From: Roseovarius sp. THAF27
GTDB taxonomy: Bacteria > Pseudomonadota > Alphaproteobacteria > Rhodobacterales > Rhodobacteraceae
NCBI RefSeq assembly: GCF_009363655.1
Contig: NZ_CP045393.1
Span: forward strand, 3,100,001 to 3,164,000
Length of the DNA: 64,000 bases
Reading direction: 5' to 3'
Below the pieces are notes generated by a model, which was not told the origin of the DNA, made no database searches, and saw only the letters and a program-made list of their open reading frames with translations. Of the stretch, positions 1 through 64,000 are shown piece by piece (position 1 is the stretch's first letter; each line of letters starts with the position of its first letter). The translations under genes and the position numbers were made by a program.

Positions 1-322
1 CCGCGGCGGTGTCGACCTCCGCGACCGAGCGCACGGGGTTGTTGTAATGCAGCACCGCCCCGGGCGCGGCGGCCCGCACCGCCCGCATTTCCGCCGGGCT
101 CGCCACGTCGAACGCCGTGAGGCCCGCCGCGGCCAGGTTGGCCAGCACCTCGTCGCCCGGATTGGCCTTGACCGCATAGGTCACCAGCCCGTCGAACCCG
201 TCCAGGAACCGGCGCGCCGTCGCCTGAAGAACCTCGGGACTGAAATAAAGAACCGGCACGTCAGGGCGGTGCCGTACAAGATGAGCCAGCGGGCTCTGCC
301 ACGTGGATGTCTGATGCTGCAT
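1..322 (-). CDS. Ornithine/diaminopimelate decarboxylase family enzyme, N-terminal part (cut by window edge)
   Basis: PLP-dependent fold-type III (alanine-racemase-like barrel) decarboxylase. About 107 N-terminal residues are visible from the ATG at 322; the rest lies beyond base 1. The motif YAVKANP at residues 49-55 contains the lysine (about K52) that binds PLP in this family. The following FDVAS and LHYNNP segments fit the ornithine decarboxylase (polyamine) branch better than LysA, which is inference because the substrate-specificity loop is missing. The gene diverges from an Lrp/AsnC regulator across 109 bp, so the regulator probably controls it. The polyamine assignment is compatible with the PotABCD-type transporter elsewhere in the window but is not proven by it. 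Confidence 0.85.
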   Translation of the reverse strand, partial: MQHQTSTWQSPLAHLVRHRPDVPVLYFSPEVLQATARRFLDGFDGLVTYAVKANPGDEVLANLAAAGLTAFDVASPAEMRAVRAAAPGAVLHYNNPVRSVAEVDTAA

Positions 323-431
323 GTGTCGCCTCGTTGATGGTCTTTTCTTTAGTGTGAAGCGAAACCGCGTGGATTTGTCGGGTCAAATTGTACGAAATGT
401 CGTAACATGTCGGCAAAACGCCGAGGGAATC
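323..431. promoter_or_regulatory. Divergent promoter region with Lrp-type palindrome
   Basis: This 109-bp gap separates the decarboxylase from the Lrp/AsnC gene and is more A+T-rich than its surroundings. At 391-404 it holds the inverted repeat TACGA-AATG-TCGTA, flanked by near-symmetric TTG and ACA. Lrp/AsnC proteins bind such short dyads in the divergent spacer next to their own genes, so this is a reasonable operator candidate. The binding role is inference. Confidence 0.45.
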
Positions 432-866
432 ATGCAAACAGACGAACTTGACGAAGCGCTGATCGCGCTCCTGCAGGAAAACGCGCGCATGCCCGTCGCC
501 ACGCTCGCCCGGCGGCTGGGCCTTGCGCGCACCACCGTCCAGGCCCGGCTCGACCGGCTGGAAACCTCCGGCGTGATCCTGGGCTACACCCTGCGCCTCA
601 ACGCCGCGCGCCGCGCGCCCCTGCGCGCCACCGCCCTTGTCCAGATCGAGGCCCGCAGCCAGCCCACCGTGCTCTCGCGTCTGCAATCGCTGCCCAATGT
701 GCGCCGCGTGCACACCACCTCCGGGCGTTTCGACCTGATCGTCACGCTCGAGGCCGAAACCACCGAAGAGCTTGACGACACGCTCGACCGGATCGGCGAC
801 GCCAAGGGCGTGCGCGGATCGGAATCGCTCATCCACCTCGCCACCAAGCTCGACCGCGGGCACTAG
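432..866 (+). CDS. Lrp/AsnC family transcriptional regulator
   Basis: A 144-residue DNA-binding regulator of amino-acid-responsive type. It has an N-terminal winged helix-turn-helix (about residues 3-55, with ENARMPVATLARRLGLARTT as the helix-turn-helix) and a C-terminal ligand-binding/oligomerisation (RAM) domain (about 65-140, containing VRRVHTTSGRFDLIV). The ATG at 432 is chosen because GAGGGA lies at 424-429 and the family normally begins right before the first helix; an in-frame ATG at 321 would add 37 residues unlike the family. It diverges from the decarboxylase gene and probably regulates it. Confidence 0.92.
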   Translation: MQTDELDEALIALLQENARMPVATLARRLGLARTTVQARLDRLETSGVILGYTLRLNAARRAPLRATALVQIEARSQPTVLSRLQSLPNVRRVHTTSGRFDLIVTLEAETTEELDDTLDRIGDAKGVRGSESLIHLATKLDRGH

Positions 867-875
867 GCGCGCCAC

Positions 876-896
876 GTCCCGGACCTGATCCGGGAC
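876..896. repeat. REP-like palindrome, type 1
   Basis: The sequence is GTCCCGGA-N5-TCCGGGAC, an 8-bp perfect stem. The same motif, including the CTC that follows it, recurs at 15430-15450 and 46166-46186, and a variant occurs at 34893-34913. All copies are intergenic. Confidence 0.8.
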
Positions 897-1210
897 CTCC
901 CCGCCGCACGACCGATTCGTCCGAGCCAGCCCGTTCGGGCCGGTTTTCCCGCCTTTTTCCGCGCCGGTTCCCGCCCGTCCCTGGCCCGGAAAATCATTCC
1001 GCGTCCGACCCCCTCGAGCCCCGCCACGGTATCGCCACATCCGCGCCCGCTTCCGCCAATTTCGGGGCAAGATTCCGTACGACCTTGGTCGGACGACCTT
1101 CCGACGATCGGGTCGTAAAGCACCGCACCGACCGAGGAAGGATTTCGTACTTCGCCGCGCCGCGCCACTCTCAAGCCACACGAGGGTCGCCACGACCCGC
1201 ACTCAACAAC

Positions 1211-1246
1211 CACGACAACCACGACAACCACGACAACCACGACAAC
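1211..1246 (+). repeat. Tandem 9-bp repeat (CACGACAAC x4)
   Basis: Four exact head-to-tail copies of CACGACAAC, ending 17 bases before the flp start codon. It occupies the position of the 5' leader of the pilin mRNA. It is unstructured and pyrimidine/adenine rich. Copy number could vary by slippage; any effect on translation is speculation. Confidence 0.9.
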
Positions 1247-1263
1247 CACGGAAGAAAACGACC

Positions 1264-1473
1264 ATGACCATCGCACGCAAATCCATCCAGACCCTCGCCC
1301 GCACCTTCGCCCGCGACGAGGACGGTGCCACCGCCATCGAGTACGGCCTCTTCGCCGCGCTCATCGGCGCCGTGATCATCGTCACCGTTTCGGAGGTCGG
1401 CACGGAAACCCATACCGGCTTCACCACGATGAAAACCGAACTTCAGAAGGCCAACGGCACCGGCTCGCCATAA
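1264..1473 (+). CDS. flp: Flp/Fap-type (type IVb) pilin
   Basis: A 69-residue pilin precursor, the structural subunit of Tad pili. It has a short basic leader (about residues 1-20), then DEDGATAIEYGLFAALIGAVIIV. The GA-TAIEYG start of the hydrophobic segment is the classic Flp signature, with processing expected near the Gly by a TadV/CpaA prepilin peptidase that is not encoded in this window. The length is normal for Flp pilins. It is the first gene of the tad block, about 100 bp before cpaE, and has a 9-bp tandem repeat in its leader. Confidence 0.93.
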   Translation: MTIARKSIQTLARTFARDEDGATAIEYGLFAALIGAVIIVTVSEVGTETHTGFTTMKTELQKANGTGSP

Positions 1474-1570
1474 CCGGCCTTGCCGGTCGCCACCGGAGCG
1501 GCCCCCCACACCCTGTTGGGCCGCTCCGCAATCATCGAACGTCGACACTCTTTACCCCCGGAGACCGCCC

Positions 1571-2785
1571 ATGCCCTTCGACACCCAAGACGGCGTCGCC
1601 CCGTCGCTCCAGGCCTATGTCTGTTCCGATACCGGCGCCGCCACGGCCCGCGCCGTTCTGGCGGAAAGCAAACAGGCGGCCAAGGCGATCCACGGCGGCG
1701 GCCTCAGCGGGGCAGCGCGGCTTCTGCCCAACGCGTCGAGGGTCAAGTGCATCCTGGCCGAGATGGGCCAGCTTTCCCTCGACATGGCGACAGAATGCGT
1801 CGCGGAACTGACCCGCGCCGGCATCGAGGTGATCGTGCTGGGCCGCGTCGACGACATCGCCACTTACCGCGCGTTGCGGCGAGCCGGCGCGCGCGACTAC
1901 TTCGCCTTGCCGGCCAAGGCCTCCGACATTCTTGCCGCCACCACGGCGACGCCGCCGGCGGTCGGTCTCGCTGCAGCCGTCGCCGAACCGCAGGCCCAGC
2001 GCGGGCCTGCCATCGGCGTCATCGGCTGCAAGGGCGGCACCGGCGCCAGCCTGCTGGCCCAGAACCTCGCCGCGCACGCCTCCGCCTCCAAAGGCGCCGC
2101 GCGAAACACCGCCCTCCTGGATGCCGATCTCGAGTTCGGCAGCCAGGCGATCGACCTCGACCGCGACGAGACGCGCGGCCTCTTCGACGCGCTCCGCGCG
2201 CCTGCCCGGGTCGACGGTACATTCATCACCGCCACCATGGACCAGATCAGCGACACGCTCTCGCTCTATTCCGGCCAGGTGCGCCGCGACCAGACCGCCG
2301 CCGACTACGAACCCGGCCTCGCGGCGCTCCTGCCGCGCCTGCGCGATGCGTTCGACACTGTCATCGCCGACCTGCCCCGCGGCCTCGTCCTGCGCCAGCC
2401 CGACGTGATCGGCACGCTCGACCGCCTCGTGCTGGTCCTGCCCGCGGGCTTTGCCGGGGTCAACGCCGCCAGCCGCCTGATCGGCCAGGTCCGGGCGGAT
2501 CATCCCGACATGCCGATCCTTGCCGTGCTGTCGGAAACCCTCAAGGATGCGGGCATCCGCCACAAGGACATCGCCAAGGCGCTCGACATGCCCCTCACCG
2601 CGATCCTGCCCTGCTGCACGTCGGCGCTGGCAAAGGCGCACAAGGCCGCGCGGCCGCTCGTCACGCTGCAGCCCCGGTCGCCCTGGGCCCGCGCCGTGCG
2701 CACCGTTTTCGACGCGGCCACGGACCCCGCCGCGGCCAAGGCCGCCCCGCGCAAGGCCACGCCCCGCAAGAGGCTGTTCGGATGA
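1571..2785 (+). CDS. cpaE: Tad pilus assembly ATPase CpaE/TadZ-like
   Basis: A 404-residue pilus-localisation protein of the CpaE/TadZ family. The N-terminal 120 residues resemble a receiver-like fold without an obvious phospho-acceptor triad. Residues about 148-390 form a MinD/ParA-type ATPase with a deviant Walker A (CKGGTGAS, about 151-158), a following LLDADLEFGSQAIDLD segment, and IADLPRG. It is known in the family to place the Tad machine at the pole. The stop overlaps the cpaF start (ATGA at 2782-2785), indicating translational coupling. Confidence 0.9.
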   Translation: MPFDTQDGVAPSLQAYVCSDTGAATARAVLAESKQAAKAIHGGGLSGAARLLPNASRVKCILAEMGQLSLDMATECVAELTRAGIEVIVLGRVDDIATYRALRRAGARDYFALPAKASDILAATTATPPAVGLAAAVAEPQAQRGPAIGVIGCKGGTGASLLAQNLAAHASASKGAARNTALLDADLEFGSQAIDLDRDETRGLFDALRAPARVDGTFITATMDQISDTLSLYSGQVRRDQTAADYEPGLAALLPRLRDAFDTVIADLPRGLVLRQPDVIGTLDRLVLVLPAGFAGVNAASRLIGQVRADHPDMPILAVLSETLKDAGIRHKDIAKALDMPLTAILPCCTSALAKAHKAARPLVTLQPRSPWARAVRTVFDAATDPAAAKAAPRKATPRKRLFG

Positions 2786-4479
2786 AACACGAGGTCGTCG
2801 AGCACGACAACCGTCCCGCGCTCGACCGCGTGCTGCACATCGCACGCCGGATCGACGCCGACGGCCTGTCGGTCGAGGAAAAGGTCAACACCGCCCTCAC
2901 CTTCGTGGTCGAGGCCGCGAAGACCCCGATCTCGCTCGGCCAGCAGCGTGCCCTCCTGGCGCAGGCCGTGGCGGCCCTGGGCGGTACAGCCCCCGGCCTG
3001 TCCGATGCCCAGGCGCAGATACGCGTGCCGACACCGGCCCGGGCCGGGGCCGCGTCGCCGCAGCAGCCGTGCCCGCACGCGCCTCTTGATGCCCCGGCCC
3101 GTCCCGCCGCGCGACCCCCCGCCCCGGCCCAAAGGCCCGCGAATGGCACGCCCAGGTCCGCGCCCGAGCCGAAGCTGCCTGCCCTCATCCAATCCGTCAA
3201 CGCCGCCACCACCGCCGGCTCCGACGTCTCGACCATGGTCGGCGAGATGATCCAGGCCCTCTCGGAACTGCTCGACTTCACCGAGATGGCCGCGCTGCCC
3301 CGCGCCGACCAGGAAAGCCGCATCCACGACGCCATCCACGGCATCTCCGAGCAGCGCAAGATGCACCTCAACGGGCGCGAAGTGGCCGACCTGGTGCAGG
3401 CCGTGCTGGCCGACATGCTGGGCCTAGGCCCGCTCGAACGCCTGCTGGCCGACGAGGAGGTGACCGACATCATGGTCAACGGCGCCGCGCAGGTCTATGC
3501 CGAGCGGCGCGGCAAGCTGGAACTGACCGGCACGCGCTTTCGCGACAACGCCCATGTCCATGCCGTGGCCTCCCGCATGGTCGCCGCCGTCGGCCGCCGC
3601 ATCGACGAGGCGCAGCCGATGGTCGATGCCCGCCTCAAGGACGGCAGCCGCGTCAATGTCGCCATCCCGCCCTTGGCCATCGACGGCCCCACCATCACCA
3701 TCCGCAAGTTTCCCGCCGCACCGATGAAGCTGGAAAGCCTCGTGGCAAACGGCAGCCTATCCGAACAGATGGCCGGCTTTCTGGGGCTTGCCGCCCACCT
3801 GCGCCTCAACGTGCTGGTCTCGGGCGGCACCGGCTCGGGCAAGACCACGCTGATGAACGCGCTTTCCGCCTTCATCCCCGCCACCGAACGGCTGGTGACC
3901 ATCGAGGACGCCGCCGAACTGCGCTTCCAGCAGCCTCACGTGGTCCGGTTCGAGACCCGCCCCCCCAATGTCGAGGGCAAGGGCGAGGTCACCATGCGTA
4001 CGCTGGTGCGCAACGCCCTGCGGATGCGCCCCGACCGCATCATCATCGGCGAGATCCGCGGCGACGAGGTGTTAGACCTCCTGCAGGCCATGAACACCGG
4101 CCATGACGGCTCGATGAGCACCCTGCACGCCAATTCCCCGCGCGAGGCGATGACCCGGATCGAGAGCATGGCTGCGCTCGCCGGCTTCGACATGGCCTCG
4201 GGCGTGGTGCGCCGCCAGCTGGCGGACGCGGTGCAGCTGGTGATCCAGATTTCCCGGATGCGCGACGGCACCCGCCGCATCACCTCGATTTCCGAGGTCG
4301 CCGGGCTCGAAGGCGATGTCGTCACCCTCCAGGATCTCTTCACCTTCGAGACCGACCCCGACAGCAGCCGCGCCGAGGTGCGCGGCCAGTTCCGCTATTC
4401 CGGCTATCGCCCCAAATTCGCCAGCCGAGCCGCCGACTACGGCGTCGGCGCCGATCTCGACGCCGTGCTGAGAGGATAA
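2782..4479 (+). CDS. cpaF: Tad pilus assembly secretion ATPase CpaF/TadA
   Basis: A 565-residue hexameric secretion ATPase of the GspE/VirB11 superfamily that powers Flp pilus assembly at the inner membrane. Walker A is GGTGSGKTT (about residues 349-357), the Walker B region is RIIIGEIRG (about 418), and the His-box segment MSTLHANS follows. It is longer than many CpaF proteins because of a Pro/Ala-rich linker at about residues 75-145. The start at 2782 overlaps the cpaE stop. An open frame continues upstream to 1480, but that part is the shifted frame of cpaE and is not coding. Confidence 0.95.
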
Positions 4480-4482
4480 CCC

Positions 4483-5424
4483 ATGAGCCTTTTTCTCATC
4501 GCCCTGACGGCCAGCATCGCCACCTTCACTGCCCTCGTGCTGTGGGTGCTGGTGCATGTCGACCGCACCCGCCGCCGCCAACACGCGCGGCTCCGGCGCG
4601 GCCTCGCCCAGACCCGCGCCGCGGCGCTCGAACCGCCCCGCCGCGTGATCCGCATGGAGGGCGACAGGGGCGGCCTCACCGCCCGGATCGAGGCGCTGCT
4701 GGCCCAGACCGGCCTCAACGTCGCGCCCAGCGACATCTGCATCCAGGTCACCATCGTCGCCGTGGCGATCTATGGCCTGGCGGTGCTTTATGCCGGGATG
4801 AACCCTGTCCTGGCGCTGGGGCTGGCCGTGGCCCTGCCCGTGGGCCTCGCCGTCGCGGTGCTGCGCCACGCCCGCACCCGCTATCAGGCCGCCTTCACCG
4901 AACGCCTGCCCGAGGCGCTCGACATCTTCGCCCGCGGCCTGCGCGCCGGACGGCCCATCGCGGATTCGCTGCGCATCGTGGTGGAAACCACCACCGGCCC
5001 CGTGCAGACCGAATTCGCCCGCTGCCACGGCGAGATCTGCCTCGGCACGCCCCTGCCCGACAGCCTCGCGGGCCTCTACATGCGGATGCGCACCGCCGAG
5101 ATCGGCTTTTTCGCCGTCGCCACCGCGCTGCAGGCCGACTCGGGCGGCAACCTCGTCGAGACGCTGGAAAACCTGGCTGAACAGCTGCGCGAACGCCGCA
5201 AGCTGCGCAAGAAGGCGCGGGCGCTCTCGTCCGAGGCCCGTGCCAGCGCCATGATCCTCGCGGCCCTGCCCTTTTGCATCGCGCTGGCGCTCTTCGTGCT
5301 GAACGGTGCGTATCTCAAACCGCTCTTCACCGATCCGCGCGGCCAGGTGATGGCCGCGGGCGCGCTGACCAGCGTCACGCTCGGGGTCTACCTGATGGCC
5401 CGCATGGGGCGTCCCGATGTCTGA
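4483..5424 (+). CDS. tadB: Tad pilus inner-membrane protein TadB (GspF domain)
   Basis: A 313-residue polytopic membrane protein, one of the two GspF-type platform proteins of the Tad machine. It has an N-terminal membrane segment (about 4-22), a hydrophobic pair near residues 85-120, a cytoplasmic T2SF domain (about 125-255, with LPEALDIFARGLRAG and ADSGGNLVETLENL) and C-terminal membrane segments. It begins 3 bp after cpaF and overlaps tadC by 8 bp, consistent with stoichiometric expression. Confidence 0.93.
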   Translation: MSLFLIALTASIATFTALVLWVLVHVDRTRRRQHARLRRGLAQTRAAALEPPRRVIRMEGDRGGLTARIEALLAQTGLNVAPSDICIQVTIVAVAIYGLAVLYAGMNPVLALGLAVALPVGLAVAVLRHARTRYQAAFTERLPEALDIFARGLRAGRPIADSLRIVVETTTGPVQTEFARCHGEICLGTPLPDSLAGLYMRMRTAEIGFFAVATALQADSGGNLVETLENLAEQLRERRKLRKKARALSSEARASAMILAALPFCIALALFVLNGAYLKPLFTDPRGQVMAAGALTSVTLGVYLMARMGRPDV

Positions 5425-6388
5425 GGCGACGGTGAATATCCTGTCCTGGATGGCCTTCGCGGGCGTGATCCTGGCCACGCTCGGCCTCGGCGCGCTGGTC
5501 GACATCGAACGCCGGCGCGCCGGCCTCATGCTGCGCCTGCGCCGCGCCGGCGGCTTGACGCTCGGCCCCCGCGCCGCGCCCGGCACCGCGGGCTCGGGCA
5601 GCTTCGCCTGGCTGCGCAGCGGGCTGCGCCGGATCGTCCTGCGCCTGGGCGAACGCCTCTCCGTGATCCTCGGCGGCGAGGCCCGCGACACCGCCGCCGA
5701 CCTGCGCTCGGCGGGCTATCGCAGCCGCGACGCCCTCCTCGTCTACGCTTTCCTGAAAACGGTCCTGCCCGTCTGCGCCTTCCTGTCCGGTGGCGTCTGG
5801 GTCCTGACCGTCTACCCCATCGGCATGCAAGCGCTCATTCCCTCGGCCATCGTACTGGCCGTGGCGCTCGGCATGTCGATGGGCATCGACATGGTGGTCG
5901 ACAGCAAACGCCGCGCCCGCCTCGCCCGCATCCGCCGCGGCTTTCCCGACCTGCTGGAACTCCTGGTGATCGCCTCCGAGGCCGGCCAGGGCCCGCAGCA
6001 GGCCCTGCACCGCGTCGCGCGCGAACTGCATTACAGCACGCCCGAACTTGCCGCCGAGATGCAGCAGATGGTCGCCGAGATCTCCATGACCAACGACCGC
6101 CGCACCGCCTATGCCAAGCTCTCGGCCCGCGTGCCCCTGCCCGAAATCGCGATCTTCACCCAAGCGTTGGACCAGTCCGACACCTACGGCACGCCCTTTG
6201 CCCGCGCCATGCGCAACCTGGTGGCCGAACAACGCGCCAACCGCCTGATCGCGCTCGAGGAAAAGGCCGCCCGCCTGCCCGTCCTGATGACCGTGCCGCT
6301 GATCTTCTGCATCATGCCGGCGGTGTTCGTGGTGCTGGTCGGCCCCGCCGGGCTCTCGGTCTTCGACAACATCCTCGCGGGACGCTGA
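5417..6388 (+). CDS. tadC: Tad pilus inner-membrane protein TadC (GspF domain)
   Basis: A 323-residue second platform protein, the partner of TadB. It has an N-terminal membrane helix, a central membrane pair (about 110-155), a T2SF domain with GFPDLLELLVIASEAGQGPQQAL (about residues 174-196), and C-terminal helices. The start ATG at 5417 lies within the end of tadB. The domain order and length match TadC, and the position directly after TadB supports the call. Confidence 0.92.
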   Translation: MSEATVNILSWMAFAGVILATLGLGALVDIERRRAGLMLRLRRAGGLTLGPRAAPGTAGSGSFAWLRSGLRRIVLRLGERLSVILGGEARDTAADLRSAGYRSRDALLVYAFLKTVLPVCAFLSGGVWVLTVYPIGMQALIPSAIVLAVALGMSMGIDMVVDSKRRARLARIRRGFPDLLELLVIASEAGQGPQQALHRVARELHYSTPELAAEMQQMVAEISMTNDRRTAYAKLSARVPLPEIAIFTQALDQSDTYGTPFARAMRNLVAEQRANRLIALEEKAARLPVLMTVPLIFCIMPAVFVVLVGPAGLSVFDNILAGR

Positions 6389-6392
6389 GACC

Positions 6393-6839
6393 ATGACCCT
6401 GCGCCATCTCACCACTGCCGCCCGCCGCTTCGCCCGTCAATTCGCCCGTGACACCTCCGGCGCCGTCGCCATCGAGTTCATGCTGATCGCGCCGATCCTG
6501 CTGGCGCTGATCCTCGGTATCATCACCCTGGGCTTCTACATGGGCGTCAGCCATTCGGTGCACCAGCTGGCCGCCGGGGCCGCCCGCGCCTCCGTCGCGG
6601 GCCTCGACGAGACCGAGCGGCGCGACATCGCCACCACCTACCTGGCCGAGGGCGCCACCCGCTATCCACTGCTGACGGACGACGCGCTCTCCACCTCGCT
6701 CGCCTATTCCGGGGCGGCGATGGGCAGCATCACCGTCAACGTCACCTATGCGGCCGAAGGCACGTTGCTGGACGTGGCCAACGGCTTTCTCGGCCTCGGG
6801 ATCGACACCATCGAGGGGCAGGCCTATGTCGCTTACTGA
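6393..6839 (+). CDS. tadE: TadE-like pseudopilin
   Basis: A 148-residue pseudopilin-like protein. After a basic N-terminus comes GAVAIEFMLIAPILLALILGI (about residues 25-45), the TadE signature hydrophobic segment with the conserved Glu after the cleavage site. The remainder is a small periplasmic domain. It starts 4 bp after tadC and overlaps the next gene by 14 bp. TadE proteins are processed by the same peptidase as Flp and are needed for pilus formation in studied systems. Confidence 0.9.
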   Translation: MTLRHLTTAARRFARQFARDTSGAVAIEFMLIAPILLALILGIITLGFYMGVSHSVHQLAAGAARASVAGLDETERRDIATTYLAEGATRYPLLTDDALSTSLAYSGAAMGSITVNVTYAAEGTLLDVANGFLGLGIDTIEGQAYVAY

Positions 6840-8604
6840 CCGCATCGCCCGCTTCCGCCACGACGAGTCCGGCGCCGTGGCCATCATCGTGTCGCTGATG
6901 CTGACGGTGCTTTTCGGCTTCGTGGCCCTGGGCGTCGACGTCGCCTCGCTCTACCGCGACCGCGCCCGGCTTCAGGCCACCAGTGACCTCGGCGCACTCA
7001 CCGCCATGGCCGACACCTCCGCCGTCCGGGACCGCGCCATCGACGCCATCACCAACAATGGCCGGGCCGCCTCCACGCTGACCGACCTGCAAACCGGGCG
7101 CTACTTCCGCAACCCCGCCATCCCCCGAACCGAGCGGTTCGTGGCCTCCGAGGACGACTCCGCGCCGGTCAATGCCGCCTTCGTCACGCTCACCGACGAC
7201 GCGCCGCTCTATTTCGGCCAGATCTTCAGCGGCGCCTCCACCGTCGCGCTCAATCGCAGCGCCCTGGCCACCCGCACCGGCGCGGCCAGCTTTTCACTGA
7301 ACAGCCACCTGGCCGACCTCGACCCCGCCGCGCTCAACGCCGTGCTCACAGCGGAATACGGCGCCGGGGCGCAGATCGACGCGGGCGATCTTGGCCTTCT
7401 GGCCGAGGCGCAGGTCAATCTGGGCACCCTGATGGAGACGCTCGACGCCCTCTCCGGCGGCACGTCGCGCAACCCCGCCGACGTGCTCGATGCCGTCACC
7501 ACCGCCGACACCCTGCTTGACGCACTTGCCTCCGACCTTCCGCCCGCCCTCGCCGGCAGCCTCGCCGGGCTTGCCAGCGCCGCTGCCGGGCAAGACATCG
7601 ACGTCGCCGCCGTCGTCGGCGGCATCGACACCCGCCTGGGCCTCACCGCCACGGGTTTCCTGACCGAAATCGACGTCACGGCCCTCGATATCGTCAAGGC
7701 CGTGGTCGCCGCCGAGGCCATCGAGACCGCATCCCTGGGCCTCGGGCTGGACGTCACCGGCGTCGTCGGCGTCGACGCGCGGCTCTCGGCCGGCGAACCG
7801 CCCGCCCGCTCGGGCTGGGTCGCCCTGGGCGAGGACGGCGTGCAACTGCACCGCGCCGCCGCGCGCCTGGCGCTCGACATCGACGCCGATCCCGGCCTGC
7901 TGACCGGGCTCGCCCCCGAGGTCACGGCCACCCGCCTGCGCGTGCCGCTCTACGTGGAACTCGCCGGCGCCACCGCCTCGCTGGAAGAGATCAGCTGCAC
8001 TGCCGCGCGCGCCTCGGATCTCGCGGCGTCCTTCTCGGTCTCGCACACGCCCCTGCACCCCGCGAACGGCACCTCGGTCGCCGCGCTCTACCTCGGCACC
8101 CTGCCCGCGGGCACCAGCGCCACCGCCGCGATCGACCCGGCCAGCCTCGGCTTTGCCGACCTTCTGACCGTGCGCATCGCGATCCCCGTGCCGCTCCTGC
8201 CCGACCTGGTGCTGGCCGATCTCGTGGTCCAGGCCCGCAGCCACGTCGCACTGGGCCGCTCGAACACCGAAACCATCACCTTCACCCGCGGCGACGTGGC
8301 CGCAGGCGACACCGTCCGCAGCTTCGGCTCGGAACAGCTGGTTACGAACGCCGTCAGCACGCTTTTGTCATCCGAAACCACGGAGATCCGTGTGAAACCC
8401 GACCAGCAGGGCCTTGTCACCGGCCTTGCGGCGCCCGTCGTCAACACCCTGCTCGCCAACCTTCCCGGCCAGCTTCTGGCCGCGCTCACCACGCCTGTCG
8501 ACGGCGTGGTCGACGGCGTGCTGGCAGATGTGGGGCTGGAGCTTGGCGCGGGCGAGCTGACCCTGACCGGCCATCACTGCGAACTCATCCGGCTGGTGCA
8601 GTAA
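6826..8604 (+). CDS. tadG: TadG-like Flp pilus assembly protein
   Basis: A 592-residue protein with an N-terminal TadE/TadG-type anchor: HDESGAVAIIVSLMLTVLFGF (about residues 11-31) followed by a large exported domain rich in Ala, Leu, Thr and Asp. The start at 6826 (ATG, overlapping tadE) puts the signature at the expected place; an upstream in-frame ATG at 6748 would add 26 residues from the tadE frame. I see no von Willebrand A motif (no DxSxS), so it belongs to the short anchor-plus-variable-domain type. It is the last pilus gene; the following gene is convergent. Confidence 0.8.
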   Translation: MSLTDRIARFRHDESGAVAIIVSLMLTVLFGFVALGVDVASLYRDRARLQATSDLGALTAMADTSAVRDRAIDAITNNGRAASTLTDLQTGRYFRNPAIPRTERFVASEDDSAPVNAAFVTLTDDAPLYFGQIFSGASTVALNRSALATRTGAASFSLNSHLADLDPAALNAVLTAEYGAGAQIDAGDLGLLAEAQVNLGTLMETLDALSGGTSRNPADVLDAVTTADTLLDALASDLPPALAGSLAGLASAAAGQDIDVAAVVGGIDTRLGLTATGFLTEIDVTALDIVKAVVAAEAIETASLGLGLDVTGVVGVDARLSAGEPPARSGWVALGEDGVQLHRAAARLALDIDADPGLLTGLAPEVTATRLRVPLYVELAGATASLEEISCTAARASDLAASFSVSHTPLHPANGTSVAALYLGTLPAGTSATAAIDPASLGFADLLTVRIAIPVPLLPDLVLADLVVQARSHVALGRSNTETITFTRGDVAAGDTVRSFGSEQLVTNAVSTLLSSETTEIRVKPDQQGLVTGLAAPVVNTLLANLPGQLLAALTTPVDGVVDGVLADVGLELGAGELTLTGHHCELIRLVQ

Positions 8605-8618
8605 GCCCGGCCGCGGTG

Positions 8619-9179
8619 TCAGGCGACGTGCTGCTTGCGGCGCCCGACCAGCGGCAGCGCATCCTGCGTGCTGATCTTCGTCGCCGGTTCCTCGACCTCG
8701 CGCGCCATCGACACGACCTCGTCGGTGACGAAGGCGATCAGCTGATACCGCGATTCGAGTCCCGATTTCTGATAGATCCGGCCCAGCTGCGATTTCACCG
8801 TGGTGATGGCGCTGCCCCGCATCTCGGCGATCTCGCTGTTGGAAAACCCCTTCGCCACGAAAATCGCCACGTCCGCCTCGGCCTGCGACAGGCCCCAGTC
8901 CGGCGCATGGCGCAGGATCACCGTTTCCTTGGCGATGGGTTCGCTCATGCCCGGGGCCAGCTTTTCCTTCCGCTTCTGCACCACGTGGCGCGCCAACTGC
9001 GTGCAGGCGACATAGGCCACCACCGCCGTCAGCGCGAAAAACAGCGCGAAAAGCCCCGAGACGACCGCCATGCTCGGCGCGGCCTCGGCTTCCGCAAAGG
9101 CAAAGTGAAGAACCAATAGCGTCTTCAGGGCCGCGATGACCGAAACCAAGACACACCCAAATACCCAAATCCGTGACAT
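8619..9179 (-). CDS. Membrane-anchored LuxR-type HTH protein
   Basis: A 186-residue protein with two predicted N-terminal membrane helices (about residues 5-28 and 38-62), a short linker, and a C-terminal LuxR/FixJ helix-turn-helix (about 95-160, with LSQAEADVAIFVAKGFSNSE and the recognition region TTVKSQLGRIYQKSGLESR). A strong AGGAGGTGA precedes the ATG at 9179. It has no receiver or autoinducer domain, so any sensing would be through the membrane segment. It converges with the tad block 14 bp away. A role in pilus regulation is inference from position only. Confidence 0.85.
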   Translation of the reverse strand: MSRIWVFGCVLVSVIAALKTLLVLHFAFAEAEAAPSMAVVSGLFALFFALTAVVAYVACTQLARHVVQKRKEKLAPGMSEPIAKETVILRHAPDWGLSQAEADVAIFVAKGFSNSEIAEMRGSAITTVKSQLGRIYQKSGLESRYQLIAFVTDEVVSMAREVEEPATKISTQDALPLVGRRKQHVA

Positions 9180-9360
9180 CGCGTCACCTCCTGTTCGCGT
9201 TATTCCGCGGGCAACCTTACCGCAAATTGAGGCAATTTTGAGGTAACTGTTTCTAAATTGTCGACGATTTCAGGCTCCATGCACGCATTGGCAGAATTTC
9301 CCCACTCTCGTACAGGCAAAAGTGGTCCACACACGCCTCTGACCGGCCCCGAAACCCGCC

Positions 9361-10863
9361 TCACCCGGCGTAAAGAGCGCTCCAGCGCTCGATCAGCGCC
9401 TGCTGAAGCCGCTTGGACCGGCCGTTCCAGCTTGCCGCTCCCGGCGGGCGCGACTCCGACGTGCTGTCGATGGGCTCGCGCAGCTCCTGGTTGGCCGTCA
9501 TGATCGCAAAGGCCAGCTCGGTGTCGTCGGGCGCCGTGGCATAGCCCGCAAGCGTGCTGACGAAATAGAGCGTGCCCGTCTTGGCGGCCACCTTGACGGG
9601 ATGGTCGGGCATCGGCGCGCCCTGGCCGTCGCGCATCCCGAACGGCTTCAGGATCGGCTTCAACAGACCGTCGCCATGCACCCGCGCCAGCGCCCGCGCC
9701 ATGGCCTCGGGCGTCACCCGCGACGTCTCGCCCAGGCCCGAGTGATCAACCAGCGTCGCGCCGGTGATGCCCAGGCTCTGCTGCGCCCAGGCCGTCATCT
9801 CGGCCCCCGACGCCGCCAGGTCCACGCTTTGGCCCAGCCGCGCCCGCGTCGCCGTCAGCCCGACCAGCTCGGCGGTCAGGTTGTTGGAATATTTCAGCAT
9901 GTCCTGCAGGATCGGCACCAGCGGCTCGCTCTGGTGGCGCACCAGGACCTCGCCCTCGGGCGCGGCCTCGACCGGCTCGCCCGCCGTGACCGTCACGCCC
10001 TGCGCCTGCGCCAGCGCGGTGAACACCTCGACCGCGTATTCGCCGGGCCGCCGCACCGGCAGCCAGCGTGACCCGCCATTGCCCAGCGCGCCCGACGCCA
10101 CGGTCCAGGCATCGTGATCGCCCCCATCCTCGTAGGTATAAACCGGCCCCTTGCGCTGCGCGACGCGCATCCGCGCCACCCGCACCGACGGGCGATAGCG
10201 GTCCGACCGCGCGTCCATCTCCACGGTGTAATCCCCGCCCGAGCGCTTCCACTCGAAATGCACCCGGTTGAAATTCAGGTTCAGCCCCGACAGCGACGGG
10301 TTATAGCCCACATGCAGGGGCTGTTCGTCGTCGATGAACCGGGTAAAGGCCAGCTCCCCGGCCCAGGCCCGCACATGGCCGGTCACGCGGGTAACCCCCG
10401 CCTTCTTCAGCCGCGCCGCCATGTCGGCCAGCCCGTTGGTGTCCAGCACCGGATCGCCGCCACCGGCCAGCACCACGTCGCCGTCCAGCACGCCGTCGGT
10501 CACCGGCCCGGTCGCGATCAGCCGCGTCTCGAAACGATAATCCTCGCCCAGCGTCTCCAGCGCATATAACGCGGTGATCGCCTTCATCACGCTGGCCGGC
10601 GGCAACGGAATATCCGCCGCGTGGCCTTCCAGCACCTTGCCGGTTTTCACGTCGACCACCGAAAAGCCGACATCGCCGCCCAGCTTGGCCCGCTCGATCA
10701 GCGCGTCGGCACTCGGCACCGACCGCAGGCGGGCCGCCTCCGCGCCGCCCTCGGGGCGCAGCTGCGGGCGCAAGGACACCTTGGGCGCATTGGCCAGCGC
10801 GCCACCGGCCAGGCTGGCCAGCGCGGTCGTCAACAGGAAACGTCTGGAAATATCGCGTCGCAT
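9361..10863 (-). CDS. dacB: D-alanyl-D-alanine carboxypeptidase/endopeptidase (PBP4, peptidase S13)
   Basis: A 500-residue periplasmic peptidoglycan hydrolase that trims or cleaves stem peptides. The N-terminus RRDISRRFLLTTALA is a twin-arginine-like signal. The three penicillin-binding motifs are present in order: SVMK (nucleophile about S91), SNN in KYSNNLTAEL (about residue 325) and KTG in AAKTGTLYF (about 425). The large insert between SxxK and SxN is typical of the S13/PBP4 family. It lies 77 bp downstream of nadD on the same strand and is probably co-transcribed. A 180-bp gap to the LuxR-like gene holds no other gene. Confidence 0.93.
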   Translation of the reverse strand: MRRDISRRFLLTTALASLAGGALANAPKVSLRPQLRPEGGAEAARLRSVPSADALIERAKLGGDVGFSVVDVKTGKVLEGHAADIPLPPASVMKAITALYALETLGEDYRFETRLIATGPVTDGVLDGDVVLAGGGDPVLDTNGLADMAARLKKAGVTRVTGHVRAWAGELAFTRFIDDEQPLHVGYNPSLSGLNLNFNRVHFEWKRSGGDYTVEMDARSDRYRPSVRVARMRVAQRKGPVYTYEDGGDHDAWTVASGALGNGGSRWLPVRRPGEYAVEVFTALAQAQGVTVTAGEPVEAAPEGEVLVRHQSEPLVPILQDMLKYSNNLTAELVGLTATRARLGQSVDLAASGAEMTAWAQQSLGITGATLVDHSGLGETSRVTPEAMARALARVHGDGLLKPILKPFGMRDGQGAPMPDHPVKVAAKTGTLYFVSTLAGYATAPDDTELAFAIMTANQELREPIDSTSESRPPGAASWNGRSKRLQQALIERWSALYAG

Positions 10864-10940
10864 GGGCCCAAATAACCCAAGCGCGGCGGGTCACACAATC
10901 GGCAATTCCGCCATCCCGGCCCCAGGTCGCGACGTTGCGA

Positions 10941-11555
10941 TCAACTTTCCGAAAGATCGCCCCAGTCGCCCCGGGCCCTGAGGGCGGTCGACGACAGCGC
11001 GCTCATCGGCACGTTGACGAAACACCACGCCGGCGCGACGGCAAAGCGCAGCGCCCGCGACTGCCTCGCCGGGATGCGCGCGGCGCGATAGATCCGCGCC
11101 GGTTTCGACATCCGCGCCGAGATCCGCTGCCCGGGCCGGGCCAGCACGCCGATCGGCACCGTCTGCATGATCCGTTGCCAGTCCTGCCAGTGCTCGAACT
11201 GCGCCAGGTTGTCGGCCCCCATCAGCCAGACGAATTTCACATGCGGCCGCATCCTTTGCAGCACGGCCAGCGTCTCGGCGGTATAGCGCGTGCCGACCTG
11301 CGCCTCGAAATCGCTGACGTGGATGCGCGGATGATCCACCAGCGCCCGGCACGCCGCCATCCGCCGCTCCAGGGGCTGCGGTCCGCGCGCCTTCAGCGGG
11401 TTGCCGGGGCTCACCAGCCACCACACCCGGTCGAGACCGAAGCGCCGCAGCGCCTCGCGGCTGATATGCACATGGCCCGCATGGGGCGGGTCGAACGATC
11501 CCCCCAAAAGCCCGATCACCATGCCGGGCCGCGTCATCGGCAAGCGCACACGCAT
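10941..11555 (-). CDS. nadD: Nicotinate-nucleotide adenylyltransferase
   Basis: A 204-residue enzyme that adenylates nicotinate mononucleotide in NAD biosynthesis. The nucleotidyltransferase signature [15 protein letters not shown] (about residues 18-32) contains the HxGH catalytic motif, and [13 protein letters not shown] (about 111-123) and the C-terminal SSTALRAR match the family. The ATG at 11555 is chosen because GGGAGAGGAC precedes it and the length matches NadD; the frame stays open upstream to 12017 only as an antisense shadow. nadE, the last step of the pathway, lies far away at 42694-44352. Confidence 0.94.
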
Positions 11556-11712
11556 GTCCTCTCCCTTCGCGTCGCCCCTGAAATCGCCGGGATGCGGCGG
11601 GATGTCCAGCCTTTTCACCACCGCCCGCGTCCCCGGGATTCGGCGCAATTTTAGGGATTTAGCCTTTGCAGGCGCACCGATTGTTAAGCGTCGCGTGGCA
11701 TGACGATACCCG

Positions 11713-13590
11713 GTGAGAGACGGCACGAGGTTGGGCGTGGCAGAGCCAAGCGACACAGCGCACCCGCATCCTGCCGATGCGGCGCAGGATCCGGCTGCGG
11801 ACGGGCCCGGCCCGTCGCGGCCCGGCGCCGACCTGCCCTTCTGCCCGCAATTCCTCCACCGCACCCGCGACGCCATTATCCTCCAGGACATCGAGGGGCA
11901 TCTGGAATGGATGAACCCCGCCGCCGAGGCGATGTTCAACGTCAGCCTCGACGCCGTGCGCGGGATCAAGGTGATGGGCCACGTCCTGCCCGACGGCGCC
12001 CGGGTCGATCCGGCCAAGATCGCCGCCTTCCGCTATGACATCGGCAGCAGCCTCTTCGACCGCACCCACCTCGCCCGGCACAAGCGCGTGGGCGGGCAGG
12101 TCTTCTGGAACCTGCACAGCTTCACGCTCCTGGCCACGCCCATGGGTCCCAAGGTCGCCGTCACCTGCCGCGATGTGACCGAAACGGTCGAGGCCGAACA
12201 GACCCTGCGCCATGCCAAGGCCCGGCTGCAGCACGCCGCCCATCACGACGACCTGACAGGGCTCGCCAACCGCAAGCGGCTCACGCAATACCTCGCCTCC
12301 GACATCCTGCGCCGCGCTCTGGCCGAACGGCGCGTGGGCGTGCTGCATCTCGACCTCGACAAGTTCAAGGAAATAAACGACACGCTCGGCCATGCGGCGG
12401 GCGACGCCGCGCTCCGGCACGTGGCCGACCTCCTGCGCCGCTTCTGCGGCCCGCAGGACCTCGCCTGCCGGATCGGCGGCGACGAATTCCTGCTGGTATG
12501 CCTCGGCACGGCCACCGAAGACGCCCTGCTGACCCGGGCCGAACTGCTGCTCGGGGCCACCCACGACCCGCTGATGTGGAACAACCAGGCGATCCGCGTG
12601 GGCCTCTCCATCGGCGCCTGCCTCACCCAGGACAGCACCGAGCGCGGCGAGGCGCTCATCCACCACGCCGATCAGGCCCTCTACGAAGCCAAGACCCGCG
12701 GTCGCGGTCGCGTCATGCTGTATACCCCCGCCCTGGGCCAGGTTCAGATCGCGCAGAACCGGATGACCCGCGAATTGCGCCTCGCCACCGCGGAAAAGCA
12801 GCTCACCGTGCACCTGCAACCCCAGCTCGACCTCGCCCGCGGCCGCGTAACCGGCTGCGAGACGCTGCTGCGCTGGAACCATCCCCGCCTGGGCCAATTG
12901 CCCCCCGGCGCGTTCTTCGAGACCGCCCGCCGCGCCGGCGTTCTGGCCGATCTCGACTACCAGTCGATGCACCTGTCGCTCGACGCGCTCACACGCCTGC
13001 ACGCGGCGGGCTTCGACGATCTGACCATCGCGCTCAACGTCTCGGCCGAGGCGCTGACCGACGTCAACTATCCCGGCCTGCTGGACTGGGCGCTGCAATC
13101 GCGCGGGCTCAAGCCCTCGCAGATCTGCGTCGAGATCACCGAGACCACCATTCTCCAGGGCGGCGGGCGCACCATCGCCGCGGCCGTTGACCGGCTGAAA
13201 CGCATGGGCGCCCGCGTGGCGCTCGACGATTTCGGCACCGGCTACGCGGGCCTCGCCCATATCTCGGAAATCGAGGTGGACGAGATCAAGCTCGACTGCT
13301 CGCTCACCGCCAACCTCGCCACCGACCCGCGCAACCGCGCCATCGTGCGGTCCATCATCGAGCTGTGCCGCAAGCTCGGCACCCATGTCACCGCCGAAGG
13401 GGTGGAGACCGCCGAGCAACTGCGCCTTCTGCGCGTCGCCCGCTGCCCCGCCATCCAGGGCTTCGTGCTGGCCCATCCCCAGCCCTGCGCCGACATGATC
13501 GCCTGGCTTTCGGCCAACCTGCCCCTTCCGACGGATTTCGGACGCGACCCGCCCGAGCCGCGCGTCACCCGCCTGCATCCCGGCGACTGA
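11713..13590 (+). CDS. PAS-GGDEF-EAL cyclic-di-GMP protein
   Basis: A 625-residue cytoplasmic signalling protein: PAS-like domain (about residues 45-160), GGDEF domain (about 175-335, with intact GGDEF near 256 and [11 protein letters not shown] at its start), and EAL domain (about 355-605). The EAL motif reads ETL (GCETLLRW) but the metal-binding Glu and the later [14 protein letters not shown] and AEGVET motifs are kept, so phosphodiesterase activity is plausible. No transmembrane segment is seen. GTG at 11713 is one start; a GTG at 11737 has a better-placed ACGAGG upstream and may be the true one. It would set c-di-GMP levels, possibly linked to surface attachment by the nearby Tad pili (inference). 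Confidence 0.88.
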
Positions 13591-13672
13591 CGCGTTTTGA
13601 CCGTTTGAATTCGCCGCCCGGCGCGGTTACATGGGCTGCAACGCATTCCCTTCAGGAAAAAGAGCACGGAAA

Positions 13673-15325
<1,653 letters not shown>

Positions 15326-15328
<3 letters not shown>

Positions 15329-15352
15329 CATCTGGCTTGCAGCCAGATGTCA
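15326..15352 (+). terminator. Stem-loop at the end of ettA
   Basis: TGACATCTGGCT-TGC-AGCCAGATGTCA forms a perfect 12-bp stem with a 3-base loop. It starts exactly at the ettA stop codon. No T-run follows, so it may act as an mRNA-stabilising or repeat element rather than a classic intrinsic terminator. Confidence 0.6.
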
Positions 15353-15429
15353 CCCGTGCGCGAAAGCGTTTCCGCAGGAAATGCGTGCGCACCCCGGTAG
15401 CAAATCCGGGTGCCACCCTCCACGCCGCC

Positions 15430-15450
15430 GTCCCGGACGTGATCCGGGAC
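15430..15450. repeat. REP-like palindrome, type 1
   Basis: GTCCCGGA-CGTGA-TCCGGGAC, the same stem as at 876-896 and 46166-46186 with a one-base loop change. It lies between ettA and the RAYT transposase gene, together with an imperfect stem at 15388-15412 (GCACCCCGG/CCGGGTGC). Confidence 0.8.
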
Positions 15451-15490
15451 CTCCGGACCCCAAGATCCTCGGATCAAGCCCGAGGATGAC

Positions 15491-15514
15491 GTAGGGTGGG
15501 GTTTCACCCCACCC
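15491..15514. repeat. REP-like palindrome, type 2, at the RAYT 3' end
   Basis: After GTA, GGGTGGGGT-TTC-ACCCCACCC forms a 9-bp perfect stem. It overlaps the last codons of the transposase gene. It matches the two copies inside that gene (15713-15737 and 15772-15796) and a shorter copy at 46190-46210. Confidence 0.85.
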
Positions 15515-16076
15515 CCACACATCCCCGCGCATAACGCCCGTCCGCCCTGTCCCGATGCACTGACGAATACGCCCAATCCTCCGGTTCCGCCACGAACCCG
15601 TGCTTCACCGGGTTCATCCAGCAATACCGCATCAGCGCGGCATATTCCGCGTCGTCTCTCACATGATGCTCCCAGAACCGCCGCTGCCAGATGGCCACCT
15701 CGCCCTTTTCCTTGCGTAGGCCGGGGTTCACCCCGGCATACCGGCCAGATCGAACCACCGGCAGGCGGCGCGGCGGGGTGAACCCCGCCCTACGCACATC
15801 CATCGAAAACCGTGCTTTGATCGCCCCCCACCGTGTCGAATAATCCGCATCACCTTTCGGCAAGGTCCAGATTGCATGCAGGTGATCCGGCAGCACGACC
15901 CAGGCGTCGATTTGAAACGGCCGCTCGGCCCGTGTCTGTCGCACGGCGGCGCGCAACCGTTCGATATCATCCACGAGAAGGTGGCTACCGCGTTCCGCCA
16001 GATTGACGGTAAAGAACACGGTCGCACCGGAAACGCGGGGGCGAAGATAGTTCGACATGGCAAAACCATGCCGCAA
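15504..16076 (-). CDS. REP-associated tyrosine transposase (RAYT, Y1_Tnp family)
   Basis: A single-strand HUH-type transposase relative, up to 190 residues. The HUH motif is LPDHLHAIW (about residues 62-70) and the catalytic Tyr is expected in MRYCWMNPVKHG (about residue 151). An alternative and perhaps truer start is the ATG at 16058 (MSNYLRP). RAYTs are known to act on REP palindromes. This gene carries two REP-type palindromes in inverted orientation inside the frame (15713-15796, 84 bp), encoding about residues 94-122. From memory of the family, the segment between the RFS and WQRRFWEHH motifs is some 15-20 residues longer than usual. The frame is kept. Confidence 0.88.
   Translation of the reverse strand: MRHGFAMSNYLRPRVSGATVFFTVNLAERGSHLLVDDIERLRAAVRQTRAERPFQIDAWVVLPDHLHAIWTLPKGDADYSTRWGAIKARFSMDVRRAGFTPPRRLPVVRSGRYAGVNPGLRKEKGEVAIWQRRFWEHHVRDDAEYAALMRYCWMNPVKHGFVAEPEDWAYSSVHRDRADGRYARGCVGVG
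15713..15796. repeat. Inverted REP pair (BIME-like) inside the RAYT frame
   Basis: The left half (15713-15737) begins TGCGTAGGCCGGGG and ends ACCCCGGC. The right half (15772-15796) is its reverse complement apart from about one base. Each half is itself a small palindrome (GCCGGGG/CCCCGGC and GGCGGGGT/ACCCCGCC). The whole unit is 84 bp, a multiple of three, so the reading frame passes through it. Confidence 0.85.
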
Positions 16077-16101
16077 GTTTGTTTAACGAATGGTTGGGTT
16101 T

Positions 16102-16431
16102 CTAGGATTCACACCCCATCCCAACCCGCTCCCTTAACACCTCGTCCAACCGAACCTCCTTCGCCAGATGCATCTGCATATACGTCGCCAGCAGCCGGTT
16201 GATCCGCCCCTGGTACCCCTTCCCCATCGCCCGGTAGAACCGCGCCACCGACCGGTCCAGATATAGCGTCACCTTCTCCTTCGGCTCCTCCACCGGCACG
16301 TCCATCTCCAGCGTGTGCCACGCCTCCGGGATCTCCTCGGCGATGGTGTCGGGGATCCAGCTTTCCTGCTGCAGGTAAATCAGGCTCTGCATCAGGCTGG
16401 CGCGGGCGGCGCGTTCGGTCTTGGTGGGCAT
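16102..16431 (-). CDS. BrnA-type antitoxin-like protein (no adjacent BrnT)
   Basis: A 109-residue protein whose C-terminal half (about residues 53-95) matches the BrnA/CopG-like ribbon-helix-helix region: KVTLYLDRSVARFYRAMGKGYQGRINRLLATYM. In type II systems BrnA neutralises and represses the BrnT RNase toxin, which is normally encoded just upstream. Here neither flank encodes BrnT, so this is an orphan antitoxin or a stand-alone regulator. The ATG at 16431 follows AGAGGAG. It lies next to the RAYT gene in a small accessory patch. Confidence 0.75.
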   Translation of the reverse strand: MPTKTERAARASLMQSLIYLQQESWIPDTIAEEIPEAWHTLEMDVPVEEPKEKVTLYLDRSVARFYRAMGKGYQGRINRLLATYMQMHLAKEVRLDEVLRERVGMGCES

Positions 16432-16493
16432 GTCGGGCTCCTCTGTGGCGAGCCCGCATCCTCGCCCAACCCCCTTACCAACACTTAACGCCA

Positions 16494-16536
16494 CCGCACC
16501 GCCGCGTTACCACCCGGATACCGACGCGAAACCGAC
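16494..16536. repeat. 43-nt dispersed repeat, copy 1
   Basis: A stretch starting CCGCACCGCCGCG and ending CGACGCGAAACCGAC. It matches 46274-46316 with only two substitutions, and flanking sequence is unrelated. It sits 45-87 bp before the flavoprotein gene and just upstream of the BrnA-like gene, that is, in a divergent spacer. Confidence 0.85.
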
Positions 16537-16580
16537 ACGTCTTTTCGCTCCCCCCGGGATGCTCTATCTGAAATCCCACG

Positions 16581-17747
16581 ATGCCCGATTTCGACCTTGT
16601 CATCCTCGGCGCCGGCCCCGCCGGTACAGCCGCCGCCATGCAGGCCCGCCGCCTCGGCCTCACCGCCGCGCTGGTGGACAAGGCCGTCTTTCCGCGCCCC
16701 AAGCTCTGCGGCGGGCTGGTCACAGGCCGCTGCGCCGCGCACCTGGCCGAGATCTTCGGGATCGAGATCACCCCCGACCTCTTCGAGACCCGCCGCAACT
16801 TCGAATTCCACCTTCGCGATCAACCACTTGGCACGCTCGAAGACGTCCCGCCCCTGCACCTGACCATGCGGTGGGATTTCGATCACCGCCTCCTGCAAGA
16901 GGCCTTTGCCGCCGGGGCCGCCGACTATACCGGCCACCGCGTCGAGACCCATGACCTCACGGCGGACCGCCTCACGCTGGCCAGTGGCGAAACCCTCGCC
17001 TACCGCCTGCTCATCGCCGCCGACGGCGTGCAAAGCCCCACCGCCAAGGCCCTGTTCGGACAGCCTTTTTCCCGCGACACCATCGGTTTCGCGCTCGAGG
17101 TCGAGGCCCCGTCGCAGGCCCCGACCGAGGCCACCCCCATCCGCATCGACTTCGCCGCCGCCAACTGGGGCTACGGCTGGTCCTTCCCGAAAAAACACAG
17201 CACCACCATAGGCTTGGGCGGCCTGCACGCCCGGAACCCGCAGATGAAGGCCCACCTTTCCGCCTATCTCGCCAGGCTGGGCACCGGCCAGAGCGCAACG
17301 GTCAAAGGCCACTTTCTGCCCTTCGGCGCGCCGAAACCCACCCCCGGCAAGGGAAATGTCCTGCTCGTGGGCGACGCGGCGGGCCTTGTCGACCCGATCA
17401 CCGGCGAGGGGATAGGCCACGCCATCCACTCCGGCGCGCTGGCCGCGCGTGCGGCGAAAACCGCGCTGGATCAAGCGGATGCCGGGCGCGCCCTGGCCCT
17501 CTACACGAAGGCCACACAGCCCATTCGCCGCGCCATCGCGCAGGCCCGCATCCTGCGGCCGCTGATCTTCTCGGCCCGTCTCCAGCCCTTCTTCGCCCGC
17601 ACCTTCGCCGCCTCGCAGACGCTGAAACGCGACTACATGCACCTGCTTTCGGGCGACATGGAATATCCCGCCCTGCTGCGCCGCACCGCCCTGCGCCTGC
17701 CCCGCGCGGCAATCCGTTACCTCTCTGCCGCAGCGTCGCGAAACTGA
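16581..17747 (+). CDS. FAD-dependent oxidoreductase, geranylgeranyl reductase family
   Basis: A 388-residue flavoprotein. The N-terminal dinucleotide fold is VILGAGPAGTAAAMQARRLG (about residues 7-26), and a second FAD contact, LLVGDAAGLVDPITGEGIG (about 261-279), is typical of the geranylgeranyl reductase/UbiH-like group. PKLCGG near residue 46 is the conserved Cys motif of the reductase family. The family reduces isoprenoid chains or other lipid-soluble substrates; the actual substrate cannot be told. No photosynthesis genes are adjacent. Length is normal and the gene looks monocistronic. Confidence 0.8.
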   Translation: MPDFDLVILGAGPAGTAAAMQARRLGLTAALVDKAVFPRPKLCGGLVTGRCAAHLAEIFGIEITPDLFETRRNFEFHLRDQPLGTLEDVPPLHLTMRWDFDHRLLQEAFAAGAADYTGHRVETHDLTADRLTLASGETLAYRLLIAADGVQSPTAKALFGQPFSRDTIGFALEVEAPSQAPTEATPIRIDFAAANWGYGWSFPKKHSTTIGLGGLHARNPQMKAHLSAYLARLGTGQSATVKGHFLPFGAPKPTPGKGNVLLVGDAAGLVDPITGEGIGHAIHSGALAARAAKTALDQADAGRALALYTKATQPIRRAIAQARILRPLIFSARLQPFFARTFAASQTLKRDYMHLLSGDMEYPALLRRTALRLPRAAIRYLSAAASRN

Positions 17748-17865
17748 GACCCGGGGGTCACAGAATCGCTTGCCCTGCCGCCATTCACTTGTTTTTGATT
17801 TCTAAATGCTCATGTGGCGGAATATCGCCATATTCAATCTGCCGCCGTTTCGAGGGGAAGAAAAC

Positions 17866-18429
17866 ATGATAAATCGCCGCCAATTCGTGGCCACCGCCGC
17901 CGCGGCCGCCACTGCGCCCGCCCTGCCTGCCGTCGCGCAATCGTTCCAGATCGCTCCGAAATACATGCCGCAGGACGTGAACATTTCGGCCAGCTACGCG
18001 CCCGGCCAGATGCTAATCCTGCCCAAGGCGCATTTCCTCTACCTGATCACCGAACAGGGCCGGGCCCGCCGCTACGGCGTGGGCGTCGGCAAGGCCGGGC
18101 TGGAATTCACCGGCCGCGCCACCATCGACGTCAAGAAAAAGTGGCCCACCTGGCGCCCGACGCAAGAGATGATCGAGCGCGAGCCCAAGACCTACGCCAA
18201 GTTCAAGGGCAATGACTATGTTCAGCCGGGTGGCAAGGGCAACCCGCTGGGCGCGCGCGCGCTCTATCTCTTCCAGAACGGGCGCGACACGTATTTCCGC
18301 ATCCACGGCACAACCGCGCCCCGGTCAATCGGCCGCTCGGTCTCGAACGGATGCATCCGCATGATCAACGAGCACGTGATCGACCTTTACGAGCGCGTGC
18401 CGCTGGGCACGGTGGTCACGGTTCTTTGA
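17866..18429 (+). CDS. L,D-transpeptidase (YkuD domain), exported
   Basis: A 187-residue periplasmic peptidoglycan-modifying enzyme. INRRQFVATAAAAATAPALP is a twin-arginine-like signal. The YkuD domain spans about residues 45-187. HGTTAPRSIGRSVSNGCIRM (about 146-165) carries the conserved His and the catalytic Cys (SNGCIR). The ATG at 17866 has GAGGGGAAG upstream; an in-frame ATG at 17806 would displace the signal. It could make 3-3 cross-links or anchor lipoproteins to peptidoglycan; the sequence does not decide which. Confidence 0.92.
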   Translation: MINRRQFVATAAAAATAPALPAVAQSFQIAPKYMPQDVNISASYAPGQMLILPKAHFLYLITEQGRARRYGVGVGKAGLEFTGRATIDVKKKWPTWRPTQEMIEREPKTYAKFKGNDYVQPGGKGNPLGARALYLFQNGRDTYFRIHGTTAPRSIGRSVSNGCIRMINEHVIDLYERVPLGTVVTVL

Positions 18430-18476
18430 GAACCTGCGCGGAACCAAGGCGCGGCTTGCCGCGCCGCCGCGCCCCC

Positions 18477-19154
18477 TCACTCGACCCGCTCGGCCAGTTC
18501 CGCCACCGCGGGTCCCATCGCCTCGACGATCCGATTGACGCCCTCGGCATTGGGATGAATCCCGTCCGACTGGAAATAGCCCTGCAACCCGGACGGATCG
18601 CCCTCGCCCAACCCCTTGAAGAAGCTCTCGAAATAAAGCGCGCCGAACTCTTGCGCCAGCTCGGGATACATCGCGTCGAACGCCGCCTTGTAATCCGGCC
18701 CGAAATTCGTCGGCGCCTGCATCCCCACCAGCAGCACGGGCAAGTCGCGCGCCTTCGCCGCCTCCAGGATCGTCCTCAGGTTCGCCCGTGCCGCGCCGGG
18801 GTCCAGCCCGCGCAGCATGTCGTTGCCGCCCAGCGCCACGATCATCGCGTCCACCTCGGGCGTCAGGCTCCATTCCACACGTGACGCACCGCCCGCCGTG
18901 GTGTCCCCCGATACGCCCGCGTTGATCACCTCCGCTGCGACGTCGTTCTCCTGCAACCAGTCCTGAAGCTGCGGCACGAACCCGTCCGCCTGCGCCAGAC
19001 CGTAGCCTTGCGTCAGGCTGTCACCCAGCGCCAGGATCGTCACCGGCTCTTCACCAAATGCCGGTAAACCAAGGAAAACAAGCACCGCGACCTTGCCCGC
19101 CAAGGCACGGACCCCATATGTGAAACGACTAAAAACAGACAGGCAAAACCCCAT
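18477..19154 (-). CDS. tesA: GDSL arylesterase / acyl-CoA thioesterase I (TesA-like)
   Basis: A 225-residue SGNH hydrolase exported by an N-terminal signal (about residues 1-34, ending LPAFG). Block I is ALGDSLTQGYG (nucleophile about S46), followed by the block III GGND (about 109-112) and the block V SDGIHPN (about 196-202). The only ATG is at 19154 and its codon overlaps the start codon of the divergent ybbA-like gene. The TesA / YbbA-YbbP neighbourhood is conserved in other proteobacteria, which strengthens the call. Confidence 0.9.
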   Translation of the reverse strand: MGFCLSVFSRFTYGVRALAGKVAVLVFLGLPAFGEEPVTILALGDSLTQGYGLAQADGFVPQLQDWLQENDVAAEVINAGVSGDTTAGGASRVEWSLTPEVDAMIVALGGNDMLRGLDPGAARANLRTILEAAKARDLPVLLVGMQAPTNFGPDYKAAFDAMYPELAQEFGALYFESFFKGLGEGDPSGLQGYFQSDGIHPNAEGVNRIVEAMGPAVAELAERVE

Positions 19155-19851
19155 GACAGACCCCGTGTTATCGCTGCGCGAGGCGGCTCTATCGCTGCAA
19201 GGCAATGCCGGCCCCGTCGACATACTTGAGGCGATCAGCCTCGATGTCCACCGCGGCGACACGCTGGGGCTGGTGGGGCCGTCGGGCTCCGGCAAATCCT
19301 CGCTGCTGATGCTGATGGGCGGGCTGGAACGCGCCACCGGCGGCACGGTCACGGCCTTGGGGCACGACCTGACGACCATGTCCGAGGATGCGCTGGCCCG
19401 CCTGCGCCGCGACCATATCGGCGTCGTGTTCCAGTCCTTCCACCTCATCCCCACCATGACCGCGCTGGAAAACGTCGCCACCCCGCTGGAACTCGCCGGT
19501 GCGCCTGACGCCTTCGCCCGCGCCGAGGAGGAACTGACCGCCGTGGGCCTCGGCAAACGCCTGAACCACTATCCCTCGCAGCTTTCAGGCGGGGAACAAC
19601 AGCGCGTCGCACTCGCCCGCGCCGCCGCACCGCGCCCCGATATCCTCCTGGCGGACGAGCCTACCGGCAACCTCGACAGCACCACAGGCACCGCCATCAT
19701 CGACCTTCTGTTCGGGCTACAGGAGCGCCACGGCGCCACGCTGGTCCTCGTCACGCACGATCCCAGCCTCGCCGACCGCTGCGCCCGCGTGGCCGAGTTG
19801 AGCGACGGCCATCTGTCCGAACGCCAGCCCCCCAAGGCCCGGACCGCATGA
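19153..19851 (+). CDS. ybbA: ABC transporter ATP-binding protein (YbbA-like)
   Basis: A 232-residue LolD/MacB-type ATPase. Walker A is GPSGSGKSS (about residues 40-48), the signature is LSGGEQQRVALARA (about 143-156), Walker B is ILLADEPTGNLDS (about 164-176), and VTHD follows. It pairs with the FtsX-type permease whose start overlaps its stop (19848-19851). Family knowledge links such pairs to lipid/lipoprotein or hydrophobic compound export next to TesA; the substrate is unproven. Confidence 0.9.
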   Translation: MTDPVLSLREAALSLQGNAGPVDILEAISLDVHRGDTLGLVGPSGSGKSSLLMLMGGLERATGGTVTALGHDLTTMSEDALARLRRDHIGVVFQSFHLIPTMTALENVATPLELAGAPDAFARAEEELTAVGLGKRLNHYPSQLSGGEQQRVALARAAAPRPDILLADEPTGNLDSTTGTAIIDLLFGLQERHGATLVLVTHDPSLADRCARVAELSDGHLSERQPPKARTA

Positions 19852-22349
19852 AATTCCGTCTCGCCGCACGCCTTGCGGGCCGCGAATTGCGCGGCGGCCT
19901 GCACGGCTTCCGCATTTTCCTGGCCTGCGTGATCCTCGGCGTCGCGGCCATCGCCGCCGTCGGCACCGTGCGTGAAAGCATCGCCGAAGGCTTGGCACAG
20001 GAAGGCGCCACGCTCCTCGGCGGCGACGCCGAGATCGAACTGACCTATCGCTTCGCCACCCCCGAAGAACGCGCCTGGATGGACACCACCGCCACGCAGG
20101 TCTCCGAAATCGCCGATTTCCGCTCCATGGCCGTCATGGGCGAGGAACGCAGCCTAACGCAGGTCAAGGCTGTCGGCAGCGCCTATCCCCTTGTCGGCAC
20201 GGTAGAACTCTCCCCCGACATCCCTCTGGACCAGGCGCTGGCCGATGACGGCCTCGTCATGCACCCCACCCTCGCCGACCGCCTGGGTGCCGCCCCCGGC
20301 GACACCGTCACGCTGGGCTCCAAATCCTTCACCCTCCGCGCCCTCATAGAACGCGAACCCGACAGCCGCACCGGCGGCTTCGGCCTCGGCCCCCGCACCA
20401 TCGTCCTGCGCAGCGCGCTGGACGGCGCGGGGTTGTTGGAACCCGGCACGCTCTTTTCCTCGCATTACCGCCTCGACCTGCCCCCCGGTACCGATCTCGA
20501 CGCCACGCGGGCGGACGCCGAAGCGGCCCTCGAAGGCAGCGGTATGCGCTGGTCCGACGCCCGCAACGGCGCGCCGGGCGTGGCCGAATTCGTCGAGCGT
20601 CTCGGCGCGTTCCTGATCCTCGTGGGCCTGTCCGGTCTCGCGGTCGGCGGCGTCGGCATCTCCGCCGCGCTCCGCGCTTACCTCTCGGGCAAGACGCAGA
20701 CCATAGCGATCCTGCGCAGCCTCGGCGCGGACCAACCCACGATCTTCCTTACCTACCTGATGCAGGTCGCCGTGCTGGGCGTTCTTGGCATCACCCTTGG
20801 CCTTGCTCTGGGCGTGGGCCTGCCCGTGCTGCTGTCGCCCATCATCACCGCGCAACTGCCCGTTCCGGCGGTCTTTGCGCCATATCCGGGACCGATGGCC
20901 GAGGCCGCGATCTACAGCGCCCTCAGCATCCTCATCTTCACCCTCTGGCCGCTGGCCCAGGCCCGCGATATCCGTCCCGCAGCCCTCTACCGCGATGCCG
21001 ACACCTCCGGCACGATCCCCGGCGCCCCCTTCATCCTGACCACCGCCGCCCTCGTCGCCTCCCTCGTCTGGGTCGCCTCCTGGTTCTCGGGCAATTCAAC
21101 CCTCACCTACTGGACCGCCGGCTCCATCGCCGCCGCCCTCGTGGTGCTGGCCCTCGCCGGTCTCGCCCTGCGCGCCGCCGCCCGCCGCCTGCGCCCGCTC
21201 GCCCGGGGCCGCACCGCGCTTGGCTGGGCGCTTGGCGCCATCGGCGGGCCGCGCAGCACCGCCAGCGCCGTGGTCCTGTCGCTCGGCCTCGGCCTGTCGG
21301 TCCTGGCCGCCGTCGGCCAGGTCGACCGCAACCTGCGCGACGCCATCACCCGCGACCTGCCCACCCGCGCGCCAAGCTTCTTCTTCGTCGACATCCAGCG
21401 CGACCAGATGTCCGACTTCTCCGCCCGGCTCGACAGCGACGACGGCGTCACCCGCGTCGACGCCGCCCCCATGCTGCGCGGCATCATCTCCGAGATCAAC
21501 GGCCAGCCCGCCGCCGAGGTCGCAGGCCAGCACTGGGTCCTCCAAGGCGACCGCGGCGTCAGCTATGCCGCCGCCCTGCCCGAGCGCAGCACCCTCACCG
21601 CCGGCGACTGGTGGGGCGAGGATTACGACGGCCAGCCCCAGGTCAGCTTCGCCGCCGAAGAGGCACAGGAAATGGGCCTGCAACTCGGCGACGAGATCAC
21701 CCTCAACATCCTCGGCCGCGACCTGACGGCGGAAATCACCTCCTTCCGCGAGGTCGATTTTTCCACCGCCGGCATGGGCTTCATCATGATCCTGAACGAG
21801 GCCGCCCTGGTGAACGCGCCGCACAGCTATATCGCCACGGTCTACTCCGACGCCGAGTCCGAGATCGCCATCCTCCGCGACCTCTCCCGCCAGTTCCCCA
21901 ACATCACCGCCATTTCCGTCCGCGACGCCGTCTCGCGGGTCAGCGATCTGCTGGGCAGCCTCGCCTCGGCCACCGCCTGGGGGGCCGCCGCCACGCTTCT
22001 GACCGGCTTCATGGTCCTCATCGGCGCCGCCGCCGCTGACGCCCGCGCCCGCAGCTACGAGGCGGCGATCCTCAAGGTGCTCGGCGCCAGTCGCGCGCGC
22101 ATCCTCTGGGGCCTGTCGCTGCGCGCCGCCCTCCTGGGCGCGGCAGCCGGCAGCGTCGCGCTTGGCGCGGGCATCGCAGGGGCCTGGGCGGTCAGCCATT
22201 ACGTCATGGAAACCTCCTTCGCCGTCGCATGGCCCCCCGCCCTTGGCATCGTCGCGGGCGGCGCGCTGATCAGCCTTCTGGCTGGGCTCGCCTTTGCCCT
22301 CGGCCCCATCTCGGCCCGCCCCGCACAGGTTCTGCGCAGCCGCGAATAA
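19848..22349 (+). CDS. ybbP: ABC transporter permease, FtsX/MacB family (YbbP-like)
   Basis: An 833-residue inner-membrane permease. The N-terminal membrane helix (about residues 18-40) is followed by a periplasmic domain (about 45-240). FtsX-type helices appear at about 255-390, further helices at 410-455 and 480-500, a second periplasmic domain at about 510-690, and a C-terminal FtsX domain at about 695-833. This ten-helix duplicated architecture is that of YbbP. It forms a transporter with the upstream ATPase. The end of the gene is followed by a short gap before the IMPase gene. Confidence 0.9.
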   Translation: MKFRLAARLAGRELRGGLHGFRIFLACVILGVAAIAAVGTVRESIAEGLAQEGATLLGGDAEIELTYRFATPEERAWMDTTATQVSEIADFRSMAVMGEERSLTQVKAVGSAYPLVGTVELSPDIPLDQALADDGLVMHPTLADRLGAAPGDTVTLGSKSFTLRALIEREPDSRTGGFGLGPRTIVLRSALDGAGLLEPGTLFSSHYRLDLPPGTDLDATRADAEAALEGSGMRWSDARNGAPGVAEFVERLGAFLILVGLSGLAVGGVGISAALRAYLSGKTQTIAILRSLGADQPTIFLTYLMQVAVLGVLGITLGLALGVGLPVLLSPIITAQLPVPAVFAPYPGPMAEAAIYSALSILIFTLWPLAQARDIRPAALYRDADTSGTIPGAPFILTTAALVASLVWVASWFSGNSTLTYWTAGSIAAALVVLALAGLALRAAARRLRPLARGRTALGWALGAIGGPRSTASAVVLSLGLGLSVLAAVGQVDRNLRDAITRDLPTRAPSFFFVDIQRDQMSDFSARLDSDDGVTRVDAAPMLRGIISEINGQPAAEVAGQHWVLQGDRGVSYAAALPERSTLTAGDWWGEDYDGQPQVSFAAEEAQEMGLQLGDEITLNILGRDLTAEITSFREVDFSTAGMGFIMILNEAALVNAPHSYIATVYSDAESEIAILRDLSRQFPNITAISVRDAVSRVSDLLGSLASATAWGAAATLLTGFMVLIGAAAADARARSYEAAILKVLGASRARILWGLSLRAALLGAAAGSVALGAGIAGAWAVSHYVMETSFAVAWPPALGIVAGGALISLLAGLAFALGPISARPAQVLRSRE

Positions 22350-22443
22350 CCGCCCGCGCCGCCCCTGACCCGGTTGCGATCCGGCGCCCGGGGTGGCACG
22401 TCACGACCAACCCGAACCACCCCCGAGTCGAAGGAGCGTGCCC

Positions 22444-23355
22444 ATGTCCGCAACACAGTCGGAAACCCTTCCCATCCCTGTCTCCTCGCCGCTGACCAAC
22501 GCCCAGAAGGCCGCGCTCATCAACCTCGTCCGCCGCGCGGCCAAGGCCGAGATCATGCCCCGTTTCCGCAATCTCGCCAGCGCCCAGGTCACCACCAAAT
22601 CCGGCCCCGAGGACCTGGTGACCGAGGCCGACCACGCCGCCGAGGCGATGCTGTCGCGCGGCCTGCAACAGATGTTCCCCCACGCCCTGATCGTGGGCGA
22701 GGAAGCCGCCAGCGCCGACCCGTCGCTGCGCGGCAAACTGGCCGAGGCGGACCTGGCCTTCATCCTTGATCCGGTCGACGGTACATGGAACTTCGTCAAC
22801 GGCCTGGCCATGTTCGGCGTCATCGTCTCGGTCACCCGCTTCGGCAAGCCCGTCTACGGCCTGCTCTACGATCCCGTGATGGATGATTTCATCGCCGCCG
22901 AAGAGGACGGCCCGGCCGAAATGACCCGCGCCACCGGCCGCGCCCGCCCCGTGTCGGTCTCGCAGGGCGGCGAGGTGGACGCGCTCTCGGGCTACATGCA
23001 CTACTACCTCATGGACCGTGCCGTTCAGGCGCAGCTGGCCCCGCTTCTCCCAAAATTCGGCCGCACCGGCTCGCTGCGCTGCTCCTGCCACGAATACCGG
23101 ATGCTAGCCCAGGGCCACGCTGATTTCCTGCTCTCGGCCACGCTCAACCCATGGGACCACGCGGCCGGCGTGCTGATCGTTCAGTGCGCAGGCGGCGTGG
23201 TGCGCATGCTCGACGGGCGCGACTACAACGCCGGCATCGCCACCGGCTACCTGCTTGCCGCCCCCGACGAGGCCAGCTGGCAGAAGCTCCACGCGGTGCT
23301 CAACCCGCGGCTCGACCCGGCAGCCGAGCCGCCGAAAGCCGAAAAAGGCGACTGA
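22444..23355 (+). CDS. Inositol monophosphatase family protein
   Basis: A 303-residue Mg-dependent phosphatase of the IMPase/SuhB/CysQ/HisN superfamily. Metal-binding motifs are VGEEAA (about residues 81-86), LDPVDGTWNFVNG (about 107-119) and WDHAAGV (about 238-244). The ATG at 22444 follows GAAGGAG; about 20 extra N-terminal residues precede the core. The substrate could be inositol phosphate, histidinol phosphate or PAP and cannot be fixed here. The gene stands alone after ybbP. Confidence 0.88.
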   Translation: MSATQSETLPIPVSSPLTNAQKAALINLVRRAAKAEIMPRFRNLASAQVTTKSGPEDLVTEADHAAEAMLSRGLQQMFPHALIVGEEAASADPSLRGKLAEADLAFILDPVDGTWNFVNGLAMFGVIVSVTRFGKPVYGLLYDPVMDDFIAAEEDGPAEMTRATGRARPVSVSQGGEVDALSGYMHYYLMDRAVQAQLAPLLPKFGRTGSLRCSCHEYRMLAQGHADFLLSATLNPWDHAAGVLIVQCAGGVVRMLDGRDYNAGIATGYLLAAPDEASWQKLHAVLNPRLDPAAEPPKAEKGD

Positions 23356-23709
23356 TCGGCGTCCTTTTCACCCATGAATTGAAACGTCACAATCGGGCCA
23401 TTTTCCCGGAACCCGGCCCCGCGCTCGGCGTTATGTCCACACTGCATATCGATCGCATCAGCAAGCCTTCGGAACAGGCAAGACGCCGCCGCGAAACGGC
23501 CGGCGCCCTGCAAATGTACCGAATGTCCCGAGGTCAGTTTGAACCGTCTGACCGATGGCCGCGACCCACAGGTATTCGTTCCAAGGGTCATCCCGCCCGA
23601 CCGAACGAGGGCCCTGCCCCTGTCCCGGGCAAGGCCCGATCATTTTAGCGAGTGATTTCAGTAGCCAAGTAAGGGCGGTCTCCCTCGGGAGGCCGCCTGA
23701 TTTACGTGC
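23356..23709. other. Intergenic region between IMPase gene and gcvP, weak small ORF
   Basis: About 350 bp. On the plus strand an ATG at 23433 opens a 71-residue frame to 23648 (begins MSTLHIDRISKPSEQARRRR) with basic and Pro-rich content, poor ribosome-binding context and no recognised family; I do not call it a gene. The right end holds the gcvP hairpin. The rest shows nothing I can name. Confidence 0.4.
23674..23697 (-). terminator. Hairpin downstream of gcvP
   Basis: On the minus strand GGCGGCCTCC-CGAG-GGAGACCGCC forms a 10-bp stem (one G-T pair) 12 bases after the gcvP stop codon. No clear T-run follows (CTTACTT), so it is either a weak intrinsic terminator or an mRNA 3'-end protector. 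Confidence 0.55.
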
Positions 23710-26562
23710 TCACTCCGCCGCCTCGGCATAGGCCTCCATCGGCGGACAGGTACATATCAGGTTGCGGTCGCCATAGGCATTGTCCACCCGGTTGACCGGC
23801 GGCCAGTACTTGTCCACCCGGAACGCGCCCGGCGGGAAACAAGCCTGTTCGCGGCTATAGGGCCGGTCCCAGTCCCGCACCAGGTCCTCCATCGTGTGCG
23901 GCGCGTGTTTCAGCGGATTGTTCTCGCGGTCCATGTCGCCATCCTCGATGGCGCGGATCTCCTCGCGGATCGCCAGCATCGCATCGCAGAACCGGTCCAG
24001 CTCCGCCTTGGTCTCGCTCTCCGTCGGCTCGATCATCAGCGTGCCCGCCACCGGCCAACTCATCGTGGGCGCGTGAAACCCGCAATCCATCAGCCGCTTG
24101 GCGATGTCGTCCACCGTCACGCCCGCACTCTCGGCAAAGGGGCGCGTGTCCAGGATGCACTCATGCGCCACCCGGTCGTTGCGCCCGCGATAGAGCACGT
24201 CATACGCCCCCTCCAGCCGCTTGGCGATGTAGTTGGCGTTCAATATCGCCACCCGGGTCGCCTGCGTCAGCCCCTCGCCGCCCATCAGAAGCGTATAGGC
24301 CCAGCTGATCGGCAGGATCGAGGCCGAGCCGTAAGGCGCCGCCGACACCGGCCCCGGCCCGTCGTCCTGCCCGCGCGGATCGCCCGGCAGGTGCGGCGCA
24401 AGGTGCGCCTTCACGCCAATCGGCCCCATGCCCGGCCCGCCCCCGCCATGCGGAATGCAGAAGGTCTTGTGCAGGTTCAGGTGGCTGACATCCCCGCCCA
24501 GGTCCCCGGGCCGCGACAGCCCCACCATGGCGTTCAGGTTGGCCCCGTCGATATAGACCTGCCCCCCATGCGCGTGGGTGATCTTGCACACGTCGAGCAC
24601 GGTCTCCTCGAACACGCCATGCGTGCTGGGATAGGTGATCATGCAGGCCGCCAGGCTGTCGGCATTGGCCTCCGCCTTGGCGCGGAAATCGTCCAGGTCG
24701 ATATCGCCGTTGCTGTCGGATTTCACCGGCACCACCTTCCAGCCCACCATCTGCGCGCTCGCGGGGTTGGTGCCATGCGCGCTCGTGGGAATCAGGCAGA
24801 CATTGCGGTGCCCCTCGCCATTGGCCGCGTGATAGGCCGCGATCGTCAACAGCCCCGCATACTCCCCCTGCGCGCCCGAATTGGGCTGCATCGACATCGC
24901 GTCATAGCCGGTGATCTCGCACAGCCTTGCACTCAGGTCGTCGATCAGCTTTCCATAGCCTTCGGCCTGGTTCTTGGGGCAGAACGGGTGCAGCCGGGCG
25001 AACTCGCGCCAGCTGATCGGCATCATCTCGGCCGCCGCGTTCAGCTTCATCGTGCACGACCCCAGCGGAATCATCGCCCGGTCCAGCGCCAGGTCCCGGT
25101 CCGCCAGCCGCCGCATGTAGCGCATCATCTCGGTCTCGGCCCGGTTCATGTGAAAGATCGGATGCTCCAGGTAGCCGCTCTGCCGGTGCATCTTTTCCGG
25201 CACACGGTACTCGGGCGTGAAATCCTCGTCCGCCTTCGCGATCCCGAAGGCGCGCCAGACCGCCTCGATATTCTTGGGCCGGGTCGCCTCGTCCAGCGTG
25301 ATGCCGACACGGGTGTCGCCCACCCGGCGCAGGTTGATCCCCTCGTCGACGGCCGATTTCATCACCGCCGCCTGCAACGGACCCACATCGACCGTGATCG
25401 TGTCGAAATAGGCCTTCGGATCCACCTTGAACCCCGCCGCCTCCAGCCCCTTGGCCAGCCGCACGGTCTTGCGATGGATGCGCTGCGCGATGGCCTGCAA
25501 GCCCTTGGGGCCGTGAAACACCGCATACATCGACGCCATGACGGCCAAAAGCGCCTGCGCGGTACAGACATTCGAGGTGGCCTTCTCGCGCCGGATATGC
25601 TGCTCGCGCGTCTGCAACGACAGACGGTAGGCCCGGTTGCCATGGGCATCCACCGACACGCCCACGATCCGCCCCGGCATCGCGCGCTTATAGGCATCCC
25701 GGCATGCCATGTAGGCCGCGTGCGGCCCGCCATAGCCCATCGGAACCCCGAACCGCTGGACCGAGCCCACGGCGATATCCGCCCCCATCGCGCCGGGCTC
25801 TTTCAACAGCGTCAGCGCCAGCGGGTCCGCCGACACGATCCCGACCGCGTTCTCGGCATGCAACGCCTCCATCTGGGCCGTGAAGTCCCGCACATGCCCA
25901 TAGGTCCCGGGATACTGGAAGAGCGCGCCGAAAACCTTGTCCGCCTCCAGCTTCTCCGGGTCGCCCACGATCACCTCGATCCCCAGCGGTTTGGCACGGG
26001 TCTGCACCACCGCGATATTCTGCGGGTGACAATCGCGGTCGACGAAGAACGCCCTGGCCTTCGACTTGGCCACCCGCTGCGCCGTGGTCATCGCCTCGGC
26101 ACAGGCCGTCGCCTCGTCCAGCAGGGACGCATTCGCCACCTCCAGCCCCGTCAGGTCGCAGATCATGGTCTGGAAGTTCAACAGCGCCTCCAGCCGCCCC
26201 TGGCTGATCTCGGGCTGGTACGGCGTATAGGCGGTATACCACGCCGGGTTCTCCAGAATATTGCGCTGGATCGCCGGCGGCGTGACCGTGCCGTGATAGC
26301 CCTGCCCGATCAGGCTCACCAGTACCTTGTTCTGCCCCGCCACCATGCGCATCTCGTGCATCAGCTCGCGCTCGGACTTGGGCTTGCCGAAATCCAGTTT
26401 CCCGGCCTGCCGGATCGACTTGGGCACGGTCTCGTCGATCAGCTGGTCGAGGTCCTCGACTCCCAGCGCGGCATACATCTCGGCCATCTCCTCGGGCGAC
26501 GGCCCGATATGGCGCCGGTTGGCGAAATCGTAGGGCAGGTAGTCTGTGGGTTCGAACGGCAT
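23710..26562 (-). CDS. gcvP: Glycine dehydrogenase (decarboxylating), P protein
   Basis: A 950-residue PLP enzyme that decarboxylates glycine and passes the aminomethyl group to lipoylated GcvH. It is a fused two-half P protein: the N-terminal half carries the ancestral inactive copy, and the C-terminal half carries the PLP lysine in [18 protein letters not shown] (about residue 697), followed by the Gly-rich loop. The length is standard for the homodimeric form. It is third in gcvT-gcvH-gcvP, 154 bp after gcvH; that gap has two A+T-rich hairpins. Control comes from the glycine riboswitch upstream of gcvT. Confidence 0.97.
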
Positions 26563-26656
26563 GACAATCGCTCCTTGGTGTCAGACAAGAGACGGGACCG
26601 GGGCGACGCGCGCCGCCCCTGCTTCCTCTGGCCAAAAATATCCCCGCCGGAGGCAC

Positions 26657-26700
26657 AAAAATCTTCACAAGATTTTTGCCAAAATTTTCCCAAAATTTTG
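26657..26700 (-). terminator. Two A+T-rich hairpins between gcvH and gcvP
   Basis: AAAAATCTT-CAC-AAGATTTTT (26657-26677) and CAAAATTTT-CCC-AAAATTTTG (26680-26700) are perfect 9-bp inverted repeats in an otherwise G+C-rich operon. Read on the minus strand, the second stem ends in a T-run. It could be a partial terminator that lowers gcvP relative to gcvT/H, or a recurring intergenic element. Confidence 0.55.
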
Positions 26701-26716
26701 CGCCCGGCGGCGTGGA

Positions 26717-27076
26717 TCAGTCGATGAAATCCTTGTAGGCGGCTTCATCCATGTAGTCGTCCATCGGCGAGGTGTCCGACGGCTTGATCTTGAAGAACCA
26801 GCCGTCGCCCTCGGGGTCCTCGTTGACCTTGCTGGGGCTGTCGGCCAGCACCTCGTTGACCTCCACGATCTCGCCATCCAGCGGCGCCAGGATGTCCGAG
26901 GCCGCCTTGACGCTCTCGATCACCACGATCTCGTCGTCCTTGGTCACCTCCGCACCCACCTCGGGCAGTTCCACGAAAACGATATCGCCCAGTTGCTCGG
27001 CGGCGTGGCTGGTGATGCCGACCGTGACGATGTCCCCGTCCTGGTCCAGCCACTCGTGTTCTTCGGTGTATTTCAT
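26717..27076 (-). CDS. gcvH: Glycine cleavage system H protein
   Basis: A 119-residue lipoyl carrier that shuttles the aminomethyl intermediate between GcvP, GcvT and dihydrolipoyl dehydrogenase. The lipoyl lysine is in VIESVKAAS (about K57). HEWL near the N-terminus and GDGWFFKIK near the C-terminus are family features. The start ATG at 27076 follows AGGAGACTTGC, 16 bp after gcvT. No GcvL gene is adjacent. Confidence 0.97.
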
Positions 27077-27092
27077 GCAAGTCTCCTGATGT

Positions 27093-28217
27093 TCAGCGTT
27101 TGAAATTTGCGGGCGTGAACGGCATCTCCGCCACCCGGACGGGCAGGCGCTTGCCGCGCACCTCGCCATAAAGCGTCGTTCCGGCCGAGGCGTGGCTCGC
27201 CGCGACATATCCCATCGACATCGGCGCCTCTATGCTGGGTCCGTAGGCGCCCGAGGTCACCTGCCCCACCGCCTCGCCCCCGGTCTCGCTGCCGAAAACC
27301 TGCGTGCCGGCCCGCATCGGCGCGCGCCCCTCGGGGCGCAGCCCCACGCGGCACCGCGCCACGCCGTTCTCCAGCTGGTCCAGGATCACCTCCTCGCCGG
27401 GAAATCCGCCTTCGCGCTCTCCGCCCCGGCGGCGCGCCTTCTGGATGGCCCAGCTCAGCCCCGCCTCCACCGGCGTCGTCTCCGCGTCGATATCCTGACC
27501 GTAAAGGCACAGCCCCGCCTCCAGCCGCAGACTGTCGCGCGCGCCCAGGCCCACAGGCTCCACCGCCTCGTGCAGCAAAAGCGCCCGCGCCAGCGGTTCG
27601 GCCTGCGCCTCGGGCACCGAAATCTCAAAGCCGTCCTCGCCGGTATAACCAGAGCGCGACACCCACAACTCCCCGTAATCCGAGGTGAAAATGCCGGTAT
27701 CCAGGAATTTCATGATCTCGCAGCCCGCGGCGATGGGCGCCAGCGCATCGACGGCCTTCGGCCCCTGCAACGCAATCAGCGCACGGTCCGTCACCTCGAC
27801 CACCTCGCAATCGGGCAAACCCTCGCGCATCCACGCGATGTCATCCGCCTTGCAGGCCGCGTTCACCACCACCAACAGGTGATCGCCCCGGTTGGTCAGC
27901 ATCAGGTCGTCGCGAATGCCGCCCGCCTCATTGGTAAAGAAACCGTAGCGCTGCCGCTTCTCGCCCAGCCCCATCAGGCTCACCGGCACCAGCCGCTCCA
28001 TCGCCTGCGCCGCGCCGCCATAGCCCGCCTCGTGGCGGACCAGAACCTGACCCATGTGGCTCACGTCAAAGAGCCCCGCCTTGTCCCGCGTATGCAGGTG
28101 CTCGCCCATCACGCCCAGCCCGTATTGCAGCGGCATCTCGTAGCCCGCGAACCCGGTCATCTTCGCGCCCAGCGCCTTGTGCAGGCCCGTCAGCGGCGTC
28201 TCGCGCAGATCACTCAT
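27093..28217 (-). CDS. gcvT: Glycine cleavage system T protein (aminomethyltransferase)
   Basis: A 374-residue tetrahydrofolate-dependent aminomethyltransferase releasing ammonia and forming methylene-THF. The N-terminal [26 protein letters not shown] segment, DVSHMGQ (about residues 49-55) and [10 protein letters not shown] (about 195-204) are GcvT hallmarks. It is the first gene of the operon, with AGGAGAGCCG before the ATG and a glycine riboswitch ending about 80 bp upstream. Length is normal. Confidence 0.97.
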
Positions 28218-28298
28218 CGGCTCTCCTTCGCATCTCGCACCGGGCGCATCTGGCTAGGCAACCGGCATCCGTTCCGCGCACCCTCGTGTCGCGTCCGA

Positions 28299-28455
28299 TG
28301 CCCCCTCTGTCCTTTCGCCTGAGATCGCTATCCCTTCGGCGCCGCAGGATTTTCCCGCGGTCTCTCCAGAGTCGTCCATCGGCCGGTCCTTGCGCCTGAG
28401 AGTTTCCGGGGCGGTTGCTCCTTCGGCACCGGCAACGCCGGTTCTCCCGTTCCGA
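28299..28455 (-). promoter_or_regulatory. Tandem glycine riboswitch
   Basis: Two consecutive glycine aptamers read on the minus strand upstream of gcvT. The first contains GGAGAAC, GCCGAAGGAGC and CTCTCAGGCGCAAGGACC. The second contains CTCTGGAGAG, GCCGAAGGGATAGC and ATCTCAGGCGAAAGGACAGAGG. The order and the short linker are those of the cooperative tandem type that switches on gcv operons when glycine is abundant. The ligand and effect are family knowledge; the motifs are seen directly. Confidence 0.93.
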
Positions 28456-28590
28456 TACTCAACGAGCGTAGTGACCGCTCCGGACCTCTGCAAGCAGAAT
28501 GACGGACCAGGATCACAGTTCGGTCGTCCGCCTTGACCTTTGCCCCCGCACCTGTTGACATCAAGGCGCGAACAGAAAGGCGGTTTCCAC

Positions 28591-29181
28591 GTGCAACCCG
28601 GATTCTTCTTCGGCTATGGCAGCCTGGTGAATCGCGGCACCCATGCTTACGAAGATGCCCACCCGGCCCAGCTTTCGGGCTGGCGTCGCGCCTGGCGCAA
28701 GACGACCCTGCGCGAGGTGGCGTATCTCACGGCCGTGCCCGACACCACCGCCCAGATCGACGGCCTCGTCGCCGGCGTGCCCGGCGCCGACTGGGCCGCG
28801 CTCGACGCGCGCGAACGCGCCTACATGCGCGTGCCGGCCCGCCACCAGGTCCGCACCCACTTGCCCGAAGACGCCGACCTGGTGGTCTTCGCCATCGAGG
28901 ACGGCCAACACCAGAACCCCGACGCGGTCAGCCCGGTGCTGCTCAGCTATATCGATGTGGTGGTCCAGGGCTACCTGCATGTCTTCGGCGAAGACGGCGT
29001 AGAGCGCTTCTTCGACACGACAACCGGCTGGGACGCCCCCATCCTCGACGACCGCCGCCGCCCGCTCTACCCGCGCCACCAAAAGCTCAAGCGAAAGGAA
29101 ACCGCGCTGGTGAACGACATGCTCGACCGTGTCGGCGCAAAGGTTCAGCCTGTCTCGACCTTCAGCCCGTTGCGGGACTGA
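28591..29181 (+). CDS. Gamma-glutamylcyclotransferase-like (GGCT/ChaC fold) protein
   Basis: A 196-residue protein with the GGCT/AIG2-like signature FFFGYGSLVN near residues 5-14 and a later Glu-containing stretch; ends PVSTFSPLRD. The family releases 5-oxoproline from gamma-glutamyl amines or glutathione-derived peptides, but the exact substrate is unknown. GTG at 28591 is taken as the start because the family begins at this motif; an in-frame ATG at 28540 would add 17 unrelated residues. It is divergent from the gcv operon. Confidence 0.75.
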   Translation: MQPGFFFGYGSLVNRGTHAYEDAHPAQLSGWRRAWRKTTLREVAYLTAVPDTTAQIDGLVAGVPGADWAALDARERAYMRVPARHQVRTHLPEDADLVVFAIEDGQHQNPDAVSPVLLSYIDVVVQGYLHVFGEDGVERFFDTTTGWDAPILDDRRRPLYPRHQKLKRKETALVNDMLDRVGAKVQPVSTFSPLRD

Positions 29182-29641
29182 TCCGCACCTCGCGCGCACG
29201 CCGGCATTGCCTCGCCGGGCACGACGGCGCCCGTCCGAGAACCGCCGCCGACGCAAAGGGCGATACCGTCAGACGCGATCCCGCGCCGACCTCGCCAGAA
29301 GTGCAAATAACAGAACGGTAACGATCAGAAGTCCGATCAGTACGATGGCGCTAGACATGTCTCGATCCCAGGCAAGCGGTAGTGGCAGAACTCTCTCATG
29401 AGGTGGAATCAGGCAAGTCGACAAGCCCGCGCTCGCATAGCCACGTCGGTGTGTTGCTCAAATACGCGGCCCATCGGCAAAGAAGCACCGATCGGGCGCC
29501 AGGGTGCCTCGTTTTTTAGCCAGAATGCGGGTCCGGGCCGGGTCCGGCGCCGGGCTGATTGAACATTCCAACCGATTAACGGGGTGGAAAGGAACGCTGT
29601 GTAAGACCAGAGCCTGTCGGAAAAGGACTGGAGTTCGATCA
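29182..29641. other. Intergenic region upstream of the chemoreceptor gene
   Basis: About 460 bp. It contains one small membrane-peptide frame on the minus strand (29269-29358, listed separately). The part 29359-29641 shows no convincing gene on either strand. The chemoreceptor start lies at the right edge, preceded by GGAG. Promoters cannot be placed confidently. Confidence 0.45.
29269..29358 (-). CDS. Candidate 29-residue single-span membrane peptide
   Basis: The minus-strand ATG at 29358 opens a 29-codon frame translating as MSSAIVLIGLLIVTVLLFALL followed by eight residues, ARSARDRV. One strongly hydrophobic helix (about residues 4-21) and a positively charged tail give an inside-positive topology typical of small membrane proteins. 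No family is recognised. The ribosome-binding context (GGGATCGAGAC) is weak. The clean hydrophobic/basic partition in a G+C-rich genome argues against chance, but a real gene is unproven. Confidence 0.4.
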   Translation of the reverse strand: MSSAIVLIGLLIVTVLLFALLARSARDRV

Positions 29642-31747
29642 GTGCGCCTGCGTGTCGTGATGTTTCTCGTGATTGCGCCGCTCTTTGCAGCGGTCGGATA
29701 CCTGACATCGGTCGAGGTGGCCCAGAAACGTGCCGATGCCGGTCAGGCCGAAACCTCCCGCATCCTGGCGCATGAAAGCGCGATCGTGGGCGCGCTCGTG
29801 CACGAATTGCAAAAGGAACGCGGCTTTTCCGCCGGCCTCATCGCCTCCCGCGGCGCGAATTTCAGGTCCGACCTGGCGCGACAGCGCACCGACTCCGACG
29901 CGGCCATCGCCGCCTTCGCGGCAGAGGTGTCTGCCTTGCGCCGCGCACGCCCCCCCGAAATCGCCAGTGTCAACACGCGGCTGGACCAACTCGAAGACAT
30001 GCGCAAGCAGGTGGATGCCTTCGGTCTTGCCGTGCCCGACATGGCCGCGTTCTACACCGAGACGATCACCCACCTGCTCGAGCTCGAACGCCCTGTGGCC
30101 GCCAGGACGACCCGGGGCGAAACCAACGCCCTGCTGGAGGCGCGCACCCTTCTCAGCGCGGCGAAAGAGGCCGCGGGGCTCGAACGCGCGATGGGCGCGA
30201 CCGGCCTTGGCAGCGGCTTCAGACCGGCTGTCTTCAATCGGTACCTGCGCCTGAACGGCGCACAGGAGGCGCTTCTGACCGAAGCCGCCGGCACGCTCGA
30301 AGACCCGGAATGGCTGGCCCGGATCAGGGCGTCCGACGCATCCGCAACCATCCGATCCGCGCGCGACCGTATCCTCGCCGGGACTCGAACCCGCAATTTC
30401 GATGGTCTGACGGCGCCAGAATGGTTCGCGATTTCAACAGCCTGGATCGACCTGCTGCGCGCCGAGGAACTGAAGCTTTTCGAGGCCGTACGCGTCAAAT
30501 CGGCCGAGATCGAAGCGACGGCCGATACCACGCTCAAGCGGTTTGCGATCTTCGGATCGGTCCTGGCGGTCTCGGTCCTGGCCTTCGCCGTCTTCGCCTT
30601 CGAGCGGATGATCGCGCGGATCAAGTACCTGATCTCGGTGATCAACAAGTTCACCGGCGGTGACTTCTCGGTCTATATCGACGGGATCGACAGCAAGGAC
30701 GAGCTTGGCCAGATGGCCTCGGCGATCTTCCACTTCAAGCAGGAAACGATCGAGATGCGAAAGGGCGCCGAGGCGCTCAAGGCCGATCAGGAGCGGATCA
30801 AGGCCGAACAGGATCAGGTTGTCACGGCCCTCCGCGACGGGCTCAAACGCCTGTCGGACGGCGACCTGGCGCAGCGGTTCGACAATACGTTCCCGCAGGA
30901 ATACGAAAGCCTCAGGCACGATTTCAACACCACCGTCTCCAGGTTGAACGACGCTCTTTGCAAGGTCGTCGACGCAACCCGGAGCATTCGCTCGGGCAGC
31001 GGCGCGCTCGAGCGGTCCTCGGGCGACCTGTCCTTCAAGGCCGAAGAGCAGGCACAGAATGTCCGCAACACCGCCGACGCGGTCAAGGAGGTCACCTCCA
31101 GCGTCCGGGCCGCCTCGCTCGGCGCGGGCGAGGTCCAGCAGACGACCCAGGCCGCGAAGAATGCGGCACTGGAAAGCGATCCGGTCGTCAGGCAGGCCGT
31201 CGACGCCATGGAAGAGATTTCCGGCTCGTCCGAGCAGATAGCCCAGATCATCGTCCTGATCGAGGACATCGCGTTCCAGACGAATCTTCTGGCCCTGAAC
31301 GCGGGTGTCGAGGCGGCGCGCGCCGGCGACGCGGGCCGCGGCTTCGCGGTGGTCGCCTCGGAGGTCCGCGCCCTCGCCCAGCGTTCGACCGAGGCCGCGA
31401 TGCAGATCAAGACCCTGATCGGCAACAGCTCGCTTCAGGTGAAGAACGGCGTCGAGCTGGTCAACGAGGCCGGCACCGCACTGAAGTCGATCCTCGAAAG
31501 GGTCGCGCAGATCGACAAGCTCGTCGCCGACATGGCGAAGGCGACCGAGGAACAGGCCTCGGAACTGGAAAACATCAACACCACCGTCACGCGGGTCGAC
31601 AGCGTGACCCAGGAAACCGCCACCATGGCGGCCGAGGCGCGCACCACGTGCGAGGACCTCAACACCTATGCCGGCCACCTGGAACAGCTCGTCGGTCAGT
31701 TCAGACTGACGCGCGCCGAACGTAACGGCCTACCCAGCGCCGCCTGA
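29642..31747 (+). CDS. Methyl-accepting chemotaxis protein with NIT (nitrate/nitrite-sensing) domain
   Basis: A 701-residue chemoreceptor. TM1 is at about residues 5-25, the periplasmic region (about 30-290) contains an all-helical NIT-type module ([20 protein letters not shown] and [10 protein letters not shown]), TM2 is at about 300-322, HAMP at about 323-375, and the signalling domain at about 410-680. The hairpin tip reads [26 protein letters not shown] domains sense nitrate/nitrite in some proteins; the ligand here is not shown. GTG at 29642 is chosen because GGAG lies 8 bases upstream and TM1 then starts at residue 6; the frame is open from an ATG at 29504. No cheA/cheW is nearby. Confidence 0.88.
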
Positions 31748-31828
31748 CCTTGCCGCAAAGCACCGAACGGGCGCGCCAGGCTCAGGCTCCGGACCCCGCC
31801 TGACCGCCCGCCAGGGCCGACGCGCGGC

Positions 31829-33154
31829 TCAGCCCTTGGCCCTGATCACCTGCAAAAGCGGCAAGACCTGGCTCATGTCCGGCCCGTGGTTCTGCCCGGT
31901 CAGCGCCTTGCGCAGCGGCATGAACAGGCCCTTGCCCTTGCGGCCGGTCTCCTCCTTCACCGCGTTCGTCCACTGACCCCAGGTGTCGCCGTCATGCGGT
32001 CCCTCGGGCAACAGCGCCAGCGCCTGGGCCACGAACTCGCGGTCCTCGTCGTTGATGACCGGCTCCGCCCCGTCGCGGAACATCACCCACCACGGCTCCA
32101 GGTCGTGCAGCGTGGTGATGTTCTCGCGCGTCACGCTCCAGAACCGCTCGGCCTGGTCCTCGGGCACGCCCAGCCCCAAGATATGCGCTTTCACATCCGC
32201 GAAATCGCGCCCCTGCAACACCCGTGCCGTCAGCGGAAAGAGGTCATTCGCATCGAACTTCGTCGGCGCAGAGCCGAAACGCGAGATGTCGAACCCCTCG
32301 ATCAATTCCGCCATCTCGCTGCGCAACTCCACCGGATCGGCCGAACCCAGGCGCGCCATCAGCGACAACAGCGCCATCGGCTCCACGCCCTGCGCCCGCA
32401 GATCGCGCAAGCTCAGCGTCCCCAGCCGTTTCGACAGCGATTCCCCCTGCGGCCCGGTCAGCAGCGAATGATGCGCAAAGCTTGGCACGGTGCCGCCCAG
32501 CGCCTCGATGATCTGGATCTGCGTCGCGGTGTTGGTCACGTGGTCCGACCCGCGCACCACGTGGGTCACGCCCATTTCCGTGTCGTCCACGACCGAGGCC
32601 AGCGTATAGAGAACCTGCCCGTCGCCCCGGATCAGCACCGGGTCGCTGACACTCGCCGCATCAATCGAGATATCCCCAAGGATCCCGTCATCCCACTCGA
32701 TCCGCTCATGATCCAGCTTGAACCTCCAGACGCCGTTCCCCCGCTCGGCGCGCAGCGCGTCCTTCTTTTCGTCGCTCAACGCCAGCGCCGCCCGGTCATA
32801 GACCGGCGGCTTGCCCATGTTCAGCTGTTTCTTCCGCTTCAGGTCCAGCTCGGTCGGCGTCTCGAACGCCTCGTAGAACCGTCCCATCCCGCGCAGCTTG
32901 TCGGCGGCCTCGGCATAGCGGTCCAGCCGCTCCGACTGCCGCTCGACCCGGTCCCAGGTCAGGCCCAGCCATTCCAGGTCTTGCTTGATCGCGTCCACGT
33001 ATTCCTGCTTCGACCGCTCCGGGTCGGTGTCGTCGATCCGCAGGATGAACGTCCCGCCGTTCTTGCGGGCAATGAGAAAGTTCATCAGCGCGGTGCGCAG
33101 GTTGCCGATATGGATATACCCGGTGGGGGACGGCGCGAAACGGGTGGTTGTCAT
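31829..33154 (-). CDS. gltX: Glutamyl-tRNA synthetase
   Basis: A 441-residue class I aminoacyl-tRNA synthetase charging tRNA-Glu (or tRNA-Gln for later transamidation). The HIGH motif is IHIGN (about residues 14-18), and the KMSKS-type motif is SLSKRLG (about 238-244). Length fits the shorter alphaproteobacterial form; many members of this group carry two gltX genes and this may be either. The divergent MBL-fold gene begins 180 bp away. Confidence 0.95.
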   Translation of the reverse strand: MTTTRFAPSPTGYIHIGNLRTALMNFLIARKNGGTFILRIDDTDPERSKQEYVDAIKQDLEWLGLTWDRVERQSERLDRYAEAADKLRGMGRFYEAFETPTELDLKRKKQLNMGKPPVYDRAALALSDEKKDALRAERGNGVWRFKLDHERIEWDDGILGDISIDAASVSDPVLIRGDGQVLYTLASVVDDTEMGVTHVVRGSDHVTNTATQIQIIEALGGTVPSFAHHSLLTGPQGESLSKRLGTLSLRDLRAQGVEPMALLSLMARLGSADPVELRSEMAELIEGFDISRFGSAPTKFDANDLFPLTARVLQGRDFADVKAHILGLGVPEDQAERFWSVTRENITTLHDLEPWWVMFRDGAEPVINDEDREFVAQALALLPEGPHDGDTWGQWTNAVKEETGRKGKGLFMPLRKALTGQNHGPDMSQVLPLLQVIRAKG

Positions 33155-33333
33155 GGGGTGTCTCCTGTTGCCGCGCCAAATGTCACAAGGGGGGGCGCTT
33201 GTCCAGCATCACGGGCGGTCCGGCGTGCCGCAGTGGCACGACGCCTCAAATCCTTGTGAAAGGCGCGCGACACATGCGCGACTTTTCACGAATGCGCTTT
33301 ATCTATCCGCTCGACAACAACAGGAGGCTTCAC

Positions 33334-34245
33334 ATGTCGACCCTTTCCCGCCGCACCTTCCTCGCCTCGGCCACCGCCCTCTCCGCCGCTCCCGCCCTGC
33401 CCGCTTGGGCCACCGCGCCGATGCTGGGCGCCGCCACGCCCCCCTTCCGCCGCTTCAAGCTGGGCGGGTTCGAGGTCACGACGCTTCTGGCGGGCGAGGC
33501 CACGCGCCCCGATCCCCACACCATCTTCGGCCTGAATGTCGAGGAAGACGAATTCAACGCCGTCTCCGAGGCCGCGATGATCCCCACCGACCAGGCGCAG
33601 TTCTTCTTCACCCCCACCGTGGTAAACACCGGGTCCGAGCTGGTGCTCTTCGACACCGGCCTGAACGCCGAGGGCACCACCGCGGCGCTCGAGGCCGCGG
33701 GCTACAGCACCGACATGATCGACACGGTCGTCATCACCCACATGCACGGCGACCATATCGGCGGGCTGATGGAGGGCGACACGCCCACCTTCGCCAACGC
33801 GGGCTATGTCACCGGATCGGCCGAGTTCGACCATTGGGCCGCCGCCGGCGACGACAATTTCGAAGCGAAAGTCCGCCCGCTGGCCGAGCAATTCACCATG
33901 ATCGGCGATGGCGACGCCGGCTTTTCCGGGCATACGGCCATGGCCGCCTTCGGCCACACGCCCGGCCACATGGTCCACCTGATCGAAAGCGAGGGCGAAA
34001 GCCTGATGATCGCCGCCGATTTCGCCAACCACTACGTCTGGTCGCTGGCCCATCCCGATTGGGAGGTGAAGTTCGACATGGACAAGGCGGCGGCCGCGCA
34101 GACCCGAAAGACACTGCTCGACATGCTGGCCGCCGAGAAATTGCCCTTCATCGGCTACCACATGCCCTGGCCCGCCACCGGCTTCGTCGAGAAAACGGAC
34201 AGCGGCTACGCCTACGTGCCCAGTTCCTACCAGCTGCGCCTCTGA
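33334..34245 (+). CDS. Exported metallo-beta-lactamase-fold hydrolase
   Basis: A 303-residue MBL-fold protein. SRRTFLASATALSAAPALP is a twin-arginine signal. The metal-binding motif HMHGDHIGG (about residues 135-143) and later GHTPGHMVH (about 208-216), AADF and H segments complete the di-metal site. Substrate cannot be told; relatives include lactonases and various periplasmic hydrolases. The ATG at 33334 follows AGGAGG. It is followed closely by a small zincin gene. Confidence 0.87.
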   Translation: MSTLSRRTFLASATALSAAPALPAWATAPMLGAATPPFRRFKLGGFEVTTLLAGEATRPDPHTIFGLNVEEDEFNAVSEAAMIPTDQAQFFFTPTVVNTGSELVLFDTGLNAEGTTAALEAAGYSTDMIDTVVITHMHGDHIGGLMEGDTPTFANAGYVTGSAEFDHWAAAGDDNFEAKVRPLAEQFTMIGDGDAGFSGHTAMAAFGHTPGHMVHLIESEGESLMIAADFANHYVWSLAHPDWEVKFDMDKAAAAQTRKTLLDMLAAEKLPFIGYHMPWPATGFVEKTDSGYAYVPSSYQLRL

Positions 34246-34284
34246 CCGCTTGCACCGCCCGGGCGCGCGGCCTAGATCACCTCC

Positions 34285-34680
34285 ATGCCCGCGCCCGACA
34301 CCTCTCTCGACTGGATGGAAGACGTGGCCCGCCGCACCGTGGCGGGCTTTCCCGATGTTTTTGCCGAGGCCGCGCGGGCCGTCGCGATCCACGTCGCTGA
34401 CTGGCCCGACCGGGAGATGCTGGACAGCCTCGACATGACCGATCCGGTCGAACTGACCGGGCTTTACGACGGTATCCCGATGACGGAAAAGTCGGTCTTC
34501 GATCAGCCCACCGGCCCCGATATCGTTTGGCTCTTCCGCGAACCGATCCTGGCCGAATGGCGCGACCGGGGCGATGTCGACCTGGCCGATCTCGTGGCCC
34601 ATGTGACGGTGCATGAATTCGCCCACCATTTCGGCTGGTCCGACGACGACATCGCCAGCATCGACCGCTGGTGGGAATAA
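34285..34680 (+). CDS. Small zinc metallopeptidase-like protein (MMP-like/zincin)
   Basis: A 131-residue protein of the small MMP-like zincin family common in alphaproteobacteria. The HExxH motif is VHEFAHHFGW (His-Glu-x-x-His near residues 111-115), followed by an acidic helix. No signal peptide, so probably cytoplasmic. Function is not established for the family. It starts 39 bp after the MBL-fold gene and may be co-transcribed. Confidence 0.82.
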   Translation: MPAPDTSLDWMEDVARRTVAGFPDVFAEAARAVAIHVADWPDREMLDSLDMTDPVELTGLYDGIPMTEKSVFDQPTGPDIVWLFREPILAEWRDRGDVDLADLVAHVTVHEFAHHFGWSDDDIASIDRWWE

Positions 34681-34708
34681 GAGAACCCGAGTAGCGCTGG
34701 ACTGCCGC

Positions 34709-34873
34709 GCGAGCGCCAGACCGCGGGATGGCGACCAACAGATATTCAGATCGCTTTATCTCCGCCACATCCGCAAAACCTCCAATCGAAGCGCTCACGG
34801 AACCCAATCGCCAGCCCGGGGGGCGGTCTGGCGATCGCGCGGCGGCGCGCAAAGCGCGCCTTGATTCCGCGCG
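34709..34873 (+). repeat. Structured element, copy A (about 165 nt)
   Basis: The 3' half forms ATCGCCAG/CTGGCGAT closing a G-rich loop. It continues directly into an outer stem CGCGCGG/CCGCGCG that encloses an inner stem GGCGCGC-AAA-GCGCGCC with a 3'-side bulge TTGATT. The 5' half shares spaced blocks with copies B (40634-40796) and C (40862-41026), such as CGCTTTATC and the run before AATCGCC. It lies in the gap before the amidase gene. An in-frame extension of the amidase through it is considered spurious. Confidence 0.75.
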
Positions 34874-34892
34874 AAGAACAAAGCTACGTGCC

Positions 34893-34913
34893 GTCCCGGG
34901 CCCGATCCGGGAC
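34893..34913. repeat. REP-like palindrome, type 1 variant
   Basis: GTCCCGG-GCCCGAT-CCGGGAC followed by CTC. The stem is 7 bp, and loop bases differ from the other copies. It lies just 3' of structured element A and 60 bp before the amidase start. Confidence 0.7.
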
Positions 34914-34973
34914 CTCCTCCTCTCTCACCAACATTCCCGTTGCACCCCCGCGCCCCGCGTGCATTCTGGCCCC

Positions 34974-36419
34974 ATGGATGATTACCGCGCCCACGACATG
35001 ACATCCCTCGCCGGTCTCGTGGCCAAGGGCGAGGCCACGCCCGACGACCTGCTCGACACCGCCTTGGCCCGGATGCACGCCGTGAACCCCGCACTCAACG
35101 CCGTGGTGCACGACTATTCCGATACCGCCCGCCGAATGATCGCCGACGGCCTGCCCAAGGGTCCGCTCACCGGCGTGCCCTTCCTGCTCAAGGACATGGG
35201 CGCCGAATCCACCCGGCACCCCGCCTCGCTCGGCTCGCGCCTTCTGGCCAATACCCGCTACAGGATGAATGCCACCATCTACGACCGGCTCGAGGCGTCC
35301 GGCCTCGTCACCTTCGGCCGCACCGCCGCGCCCGAGGGCGGCGTCGGGGCCGCGACCGAGGCGGCGGTCTATGGCGGCCCCACCCGCAATCCGTGGGACA
35401 CGTCCCGCACCCCCGGCGGCTCGTCCGGCGGCTCGGGTTCTGCGGTGGCGGCGGGCATCGTCCCCGGCGCGCATGGCAGCGACGGCGGCGGCTCGATCCG
35501 CATCCCGGCCTCCAATTGCGGCCTGGTCGGGTTCAAGCCCACCCGCGCCATGGTCCCCGACGGGCCCTACGCGGGCGAAGGCTGGGCCGGCATGGCGATC
35601 GAGGGCTTTCTCACCCGTTCGGTCCGCGACACTGCGCTCCTGCTGGATATCGTCTGCGGCCCCGACCTCGGTGCGCCCTACGTGGCGCCCCCCATGCCCT
35701 GCACCTTCATGGAATCGCTCGACCGCCCCAATGGCCCCCTGCGCATCGCCCTTTGCGACACCACCCTCACCGGCGAGGCCATCCACCCCGAATGCCAGGT
35801 CGCCGTGCAGGACGCCGCCGCGCTCTTGCACGACATGGGCCACCACGTAACGCAAGCCCGCCCCGCCGCCGACACCACGGGAATGATGCACGCCTGGACC
35901 AAGATTGTCGCCTGCGGCACCGCCTCCTGGGTGCGCGCGGCGCTGGCGAAACAGGGCCGCGAGCTGCGCCAGGGCGACATCGAAGGCGTCGCCCGCGGTG
36001 CGGTGGAGTACGCCAAGACCATCAGCGGCGCGGATTACCTCGACGCCGTGGAAACCGTCCACGCCTATGGCCGCCAGATGGCCGCCTTCTTTGAGGATCA
36101 CGACATCCTGCTGACCCCCACCATGGCCGAGCCGCCCGCCGCCATCGGCCGCTTCGCCCACGACACCGAGGATTACGTCGCCTACCGCATAGGCGAGAAC
36201 GGCATTTTCGCCTACTCGCCCTACACAGCGGCCTTCAACGCCACCGGCCAGCCCGCCGTCTCGCTGCCGCTTTGCCGCGGCGCCGACGGCCTGCCCATCG
36301 GCGTCCACCTCGCCGCGCGCTTCGGGGCCGACACCGCCCTGATGTCGCTCTGCGCCGAGATCGAACGCGCCCGCCCATGGTTTGATCAAATTCCGGCATT
36401 GCCCGGCATCGACACCTGA
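34974..36419 (+). CDS. Amidase (amidase signature family)
   Basis: A 481-residue amidase. The Ser-cisSer-Lys triad is visible: Lys in [11 protein letters not shown] (about K73), cis-Ser in [12 protein letters not shown] (about 145-155) and nucleophile Ser in [11 protein letters not shown] (about 170-180). It lacks the extra features that would mark it as GatA, so it is probably a catabolic amidase of unknown substrate. The ATG at 34974 starts at the family's usual DYRAHD-like N-terminus; upstream in-frame sequence runs through repeats and is not counted. Confidence 0.88.
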
Positions 36420-36481
36420 AAACACTTGAATGTCGCGGCCTTGTCGGGAAACATCAAGGCCATGAACATGGGGGACAACGC

Positions 36482-37543
36482 ATGACCGAAGCCGCGGTCG
36501 AGGCCCGATCGGCCCGAAAAGAGTACGGCGCCGGCGAAAAGAAGGTGCGCGCCCTGAACGACGTGTCCGTCGTCATCAACAAGGGCGAGTTCTTCACCCT
36601 GCTCGGGCCTTCGGGCTGTGGCAAGACCACCCTGCTGCGCCTGATTGCAGGGTTCGAATCGCCCACCGCGGGCATGATCCTGCTTGGCGCGCGCGACATC
36701 AGCACGATGGCGCCCTACGACCGCCCCGTGAACACGGTGTTTCAAAGCTACGCGCTCTTCCCGCATCTCAGCGTGGCCGACAATATCGGGTTTGGCCTGA
36801 CCATGCAGGGCACGCCCAAGGCGCAGGTCCAGGCCCGCGTGGCCGAGATGCTTGCCCTGGTGAAGCTAGAGGCCTTCGCCGCCCGCAAACCTCAGCAGCT
36901 CTCGGGCGGCCAGCAACAGCGCGTGGCGCTGGCCCGCGCGCTGGCCCCCGCGCCCGAGGTGCTCTTGTTGGACGAGCCGCTCTCGGCGCTCGACCTCAAG
37001 CTGCGCAAGGAAATGCAGTTGGAACTCAAACGCCTGCAAACCGAAACCGGCATCACCTTCGTCTTCGTCACCCACGACCAGGAAGAGGCTCTGACAATGT
37101 CCGACCGCATCGGCGTGATGCGCGACGGATCGATCCTGCAAATCGGCGGCCCGCGCGAGATCTACAACAAGCCGGTCAACCGCTTCGTCGCGGATTTCAT
37201 CGGCGAAACCAACGTCTTGATCGGTACCGTTGAACAGGGCGGCGTGCGCCTGCCCACCGGCGACGTCATCGCCGTGGACAACCTCGACGCCGCCACCCAA
37301 GGCACTAAGGTCAGCCTCGCCGTGCGTCCCGAACAGGTCCGCATCGGCGACGGCGCGCTGCAGGGCCGGGTGGCCGAAACCGTCTATTTCGGCACCGACA
37401 CCCATTGTCACCTGCGCATGTCCGACGACACCGAGGTCGTCGCCCGGATGCAAAGCCCGCCCTCGGGCGACACCGGCCTGCAGGAAGGCCAGACCGTCGC
37501 CTTCGATTTCGTCCCCGGCGCCGTCCGGGTGCTGGAGGACTAG
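36482..37543 (+). CDS. potA: ABC transporter ATP-binding protein, spermidine/putrescine type (PotA)
   Basis: A 353-residue importer ATPase. Walker A is GPSGCGKTT (about residues 41-49), the signature is LSGGQQQRVALARA (about 140-153), Walker B is VLLLDEPLSALD (about 161-172), and a C-terminal TOBE domain (about 275-350, VRPEQVRIG) follows. It is the first gene of a four-gene operon (ATPase, two permeases, binding protein). The start follows GGGGGACAACGC. Polyamine specificity is from family resemblance. Confidence 0.93.
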   Translation: MTEAAVEARSARKEYGAGEKKVRALNDVSVVINKGEFFTLLGPSGCGKTTLLRLIAGFESPTAGMILLGARDISTMAPYDRPVNTVFQSYALFPHLSVADNIGFGLTMQGTPKAQVQARVAEMLALVKLEAFAARKPQQLSGGQQQRVALARALAPAPEVLLLDEPLSALDLKLRKEMQLELKRLQTETGITFVFVTHDQEEALTMSDRIGVMRDGSILQIGGPREIYNKPVNRFVADFIGETNVLIGTVEQGGVRLPTGDVIAVDNLDAATQGTKVSLAVRPEQVRIGDGALQGRVAETVYFGTDTHCHLRMSDDTEVVARMQSPPSGDTGLQEGQTVAFDFVPGAVRVLED

Positions 37544-37544
37544 C

Positions 37545-38441
37545 ATGGCAGGCACCACCCACGGCAGCGGACGCACCGGCTGGATCCTGTCGATCCCGGC
37601 GCTGATCCTGCTGGCGCTCGGGGCCGCCGGCCCGCTGCTGATCGTGGTGGTCTATGCCTTTCTGGAGCCAGGCGAATATTCCGGCGTGGTATGGGACTTC
37701 ACCACCGAGGCGTGGTTCCGCGTCTTCTTCGAGCGCGACATCTTCGACGACACCGTCACCTTTGCCGACGCGCACCTGACGATCTTCTGGCGCTCGGTGA
37801 AACTGTCGGTGCTGACCACTCTGATCGCCTTCGCCATCGGCTTTCCGACGGCGTGGTTCATCGCCACGCGCCCGCCCAACAAGCGCGGCTTCTGGCTGTT
37901 TTTGATCACAATTCCGTTCTGGACCAACCTGCTGATCCGCACCTTCGCCATCATGGAAGTGGTCCGCAACCAGGGCCTTCTGAATTCCTTCCTGATGAAC
38001 CTCGGCATCATCGACCAGCCCTTGCAGATCCTCTACACCGACACCGCCGTGCTGATCGGCATGGCCTATGTCTATCTGCCGCTCATGGTGCTGCCGCTCT
38101 TCGCCGCCATCGACCGCTTCGATTTCCGGCTGGTCGAGGCCGGGTACGACCTCTACGCCACCCGCATGAAGGTGCTGCGCCGCGTCATCCTGCCGATCGT
38201 GAAACCGGGCATCGTCGCGGGGTCCATCCTCGTCTTCGTCCCGTCGCTGGGCGCCTACGTGACGCCCCGCATCCTGGGCGGCGGCAAGAACATGATGATC
38301 GGCAACTTCATCGAGCTTCAGTTCGGACAGGGCCGCAACTGGCCCCTTGGCGCGGCGCTGTCTCTGCTCTTGCTGATGATCGTGCTGGTGGCCCTGCTCG
38401 CCTATGTCCGCGTCACGTCGAGGGACGAAACCAATGGCTAA
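37545..38441 (+). CDS. potB: ABC transporter permease, PotB type
   Basis: A 298-residue inner-membrane permease with about six helices. The BPD-type coupling segment, EAGYDLYATRMKVLRRVILPIVKPG (about residues 200-224), contains the EAA-like motif. It begins 2 bp after the PotA stop and overlaps potC by 8 bp. It forms the channel of the polyamine-type importer with PotC. Confidence 0.92.
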   Translation: MAGTTHGSGRTGWILSIPALILLALGAAGPLLIVVVYAFLEPGEYSGVVWDFTTEAWFRVFFERDIFDDTVTFADAHLTIFWRSVKLSVLTTLIAFAIGFPTAWFIATRPPNKRGFWLFLITIPFWTNLLIRTFAIMEVVRNQGLLNSFLMNLGIIDQPLQILYTDTAVLIGMAYVYLPLMVLPLFAAIDRFDFRLVEAGYDLYATRMKVLRRVILPIVKPGIVAGSILVFVPSLGAYVTPRILGGGKNMMIGNFIELQFGQGRNWPLGAALSLLLLMIVLVALLAYVRVTSRDETNG

Positions 38442-39240
38442 GGGCAAGAGCTTCTCCGTCACCACGCTGCCCGGCTTCACCGCCATCGCGCTCACGACCT
38501 TCGTGCTGCTCTACGCGCCGATCGTCACGATGGTGATCTACTCGTTCAACGACTCCCAGTCCGTGGCGCTCTGGGGCGGCTTTTCGACCCGCTGGTACGT
38601 CGAGGCATGGGACAACACCCAAGTCCAGGAAGCCACCGTGCGCTCGCTGGTCATCGCCGTCTCGGCGGCGTTCATCTCGACCACCGTCGCCACCATGGCC
38701 GCGCTCGGCACCACGCGGCGCGGTCGCTTCAAGGGCCAGACGCTGATCTACGTGATGATCAACCAGCCCCTGATGGTGCCCGAGATCGTCACCGCCGTGG
38801 CCCTCCTGATCTTCTTCGCCTCGATCAAGGTCGCCACCGGCTACACCGGGCTGGCCTACCTGATCCTCGCGCACTCGGCCTTCTGCGTGCCCTTCGCCTA
38901 CCTGCCCATCCGCGCCCGGCTGGAAGGCATGGACCTCGCGCTGGAAACCGCCGCGTCGGACCTCTACGCCCGGCCCTGGCAGACCTTCCGTCACGTGACG
39001 CTGCCGCTGATGATGCCCGGCATCGCCGCCGGCGCGATGCTGGCCTTCGTCATCTCGCTCGACGACGTCATCATCACCGAGTTCGTCAAATCCGCCGGGC
39101 AGGATACCCTGCCCACCTACATGCTGGGCCAGCTGCGCCGCGTCGTCACGCCCGAGGTCAACGCGATCTCCACCGCGCTCCTCGCGCTGACCGTGCTATT
39201 GCTGACGGCCTTCTTTATACTGAACCGCAAGCGGGACTAA
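38434..39240 (+). CDS. potC: ABC transporter permease, PotC type
   Basis: A 268-residue second permease with about six helices; the EAA-type loop is ETAASDLYARPWQTFRHVTLPLMMPG (about residues 171-196). The ATG at 38434 lies within the end of potB; an in-frame upstream ATG at 38404 would add 10 residues. Order and length match PotC/PotI. Confidence 0.92.
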   Translation: MAKGKSFSVTTLPGFTAIALTTFVLLYAPIVTMVIYSFNDSQSVALWGGFSTRWYVEAWDNTQVQEATVRSLVIAVSAAFISTTVATMAALGTTRRGRFKGQTLIYVMINQPLMVPEIVTAVALLIFFASIKVATGYTGLAYLILAHSAFCVPFAYLPIRARLEGMDLALETAASDLYARPWQTFRHVTLPLMMPGIAAGAMLAFVISLDDVIITEFVKSAGQDTLPTYMLGQLRRVVTPEVNAISTALLALTVLLLTAFFILNRKRD

Positions 39241-39272
39241 CCCGCGCACAACCACACCAAGGGAGAATGACG

Positions 39273-40298
39273 ATGAAGACATACCTGACCACCACAGTGG
39301 CCGCCATCGCACTGGCCGGGGCGGCCCATGCCGAAGGGTCGCTCAACATCTACAACTGGGGCAACTACACCAGCCCCGAGATGATCGAGAAGTTCGAACA
39401 GAAATTCGACGTCGACGTCACCATCACCGACTATGACAGCAACACCACCGCGCTGGCCAAGATCGAGGCGGGCGGCCACGGCTTCGACATCGTCGTGCCG
39501 ACGCACAGCTACATGGGCGTCTATATCGACAAGGGCCTTTTGATGAAACCGGGCATCCCCGAGATGGAAAACTACGGCAACATCTCGGACCAGTGGAAGA
39601 ACGTGGAATGGGACCCGAACCGCGAATATTCCGTGCCGTGGCAATGGGGCACGACCGGCATCGCCGTGAACAAGTCGGCCTATGACGGCGACATCAACAC
39701 CTCGGCCATCTTCCTCGACCCGCCCGAGGAACTGGTGGGCAAGGTCAACGTCGTGCCGGAAATGCAGGACGTGATGAACCTCACGCTGTTCTACGTCGGC
39801 GGCGAGCCCTGCACCACCGACAAGGAAATGCTGAAAAAGGCCCGCGACGTGCTTATCGAGGCCAAGCCCAAGTGGATGAGCATGGATTACGGCATGACCG
39901 AGAAGCTGTCGAACGGCGACGTCATGGCCTCGGTGAACTGGAACGGCTCGACCTTCCGCGCCCGCAACAACAACGAGGACGTGTCCTACGGCTACCCGAA
40001 AGAGGGCTACCCGGTCTGGATGGACAGCGCCGCGATCCTGGCCGACGCGCAGAACGTGGAAAACGCCAAGCTCTTCCTGAACTTCATCATGGACCCGGAG
40101 AACGCGGCCATGCTGTCGGACTTCGCCCGCTACGCCAACGGCATCGACGGCTCCGAGGAATTCATGCCCGAGGACATGCGCTCGGCCCCCGAGATCGTCG
40201 TGCCCGAAGACCTGAAGGCCGCCGGTCAGTTCACCACCGCCTGCCCCGCCGAGGCGCAGGAATTCTACACCGCGATCTGGACCGAACTGCAAAAATAA
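39273..40298 (+). CDS. potD: Periplasmic polyamine-type binding protein (PotD/PotF family)
   Basis: A 341-residue exported solute-binding protein. The signal peptide TYLTTTVAAIALAGAAHA covers about residues 3-20. The mature part opens LNIYNWGNYTSPEMIEKFE, the classic PotD/PotF N-terminus, and has FDIVVPTHSYM and VPWQWGTTGI. It delivers polyamines (or related cations) to PotABC. The ATG at 39273 has GGGAG seven bases upstream; the ATG at 39267 is too close. A terminator follows. Confidence 0.92.
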   Translation: MKTYLTTTVAAIALAGAAHAEGSLNIYNWGNYTSPEMIEKFEQKFDVDVTITDYDSNTTALAKIEAGGHGFDIVVPTHSYMGVYIDKGLLMKPGIPEMENYGNISDQWKNVEWDPNREYSVPWQWGTTGIAVNKSAYDGDINTSAIFLDPPEELVGKVNVVPEMQDVMNLTLFYVGGEPCTTDKEMLKKARDVLIEAKPKWMSMDYGMTEKLSNGDVMASVNWNGSTFRARNNNEDVSYGYPKEGYPVWMDSAAILADAQNVENAKLFLNFIMDPENAAMLSDFARYANGIDGSEEFMPEDMRSAPEIVVPEDLKAAGQFTTACPAEAQEFYTAIWTELQK

Positions 40299-40321
40299 GC
40301 CAGTCGTCGAGGGACGGGAAA

Positions 40322-40354
40322 CGGGGGCCTTCCGGGGCCTCCGTTTTCTTTTGG
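40322..40354 (+). terminator. Rho-independent terminator after the pot operon
   Basis: CGGGGGCC-TTCCGG-GGCCTCCG with one G-T pair forms an 8-bp stem, followed by TTTTCTTTT. It starts 24 bases after the potD stop. Orientation and T-run fit termination of the pot operon. Confidence 0.85.
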
Positions 40355-40372
40355 GCGCCTGCGCAACGCGCC

Positions 40373-40516
40373 ATGACCTCCCCGACATGCAGAAAAAGGG
40401 GGGCTTCAGGCTACTATCACATCCAATACGTGAACTCCCCCCACGACCTCTACAAAAGGTTCATCAAGCCCTTCTCTGGACCGGCCACGAAGAACCTCAG
40501 CGGCTACATCCGCTGA
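40373..40516 (+). CDS. Weak 47-residue ORF or gene fragment
   Basis: An ATG-started frame with C-terminal half GYYHIQYVNSPHDLYKRF and onward, aromatic and not G+C-biased like random frames of this genome. It could be the tail of a decayed gene or a short real peptide. No ribosome-binding site of note and no family recognised. Confidence 0.2.
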   Translation: MTSPTCRKRGASGYYHIQYVNSPHDLYKRFIKPFSGPATKNLSGYIR

Positions 40517-40633
40517 CTAGAGGTGGGGCCGGCGGGTATGCGTCCAGCGGAGGTTGCCCGCGCATAATACACGAAGTGTGGCGCAGAGGTCTGCTTTGAG
40601 CCCTTTGCGGACACGTGTGATCTATATCCCCGG

Positions 40634-40796
40634 GCGCCATCGACGGGCCGCGGAGCGGCGATCCGACGGTGGTTCGGCAGCGCTTTATCCAGGCCAAACC
40701 CGAAATAGGATTGAGCGATGGACCGAACGTCACCCAATCGCCGGGCCGTGGGGGCGGCCCGGCGATGGCGCGGGGCCTGCGGCCCGTTTCCGCGCC
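40634..40796 (+). repeat. Structured element, copy B (about 163 nt)
   Basis: 3' half: ATCGCCGGGCC/GGCCCGGCGAT, an 11-bp stem with loop GTGGGGGC. It is followed at once by an outer stem GGCGCGG/CCGCGCC enclosing GGGCC-TGC-GGCCC with a 3'-side bulge GTTT. The 5' half has GGCGATCCGACGG and GCGCTTTATCCAGGCCAAAC, aligned with copies A and C. The base changes relative to A and C are largely paired, which suggests selection on RNA structure. Confidence 0.78.
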
Positions 40797-40861
40797 GGGG
40801 CTGTAGATCAAACGTCTTTTATGTACGGTTCGAGCCCTTGTGAAACACCGGGTTCGAGCAC

Positions 40862-41026
40862 CCAGCCGGTTAACAGCCGCGAAGCGGCCCGGCCATCGTC
40901 AGCCGCTCCCTTGGGCTGGCGATTTGGTGAGGCTGGGCGCAACGATCCTTCCGAGGATGTGTTTGGCAGGCACAAAAGGCTTCGTAGTTGCCGTCGGATC
41001 ACCACCCCAGGGGCTGACGCTCGCCT
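40862..41026 (-). repeat. Structured element, copy C (about 165 nt, reverse orientation)
   Basis: Read on the minus strand, it carries GGTGATCCGACGG, GCCTTTTGTGCCTGCCAAAC, then ATCGCCAGCC/GGCTGACGAT (one mismatch) around a loop CAAGGGAGC. An outer GCCGG/CCGGC stem encloses GCCGC-TTC-GCGGC with a bulge TGTTAA. It lies 65 bp from copy B, tail to tail. Confidence 0.75.
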
Positions 41027-41086
41027 CCGTCGTGACCGGCAGCAAAGTCCGCAAAACGGACCAACACGCTTTGCGGACACCCCCCC

Positions 41087-41121
41087 AAAAAAACGCCCGC
41101 GACGATCAACTCGCGCGGGCG
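41087..41121 (-). terminator. Intrinsic terminator for the sugar dehydrogenase gene
   Basis: Minus strand: CGCCCGCG, a 12-base loop region, then CGCGGGCG followed by seven T residues. It is 70-100 bases beyond the dehydrogenase stop. Confidence 0.85.
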
Positions 41122-41151
41122 TCCTACGTTGAAACTCAAGGCGTTTCAGGT

Positions 41152-41184
41152 TCCGCGAAAACCCGTGATCCGGGTTTTCGCGGA
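41152..41184 (-). terminator. Perfect 14-bp hairpin just after the sugar dehydrogenase stop
   Basis: TCCGCGAAAACCCG-TGATC-CGGGTTTTCGCGGA, a perfect 14-bp stem with a 5-base loop, 5 bases downstream of the stop codon. No T-run follows directly; with the next hairpin it forms a double structure. Confidence 0.7.
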
Positions 41185-41189
41185 CCGCT

Positions 41190-42503
41190 TCAGTTCATGC
41201 TTTCCGCGGTCACCTTGTGGATCTCGCCTTCTTCCGTCGCGATATACAGCGCGTTGTCCGGCCCCATGGCAAGCCCGCGGAACCTGGCCGAAAAGCCAAG
41301 CGGCATCCGTGTGATCCCGTTGATCCCCAGGCCGTCGGGCGTGATGCTGATCAGGTCGATCCTCGACCCGATCGGCGTGTCACCAAAGCCGATACCCATG
41401 ATGCCAACGGCCAGGCGCCCCTCGTAGATGCCCCAGTTTTCGCCCGTCAGGAAGGCGGCGGAACTGGTGCCCTGGGAAAACCCGTTATTGTTCCATGTCG
41501 GCGGCATCAGGTCGTCGAAACGCGTGTCGCTCATGGGGGTGTAGGCCGCGCGTATCGCGGGGTCCACGGCTTCGGTCTGGTTCGGCTCGTAGCCACAGTA
41601 CTCGTCCGGGCACTCGCCCCGGCCACCCGTGTTCTGGGCCGGATCCCAGCCGCCGTTGCCGCCATTCACAAGGGCCGTGATCTCGTCGTTGTGCCAGGGG
41701 CCATGCTCGGCGGTGAACGCCTTCCCGTCGCTCGGGCGGAAATCGATGCCCTGGACGTTTCTGTGCCCATAGGTGTAGATTCGCGGGTCAAAGCCTTCGG
41801 GCGGATTGTTATCCGGGTGGGCATTGCCGTCCCCGTCGATTCTCAGCACCTTGCCGCAAAGCAGTGTTCCGTCCTGCGGGCAAACCCCGCGGTGACGGTC
41901 GCCGCCCGTAACCCACAGATAGCCGCCGGGTCCGATGCGGATCCTGCCGCCGTTATGCGCGCCGGGTCCGCCAAAGGGCTGATCGGAATCGAACGGCTTG
42001 AACTGGATGTCGGTCACGATATCGGTTCTGTCGGACACGCTCGCCAGGTCCTCGCCGACCTTGAACTTCATCACGATGTTGCCGTCGCATCTTTCGAAAT
42101 TGGTCGTGCAGCCATCGCCGTGATACTTGTTGGATGTCGAGTAGACGAACAGCGTCCGGTTGTCCTCGAAATGCCGATCCACGGCCACGCCCAGCATTCC
42201 GGCCTGACCTTCGCAGATCAGATCGCTGCCGACATCCGCATAGCCTTCGGACCCGTCGATACCATAGAGCGCGTTCACGGTGCCATCCGGCATCCTTACA
42301 GACAGACCGTCGCATTTCTCCGTGAAGAACATCGTGCCGTCCGGCAGAAAGGCCATGTCCCAGGGTGTGTCCAGCTCCTCCAGCACCACCGACGACGTGA
42401 TCTTGGGAACATCCATCGCCCCGTCGTGCTCGTCCGACCATGCGGCGGGGGCCGCGGTCATCACACTCAATGAAGCGACAGCCGATAAAAGCCGTGTGCT
42501 CAT
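41190..42503 (-). CDS. PQQ-dependent sugar dehydrogenase-like protein (GSDH family), exported
   Basis: A 437-residue periplasmic beta-propeller protein. The signal peptide covers about residues 1-22 (ending PAAWS). Propeller features: LDTPWDMAFLPDGTMFFTEK, HNGGRIRIGPGGYLWVTGGD (about 182-201), YGHRNVQGIDFRPSDG (about 243-258) and EHGPWHNDEI. These match the soluble aldose dehydrogenase/GSDH family that binds PQQ and calcium. Several Cys (CPQDGTLLC, CPDEYCGY) could form periplasmic disulphides. Substrate unknown; PQQ synthesis genes are not in the window. It appears monocistronic with terminators downstream. Confidence 0.85.
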   Translation of the reverse strand: MSTRLLSAVASLSVMTAAPAAWSDEHDGAMDVPKITSSVVLEELDTPWDMAFLPDGTMFFTEKCDGLSVRMPDGTVNALYGIDGSEGYADVGSDLICEGQAGMLGVAVDRHFEDNRTLFVYSTSNKYHGDGCTTNFERCDGNIVMKFKVGEDLASVSDRTDIVTDIQFKPFDSDQPFGGPGAHNGGRIRIGPGGYLWVTGGDRHRGVCPQDGTLLCGKVLRIDGDGNAHPDNNPPEGFDPRIYTYGHRNVQGIDFRPSDGKAFTAEHGPWHNDEITALVNGGNGGWDPAQNTGGRGECPDEYCGYEPNQTEAVDPAIRAAYTPMSDTRFDDLMPPTWNNNGFSQGTSSAAFLTGENWGIYEGRLAVGIMGIGFGDTPIGSRIDLISITPDGLGINGITRMPLGFSARFRGLAMGPDNALYIATEEGEIHKVTAESMN

Positions 42504-42693
42504 AGTAGTCCTCCCAATCCTGGCAATTTCCCGTTAAAGGTTACTGATGCTCGGACGATTGCAACTCAAGCGTCAAGGAAAATCGTGACCGGGCCGGCAC
42601 ACCTGCCGAGAGACACGGGCGACCGGCAGCCGCGATCCAAGACCGCCCCGCAAGCGTATTCACCGGCCTGGCAGCCCCGCGGAACTGCCGGCT

Positions 42694-44352
42694 CTAGCCG
42701 CCGTCGCGCCAGCGGTTCACGATGGGATAACGCCGGTCCAGCCAGAACGCCCGCTTCGACAGCCGCGTGCCCGGCGCCGACTGGAACCGCTTGTATTCGC
42801 TGATGTAAATCAGGTGCTCCACCCGCGCCGCATCCTCGCGCGAATACCCCGCCTTGACGCAATCCTCGATCGACCCGTCCTCGTCCACCAGGATCTGCAA
42901 GATCCCGTCCAGCACAGGATAATCCGGCAGGCTGTCACTGTCCTTCTGGTCCGCGCGCAGCTCCGCACTGGGCGGCTTCTCGATGATGGTCTCGGGGATC
43001 ACCTCGCCCCCGGGCCCCATCATCCAGTCCCGGTGGTTGGCGTTGCGCCACCGGCACACATCGAACACCCGCGTCTTGTACAGATCCTTGATCGGGTTAT
43101 ACCCGCCCGCCATGTCGCCATAGATCGTGGCATAGCCCACCGCCACCTCCGACTTGTTGCCGGTGGTCAACAGCATCTCCCCGAACTTGTTGGAAAGCGC
43201 CATCAACAACAGCCCGCGCAGCCGCGACTGGATATTCTCCTCGGTGATCCCCGGCTCGGTGCCCTCGAACAAGGGCGCCAGCGTATTGGTGATCGCCGCC
43301 CGCCCCTCGGCGATGGGCACGAAATCATACCGCGCGCCCAGCGCCTTGGCGCAGGCCTTGGCATCGTCCAGCGACCCTTGCGAGGTATATTCCGAGGGCA
43401 GCATCACGCAGCGCACGTTCTCGGACCCCAGCGCATCCACCGCGATGGTCGCGACAATCGCACTGTCCACGCCGCCCGACAGGCCCAGCAGCACTTTCCC
43501 AAACCCGGTCTTGCGCATGTAATCGCGCAAGGCCAGCACCATCGCGTGGTAATCGCTCTCCAGCGTGTCGGGGATGTGCGCCAGCGCCTTCGTCTCGATC
43601 CGCCAGCCATCCTCGCCGCGCACCAGGTCCACATGCGCGATGTCCTCCTCGAACAGCGGCATCTGCACCGCCAGCCCGCCGCCGGGGTTCAGCGCAAAGG
43701 TGCCGCCGTCGAACACCTGGTCGTCCTGCGCCCCCACCAGGTTCAGGTAGATCAGCGGCAGCCCCGTCTCGACCACCCGGTTCACCATCAACTGGTGCCG
43801 ATGCGCCAGCTTTCCGCGATAATAGGGCGAGCCGTTGGGCACCAGCAGGAACTCCGCCCCGGTCTCGGCCAGCGTCTCGGGCACGTCCTCGTGCCAGCTG
43901 TCCTCGCAGATCGGCGACCCGATGCGCACACCGTCCACCGCGTAAGGCCCCATCACGTCGCCCGACGCATAGAGCCGCACCTCGTCGAACACCGTCTCGT
44001 TGGGCAGGTGATGCTTCAGCACGCAGGCGGTGATGCTGCCGCCCTTCAGGATATAATAGGCGTTATACAGCTCCGCCCCTTCCAGGGCCGGCCCGCCGAT
44101 GGCCAGCGCGGGGCCGACGGCGCACTCCTTGGCCAGGTCCTCGATCTTCGCAATCGCCGCCTGGTGAAACACCGGCTTCCTGATCAGGTCCTGGGTGTTG
44201 TACCCGGTGATGAACATCTCGGGCAGCGCCACCAGGTCGGCCCCGGCGGCTTTCCCGGCCTCCCATGCCTCACGCGCCAGCGCGGCATTGCCCTCGAGGT
44301 CGCCCACCGTGGCGTTCAGCTGTGCCAATGTCACGCGAAACCGATCCGCCAT
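42694..44352 (-). CDS. nadE: NAD+ synthase, glutamine-hydrolysing
   Basis: A 552-residue two-domain enzyme converting deamido-NAD to NAD with glutamine as nitrogen donor. The N-terminal nitrilase-type glutaminase domain (about residues 1-260) includes the catalytic region GSPICEDSWHED (about 142-153, Cys) and early Glu; the C-terminal synthetase domain (about 275-545) has the ATP-PPase loop LLGLSGGVDSA (about 285-295). Length is standard for the bacterial fused form. A 190-bp gap to the dehydrogenase start holds no gene. Confidence 0.96.
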   Translation of the reverse strand: MADRFRVTLAQLNATVGDLEGNAALAREAWEAGKAAGADLVALPEMFITGYNTQDLIRKPVFHQAAIAKIEDLAKECAVGPALAIGGPALEGAELYNAYYILKGGSITACVLKHHLPNETVFDEVRLYASGDVMGPYAVDGVRIGSPICEDSWHEDVPETLAETGAEFLLVPNGSPYYRGKLAHRHQLMVNRVVETGLPLIYLNLVGAQDDQVFDGGTFALNPGGGLAVQMPLFEEDIAHVDLVRGEDGWRIETKALAHIPDTLESDYHAMVLALRDYMRKTGFGKVLLGLSGGVDSAIVATIAVDALGSENVRCVMLPSEYTSQGSLDDAKACAKALGARYDFVPIAEGRAAITNTLAPLFEGTEPGITEENIQSRLRGLLLMALSNKFGEMLLTTGNKSEVAVGYATIYGDMAGGYNPIKDLYKTRVFDVCRWRNANHRDWMMGPGGEVIPETIIEKPPSAELRADQKDSDSLPDYPVLDGILQILVDEDGSIEDCVKAGYSREDAARVEHLIYISEYKRFQSAPGTRLSKRAFWLDRRYPIVNRWRDGG

Positions 44353-44515
44353 GCGCCCTCAAACCCCTGCCATTCATCGCTCCCCTTCGATTTAACAGAT
44401 GAACGCGCGAGGGAAAGCCGAAACCGGGAAAAGCCGTTGTCACCCCTGCGCCGGTCAATTACGCTCTTGCAGACCCGTTGGGGGGTTGTCGCAGAACCTG
44501 GGTGAGTGGGCAGAC

Positions 44516-46150
44516 ATGCAGAGCAGAACCGTCACATCTATCGTCCTGGCCGCCGTGCTGGGGCTGACCGGCCCGGTGCTGGCGCAGGACGGCGAGGTCC
44601 AGACCAAGCAGTATGACGATGGCGGCATCTACGAGGGCACGTTCCGCAACGGCCTTCAGCATGGCACCGGCACCTATACGCTGCCCAACGGCTATGAATA
44701 TTCCGGCGAATGGGTCGATGGCGAGATCCGCGGCACCGGCACCGCCCGCTTTCCCAACGGCTCGGTCTACGAGGGCGAGTTCGCCAAGGGCAAGCCCGAG
44801 GGCGTGGGCCGCATCACCTTCTCCGACGGCGGCACCTACGAGGGCACGTGGGAGGAAGGCAAGATCACCGGCGAAGGCGTCGCGGTCTATGCCAACGGCG
44901 TCCGCTACGAGGGCGGCTTCCGCAACGCCCAGCACCACGGCCGCGGCAAAATGGAAAGCCCCGGCGGCTATGTCTACGACGGCGACTGGGTGAACGGCGT
45001 CAAGGAAGGCATGGCGACGATCACCTATCCCGACGGCGCGGTCTATGAAGGCCAGGTCAAGCGCGGCGCCCGCGACGGCGAAGGCACGCTGACCATGCAG
45101 GACGGCCTGATCTACGAAGGCACCTGGGCCGAGGGCCAGATCAACGGCACCGGCAAGCTCACGCAGCCCAACGGCGACGTCTACGAAGGCGAGCTTGTGG
45201 CGGGCCGGCGCGAGGGCACGGGCCGCGTGGTCTACAACAACGGCGATGTCTACGAAGGCGAGTTCGCCGATGACAGCCGCCACGGGCAAGGCACCTTCAC
45301 CGGCTCCGACGGCTACCGCTACGAAGGCTCCTGGGTCGCGGGCAAGATCTCCGGCGAAGGCACCGTGACCTACCCAGACGGCTCGGTCTATGTGGGCCAG
45401 TTCCGCGACGATCTGGCCAACGGCCAGGGCAAGGTCACCTATCCCGACGGCGCCACCTACGAGGGCGAATGGTCGGGCGGCGTGATCGACGGGCAAGGCA
45501 AGGCGACCTATCCCAACGGTCTGGTCTACGAAGGCGAATTCCAGAACGCCAAGAACCACGGCCAGGGCGTGATGACCTATCCCGACGGCTACCGCTACGA
45601 AGGCGCGTGGCGCGACGGCCAACGCCACGGCCAGGGCACCGCCACCTATGCCGACGGCACGGTCTACGAAGGCGAATTCGTCGATGGCCAGCGCCACGGC
45701 ACCGGCAAGATCACCATGCCGGACGGCTTCGTCTACGAAGGCGAGTGGCAAAACGGCGAGATCTCGGGCCGGGGCGTCGCCACCTACACCAACGGCGACG
45801 TCTACGAAGGCACGTTCGAGAACGGCAAGCGGCAGGGCACCGGCACCATGCGCTATGCCACCGGCGAAGAGGCGACCGGCGAATGGTCCGACGGCGCCCT
45901 GGCCGAGCAGACCACCACCGTCACCGAGGAAGAGACCCCCGCCGTCCCCGAGGACACATCCGGCGCCTCCGGCACCGAGGCCGGCGCAGAGACATCCGAC
46001 ACCGCCGACACGGGAACCTCGCCCGAGGCGGAAACCGCGACCGAGGCCGAGACGGAGGCCGAAACCGGAACCGCGACCGAGGGCGGCGAGACGGACGCCG
46101 AGCCCGAAGCCGAGACCACCGAAGACGCGGCCACCGAAGAGAGCAACTGA
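44516..46150 (+). CDS. Exported MORN-repeat protein with acidic tail
   Basis: A 544-residue protein with a signal peptide (about residues 1-23, ending GPVLA). Then 18 full and one degenerate 23-residue MORN repeats (about 33-470), each of the form Y-x-(D/N)-G-x-x-Y-E-G-x-(F/W)-x-x-G-x-x-x-G-x-G. A low-complexity tail rich in Glu, Thr and Ala follows (about 475-544). MORN repeats form elongated beta scaffolds that can contact lipids or proteins. The bacterial function is not established. The DNA repeat period is 69 bp but copies have diverged. The ATG at 44516 places the signal peptide properly. Confidence 0.88.
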   Translation: MQSRTVTSIVLAAVLGLTGPVLAQDGEVQTKQYDDGGIYEGTFRNGLQHGTGTYTLPNGYEYSGEWVDGEIRGTGTARFPNGSVYEGEFAKGKPEGVGRITFSDGGTYEGTWEEGKITGEGVAVYANGVRYEGGFRNAQHHGRGKMESPGGYVYDGDWVNGVKEGMATITYPDGAVYEGQVKRGARDGEGTLTMQDGLIYEGTWAEGQINGTGKLTQPNGDVYEGELVAGRREGTGRVVYNNGDVYEGEFADDSRHGQGTFTGSDGYRYEGSWVAGKISGEGTVTYPDGSVYVGQFRDDLANGQGKVTYPDGATYEGEWSGGVIDGQGKATYPNGLVYEGEFQNAKNHGQGVMTYPDGYRYEGAWRDGQRHGQGTATYADGTVYEGEFVDGQRHGTGKITMPDGFVYEGEWQNGEISGRGVATYTNGDVYEGTFENGKRQGTGTMRYATGEEATGEWSDGALAEQTTTVTEEETPAVPEDTSGASGTEAGAETSDTADTGTSPEAETATEAETEAETGTATEGGETDAEPEAETTEDAATEESN

Positions 46151-46165
46151 CCCCTCGCTCCGCCC

Positions 46166-46186
46166 GTCCCGGACCTGATCCGGGAC
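46166..46186. repeat. REP-like palindrome, type 1
   Basis: GTCCCGGA-CCTGA-TCCGGGAC, identical to the copy at 876-896. It is directly followed by the type 2 palindrome at 46190. Confidence 0.8.
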
Positions 46187-46189
46187 CTC

Positions 46190-46210
46190 GTAGGGTGGGT
46201 GAAAACCCAC
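46190..46210. repeat. REP-like palindrome, type 2 (short)
   Basis: GTAGG then GTGGGT-GAAA-ACCCAC. It shares the GTAGGGTGGG start with the copy at 15491-15514 and follows the type 1 palindrome by 3 bases. It lies in the tail between the MORN gene and the photolyase gene. Confidence 0.75.
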
Positions 46211-46273
46211 GCGCGCTCCGGTTAATCAAACATGAACTCCGCACGCTGCGTTCACCCGGCAGATGGCTGAAAA

Positions 46274-46316
46274 CCGCACCGCCGCGATACCACCCGGATA
46301 CCGACGCGATACCGAC
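46274..46316. repeat. 43-nt dispersed repeat, copy 2
   Basis: Same 43 bases as 16494-16536 with two substitutions. It has an internal direct repeat of GATACCGACG-type (around GGATACCGACGCGATACCGACG). It sits in the convergent gap between the MORN gene and the photolyase gene. Confidence 0.85.
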
Positions 46317-46363
46317 GTGCCGATTCCGCCGGCATCCGCTCCGTTAACCCTCGAGTCGCACCC

Positions 46364-47890
46364 TCACACGATTTCGCCCGCATCCAGCCGGTCGAGGATG
46401 CGTTTCGCGCCTTTCAGAACCGCGTCCTTGCGATCCTCCTTCATCCGGTCCCACGTGGCATACATCTGCCCCATGCGCGGATTGTTCGAGAATTTCTCCC
46501 GGTGCCTTACAAGAAAGTCCCAGTACAGAAGATTGAAAGGACACGCTTTTTCGCCGGTCTTGTCCTTGACGGAATAGGCGCAGGAACCGCAGTAATCCGA
46601 CATCTTGTCGATATAGTTGCCCGAGCTGACATAGGGCTTCGACGCAATGATCCCGTCATCCGCGAACTGGCTCATCCCGATTGTGTTCGGCGCTTCCACC
46701 CATTCGAACGCGTCGTGGTAAACCGCCAGGTACCACTCGTGCACCTGGTGCGGATCGACCCCCGCCAGAAGCGCGAAATTGCCCGTCACCATCAACCTCT
46801 GGATGTGGTGCGCATAGGCCAATTCCCGTGTCTGATCAACGGCATGGGCGACGCAATTCATCTGCGTTTCACCGCCCCAATACATCCAGGGCAAATCCCT
46901 CTCATGCCCCAGCGCATTGCGCGTCACATAGTCCGGACCTTCCCGGAAATAGATCCCCCGCACATATTCCCGCCAGCCGATGATCTGCCGGATAAAGCCC
47001 TCCGCCGCATTGATCGGCACGTTCCCGGCTTTCCATTCTTCTTCCACACGGGTGCAGATTTCCACAGGATCCAGAAATCCGATGTTCAAATACTGCGATA
47101 ACAGCGAATGGTGCAGGAACCGGTCATCCTGCAGCATCGCGTCCTGGTAATCGCCGAAACAGTCCAGCAAGTTCTTGGCGAAATGATCCAGAGCCCGCAG
47201 CGCCTGCCCCCGGGTCACAGCATGAGTAAAGGGACGCAACACACCGAAATTCTTGTCGAATTTCTTCTCGACCAGATCCAGGACCTCCTCGGTCATCTGG
47301 TCCGGCGTGAACTCCATGGGCTTCGAGCGCAGCATGTCGCCCGACGCGGGCTTGCGGTTCTCGTGGTCGTAATTCCACTTCTTGCCCGCCGGCTCATCCC
47401 CCTCCATCATCAGGCCCGTTTTCCGCCGCATGTCGCGATAGAAATACTCCATTCTCAAGGACTTGCGTCCCTCGGCCCATGTGTTGAACTCATCCAGCGA
47501 GGCCACGAAGCGGTCATCGGGCAGCATCGTCACCGTCAACGGGGCATTGTCCAGCGCTTCGACCAGCCGCCACTCGCCGGGTCGGGTCGCGACTACCTCG
47601 GTCGTGTCATGCTCCTGCCCACGTCGCATCAATTCGCCGACGATGGATTTCGACGTGTCATCGTCGTCCAGTCGCGAATACGCGACCTGCCAGCCATCAT
47701 CCTGTAATTCTTCAGCAAAATGGCGCATGGCCGCGAAGATCAGCGCGATTTTCTTCGGATGATGCCCCACGTAACTGGCCTCGTCCGCGACTTCGGCCAT
47801 CACCACTATGTCACGCTCCTTGTCCGCGTCGCGCAGCGCCGACAGGTTATTGCTCAGCTGGTCCCCCAGTACCAGAATCAGACGCTTCAC
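46364..47890 (-). CDS. FeS-type bacterial cryptochrome/(6-4) photolyase
   Basis: A 508-residue flavoprotein of the FeS-BCP/PhrB-CryB family, which uses light to repair (6-4) photoproducts or acts as a photoreceptor. The N-terminal RLILVLGDQLS is the antenna domain start. Four Cys at about residues 346 (MNCVAHA), 434 and 437 (DYCGSCAY) and 450 (ACPFN) match the family's [4Fe-4S] ligands. The start is taken as GTG at 47890, which overlaps the SDR stop (GTGA), giving normal length. It is co-transcribed with the upstream SDR gene. Confidence 0.92.
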   Translation of the reverse strand: MKRLILVLGDQLSNNLSALRDADKERDIVVMAEVADEASYVGHHPKKIALIFAAMRHFAEELQDDGWQVAYSRLDDDDTSKSIVGELMRRGQEHDTTEVVATRPGEWRLVEALDNAPLTVTMLPDDRFVASLDEFNTWAEGRKSLRMEYFYRDMRRKTGLMMEGDEPAGKKWNYDHENRKPASGDMLRSKPMEFTPDQMTEEVLDLVEKKFDKNFGVLRPFTHAVTRGQALRALDHFAKNLLDCFGDYQDAMLQDDRFLHHSLLSQYLNIGFLDPVEICTRVEEEWKAGNVPINAAEGFIRQIIGWREYVRGIYFREGPDYVTRNALGHERDLPWMYWGGETQMNCVAHAVDQTRELAYAHHIQRLMVTGNFALLAGVDPHQVHEWYLAVYHDAFEWVEAPNTIGMSQFADDGIIASKPYVSSGNYIDKMSDYCGSCAYSVKDKTGEKACPFNLLYWDFLVRHREKFSNNPRMGQMYATWDRMKEDRKDAVLKGAKRILDRLDAGEIV

Positions 47891-48552
47891 CACGGCACCG
47901 GCTCCCCGGCCCAATCAAAGAATTGCCCCGTATTCTCGGGCGTTAGCGCCGATAGCACATCCAAGAGGTTCGTCGCTGCCGCCTCGGGCGTCACCGTCTT
48001 ATGACCGCCCGCGAACTTTTGCGTCAGCGACGTCTCCACCGTGCCGGGATGCAGCGCCACGCAGATCGACTGCCCGTGCGTCCGGGCCAGTTCGATCGCC
48101 CCGCCATGGATCATCTGGTTCACCGCAGCCTTGGCCGTGCGATAGCTGTACCAGCCGCCAAGCCCGTTGTCCCCGATCGACCCCACCCGCGCCGACAGGG
48201 CGGCAAACCGGCATTCCCGGTCGCGCGGTAACAGCCGAACGCTATGCTTCAGCACCAGGGACGGCCCGATGCAATTCACCCGGAATTGCGCCTCCATCGC
48301 CTCAGATCTCAATTCTTTCAATGACTTCTCTGGCCCGCTCCCCTCCAGCTCCAGCGCGCCCGTGGCCACGAAAACAAGGTCGTATTCGCCCTCCAGCGCG
48401 CCCAGATGCGCCTCGACCGACGCCTCGTCCGTCACGTCCAGTCCATCGACGGACCGTGACAGCCCGGTCACCCGCACGTCGCGCCGTTCCAGCTCGGCCA
48501 CTAGGGCCGATCCGATCCCACCCGAGGCGCCTATGATCAATGCATCTTTCAT
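47887..48552 (-). CDS. SDR-family protein upstream of the photolyase
   Basis: A 221-residue short-chain dehydrogenase/reductase-like protein. The nucleotide motif is IIGASGGIG (about residues 6-14), the active-site region ALSARVGSIGDNGLGGWYSYRTAK contains YxxxK (about 138-161). C-factor/CsgA-like members have this length. The stop overlaps the photolyase start. Substrate unknown; pairing with the photolyase suggests a light or stress context (inference). Confidence 0.82.
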   Translation of the reverse strand: MKDALIIGASGGIGSALVAELERRDVRVTGLSRSVDGLDVTDEASVEAHLGALEGEYDLVFVATGALELEGSGPEKSLKELRSEAMEAQFRVNCIGPSLVLKHSVRLLPRDRECRFAALSARVGSIGDNGLGGWYSYRTAKAAVNQMIHGGAIELARTHGQSICVALHPGTVETSLTQKFAGGHKTVTPEAAATNLLDVLSALTPENTGQFFDWAGEPVPW

Positions 48553-48649
48553 GACGCCAAGAGCTAGCGGGCGGTCCCCCTGCTTCAAGACGCAAATCGC
48601 CGCCAGATCGGGGGTTTTCAAAGCCGCCCATCGTCCTTATGCTTTGCTC

Positions 48650-48736
48650 ATGTCTACGCGCTGCCATATCTCCGGCCCCGCAAGCCCTGACCCGGCGGCT
48701 TGCCTTTCCGCGCGTGTGCTCCTAAGCCGCCTCTGA
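48650..48736 (+). CDS. Candidate leucine leader peptide (leuA attenuator)
   Basis: A 28-codon frame (ATG 48650, stop 48734-48736) ending VLLSRL, with Leu codons CTC, CTA and CTC just before the stop; CTA is rare in such G+C-rich genes. The last Leu codon and the stop lie inside the 5' arm of a 10-bp stem. This layout is that of an amino-acid attenuator leader for leuA. No good ribosome-binding site is visible, which weakens the case. Confidence 0.5.
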   Translation: MSTRCHISGPASPDPAACLSARVLLSRL

Positions 48737-48795
48737 GCGTGCCCTGATCCGGCGCGACCGCTCAGAGGAGTAGCCTTTCGCGCCACAGGCTTAGG
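48721..48795 (+). promoter_or_regulatory. Nested hairpin upstream of leuA
   Basis: Outer arms CCTAAGCC (48721-48728) and GGCTTAGG (48788-48795). Inner arms CCTCTGAGCG (48730-48739) and CGCTCAGAGG (48759-48768). All are perfect. The structure covers the end of the leader peptide frame and ends 20 bases before the leuA start. No T-run follows, so control by translation or Rho is as likely as intrinsic termination. Confidence 0.6.
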
Positions 48796-48815
48796 ACCAA
48801 AACACGAGACATGAC

Positions 48816-50381
48816 ATGACCAATTCCGAACAAAACCGCGTGGTGATCTTCGACACCACCCTGCGCGACGGAGAACAATCCCCCGGCGCCACTATGACAC
48901 ACGCCGAAAAGCTGGAGATCGCCGGCCTGCTGGACGAGATGGGCGTCGACATCATCGAGGCGGGGTTTCCCATCGCGTCCGAGGGCGACTTCAGGGCCGT
49001 CTCCGAGATCGCCAAGAATGCGAAGAACAGCGTGATCTGCGGGTTAGCGCGCGCCAACCTCAAGGATATCGACCGCTGCTGGGACGCGGTGAAGCACGCC
49101 AGCCAGCCCCGTATCCACACCTTCATCGGCACCTCCCCCCTGCACCGCGCCATCCCGAACCTCAACAAGGATGAAATGGCCGAGCGCATCCACGAGACGG
49201 TCACCCACGCCCGCAACCTTTGCGACAATGTGCAATGGTCCCCGATGGATGCGACGCGGACGGAGTGGGATTACCTCGCCCGCGTGGTCGAGATCGCCAT
49301 CAAGGCCGGGGCCACCACGATCAACATTCCCGATACCGTGGGTTACACCGCGCCGGTCGAGAGCGCCGATCTCATCCGCCGACTGATCGCCGAGGTGCCG
49401 GGCGCCGACGAGGTTGTCTTCGCCACCCATTGCCACAACGATCTGGGCATGGCCACGGCCAACTCGCTGGCCGCCGTCGAAGGCGGCGCGCGACAAATCG
49501 AGTGCACGATCAACGGCTTGGGCGAACGCGCCGGCAACACCGCGCTGGAAGAGGTCGTGATGGCGATGAAGGTCCGCAACGACATCATCCCCTACCACAC
49601 GCGCATCGACTCGACGAAGATCATGCACCTGTCGCGCCGGGTCGCCACCGTGTCGGGCTTCCAGGTGCAGCCGAACAAGGCCATCGTCGGCAAGAACGCT
49701 TTCGCCCACGAGAGCGGCATTCACCAGGACGGCATGCTCAAGAACGCCGAGACGTTCGAGATCATGCGCCCCGAGGATGTGGGCCTGACGGAAACCAACA
49801 TTGTCATGGGCAAGCATTCCGGCCGTGCCGCGTTGCGCTCGAAGCTCAAGAACCTCGGGATCGACCTGGCGGAGAACCAGCTGAGCGATGTCTTCGTGCG
49901 GTTCAAGGAACTGGCCGACCGCAAGAAGGAAGTGTTCGACGAGGACCTGATCGCGCTCGTCACCGCCGGCGAGGATGCCGAAAACGACCGCCTCGTGCTG
50001 AAATCCCTGCGCGTGGTCTGCGGCACCGGGGGCCAGGCCGAGGCCGAGATGGTCATGTCCATCGACGGGGTCGAGACCTCCGCGACCGAGCAAGGCGACG
50101 GGCCCGTCGACGCGACGTTCAAGGCCGTGCGCCAGTTGCACCCCAACGACGCGCATCTGTCGCTTTACCAGGTACACGCCGTGACCGAAGGCACCGACGC
50201 GCAGGCCACCGTCTCCGTTCGGCTGGAGGAAGGCGGCAACATCGCCACGGGCCAGTCGGCCGATACCGACACCGTCGTGGCGAGTGCCAAGGCCTATATC
50301 AACGCGCTCAACCGCCTGTTGACCCGCCGTGCGAAGCTCGGTGAGAACGAAAAGGAAGTCAGCTACAAGGACGTCAGCTGA
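48816..50381 (+). CDS. leuA: 2-isopropylmalate synthase
   Basis: A 521-residue enzyme condensing 2-oxoisovalerate with acetyl-CoA in the first step of leucine synthesis. FDTTLRDGEQSPGATM (about residues 12-27) opens the catalytic TIM barrel, and FATHCHNDLGMA (about 201-212) holds the HxH metal ligands. A C-terminal LeuA dimer/regulatory domain (about 390-515) would bind leucine. The upstream leader peptide and hairpin suggest leucine attenuation. Length matches LeuA type I. Confidence 0.97.
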   Translation: MTNSEQNRVVIFDTTLRDGEQSPGATMTHAEKLEIAGLLDEMGVDIIEAGFPIASEGDFRAVSEIAKNAKNSVICGLARANLKDIDRCWDAVKHASQPRIHTFIGTSPLHRAIPNLNKDEMAERIHETVTHARNLCDNVQWSPMDATRTEWDYLARVVEIAIKAGATTINIPDTVGYTAPVESADLIRRLIAEVPGADEVVFATHCHNDLGMATANSLAAVEGGARQIECTINGLGERAGNTALEEVVMAMKVRNDIIPYHTRIDSTKIMHLSRRVATVSGFQVQPNKAIVGKNAFAHESGIHQDGMLKNAETFEIMRPEDVGLTETNIVMGKHSGRAALRSKLKNLGIDLAENQLSDVFVRFKELADRKKEVFDEDLIALVTAGEDAENDRLVLKSLRVVCGTGGQAEAEMVMSIDGVETSATEQGDGPVDATFKAVRQLHPNDAHLSLYQVHAVTEGTDAQATVSVRLEEGGNIATGQSADTDTVVASAKAYINALNRLLTRRAKLGENEKEVSYKDVS

Positions 50382-50446
50382 CCGCAGCGCCTCGCCCGGT
50401 TCCGACCGGGCGAGGCCGTCGTGCCAGAGGCTGAAAGGCCGCCTCT

Positions 50447-51208
50447 TCAGACCTTTGCAATGGAATTTCCCCCGTCCGCCAGCATGGCCGATCCGGTGAC
50501 GAAGCTCGACAGATCCGACAGCAGGAACAGAGCCGCGTTGGCGATCTCCTGCGGCTGCGCCATGCGCTTCAGGGCGTGCAGCCCGGCAATGAACGCTGCT
50601 GTCTCCGGATTGGTTGCCGCATCCTTGGCCATTTCCGTCATCGTGCCCCCCGGCATCAGTACGTTGGCCCGAATGCCCTCGCTGCCGGTCTCGACGGCAA
50701 TCGCCTGCACCAAGCCCACCAGCCCCGCTTTCGACGCGGCGTAGGCTCCCATCCCCGGCAAGGTCGCGGTATGACCGACGAAGGTTCCGGTGAAGACCAG
50801 CGATCCGCCGCCCCGCTCGCGCAGCGCCGGAACCTGCGCGCGCACTGCATGGAAACCGGCCGTGAGGTTGGTTGCCAGCACCTCGGCCCAGTCCGCGTTT
50901 TCGGTGTCAGCCACCATGGCGCCGCTGCCGACAGTCCCGGCGTTGTTGAACGCCCCGTCCAGCCCGCCATACGCCTCGCGCGCGGCATCGACCAGTCGCT
51001 GTGCATACTCCGGATCGCACACGTCGCCCGCCACCGCGACGGCGTGCCCGTTCGACTGATTGATCTGCCCCGCGATCCGGCTCAGCATGTCGGCCCGGCG
51101 CGCGCCCAGAACCAGCCGTGCCCCCTGTGCGGCGAAGATCAGCGCGGCGGCGGCGCCGATCCCGCTCGAGGCGCCGGTGATGATGATGGACCTGTCTTGC
51201 AACAGCAT
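50447..51208 (-). CDS. SDR-family oxidoreductase
   Basis: A 253-residue classical short-chain dehydrogenase. The cofactor motif is ITGASSGIG (about residues 10-18), NNAG is at about 87-90, and the active-site YAASK is near residue 151. The usual catalytic Ser position lies in LVFTGTFVG, where the expected Ser looks replaced by Thr or Gly. Quinone or glucose-dehydrogenase-like members share this layout, but the substrate cannot be assigned. The stop is 66 bp from the leuA end (convergent). Confidence 0.8.
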   Translation of the reverse strand: MLLQDRSIIITGASSGIGAAAALIFAAQGARLVLGARRADMLSRIAGQINQSNGHAVAVAGDVCDPEYAQRLVDAAREAYGGLDGAFNNAGTVGSGAMVADTENADWAEVLATNLTAGFHAVRAQVPALRERGGGSLVFTGTFVGHTATLPGMGAYAASKAGLVGLVQAIAVETGSEGIRANVLMPGGTMTEMAKDAATNPETAAFIAGLHALKRMAQPQEIANAALFLLSDLSSFVTGSAMLADGGNSIAKV

Positions 51209-51330
51209 TTCAACGCTCCTTCAGCTGTGTCGTGCGGGCATCCTTGCCGCACTGTCAGGGAGGAGCGACCCGGATCATGCGGTTCACGACCCGGATCTTG
51301 CGCGTCCGGCACCGCCGCGACGTCACAACG

Positions 51331-51357
51331 AAAAACGGCGCCCCCTATGGGGACGCC
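51331..51357 (-). terminator. Intrinsic terminator after the iron-binding protein gene
   Basis: Minus strand: GGCGTCCCC-ATA-GGGGGCGCC (9-bp stem with one G-T pair) followed by GTTTTTCGTT. It starts about 28 bases after the stop at 51385. Confidence 0.85.
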
Positions 51358-51384
51358 GCGTTCCATGCCTGCTCGAAAGTTGTG

Positions 51385-52407
51385 TCAGTCCCAGCCGACC
51401 GCGTTGAACAACTCTTGTGCCTTGGCAGCATTCCGGCTGAACGCCGCGGTGGGCGTGGTCTCGTCGGGCTTGAACTCACCCAGCCGCTCGGTGGTTGCCG
51501 TGCCCGGCGCGTCCTCGACGGCGGGGTATTCGTGGTTGCCGGTGGCCAGATTGGTCTGCGCCGTGTCGCTGGTGAAGAACTCCATCAGCTTCATTGCATT
51601 TTCCGGGTTCGGCGCGGTCTTCAGCATCGCCGCCGTCGACAGGTTCACGTGGGTGCCACGGTCGTCCTGGTTCGGCCAGACCCAGCCGATTTTCTCGATG
51701 CCGTCGCTCAGGCCCTCGACGTCGGATTCAAACCCGCGCACGAAGTAATAGTGGTTGCCTACCGCCACTTCGCACTCGCCCGACACGATGCCGCGCAGCT
51801 GGTCGGTGTCGCCGCCCTGCGGGTCGCGCGCCATGTTGTTGACGATGCCCTGCGCCCATTCCTTGGCCGCTTCCTCGCCATGTGTTTCGATGATCGACGC
51901 CATCAGCGACTGGTTGTAGATGTTCGAGGACGACCGGATGCAGATCTTGCCTTCCCACGCGGGATCGGCCAGCTCTTCATAGGTCTGCGGCGGGTTTTCC
52001 ACCTTTTCCTTGTCGTAGTAGATGATCCGCGCGCGCTGCGCGATGCCGTACCACAGGTTTTCGGGATGCTCGAGGTGGTCGGGGATGCGGTCCTCGATGG
52101 TCTGTGAGTCGTAGGCCGCCAGCAAATCCAGTTCCTCGGCGCGCGCCATGCGGCCCGCGTCCACGGTGATCAGCACGTCGGCGGGGCTGTTCTCGCCTTC
52201 CGCTTCCAGCCGCGCGATCAGCTCGTCGGCATCGGCCTCGATCCGGTTCACGGTGATGCCGGTTTCCTCGGTGAATGCTTCGTAAAGCGAGTCGTCGGTG
52301 TCGTAGTGACGCGAGGAATACACGTTCACCTTCTGCGCGACCGCGGGCATGGCAACGCCGCTCAAGGCCAGAGCGGCAACAAGAGAACGAGAGGTCAGAT
52401 GAGCCAT
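51385..52407 (-). CDS. Periplasmic ferric iron-binding protein (FbpA/FutA family)
   Basis: A 340-residue exported solute-binding protein for iron uptake. The signal peptide ends near residue 25 (AMPAVAQ). The mature protein starts KVNVYSSRHYDTDDSLYEAF, and the YNQSLMAS and GNHYYFVRG regions carry Tyr residues of the type that coordinate ferric iron in FutA-like proteins. No permease or ATPase gene is adjacent, so its transporter partner must lie elsewhere. A TGACT-N5-AGTCA dyad lies 55 bp upstream of the start, possibly for iron regulation. Confidence 0.85.
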   Translation of the reverse strand: MAHLTSRSLVAALALSGVAMPAVAQKVNVYSSRHYDTDDSLYEAFTEETGITVNRIEADADELIARLEAEGENSPADVLITVDAGRMARAEELDLLAAYDSQTIEDRIPDHLEHPENLWYGIAQRARIIYYDKEKVENPPQTYEELADPAWEGKICIRSSSNIYNQSLMASIIETHGEEAAKEWAQGIVNNMARDPQGGDTDQLRGIVSGECEVAVGNHYYFVRGFESDVEGLSDGIEKIGWVWPNQDDRGTHVNLSTAAMLKTAPNPENAMKLMEFFTSDTAQTNLATGNHEYPAVEDAPGTATTERLGEFKPDETTPTAAFSRNAAKAQELFNAVGWD

Positions 52408-52461
52408 CAAGAAACAGCCTTTCTTTTTCCGAGTGAATTTGTAGGCTATTGATGAATTTTC

Positions 52462-52476
52462 TGACTGAAAGAGTCA
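52462..52476. promoter_or_regulatory. TGACT-GAAAG-AGTCA palindrome upstream of the iron-binding protein gene
   Basis: A perfect 5-bp inverted repeat with 5-base spacer in an A+T-richer patch between the iron-binding gene and the acyl-CoA synthetase gene. It resembles, as I recall it, a motif proposed for iron regulons in Rhodobacterales. The exact consensus is from memory, so this is tentative. Confidence 0.45.
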
Positions 52477-52602
52477 AGAGACGTATTCGGCAGGCGACCT
52501 CCGACAAAACGCAGCGTAAAACTTGCGCGGCCCGCAATTCGTGATCATGCTGCCGGGACGGGAGAAAAGGGCGCATCGAGACGCGCCGCGGGAGGAGACA
52601 CC

Positions 52603-54495
52603 ATGACATTTTCCACACGCCAGGACGTGATCGCTATCCAGCAAGAAATGCCGTGGGAGGCACGCGACGTACCGAAAACGGTTTACCAAATGCTGGCCGA
52701 CACCGCCACGGCCTTCCCGGACCGTCCGGCCGTCAGCTATCAGCTTCTGTCGGGCCCCATGGACAAGTCGCAGACGCTCACCTGGTCCGAGTTTCACGGG
52801 CGTGTCTGCCAGGCCGCCAACCTCTTCCGCAGCCTGAAGATCTCCGAGACCGACGTGATCGCGCTGGTCATGCCCAACTGCCTGGAAACCGCCATCGCCA
52901 CGATCGGCGCCATGGTCGCGGGCATCGCCAACCCGATCAATCCTTTGCTGGAGCCCGAACAGATCGGCGCCATCCTGCGCGAAACCGACGCCCGCGTGGT
53001 GGTGACCCTGCGGTCCTTCCCGAAGACCGACGTGGCCCAGAAAATGGCCGAGGCCGTGCGCAACGCGCCACGCGTGCACACGGTGCTGGAGGTCGATCTT
53101 GTCCGCTACCTGACGCCGCCCAAAAGCTGGATTGTCCCGCTCATTCGGCCCAAGAACCCCGACAACCACCACGCCGACGTCAAGAATTTCAACGCCGAGG
53201 CGCGCAAGCACCCCAACACCTTGGTCTTCAAGGACAGCGCCACCGATCGCGTCGCCGCCTATTTCCACACCGGCGGCACCACGGGGATGCCCAAGGTCGC
53301 GCAGCACAAGTATTCCGGCATGGTCTATAACGGCTGGCTGGGCCATCGCCTGCTCTTTGACGAACATGACAGCATCATGTGCCCGCTTCCGCTGTTTCAC
53401 GTTTTCGCCTGCCACGTGATCCTGATGGCGATGATCAAGTCCGGCGCGCATGTGGTCTTCCCCACCCCCGCCGGGTATCGCGGCGACGGCGTATTCGACA
53501 ATTTCTGGAAGCTGCTGGAACGCTGGGGCACAACCTTTGTTATCACCGTCCCCACAGCCACCGCCGCGCTGATGCAGCGCAAGGTGAATGCCGACATCTC
53601 CAAGGTGAAGAACGCCTTCTCCGGCTCCGCGCCCATGCCGCTGGAACTGTTCAAACGGTTCGAATCCGCCACCGGCATGACCGTGATCGAAGGTTACGGT
53701 TTGACCGAGGCCACCTGCCTTGTCTCCTGCAACCCGCCCACCGGCGAGAAGAAAGTCGGCAGCGTCGGCGTGCCCCTGCCCTATACCGACGTCAAGATCT
53801 ACAAGACCGACGGCACCGAATGCGGCCCCGACGAAGTGGGCGAGATCTGCATCGCCAACCCCGGCGTCTTTGCCGGCAACACCTATACCGAGGTCGCCAA
53901 GAACAAGGACCTTTACCATCACGAGGTCTATCTGCGCACCGGCGACCTGGGCCGGATCGACGACGACGGTTACCTCTGGATCACCGGCCGCGCCAAGGAC
54001 CTGATCATCCGCGGCGGCCACAACATCGACCCCGCCGATATCGAGGAAGCGCTGATGGCCCATGCCGAAGTGGCGGGCGCCGGTGCCATCGGCCAGCCCG
54101 ATGCGCATTCGGGCGAGCTGCCGTGCGCCTATGTCGAACTGGTCGACGGCGGCTCGGTCGATAGCGCCGCGCTGCTGGAACATTGCAAGGTGCATGTCCA
54201 CGAACGCGCCGCCATCCCGAAATATATCGAGGTGCTGGACGAACTGCCCAAGACCGCCGTCGGCAAGGTCTTCAAGCCCGACCTGCGAAAGCGGGCGATC
54301 ACCCGGGTCTATAACGCGGCTCTGGCCGATGCGGGCATCAACGCCGAGGTGACCGAGGTGATCGACGACAAGAAGCGCGGCCTCGTGGCGCGGCTGTCAA
54401 AGACCGGCGACGCGGACGAGGCGGCGATCTCGCAATGCCTGGGCGAATTCACCCGTCCGTGGGAATGGGCCGACGCCAAGCCCAAGGCCGACTGA
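52603..54495 (+). CDS. Acyl-CoA synthetase (AMP-forming)
   Basis: A 630-residue ANL-superfamily ligase activating a carboxylic acid to acyl-CoA. Core motif FHTGGTTGMPKVAQHKYSG (about residues 222-240), EGYGLTEAT (about 362-370), YLRTGDLGRIDDDGYLWITGRAKDLI (about 444-469) and the C-terminal Lys in LPKTAVGKVFKPDLRK (about 548-563). No membrane segment. Substrate is unknown (fatty or other acyl). ATG at 52603 follows GGGAGGAGACACC. Divergent from the iron-binding gene. Confidence 0.92.
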   Translation: MTFSTRQDVIAIQQEMPWEARDVPKTVYQMLADTATAFPDRPAVSYQLLSGPMDKSQTLTWSEFHGRVCQAANLFRSLKISETDVIALVMPNCLETAIATIGAMVAGIANPINPLLEPEQIGAILRETDARVVVTLRSFPKTDVAQKMAEAVRNAPRVHTVLEVDLVRYLTPPKSWIVPLIRPKNPDNHHADVKNFNAEARKHPNTLVFKDSATDRVAAYFHTGGTTGMPKVAQHKYSGMVYNGWLGHRLLFDEHDSIMCPLPLFHVFACHVILMAMIKSGAHVVFPTPAGYRGDGVFDNFWKLLERWGTTFVITVPTATAALMQRKVNADISKVKNAFSGSAPMPLELFKRFESATGMTVIEGYGLTEATCLVSCNPPTGEKKVGSVGVPLPYTDVKIYKTDGTECGPDEVGEICIANPGVFAGNTYTEVAKNKDLYHHEVYLRTGDLGRIDDDGYLWITGRAKDLIIRGGHNIDPADIEEALMAHAEVAGAGAIGQPDAHSGELPCAYVELVDGGSVDSAALLEHCKVHVHERAAIPKYIEVLDELPKTAVGKVFKPDLRKRAITRVYNAALADAGINAEVTEVIDDKKRGLVARLSKTGDADEAAISQCLGEFTRPWEWADAKPKAD

Positions 54496-54505
54496 AGCTC
54501 CGGCC

Positions 54506-55180
54506 TCAGCCCTTGAAGGACAGGATCGCACCGACGTCTTCGCGCTCGGTGCGATACTGGTTCACCGGGTGCGTCTCATCGGCATAGCCGAATGAAATCG
54601 CACAGAGGATCGCGTGGTGCTCGGGCAGCCCGAACTGTCGCCGTATCACGTGCGGATAGGCCGCGACCGCCGCCTGCGCGATCGTGCCCAGCCCTTCGGC
54701 CGTCGCCGCCAGCATGAAGGCCGTCAGGAACCCGCCCGCGTCCAGCGCGCCATAGGACCCCAGAACCTGCGGGATATGCAGGATGGCCACATGCGGCGCG
54801 TCGAACAGCTCGAAATTCCGCATCGACTGCCGCGCCCGCGCCTCGCGATCCTCTCGCGCGATGCCGACCGCGTTGTAAAGCGCATAACCACAGGTCCGCC
54901 GCCGCTCGCCCAGTTCGCCGGGATAGCTTTCGGGCCAGTCCATGTCCGGCCCCGGCTTTCCCGTCTGCACCTCCCTCAGCAAAGCCTGCCGGAACGCCTC
55001 CGTCTCCGTGCCCCGCGTCACCAGGAGTTCCCAGGGCTGCGTATTGTTCCAGCTGGCGGTATGCCGCGCGGTATCGACGATCCGCTCGATCACCGCGTTC
55101 TCCACCGGCTCGGGCCGGAACGCGCGGCACGAATACCGCGCCTGCATCAGCAGCTTCAGGGCGTCGCCATCCGCGCTCAT
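54506..55180 (-). CDS. Nitroreductase-family FMN oxidoreductase
   Basis: A 224-residue flavin enzyme. The N-terminal ARYSCRAFRPEPV (about residues 14-26) with Arg near FMN, SWNNTQPWELLVT (about 43-55) and GLGTIAQAAVAAYP (about 162-175) fit the family. It reduces nitro or quinone compounds using NAD(P)H, physiological substrate unknown. Start ATG overlaps the preceding gene's stop (ATGA), so it is the last gene of the operon running from 61884. Confidence 0.87.
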   Translation of the reverse strand: MSADGDALKLLMQARYSCRAFRPEPVENAVIERIVDTARHTASWNNTQPWELLVTRGTETEAFRQALLREVQTGKPGPDMDWPESYPGELGERRRTCGYALYNAVGIAREDREARARQSMRNFELFDAPHVAILHIPQVLGSYGALDAGGFLTAFMLAATAEGLGTIAQAAVAAYPHVIRRQFGLPEHHAILCAISFGYADETHPVNQYRTEREDVGAILSFKG

Positions 55181-56280
55181 TGGCTCATCGCCACGCCGTA
55201 CCCCACCGCTGCCGCCAATATGACCCCGATCACCACGGCAATCGCGATCTTGATGGCTGAATAGGGCCGCTCGCCCTGCACCTTGCCGTTGCGACCGTTG
55301 ACCACAAAGCGATAGGTTTCGCCGCGGTACTTGTAGGCCGCGAGCCACACCGGCAGCAGCACATGCTTGAAGGTCACATCGCTGACCGCCGTGTCGATGG
55401 AATGAATGCGCTGCCGGTCACCACCGATGTCGAACCGAACGTCCCGCGCGATCCGCGCATCCATGATCTGGCGCGCCTGCACGAACCCGTCCTCCAGTTC
55501 CACCTGATACCCCTCGGCGCGGAACCCGGCCAGGAACTCCGGACTGTAGGGCTGCAACTCGCCCAGCTCCCACGGCTCCAGCGCGTCGGTATAGCGTTTG
55601 GGAAGGGTTTTCGAGGCCAGCACCAGCACATCGTCGAAAAACCGCGCCACCCGGCCTCGCACCGGCGTCCAGCGCACCTTGGCCACCTGCACCTGCTTTC
55701 GCTTGCCGTCGCGCATGACCGTCCTGGTCTCGTAATAGACCGTCCCTCGCTCGCCGGTGTAGCTGGATTTGGTGTCGGCGTCATAGGTCCAGTAAGGCAC
55801 GTAAATGCCCTGCATCCTGCGCCCCTTGCGGGCATAGTCCTGCAACCCGTTCGGGGCGAACCACAACCGGCCCAGCCACTCGGTCATCGCACCCCGCGCG
55901 GCGGGTTCGTCCACCTTGAACGGCAAGACCCCGCGCGGCTTGATATGCCGGTGGGTGCCGGTATCGGTGACCACCGGCGTGGCGCAGAACGGGCACTCTC
56001 TGGCGTGCACCGTCGCGTCGAATTCCACCTGCGCGGCGCAGTTGGGGCAGGTCGCGACGCGGGTTTCCTCGATCTCCGACGCCGCCAGTTCGCCTTTCAC
56101 CGCCGCGCCGAAATCCAGTTCCTTCAACGGCGCGGCCCAGGGGCCCGCCTGCTCCATCTCGGCCTCGTTGCCGCAATGATCACAGATCAGCTTGCCCGCC
56201 TGCGGATCGAACCGGAAGTCGGCGCCGCACTGGTCGCAGGGGAAACGGTGTTCTTGGTCTACGGTCGGGGAATCGAGCAT
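55177..56280 (-). CDS. Zinc-ribbon protein with C-terminal membrane anchor
   Basis: A 367-residue protein. N-terminal zinc ribbons: CDQCGADF (about residues 15-22), CDHCGNEA (about 33-40), CPNCAAQ (about 78-84) and CPFCATP (about 95-101). The middle part (about 115-330) has no obvious enzyme motif and contains many aromatic and basic residues. A single membrane helix (about 346-366) ends the protein. Databases sometimes mislabel such proteins as helicase PriA because of the ribbons; I do not support that. It is in the TelA/XpaC operon. Confidence 0.75.
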   Translation of the reverse strand: MLDSPTVDQEHRFPCDQCGADFRFDPQAGKLICDHCGNEAEMEQAGPWAAPLKELDFGAAVKGELAASEIEETRVATCPNCAAQVEFDATVHARECPFCATPVVTDTGTHRHIKPRGVLPFKVDEPAARGAMTEWLGRLWFAPNGLQDYARKGRRMQGIYVPYWTYDADTKSSYTGERGTVYYETRTVMRDGKRKQVQVAKVRWTPVRGRVARFFDDVLVLASKTLPKRYTDALEPWELGELQPYSPEFLAGFRAEGYQVELEDGFVQARQIMDARIARDVRFDIGGDRQRIHSIDTAVSDVTFKHVLLPVWLAAYKYRGETYRFVVNGRNGKVQGERPYSAIKIAIAVVIGVILAAAVGYGVAMSQ

Positions 56281-56284
56281 ATGC

Positions 56285-56728
56285 CTACAGGTACTTGTGC
56301 AATTTGACCGGGATGATGCGGCGCAGCGCGCCGTCCCGCAAGGCCGTGTGACGCCAAAGATGAAATATCGCGTGAAAGAGCGCCGCCGCGCCCAGCACCA
56401 GCAAGGCCGTCCGCGCTTCCGGCCCAGGCAGGGGCCGGTCCAACGCTCCGGCAGCCAGCGCCACCACGGCCCATGCCAGCAGAACGTACATGCCGCGGCT
56501 CAGCCACGGATGCGCCGTGCGCAACACACCCTCCAGCGCCGGACCCGGCCCCTTGTTCAGAAGGCCGAAGCACAGCCAAAGAACGCACAGCGTCCCGCCC
56601 GACACCACAAAGGCCCAGCCCAATACGCCGAAGATCCGGTCGTCGACCGACAAGAGCAGGTAGAGCAGGACGCCGGTCGTCCAGTGCAGGACCTGCGTCG
56701 CCAGCCGTCGTGCCTTGAACGCCCTCAC
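56285..56728 (-). CDS. Small four-helix membrane protein, cytochrome b561-like
   Basis: A 147-residue integral membrane protein with about four helices. His residues in TQVLHWTTG (about residue 15), RTAHPWLSRGMY (about 73) and FHAIFHLWRHTALRDG (about 117-127) are placed as in haem-binding b561 proteins. Haem binding is inferred from resemblance only. The start overlaps the SPFH stop by 4 bases and a 4-bp gap separates it from the zinc-ribbon gene. Confidence 0.65.
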   Translation of the reverse strand: MRAFKARRLATQVLHWTTGVLLYLLLSVDDRIFGVLGWAFVVSGGTLCVLWLCFGLLNKGPGPALEGVLRTAHPWLSRGMYVLLAWAVVALAAGALDRPLPGPEARTALLVLGAAALFHAIFHLWRHTALRDGALRRIIPVKLHKYL

Positions 56729-57855
56729 GCCCCGGGCGGCGGCGGCGGCAGGATGGTGAAGAGCTGCGCCAGTTCCTGCACGTCACCGGCTTTCAGCCAG
56801 CCATCCTGCCCGGCGGTCCAGACATGGCTGTCCCGCGTCAGCTTGCCCTCGCTTGCCATCCGACCCAAGGCCGCCTTGGAGTAGGGGCCATGGGTTTGGC
56901 CGTTTTCCGCGATGTGCCAGACATGCTCGACCGGCGGTGGGGGCGGCGCGGGCGAGGCAGCCGGTGACGACTGATGAGCGCTTGCCCCCCAAGGACCGCC
57001 CTGCCCGGCCATTTGACCCGCCATCGCCATGCCCAGACCAGCCCCGATCCCGGCGCCCATGCCACCCCCGGCGCCGCCGGGGTTCTTGGCCGCCGCAGTC
57101 ATCGCCTCGGCGGCCGAGTATTGCGTGAACTTGCCCAGATCGCCGGCCAGCCCCATCGACGTGCGCTTGTCCAGCGCCTCCTCGACGGCGGGCGGCAGCG
57201 AGATGTTCTCGATATAGAATTCCGGGATCGTCAGACCGTACTCCGCCACCACGGCGGAAATCTCGGCCGCCACCAGCTTGCCCAGATCGGCGGTGTTGGC
57301 CGCCATGTCCAGCACCGGAATGCCACTGCCCGCGATGATCCGGCTGAAGCTCTGCACGATGATGTTGCGGATCTGATAGCTGATCTCGTCCATCGTGAAC
57401 TCGCCGTCGGTGCCGACGATCTCAGTCAGGAACTTGGCAGGGTCCGTCACCCGCGTGCTGTAGGTGCCGAAGGCCCGGATGCGCGTCGGCCCGAACTCGG
57501 GATCGCGAAGCATGATCGGGTTCTTCGTGCCCCACTTGAGATCGGTGAACCGGGTCGTGTTGATGAAATAGATCTCGGACTTGAACGGGCTCTGAAACCC
57601 GTGATCCCAGTGCTGAAGCGTCGTCATGATCGGCATGTTGTTGGTCTCGAGCATGTAGAGACCCGGCGTGAACACATCCGCCAACTGCCCCTCATGCACG
57701 AAGACCGCCGCCTGCCCCTCGCGCACTGTCAGCTTGGCGCCGTACTTGATCTCGTGCCCGTGCCGTTCGAACCGCCAGACCATCGTGTCGCGCGTGTCGT
57801 CCACCCAGTGGATGACGTCGATGAATTCACCTGAAAGAAAATCGAAAATGCCCAT
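56725..57855 (-). CDS. SPFH-domain protein with C-terminal GYF_2 domain
   Basis: A 376-residue YdjI/virion-core-like SPFH protein. Domain order: SPFH/band 7-like (about residues 15-235), a Gly/Ala/Met-rich segment (about 250-285), a Pro-rich linker, and a GYF_2 domain (about 318-366) with WHIAENGQTHGPYSKAALGRM. SPFH proteins scaffold membrane microdomains; GYF domains bind Pro-rich peptides. No transmembrane helix, so membrane attachment would be by other partners. It lies in the middle of the TelA/XpaC operon. Confidence 0.85.
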   Translation of the reverse strand: MGIFDFLSGEFIDVIHWVDDTRDTMVWRFERHGHEIKYGAKLTVREGQAAVFVHEGQLADVFTPGLYMLETNNMPIMTTLQHWDHGFQSPFKSEIYFINTTRFTDLKWGTKNPIMLRDPEFGPTRIRAFGTYSTRVTDPAKFLTEIVGTDGEFTMDEISYQIRNIIVQSFSRIIAGSGIPVLDMAANTADLGKLVAAEISAVVAEYGLTIPEFYIENISLPPAVEEALDKRTSMGLAGDLGKFTQYSAAEAMTAAAKNPGGAGGGMGAGIGAGLGMAMAGQMAGQGGPWGASAHQSSPAASPAPPPPPVEHVWHIAENGQTHGPYSKAALGRMASEGKLTRDSHVWTAGQDGWLKAGDVQELAQLFTILPPPPPGA

Positions 57856-57880
57856 GTCTTTGTCCTGTGTGTTGCACGTG

Positions 57881-58561
57881 TCACCCCGGGATCAGGGTGT
57901 CGATGAACTTGCGGTCGCTCTCGCGACCCGCGATATCGACAAGGATACCGCTGACGTCTCCGCTGGCATCATAAAGCCAGACAGCGTCAAAGCCACCATC
58001 GGTTCCGGTGGTTACAAGATAGATTGCCGCATCGCTTTGAGGTATCTCTACCTTCCTTGTGAACATGTACGGCCCATCCAGAAGGAACGGCTGCAAGAAC
58101 TCGAAACTGTCGCCCTTGCCCGCCTTCTGCCAGCGCTCGCCAAGCGCCACCAGCGCCTTGCCGCCGTTCAGATCCCCAAATCCGATCACCGCAGCATCCG
58201 CGCCAAAGCCGACCCGCTCGCCCTTGCGCACCGGCGTTTTGCCCGAAAATTCAAGCCACAGAATGCCATTCTGAGTCCCCGTGGACCCGTCGCCCTGCCA
58301 GATGAAATCATAGCTGTAGGTCCACAGCCGCGCGGTCGAGGCCGGTGCAGCGCGCGGGTCCTTGATATGCGCGCCGTCACCATAGGTCGGATCACCGAAG
58401 AAGACCTTGCCTGATGGAAACTCGATGACGCCATGATCAGCCCATTGGCCCTGCCTTTCGCTGAGGTCGGCGAGATAGGACAACGCACCTTCCTCCGCGC
58501 CCGCTGCTCCGGCGGCCTGAAAGAGGCCGAGAATCAACAAAAGACGCGGCAGAAGCTTCAT
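57881..58561 (-). CDS. Exported protein of unknown function (possibly DUF4241-like)
   Basis: A 226-residue protein with an N-terminal signal (about residues 1-21, ending AAGA). It has HGVIEFPSGKVFFGDPTYGDG near residues 43-63, similar in style to DUF4241 proteins, but I am not certain. No catalytic motif recognised. It is in the operon 22 bp after the DUF2927 gene and 25 bp before the SPFH gene, so it is probably expressed with both. Confidence 0.6.
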   Translation of the reverse strand: MKLLPRLLLILGLFQAAGAAGAEEGALSYLADLSERQGQWADHGVIEFPSGKVFFGDPTYGDGAHIKDPRAAPASTARLWTYSYDFIWQGDGSTGTQNGILWLEFSGKTPVRKGERVGFGADAAVIGFGDLNGGKALVALGERWQKAGKGDSFEFLQPFLLDGPYMFTRKVEIPQSDAAIYLVTTGTDGGFDAVWLYDASGDVSGILVDIAGRESDRKFIDTLIPG

Positions 58562-58583
58562 GCGCTGTCCTCCCGAACGCGCT

Positions 58584-59546
58584 TCACGACGCACCCCTCT
58601 CGAACAGCCGCCGCAGGATCGGGCGCGCCTCGTCCAGACCCATGCCCGGCTTCAGCGCGGGATCGTAGAGCGCCTCCAGCAACATCTCGTCATGGGTAGT
58701 CAACAGGGCGAACTCCTCGTCATCGTTGAAGATCGACGGCCGCGCCCGCGGGCTGTCATTGGTCAGGCCCAGGCCTTGCGCGATTTCCTCGTGGATGCAG
58801 GCCAACCGTTGCAGGTCGGTCAATTCCGTCCGGATATAGGCCAGGGCCACGCCCAGATCGTTTTCGCTCCGGGTGCCTGCCGAGATCACGAAGCACTGGG
58901 TCGAGCGCGGCAGGTTCGTGACGATCGCCAGGTTGGACTTGGCAATCGCCGGGATCACTTCCAGCGCCCGCGCACGCGATTGTGCGGCATCGTCGTTGCT
59001 CATGAACATCACGACGAAATTGGGCGAGGCGTCGCTGACCGAAATCGGGTGTCCGGTGACCCGCGCCAGGCGGTTGGCATAGGCCGCCACCCGCGCGCGC
59101 TCGGTCGACTTGATCGCGTCCGGCACATTGCGCCCGAACTCGACGCCGATGCGCACGGGCCCGGTCCATTTCTTGATCGCCACGGGGCCGCTTTCAGATG
59201 GCAGCAGGCCCTTGTCGCGCTGATACTCCTCGAAAAACCCGATCCGGATGAAATTACGCAGAAGGTCGGTATCGGTGAAAGGCGTGTCCACGCCACCGCC
59301 GTCGCGCCGCATCAGGCCCTGGGCCACAAGGTCGTTTTCCACCCGCGTGTAGTACCGAGCCAGGTTCTGGCTGGCTTCGGAAGGGCCGTCCGGCAGCGGC
59401 GCACGCACCATCGCGTTCGGGCGCGCCTGCGGCTTGGTGGGCGGCGTCTCGGGCTCGACCGCGTCGCAGCCGACCAGCGCGAACGCACCGGCCAGCATCG
59501 CCGCGCCGAATTTGAACGGTCGGAGGTAACGCACGTTTCTACTCAC
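58584..59546 (-). CDS. DUF2927 lipoprotein, zincin-like
   Basis: A 320-residue lipoprotein with a signal ending in FALVGC (about residue 27 lipidated Cys). The C-terminal domain contains CIHEEIAQGLGL (about residues 245-256), an HExxx-type motif of the DUF2927 family that is thought to bind metal. Function unknown. Start is GTG at 59546, directly after the TelA stop (no gap). It may act in the periplasm as part of the TelA/XpaC system. Confidence 0.78.
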   Translation of the reverse strand: MSRNVRYLRPFKFGAAMLAGAFALVGCDAVEPETPPTKPQARPNAMVRAPLPDGPSEASQNLARYYTRVENDLVAQGLMRRDGGGVDTPFTDTDLLRNFIRIGFFEEYQRDKGLLPSESGPVAIKKWTGPVRIGVEFGRNVPDAIKSTERARVAAYANRLARVTGHPISVSDASPNFVVMFMSNDDAAQSRARALEVIPAIAKSNLAIVTNLPRSTQCFVISAGTRSENDLGVALAYIRTELTDLQRLACIHEEIAQGLGLTNDSPRARPSIFNDDEEFALLTTHDEMLLEALYDPALKPGMGLDEARPILRRLFERGAS

Positions 59547-60743
59547 TTACCCCGGAACGGAACCGCCGGCATTCTCGCCGACACTGTCACGGCGCGACTT
59601 GGCGGCGGCCAGCGTATCGCGCAGTTCCTTTTCCATGCTTTGCAGGTCTTCCTCGGCCTTGGCGCGGCGCGCCTTGCCCTCGTCGGCAATCTGCAGGCTT
59701 TCCTCGATCGTGCCGATCAGGTCCGCGTTGGCCTGCTTGACCGCCTCGATGTCGAAGACGCCGCGCTCCATCTCTTGGCGGATCGTCTTGTTGGCGTCCC
59801 GCAGGTTCTTGGCATTCGCGGTCAACAGCTCGTTGGTCAGGTCGTTGGCCTCGTGCACCGCCGCAGCGGCCTCGGCGCTGCGCTGGATGGTGACCGCCTG
59901 CGCCAACTGCGTCTCCCACAGCGGCACGGTGTTCACCAGGGTCGAGTTGATCTTGGTCACCAGGCTCTTGTCGTTCTCCTGCACCAGCCGGATAGACGGC
60001 AGCGACTGCATCGTCACCTGCCGCGTCAGCTTCAGGTCATGCACCCGGCGCTCTAGGTCGTCGCGCGCGGCGCGCAGATCGCGCAATTCCTGCGCCTTCA
60101 TCACCTGATCATCCTCGGGCGCGGCATTGACCTCGGCCTCCTTGGCGGGGATGTCGTTTTCGTCCAACTCTTTCAGCTTTTCCTCGCCCGCCGCGATATA
60201 AAGCGCCAGCTCGTCGTAGAACTGCAACGTCTTTTCATACAACAGATCCAGTGACTTGATGTCCTTCAGCAGCACATGTTCATGCTTCAAAAGGTCATCG
60301 GTGATCTTGTCGATCTGGCCTTGCACGTCTTCGAACCGCGCGGTGAACTTGGCAAAAGGCGCGGCCCGACCGATCAGTTTTTCCCACCACGACCGTTCGC
60401 GCCGCACGTCCAGTTCGCTGACCGAAAAGCCGCGAATGGTCGTCACGATACCGCGCAGGCTGTCGCCGGCGGGGCCCACATCCTTGTTGCGCACGCCCTG
60501 CAGCATGGATTGAGAAATCTCCTGCAGTTCCGACTGCGCGGCCGAGCCGAACGAGACGATCGAATTCGTATCGCTCATGTCGATCTCGTCCATCCGCTGC
60601 CGGATCTCGTTGCCGAGGGCCGGCTCGGCGTCTGCCAGCGGCACCACCGCTCCGGCCTCTTTCGGCTCGGGCAGGACCACGCGGTTCACCTCTTCCACCT
60701 CGGCCAGAGCGGCTTCGGCCTTCGTGCGTACGTCTTCTGACAT
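59547..60743 (-). CDS. TelA-family (toxic anion resistance) protein
   Basis: A 398-residue, mostly helical cytoplasmic protein of the TelA/YaaN family. Features: coiled-coil-rich, QSMLQGVRNKDVGPAGDSLRGIVTTI (about residues 78-103), DIKSLDLLYEKTL (about 161-173) and a helical C-terminus. TelA members are linked to tellurite and stress resistance and often lie beside XpaC, as here (2-bp gap). The ATG at 60743 has AGGAAGGA upstream. Confidence 0.88.
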   Translation of the reverse strand: MSEDVRTKAEAALAEVEEVNRVVLPEPKEAGAVVPLADAEPALGNEIRQRMDEIDMSDTNSIVSFGSAAQSELQEISQSMLQGVRNKDVGPAGDSLRGIVTTIRGFSVSELDVRRERSWWEKLIGRAAPFAKFTARFEDVQGQIDKITDDLLKHEHVLLKDIKSLDLLYEKTLQFYDELALYIAAGEEKLKELDENDIPAKEAEVNAAPEDDQVMKAQELRDLRAARDDLERRVHDLKLTRQVTMQSLPSIRLVQENDKSLVTKINSTLVNTVPLWETQLAQAVTIQRSAEAAAAVHEANDLTNELLTANAKNLRDANKTIRQEMERGVFDIEAVKQANADLIGTIEESLQIADEGKARRAKAEEDLQSMEKELRDTLAAAKSRRDSVGENAGGSVPG

Positions 60744-60745
60744 CG

Positions 60746-61663
60746 TCAATGTCCTTCCTCAAATTCTCGGGTGTTGCCTAAACGGATGCCCTCGCGCGCC
60801 AGGCGATCGCGCAGGACTTCGATCTCGATTTCCAGGTCGCTATTGTCGTCGGCCAGCAGGGTCTTGGTCTTCGCCTCAAAATTCGTCTCCAGGTCGCCCA
60901 GCAGATCCAGGTAATCCGCCCGCGCCTTCTCATCCCGCGACCGCGCGTAGATATCGGCGAACTTCACCGTCGCGTCTCTCGCTCCCATCAGGTAGACGCC
61001 AAGGTATTTCCGCGTCGCCGTCAGGTCGCGCGGGTCGTTCTCCACCGTACGCAGCATGTTGCGCACGCTTGCCTGGAACCGCTCCAGCCTGGCTTCGGCC
61101 TTGCGGTCGCCCGCCCGCGTGATCGCATCCGACATGGCCCGCAGATAGGTTTCGGCCTGGTCGACCACACGGGCCACGCGATCAGTCTGCATCTTGTCGA
61201 TACCTTCGATGCCCTTGTCGCGCATCGGGTCCAGCCCGAAGGAAAAGACGTGAAGCCCCGTGGTCACCGCACCGAAGATCACCGGCGCCACGAGCCCCGG
61301 CTCGACCTTGTAGGCCGCCACGGCGATCCCCAGCCCCGCCAGAACCGACGAAAAGAGCTTGCGCGGAATGCCCGGACTGCGCGCCACCTTGCGCGTGTTA
61401 TACGCGGCCTCCGCCTTCAGCCCGTCGCGCAGCAACCAGGCGGACAGCGCAAGGATCCCGGCAGATGCCACTCCCAGCGCCAGGCCGGTCGCACCCGAGG
61501 TGATCGACGTGAACAGCACCAGGACCGCGGGTAGAAACATCAGGTTGGCGCGCGCGCCCGCGGGCTCCACCGTGGCGCCGCGGTAGGAGGAGGTATCGCC
61601 AGAGCCGGTTACCCTCTCGCCGCCGCCATCCGGGCTGTATTTTCCGCCGAACTTGCGTGCCAT
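60746..61663 (-). CDS. XpaC-family membrane protein
   Basis: A 305-residue protein of the XpaC (5-bromo-4-chloroindolyl phosphate hydrolysis) family. Two or three membrane helices at about residues 42-80 and 105-130 are followed by a helical cytoplasmic tail with QAETYLRAMSDAI and YLGVYLMGARDATVKFADIYA. It pairs with TelA, as in Bacillus xpaC-yaaN. The family name comes from an early phenotype; the biochemical role is unknown. The stop is 2 bp before the TelA start. Confidence 0.82.
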   Translation of the reverse strand: MARKFGGKYSPDGGGERVTGSGDTSSYRGATVEPAGARANLMFLPAVLVLFTSITSGATGLALGVASAGILALSAWLLRDGLKAEAAYNTRKVARSPGIPRKLFSSVLAGLGIAVAAYKVEPGLVAPVIFGAVTTGLHVFSFGLDPMRDKGIEGIDKMQTDRVARVVDQAETYLRAMSDAITRAGDRKAEARLERFQASVRNMLRTVENDPRDLTATRKYLGVYLMGARDATVKFADIYARSRDEKARADYLDLLGDLETNFEAKTKTLLADDNSDLEIEIEVLRDRLAREGIRLGNTREFEEGH

Positions 61664-61668
61664 GCCGG

Positions 61669-61884
61669 TCACAATCCCCCGATCAGGCCGCTGGTGACGC
61701 CCATCATCAATATGAACAAGGCCGCATAGGCGATTTTCTGCACGTTCGTTCCCCTTGTCGTTATGGCGATATCCCGCCCGACGGATCCTGCGTCCCGCGC
61801 CGCACGTGCCATCGCCGCCATCGCCACCGCGGCCAACGCGACAATCGCAAGCGTTACCAACAACAGCATGAAAAGGCGCGCCAT
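61669..61884 (-). CDS. Small two-helix membrane protein, first gene of the operon
   Basis: A 71-residue protein with helices at about residues 5-28 and 49-68, Ala-rich. No family recognised. It ends 5 bp before xpaC and is read first from the divergent promoter region 61885-62062, so it is likely expressed with the operon. Real coding is supported by the tight spacing and the membrane pattern. Confidence 0.7.
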   Translation of the reverse strand: MARLFMLLLVTLAIVALAAVAMAAMARAARDAGSVGRDIAITTRGTNVQKIAYAALFILMMGVTSGLIGGL

Positions 61885-62062
61885 GCCGTACCATCTCCCG
61901 CGTTTGGCCTACCAACACTCCCGGGAAACTTAGGTTAACGGTACTGGGGTTGCTAGGGGAAACATCACGCAACCTCCCCCCGGCGCGGCGGTGCCGCCGG
62001 AATGGACGCCTTGCGCGCCATCGCCTAAGCTTCTTTCGCAAAGGGAAAGGCCCTGCCTCGCG
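61885..62062. promoter_or_regulatory. Divergent promoter region between the operon and the histidine kinase gene
   Basis: A 178-bp gap. It holds short A+T-rich runs (AAACTTAGGTTAACGG and CATCGCCTAAGC) but no motif I can name. It should contain promoters for the nine-gene operon and for the kinase gene. Confidence 0.4.
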
Positions 62063-64000
62063 ATGATATCGGTTCGTCTACGCCTGCTGATCCTGGCATT
62101 GCTGCCGCTGGTGGTTCTGCTGCCGCTTCTGCTGTGGCTGGCGGTCAGCCGCTGGGCCGCGAACTACGACAACCTGTTGATCGCCAACGTCGAAAGCGAC
62201 CTGCGGATCGCCGAACAATACCTGGACCAGATCCTCACCACCACCGGCGGCGGCGTCGCCGCGCTGGCGCGCTCCACAAGGTTTCGCGACGCCACCAGCC
62301 GCTCCGAGGACCAGATGCAAAGCTTTCTCGACACCGAACGTAAGGCGCTTGGCCTGGATTTCCTCTATTTCCTGCCGATGTCCGAGGCGGACGAGGCTGC
62401 GCGGGACTGGCCGGTCATCGCCGCGGCCACGCGCGGCGACAGCGCAACCGAGATCGACATCTTTTCCAGCACCGATCTTTTCGCCATAGACCCCACGCTC
62501 GAGGACCGCGCCCGCCTGCCGCTGATCGAAACCGAGGCAGCAGTCCCGACCGACCGGATGATCGAAGATCGCGGCATGGTCGTGCATACGGCCACAGACG
62601 TCCCCGCCCCCGGGCGCGCGGGGGTCCTGGTCGGGGGCATCCTGCTCAACCGCAACCTCGATTTCATCGACACGATCAATGCGCTGGTCTACCAGGCCGA
62701 AAGCGGCGCCAAGGCCGACAGGCAAGGCACCGCGACGCTGTTTCTCGAAGACGTGCGCGTTTCCACCAACGTCCGGCTGTTCGAGGGCGAGCGCGCGCTG
62801 GGCACACGCGTCTCGGCCGTCGTACGCAATCGCGTGCTGGGCGAAGGGCGCACCTGGCTCGACCGGGCCTTTGTCGTCAACGACTGGTACATCTCGGGCT
62901 ACCTGCCGCTGACCGACAGTTTCGGCAATCGCGTCGGAATGCTCTATGTCGGTTTCCTCGAAGCGCCCTTCGTGGCCGCCAAGCGCAGCGCCTACATCCT
63001 CGTCTTCACGGCGTTCGGCGGCATTCTGTTGCTGACCATACCGCTTTTTCTTCGGATGGCGGGCGGAATCTTCTCTCCGTTGGAACGCATGAACGACACG
63101 ATCAAGCAGGTCGAGAACGGCCAGTTGGACGCCCGCATCGGCGCCGTCGACAACCGCGACGAAATCGGCCAGGTGGCGGCGCATCTGGACGAGTTGCTGG
63201 ATCAGGTCCAGGCCCGCGACCGTGCCCTGCGCTCATGGGCGGACGAGTTGAACACCCGCGTCGAAGATCGCACCTCGGAACTGCGCCAGGCCAACGCTAA
63301 GCTGGAAAGCACCTACCAACAGCTGGTGATGAGCGAGAAACTGGCCTCGATCGGTGAAATCACCGCCGGGGTGGCCCATGAAATCAACAACCCCGTCGCG
63401 GTCATCCAGGGCAATCTCGACGTGATCCGCGAAACCCTGGGCGAGGCCGCCACCCCGCTGATGACCGAACTTAACCTGATCGACCGGCAGATCGGCCGCA
63501 TTAACGCCATCGTCGGCAAGCTGCTGCAATTCGCGCGCCCCAGCGAGTTCAACGCCTTTTCAGAGCATGTGGACGTTGCCACCGTCCTGGACGACTGCCT
63601 GGTACTGGTGGACCACGTGATCACCCGCGCCGAGGTTACGGTGAAGACCGAACGCGCGCCGGAAACTCCGGCAGTCCAAATCAATCCCGGAGAGTTGCAG
63701 CAGGTGATCATCAATCTTGTCGTGAACGCGGTCCAGGCGATGAACAGCGCGGGCGAACTCTCGATCTCTGTGCACCCCGCAGAGCGCGACGGGCAGAACG
63801 GCACCGCGCTGGTTGTCGCCGACACCGGCCCCGGCATCGCCCGCGAAAGGCTCAATACGGTGTTCGACCCGTTCTACACGACCAAGCCCGGCGAAGGCAC
63901 CGGGCTGGGTCTTTCGGTCAGCCAGACCCTGATCCGGCAGGCCGGCGGCATCATCACCGTGCGCAACCGGGCAGAAGGCGGTGCGGAGTTCACGGTCTGG
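62063..64000 (+). CDS. Sensor histidine kinase (cut by window end)
   Basis: At least 646 residues of a membrane-bound two-component sensor kinase; the C-terminus is outside the window. TM1 at about residues 7-28, periplasmic Cache-like sensing domain (about 30-305), TM2 at about 308-330, HAMP (about 331-385), coiled coil, and HisKA with phospho-acceptor His in VAHEINNP (about residue 437). The ATPase part has NLVVNAVQAMN, DTGPGI (about 588) and GTGLGLSV (about 613). It resembles DctB-like kinases in layout. The partner regulator may follow beyond the window. It diverges from the TelA/XpaC operon. Confidence 0.9.
   Translation, partial: MISVRLRLLILALLPLVVLLPLLLWLAVSRWAANYDNLLIANVESDLRIAEQYLDQILTTTGGGVAALARSTRFRDATSRSEDQMQSFLDTERKALGLDFLYFLPMSEADEAARDWPVIAAATRGDSATEIDIFSSTDLFAIDPTLEDRARLPLIETEAAVPTDRMIEDRGMVVHTATDVPAPGRAGVLVGGILLNRNLDFIDTINALVYQAESGAKADRQGTATLFLEDVRVSTNVRLFEGERALGTRVSAVVRNRVLGEGRTWLDRAFVVNDWYISGYLPLTDSFGNRVGMLYVGFLEAPFVAAKRSAYILVFTAFGGILLLTIPLFLRMAGGIFSPLERMNDTIKQVENGQLDARIGAVDNRDEIGQVAAHLDELLDQVQARDRALRSWADELNTRVEDRTSELRQANAKLESTYQQLVMSEKLASIGEITAGVAHEINNPVAVIQGNLDVIRETLGEAATPLMTELNLIDRQIGRINAIVGKLLQFARPSEFNAFSEHVDVATVLDDCLVLVDHVITRAEVTVKTERAPETPAVQINPGELQQVIINLVVNAVQAMNSAGELSISVHPAERDGQNGTALVVADTGPGIARERLNTVFDPFYTTKPGEGTGLGLSVSQTLIRQAGGIITVRNRAEGGAEFTVW

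What the first reader, a model, noticed from the sequence alone, without database searches (positions are those of the whole stretch)
40634..41026. Two convergent copies of an undescribed structured element with compensatory changes
Copies B (plus) and C (minus) are about 165 nt each, and share spaced sequence blocks and the same fold. A stem starting ATCGCC closes a G-rich loop. A second stem follows directly and encloses a third stem with a 3-base loop, with a 4-6 base bulge always on the 3' side. Sequences of the stems differ between copies but pairing is kept (ATCGCCGGGCC/GGCCCGGCGAT in B, ATCGCCAGCC/GGCTGACGAT in C, ATCGCCAG/CTGGCGAT in A). Paired substitutions point to selection on RNA structure. 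I recall similar sequence recurring in Rhodobacterales intergenic regions but know of no published family.
Basis: partly seen in the sequence, partly recalled or inferred. Interest (0 to 1): 0.85.

Follow-up and report, generated by a model that had tools for sequence, protein, structure and literature searches.

The report
Structured mobile intergenic repeat in Rhodobacteraceae
Two facing copies of a 165-letter folding DNA/RNA element belong to a large, apparently unnamed family scattered after genes in marine Rhodobacteraceae; it moves around genomes, yet its fold is kept where it lands, which suggests that it does something.

Summary
Copies B (40633-40796, +) and C (40862-41029, -) share one fold with copy A (34704-34873, +). 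They belong to a family with 68 distinct places in this 4.46 Mb genome, 52 at 100 bits or more, and with matches in 79 of 198 genomes drawn one per genus from the bacterial family, own genome included. No match was seen outside that family. No Rfam model matches.

On an unconstrained alignment of 61 copies, 9 of 29 pairs covary significantly against a tree-based null.

Copies lie between genes, at gene 3' ends, rarely between divergent genes, with no strand preference. Near-identical copies at unrelated loci show recent movement, yet no associated Y1 transposase or linked gene was found. In orthologous copies the arms change far less than the flanks.

Best reading: a non-autonomous mobile repeat whose folded core is kept after insertion, probably as a 3'-end RNA module. 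RNA-level action is inferred.

The parts
40600..40827 (+). B long unit: core plus outer flanks (left end TTTGCGGACA; the right end is TATGTACGG here, TATGTCCG in most other B copies)
   Evidence: 86-93% identical to nine other B copies in the own genome, one of them over 176 nt only
40633..40796 (+). Copy B, core element
   Evidence: 147.4 bits to model R1, training sequence
40634..40651 (+). B: 5' arm (end segment X and box a) of the long-range stem
   Evidence: inverted repeat I1, 94% complementary to 40754-40771; covarying pairs in the family
40652..40662 (+). B: box b, pairs with b'
   Evidence: RNAalifold and pair counts
40663..40736 (+). B: conserved centre/apical loop (CTTTAT, GCCAAA, ACCCAA motifs)
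   Evidence: columns T60, T61, T64 and A115 of A3 the same in 109 or 110 of 110 rows
40737..40747 (+). B: box b'
   Evidence: (I2)
40754..40773 (+). B: box a' and segment Y (pairs with X, or alternatively with Z)
   Evidence: (I1)
40774..40796 (+). B: inner hairpin with 3-base loop, 3' bulge, end segment Z
   Evidence: sequence; in the family 2 of 6 Y:Z and 2 of 3 inner pairs covary within their set
40827..41060 (-). C long unit
   Evidence: 82-90% identical to other C copies
40862..41029 (-). Copy C, core element, convergent to B
   Evidence: 126.3 bits to model R1, training sequence
34704..34873 (+). Copy A, core element without B/C-type ends, 23 bp after the end (34680) of a called gene
   Evidence: 160.9 bits, training sequence; dozens of the listed hits run from about query 404-407 to 573-578; gene

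Best explanation
This is a family of non-autonomous mobile repeats of Rhodobacteraceae. Shown: the 165-nt core has a conserved long-range stem with a ~75-nt conserved loop and a 3' accessory hairpin; young copies are shared over units of about 220-260 bp; copies lie between genes, mostly after gene ends; orthologous copies keep their arms while flanks diverge. Inferred: the element is copied by machinery acting in trans; its outer ends decay after insertion while the core is kept, because in read-through transcripts it folds and acts as an RNA 3'-end module (a stabiliser, processing site or block between convergent transcripts), tolerated in both orientations.
For: Structure: RNAalifold picks the long-range stem on two MAFFT alignments; 9 of 29 pairs significant within their set against a tree-based null; lower RNA energy than the local set in 60 of 61 sequences. 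Family: 86 model matches in the own genome, 68 distinct places after removing 18 overlapping echoes; 79 of 198 genomes. Mobility: five pairs of near-identical copies within one genome each, with flanks that give no further match, the best 98.2% over 227 bp and 98.3% over 236 bp. Place: of 83 copies with both neighbours called and no gene overlap, 40 convergent, 19 sense, 23 antisense, 1 divergent. Constraint in place: four orthologous pairs changed at 6/390 arm, 12/282 centre and 83/480 flank positions; a fifth, L047/L073, at 4/93, 11/73 and 46/120. Single strand: in 62 non-redundant copies, G.U cells 74 against A.C 18 in the stems.
Against: No transcript data. No orientation preference (19 sense, 23 antisense), which a cis-acting RNA usually shows. 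In 40299-41189 no promoter-like site, and two terminator-like sites (1.1 expected by chance), both outside the cores. No clean empty site was found: the best candidate could not be aligned cleanly and others had rearranged neighbours. Mobile partner unknown. G.U cells are concentrated at two stem columns; without those the ratio is 36 to 18. 'Arm' in the orthologue counts means the first 32 nt and everything from b' on, unpaired bases included, and flanks are 60 nt each side, partly coding. The flanks of L223/L227 are partly unalignable; without that pair the four-pair sums become 3/292, 9/211 and 36/360.
Confidence: 0.55

Rival explanations
1. A selfish element whose single-stranded DNA hairpins are the substrate of an unknown recombinase or transposase; the fold serves movement only and has no host role.
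For: Recent movement; no orientation preference; the excess of G.U over A.C also fits single-stranded DNA; some changes occur in all four boxes at once, as expected if one protein reads both hairpins.
Against: Arms are kept in orthologous copies. No Y1 (HUH) transposase match in the own genome, and 9 of 79 genomes with and 8 of 119 without the element carry one. Among 260 coding stretches from the neighbourhoods of copies (129 of 142 loci), no protein family recurs in 4 or more loci; five recur in 3.
Confidence: 0.28
2. A double-stranded DNA site: cruciform or protein-binding site (gyrase, nucleoid protein) as proposed for REP/BIME elements; no single-strand fold matters.
For: Placement after genes without strand preference resembles that of REPs (PMC3733652, passages).
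Against: G.U pairs outnumber A.C mismatches in the stems, unexpected if both strands counted alike. Length and conserved loop bases exceed a simple palindrome.
Confidence: 0.08
3. The compensatory changes come from template switching between arms (quasi-palindrome correction), not from selection on a fold.
For: Some substitutions are found in all four boxes of one copy (L061, the second copy in L096 and L064; L082, L086 and L041 by eye).
Against: It would homogenise arms but not by itself slow their change; arms change about ten times less than flanks in the four orthologous pairs. It does not explain the conserved loop bases.
Confidence: 0.06
4. A cis-regulatory 5' leader RNA or riboswitch, or an independently transcribed small RNA.
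For: Conserved loop bases and a possible switch between X:Y and Y:Z pairing.
Against: 1 of 83 copies lies between divergent genes and 23 of 42 codirectional copies are antisense; no flanking gene family recurs in 4 or more loci.
Confidence: 0.03

Closest known systems
bcr1-type interspersed repeats of the Bacillus cereus group
   Same: Intergenic repeats; bcr1-3 are described as structurally and functionally similar to MITEs, and 84 of 165 and 62 of 155 copies of all bcr families were found in mRNAs of two strains (PMC3446304, passages). The ~155-bp length and compensatory changes of bcr1 are recalled.
   Different: Different phylum; no sequence or fold comparison was made here, and the original bcr1 papers were not read.
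REP/BIME elements, GTAG and CGTC super-families
   Same: Mainly downstream of coding regions; CGTC REPs prevail in Alphaproteobacteria and apparently lack a dedicated transposase (PMC3733652, passages).
   Different: REPs are 20-40 bp hairpins with a GTAG or CGTC tag; this core is ~165 nt with a long-range stem and conserved loop. A CGTC-type dimer is nested inside some copies.
CIR repeats of Caulobacter and other Alphaproteobacteria
   Same: ~110-bp intergenic repeats of Alphaproteobacteria with two arms and a GANTC site at a loop (review PMC2229807, passages). Here 53 of 109 copies carry GANTC in the 3' bulge.
   Different: Longer, with a nested long-range stem; GANTC missing at that place in 56 of 109 copies; no model match outside the family in the class sample. 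CIR sequences were not compared: the original paper is not held.
ERIC, Correia/NEMIS, RUP and RPE elements
   Same: Small non-autonomous mobile repeats of about 100-200 bp with stable long stem-loops that can affect transcripts (PMC2229807, passages).
   Different: The review tabulates terminal inverted repeats for these four and target duplications for three of them; here end repeats are imperfect and none of the five young pairs shows an obvious duplication.

Membership tests
Any Rfam 15 family | Score at or above the curated threshold | tested here: not met
   Over the window only a glycine riboswitch elsewhere; over 40500-41200 the only match at E up to 1 lies outside the cores and below its threshold.
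GTAG-REP / RAYT system | Partner Y1 (IS200/IS605-type) transposase in the genome | tested here: not met
   PF01797 at E up to 1e-6: none in the own genome; 17 of 198 genomes, 9 of 79 with and 8 of 119 without the element.
CGTC-REP | 20-40 bp palindrome tagged with CGTC | tested here: not met
   The core is ~165 nt and starts with a GCCGCGC-type segment. The nested insert of G012 looks like two such units.
MITE | Non-coding unit present in near-identical copies at unrelated sites | tested here: met
   Five of nine tested pairs, 93-98% over 218-260 bp; the other four matched over 63-174 bp or not at all.
MITE | Terminal inverted repeats | tested here: inconclusive
   B-type ends share TTTGCGGACA/TATGTCCG; A-type cores lack them.
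MITE | Target-site duplication | tested here: inconclusive
   None obvious by eye at the borders of the five young pairs, but these borders are ends of local alignments.
bcr1-type structured repeat | Conserved fold with compensatory changes | tested here: met
bcr1-type structured repeat | Transcription of copies | not testable with these tools
   No RNA-seq.
CIR | Conserved GANTC at a loop | tested here: inconclusive
   53 of 109 copies at one position.
Integron attC site | R and L boxes with the RYYYAAC/GTTRRRY core | not tested
   Consensus recalled; considered because of the box order only.

The most novel reading that the evidence does not exclude
A domesticated mobile RNA: the family encodes a two-state fold, a long rod (X:Y, a:a', b:b') against three hairpins (a:b, b':a', Y:Z), in which the four boxes and the three end segments coevolve, and which is kept at dozens of gene 3' ends per genome as a host-wide transcript-end or RNA-processing system, moved by machinery that is neither a Y1 transposase nor linked to it.
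Probability: 0.2. Interest if true: 0.8.

Novelty: new variant of a known kind. Interest (0 to 1): 0.6.

Why it matters
The family is common in the Rhodobacteraceae sampled, yet no Rfam model matches it and the nine paper searches made here found no description. It can be modelled and annotated at once. It offers a natural test of whether mobile repeats become functional after insertion, because young and old copies, orthologous copies and tandem copies occur together, and it lacks an obvious transposase.

Tried and rejected
Rfam search: nothing over the element. Single-sequence folding: uninformative. Y1 transposase as partner: not associated. Recurrent neighbouring protein: of 234 clusters from 260 coding stretches, none reaches 4 loci, 5 reach 3 and 16 reach 2 (one search had looked at the 14 largest clusters only). 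Empty sites: at 3189544 of the own genome the gap is shorter in G323, but the sequences do not align well enough to call it empty; places near window 31816 in G006 and near 821259 in G323 had further differences. A generic TTTGCGGAC genome motif: 7 in 464 kb against 3.3 in single-base shuffles, the three in the window all at the B/C units. GANTC as a conserved function: present in only half of the copies. Intrinsic terminator: no hit inside the cores. Plasmids with the B-C pair: no match; phages with copy A: no match. True bistability: the local set is on average 17 kcal/mol worse than the long-range set, so the two-state idea rests on covariation, not energy; the three significant local pairs may be transitive effects of the long-range pairs.

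Limits: the number of candidates scored per genome was capped at 150, 69, 14, 27 and 9, so copy numbers are lower bounds and absences are soft. The gene caller is a simple one of my own. Copies in one intergenic region were counted separately. The tree-based null is my own imitation of the R-scape idea, not R-scape. Paper searches cover open-licence PubMed Central only.

Full report
What was checked. The finding names copies B and C at 40634-41026, with copy A elsewhere. All are in the sequence. A covariance model built from 30 own-genome copies places them at 40633-40796 (+), 40862-41029 (-) and 34704-34873 (+); they were in the training set, so their scores are by construction.

The family in its own genome. 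A DNA search with the B-C region found 56 matches in the 4.46 Mb genome, 40 of 92 candidates scored. They fall into three kinds: B-type (about 228 bp, 86-93% identical to the window copy), C-type (about 234 bp, 82-90%) and A-type, in which only the core is shared. The model finds 86 matches at E up to 0.01; 18 overlap a better one, leaving 68 distinct places, 52 of them at 100 bits or more. Thirteen neighbouring pairs lie less than 110 bp apart, 8 of them convergent as in the window.

Spread. All 23 other same-genus genomes of one sample have it, with 1 to 57 matches, and none of the 16 genomes of other families of the class in that sample. In the bacterial family, 79 of 198 genomes drawn one per genus, own included, have a match at E up to 1e-5; in a sample of 101 from the order, 53, each of them of the same family. 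In 289 genomes of the class only two have matches, the own genome and another of its family. On plasmids copy A has 7 places in 6 records of Salipiger and Sulfitobacter, with no listed gene under the best place of each record; phages gave none, and the B-C pair gave none on plasmids.

Anatomy. In order: X (GCCGCGC-type), box a (ATCG..), box b (..GGCGAT), a centre of about 75 nt with nearly invariant CTTTAT and mostly GCCAAA, a following ACCAAATCGCC that leads into box b', a G-rich linker, box a', Y (GCGCGGC-type), a small hairpin, a 3' bulge, and Z (CCGCGC-type). X and Z are near-direct repeats and both can pair with Y. Read by eye: where X departs to GCCGGGC, GCCGTGC, GGCCC or GCCGCCCC, Y and Z change with it in L061, L069, L091, L093, L100 and L101; in L078 and L092 only X changes, to a G.U pair.

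Covariation. On the MAFFT alignment A4 (61 copies: three from the window, 58 from 57 other genomes), not fitted to any structure, the long-range stem (X:Y, a:a', b:b') has 91.4% of cells paired, 17 of 29 pairs with a double change and a score of 0.246; shuffles give 0.098 (sd 0.006) and slid versions at most 0.067. The local set (a:b, b':a', Y:Z) has 88.9% and 0.147, against 0.083 shuffled and at most 0.077 slid. RNAalifold chooses the long-range stem. Against a null that redistributes substitutions on a FastTree tree, 9 of 29 long-range pairs are significant within their set, 3 of 18 local a:b/b':a' pairs, 2 of 6 Y:Z pairs and 2 of 3 inner-hairpin pairs; over all 12720 column pairs only two pairs of these sets, both long-range, stay below E = 0.05 with 300 replicates, and a third is at 0.06 (with 60 replicates three pairs were below 0.05, all long-range). 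In RNA energy terms the long-range set is better in 60 of 61 sequences, by 17 kcal/mol on average, and in 59 of 61 with DNA parameters. In 62 non-redundant copies, changes shared by a and a' against b and b' are seen at box position 5 (10 copies), 6 (3) and 7 (5, plus one odd set); changes in all four boxes are seen at positions 2 (2 copies), 4 (1), 5 (3) and, as two common states, 7. I read this as a main rod with a weaker alternative.

Which strand. Over 28 stem pairs in 62 non-redundant copies of the model-fitted alignment A3, G.U cells number 74 and A.C cells 18. Two columns supply 38 of the G.U cells; without these it is 36 to 18. This favours folding of one strand, as RNA or single-stranded DNA, but moderately.

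Place in the genome. I called genes with a simple codon-score method. Of 110 copies (49 own, 61 from relatives), 1 overlaps a called gene. Of 83 with both neighbours called and no overlap, 40 lie between convergent genes, 19 are sense and 23 antisense between codirectional genes, and 1 lies between divergent genes; 26 lacked a called neighbour. In 464 kb of the own genome, 18-22% of intergenic gaps are convergent and 14-24% divergent, depending on the minimum gap.

Mobility. Of nine pairs of copies chosen for similar scores within one genome, five are near-identical while their flanks give no further match: 98.2% over 227 bp, 98.3% over 236, 97.2% over 218, 93.3% over 240 and 93.1% over 260; three others matched only over 63, 134 and 174 bp, and one gave no hit. 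The shared unit is thus larger than the core. No target duplication was evident by eye. In Pararhodobacter oceanensis three copies stand in tandem.

Constraint after insertion. Pairs were picked by long matching flanks. 'Arm' means the first 32 nt plus everything from b' on, unpaired bases included; 'flank' means 60 nt on each side, partly coding. Four pairs changed at 6 of 390 arm, 12 of 282 centre and 83 of 480 flank positions; without L223/L227, whose flank is partly unalignable, 3 of 292, 9 of 211 and 36 of 360 (Fisher p for arm against flank 3.9e-7, arm against centre 0.034). L047/L073 adds 4 of 93, 11 of 73 and 46 of 120. Two further comparisons were left out of these sums: L222/L236 shares one flank only and looks paralogous (4/97, 3/71, 53/120), and L222/L225 is only 75% identical over its shared flank (6/97, 25/71, 51/120). 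In the comparison of window copy A with G006 a loop insertion spoils the automatic count (34/101, 7/70, 46/120). At the locus of copy A, G323 and G012 share an inverted copy in which the 5' arm differs at 0 of 31, the centre at 23 of 72 and the 3' part at 4 of 70 positions.

Partner. PF01797 matches 17 of 198 genomes, 9 of the 79 with the element and 8 of the 119 without; the own genome has none. Among 260 coding stretches found in 129 of 142 loci with copies, no protein family recurs in 4 or more loci.

How it most likely works. Shown: conserved fold, mobility, place, constraint. Inferred: that the fold acts in RNA at transcript ends. The lack of orientation preference is the main result against that step; the constraint in orthologues is the main result against a purely selfish element.

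Known relatives. The nearest kinds are bcr1-type repeats (PMC3446304, passages read), REP super-families (PMC3733652, passages read; PMC12306157, passages read) and the small mobile repeats reviewed in PMC2229807 (passages read). None is shown to be its family by the tests listed. That no description was found in print rests on the searches in one open library, of which I saw the listings.

Noticed in passing
L136 1329-1377 and L134 2071-2169 (orthologues of window 34818): A 44-nt CGTC-type palindromic dimer sits in the G-rich loop of the element in G012 but not in G323; G006 carries a larger insert with similar letters at the same spot, and L017 and L025 of the own genome have related inserts: nested mobile repeats.
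   Followed up: partly
window 34704-34873 against L135 2024-2199 and L136 1276-1493: At the same intergenic site the element is inverted relative to the flanking genes in G323 and G012, compared with G000 and G006.
   Followed up: partly
L285 2383-2903 and L258 4431-5131: Three tandem copies (L285, spaced about 180 bp) and three clustered copies (L258) in Pararhodobacter oceanensis, with differing centres but similar arms.
   Followed up: no
window 34806-34873 (query 507-574): In nine relatives (G010, G015, G016, G312, G321, G322, G324, G326, G343) there are hits of about 63-83 nt covering only the 3' half of the element at 85-92% identity; these may be separate short elements or copies with diverged 5' halves.
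   Followed up: no
window 41190-42503: The gene next to copy C lies among other neighbours in G006 and G323, so it seems to have moved in or out beside the B-C pair.
   Followed up: no
3' bulge of the element, A3 column 178: 53 of 109 copies carry GANTC here, while GANTC is depleted in 464 kb of the own genome (546 seen, 1555 expected from base composition).
   Followed up: partly
window 28375-28459 (-): Glycine riboswitch match, 52.6 bits.
   Followed up: no
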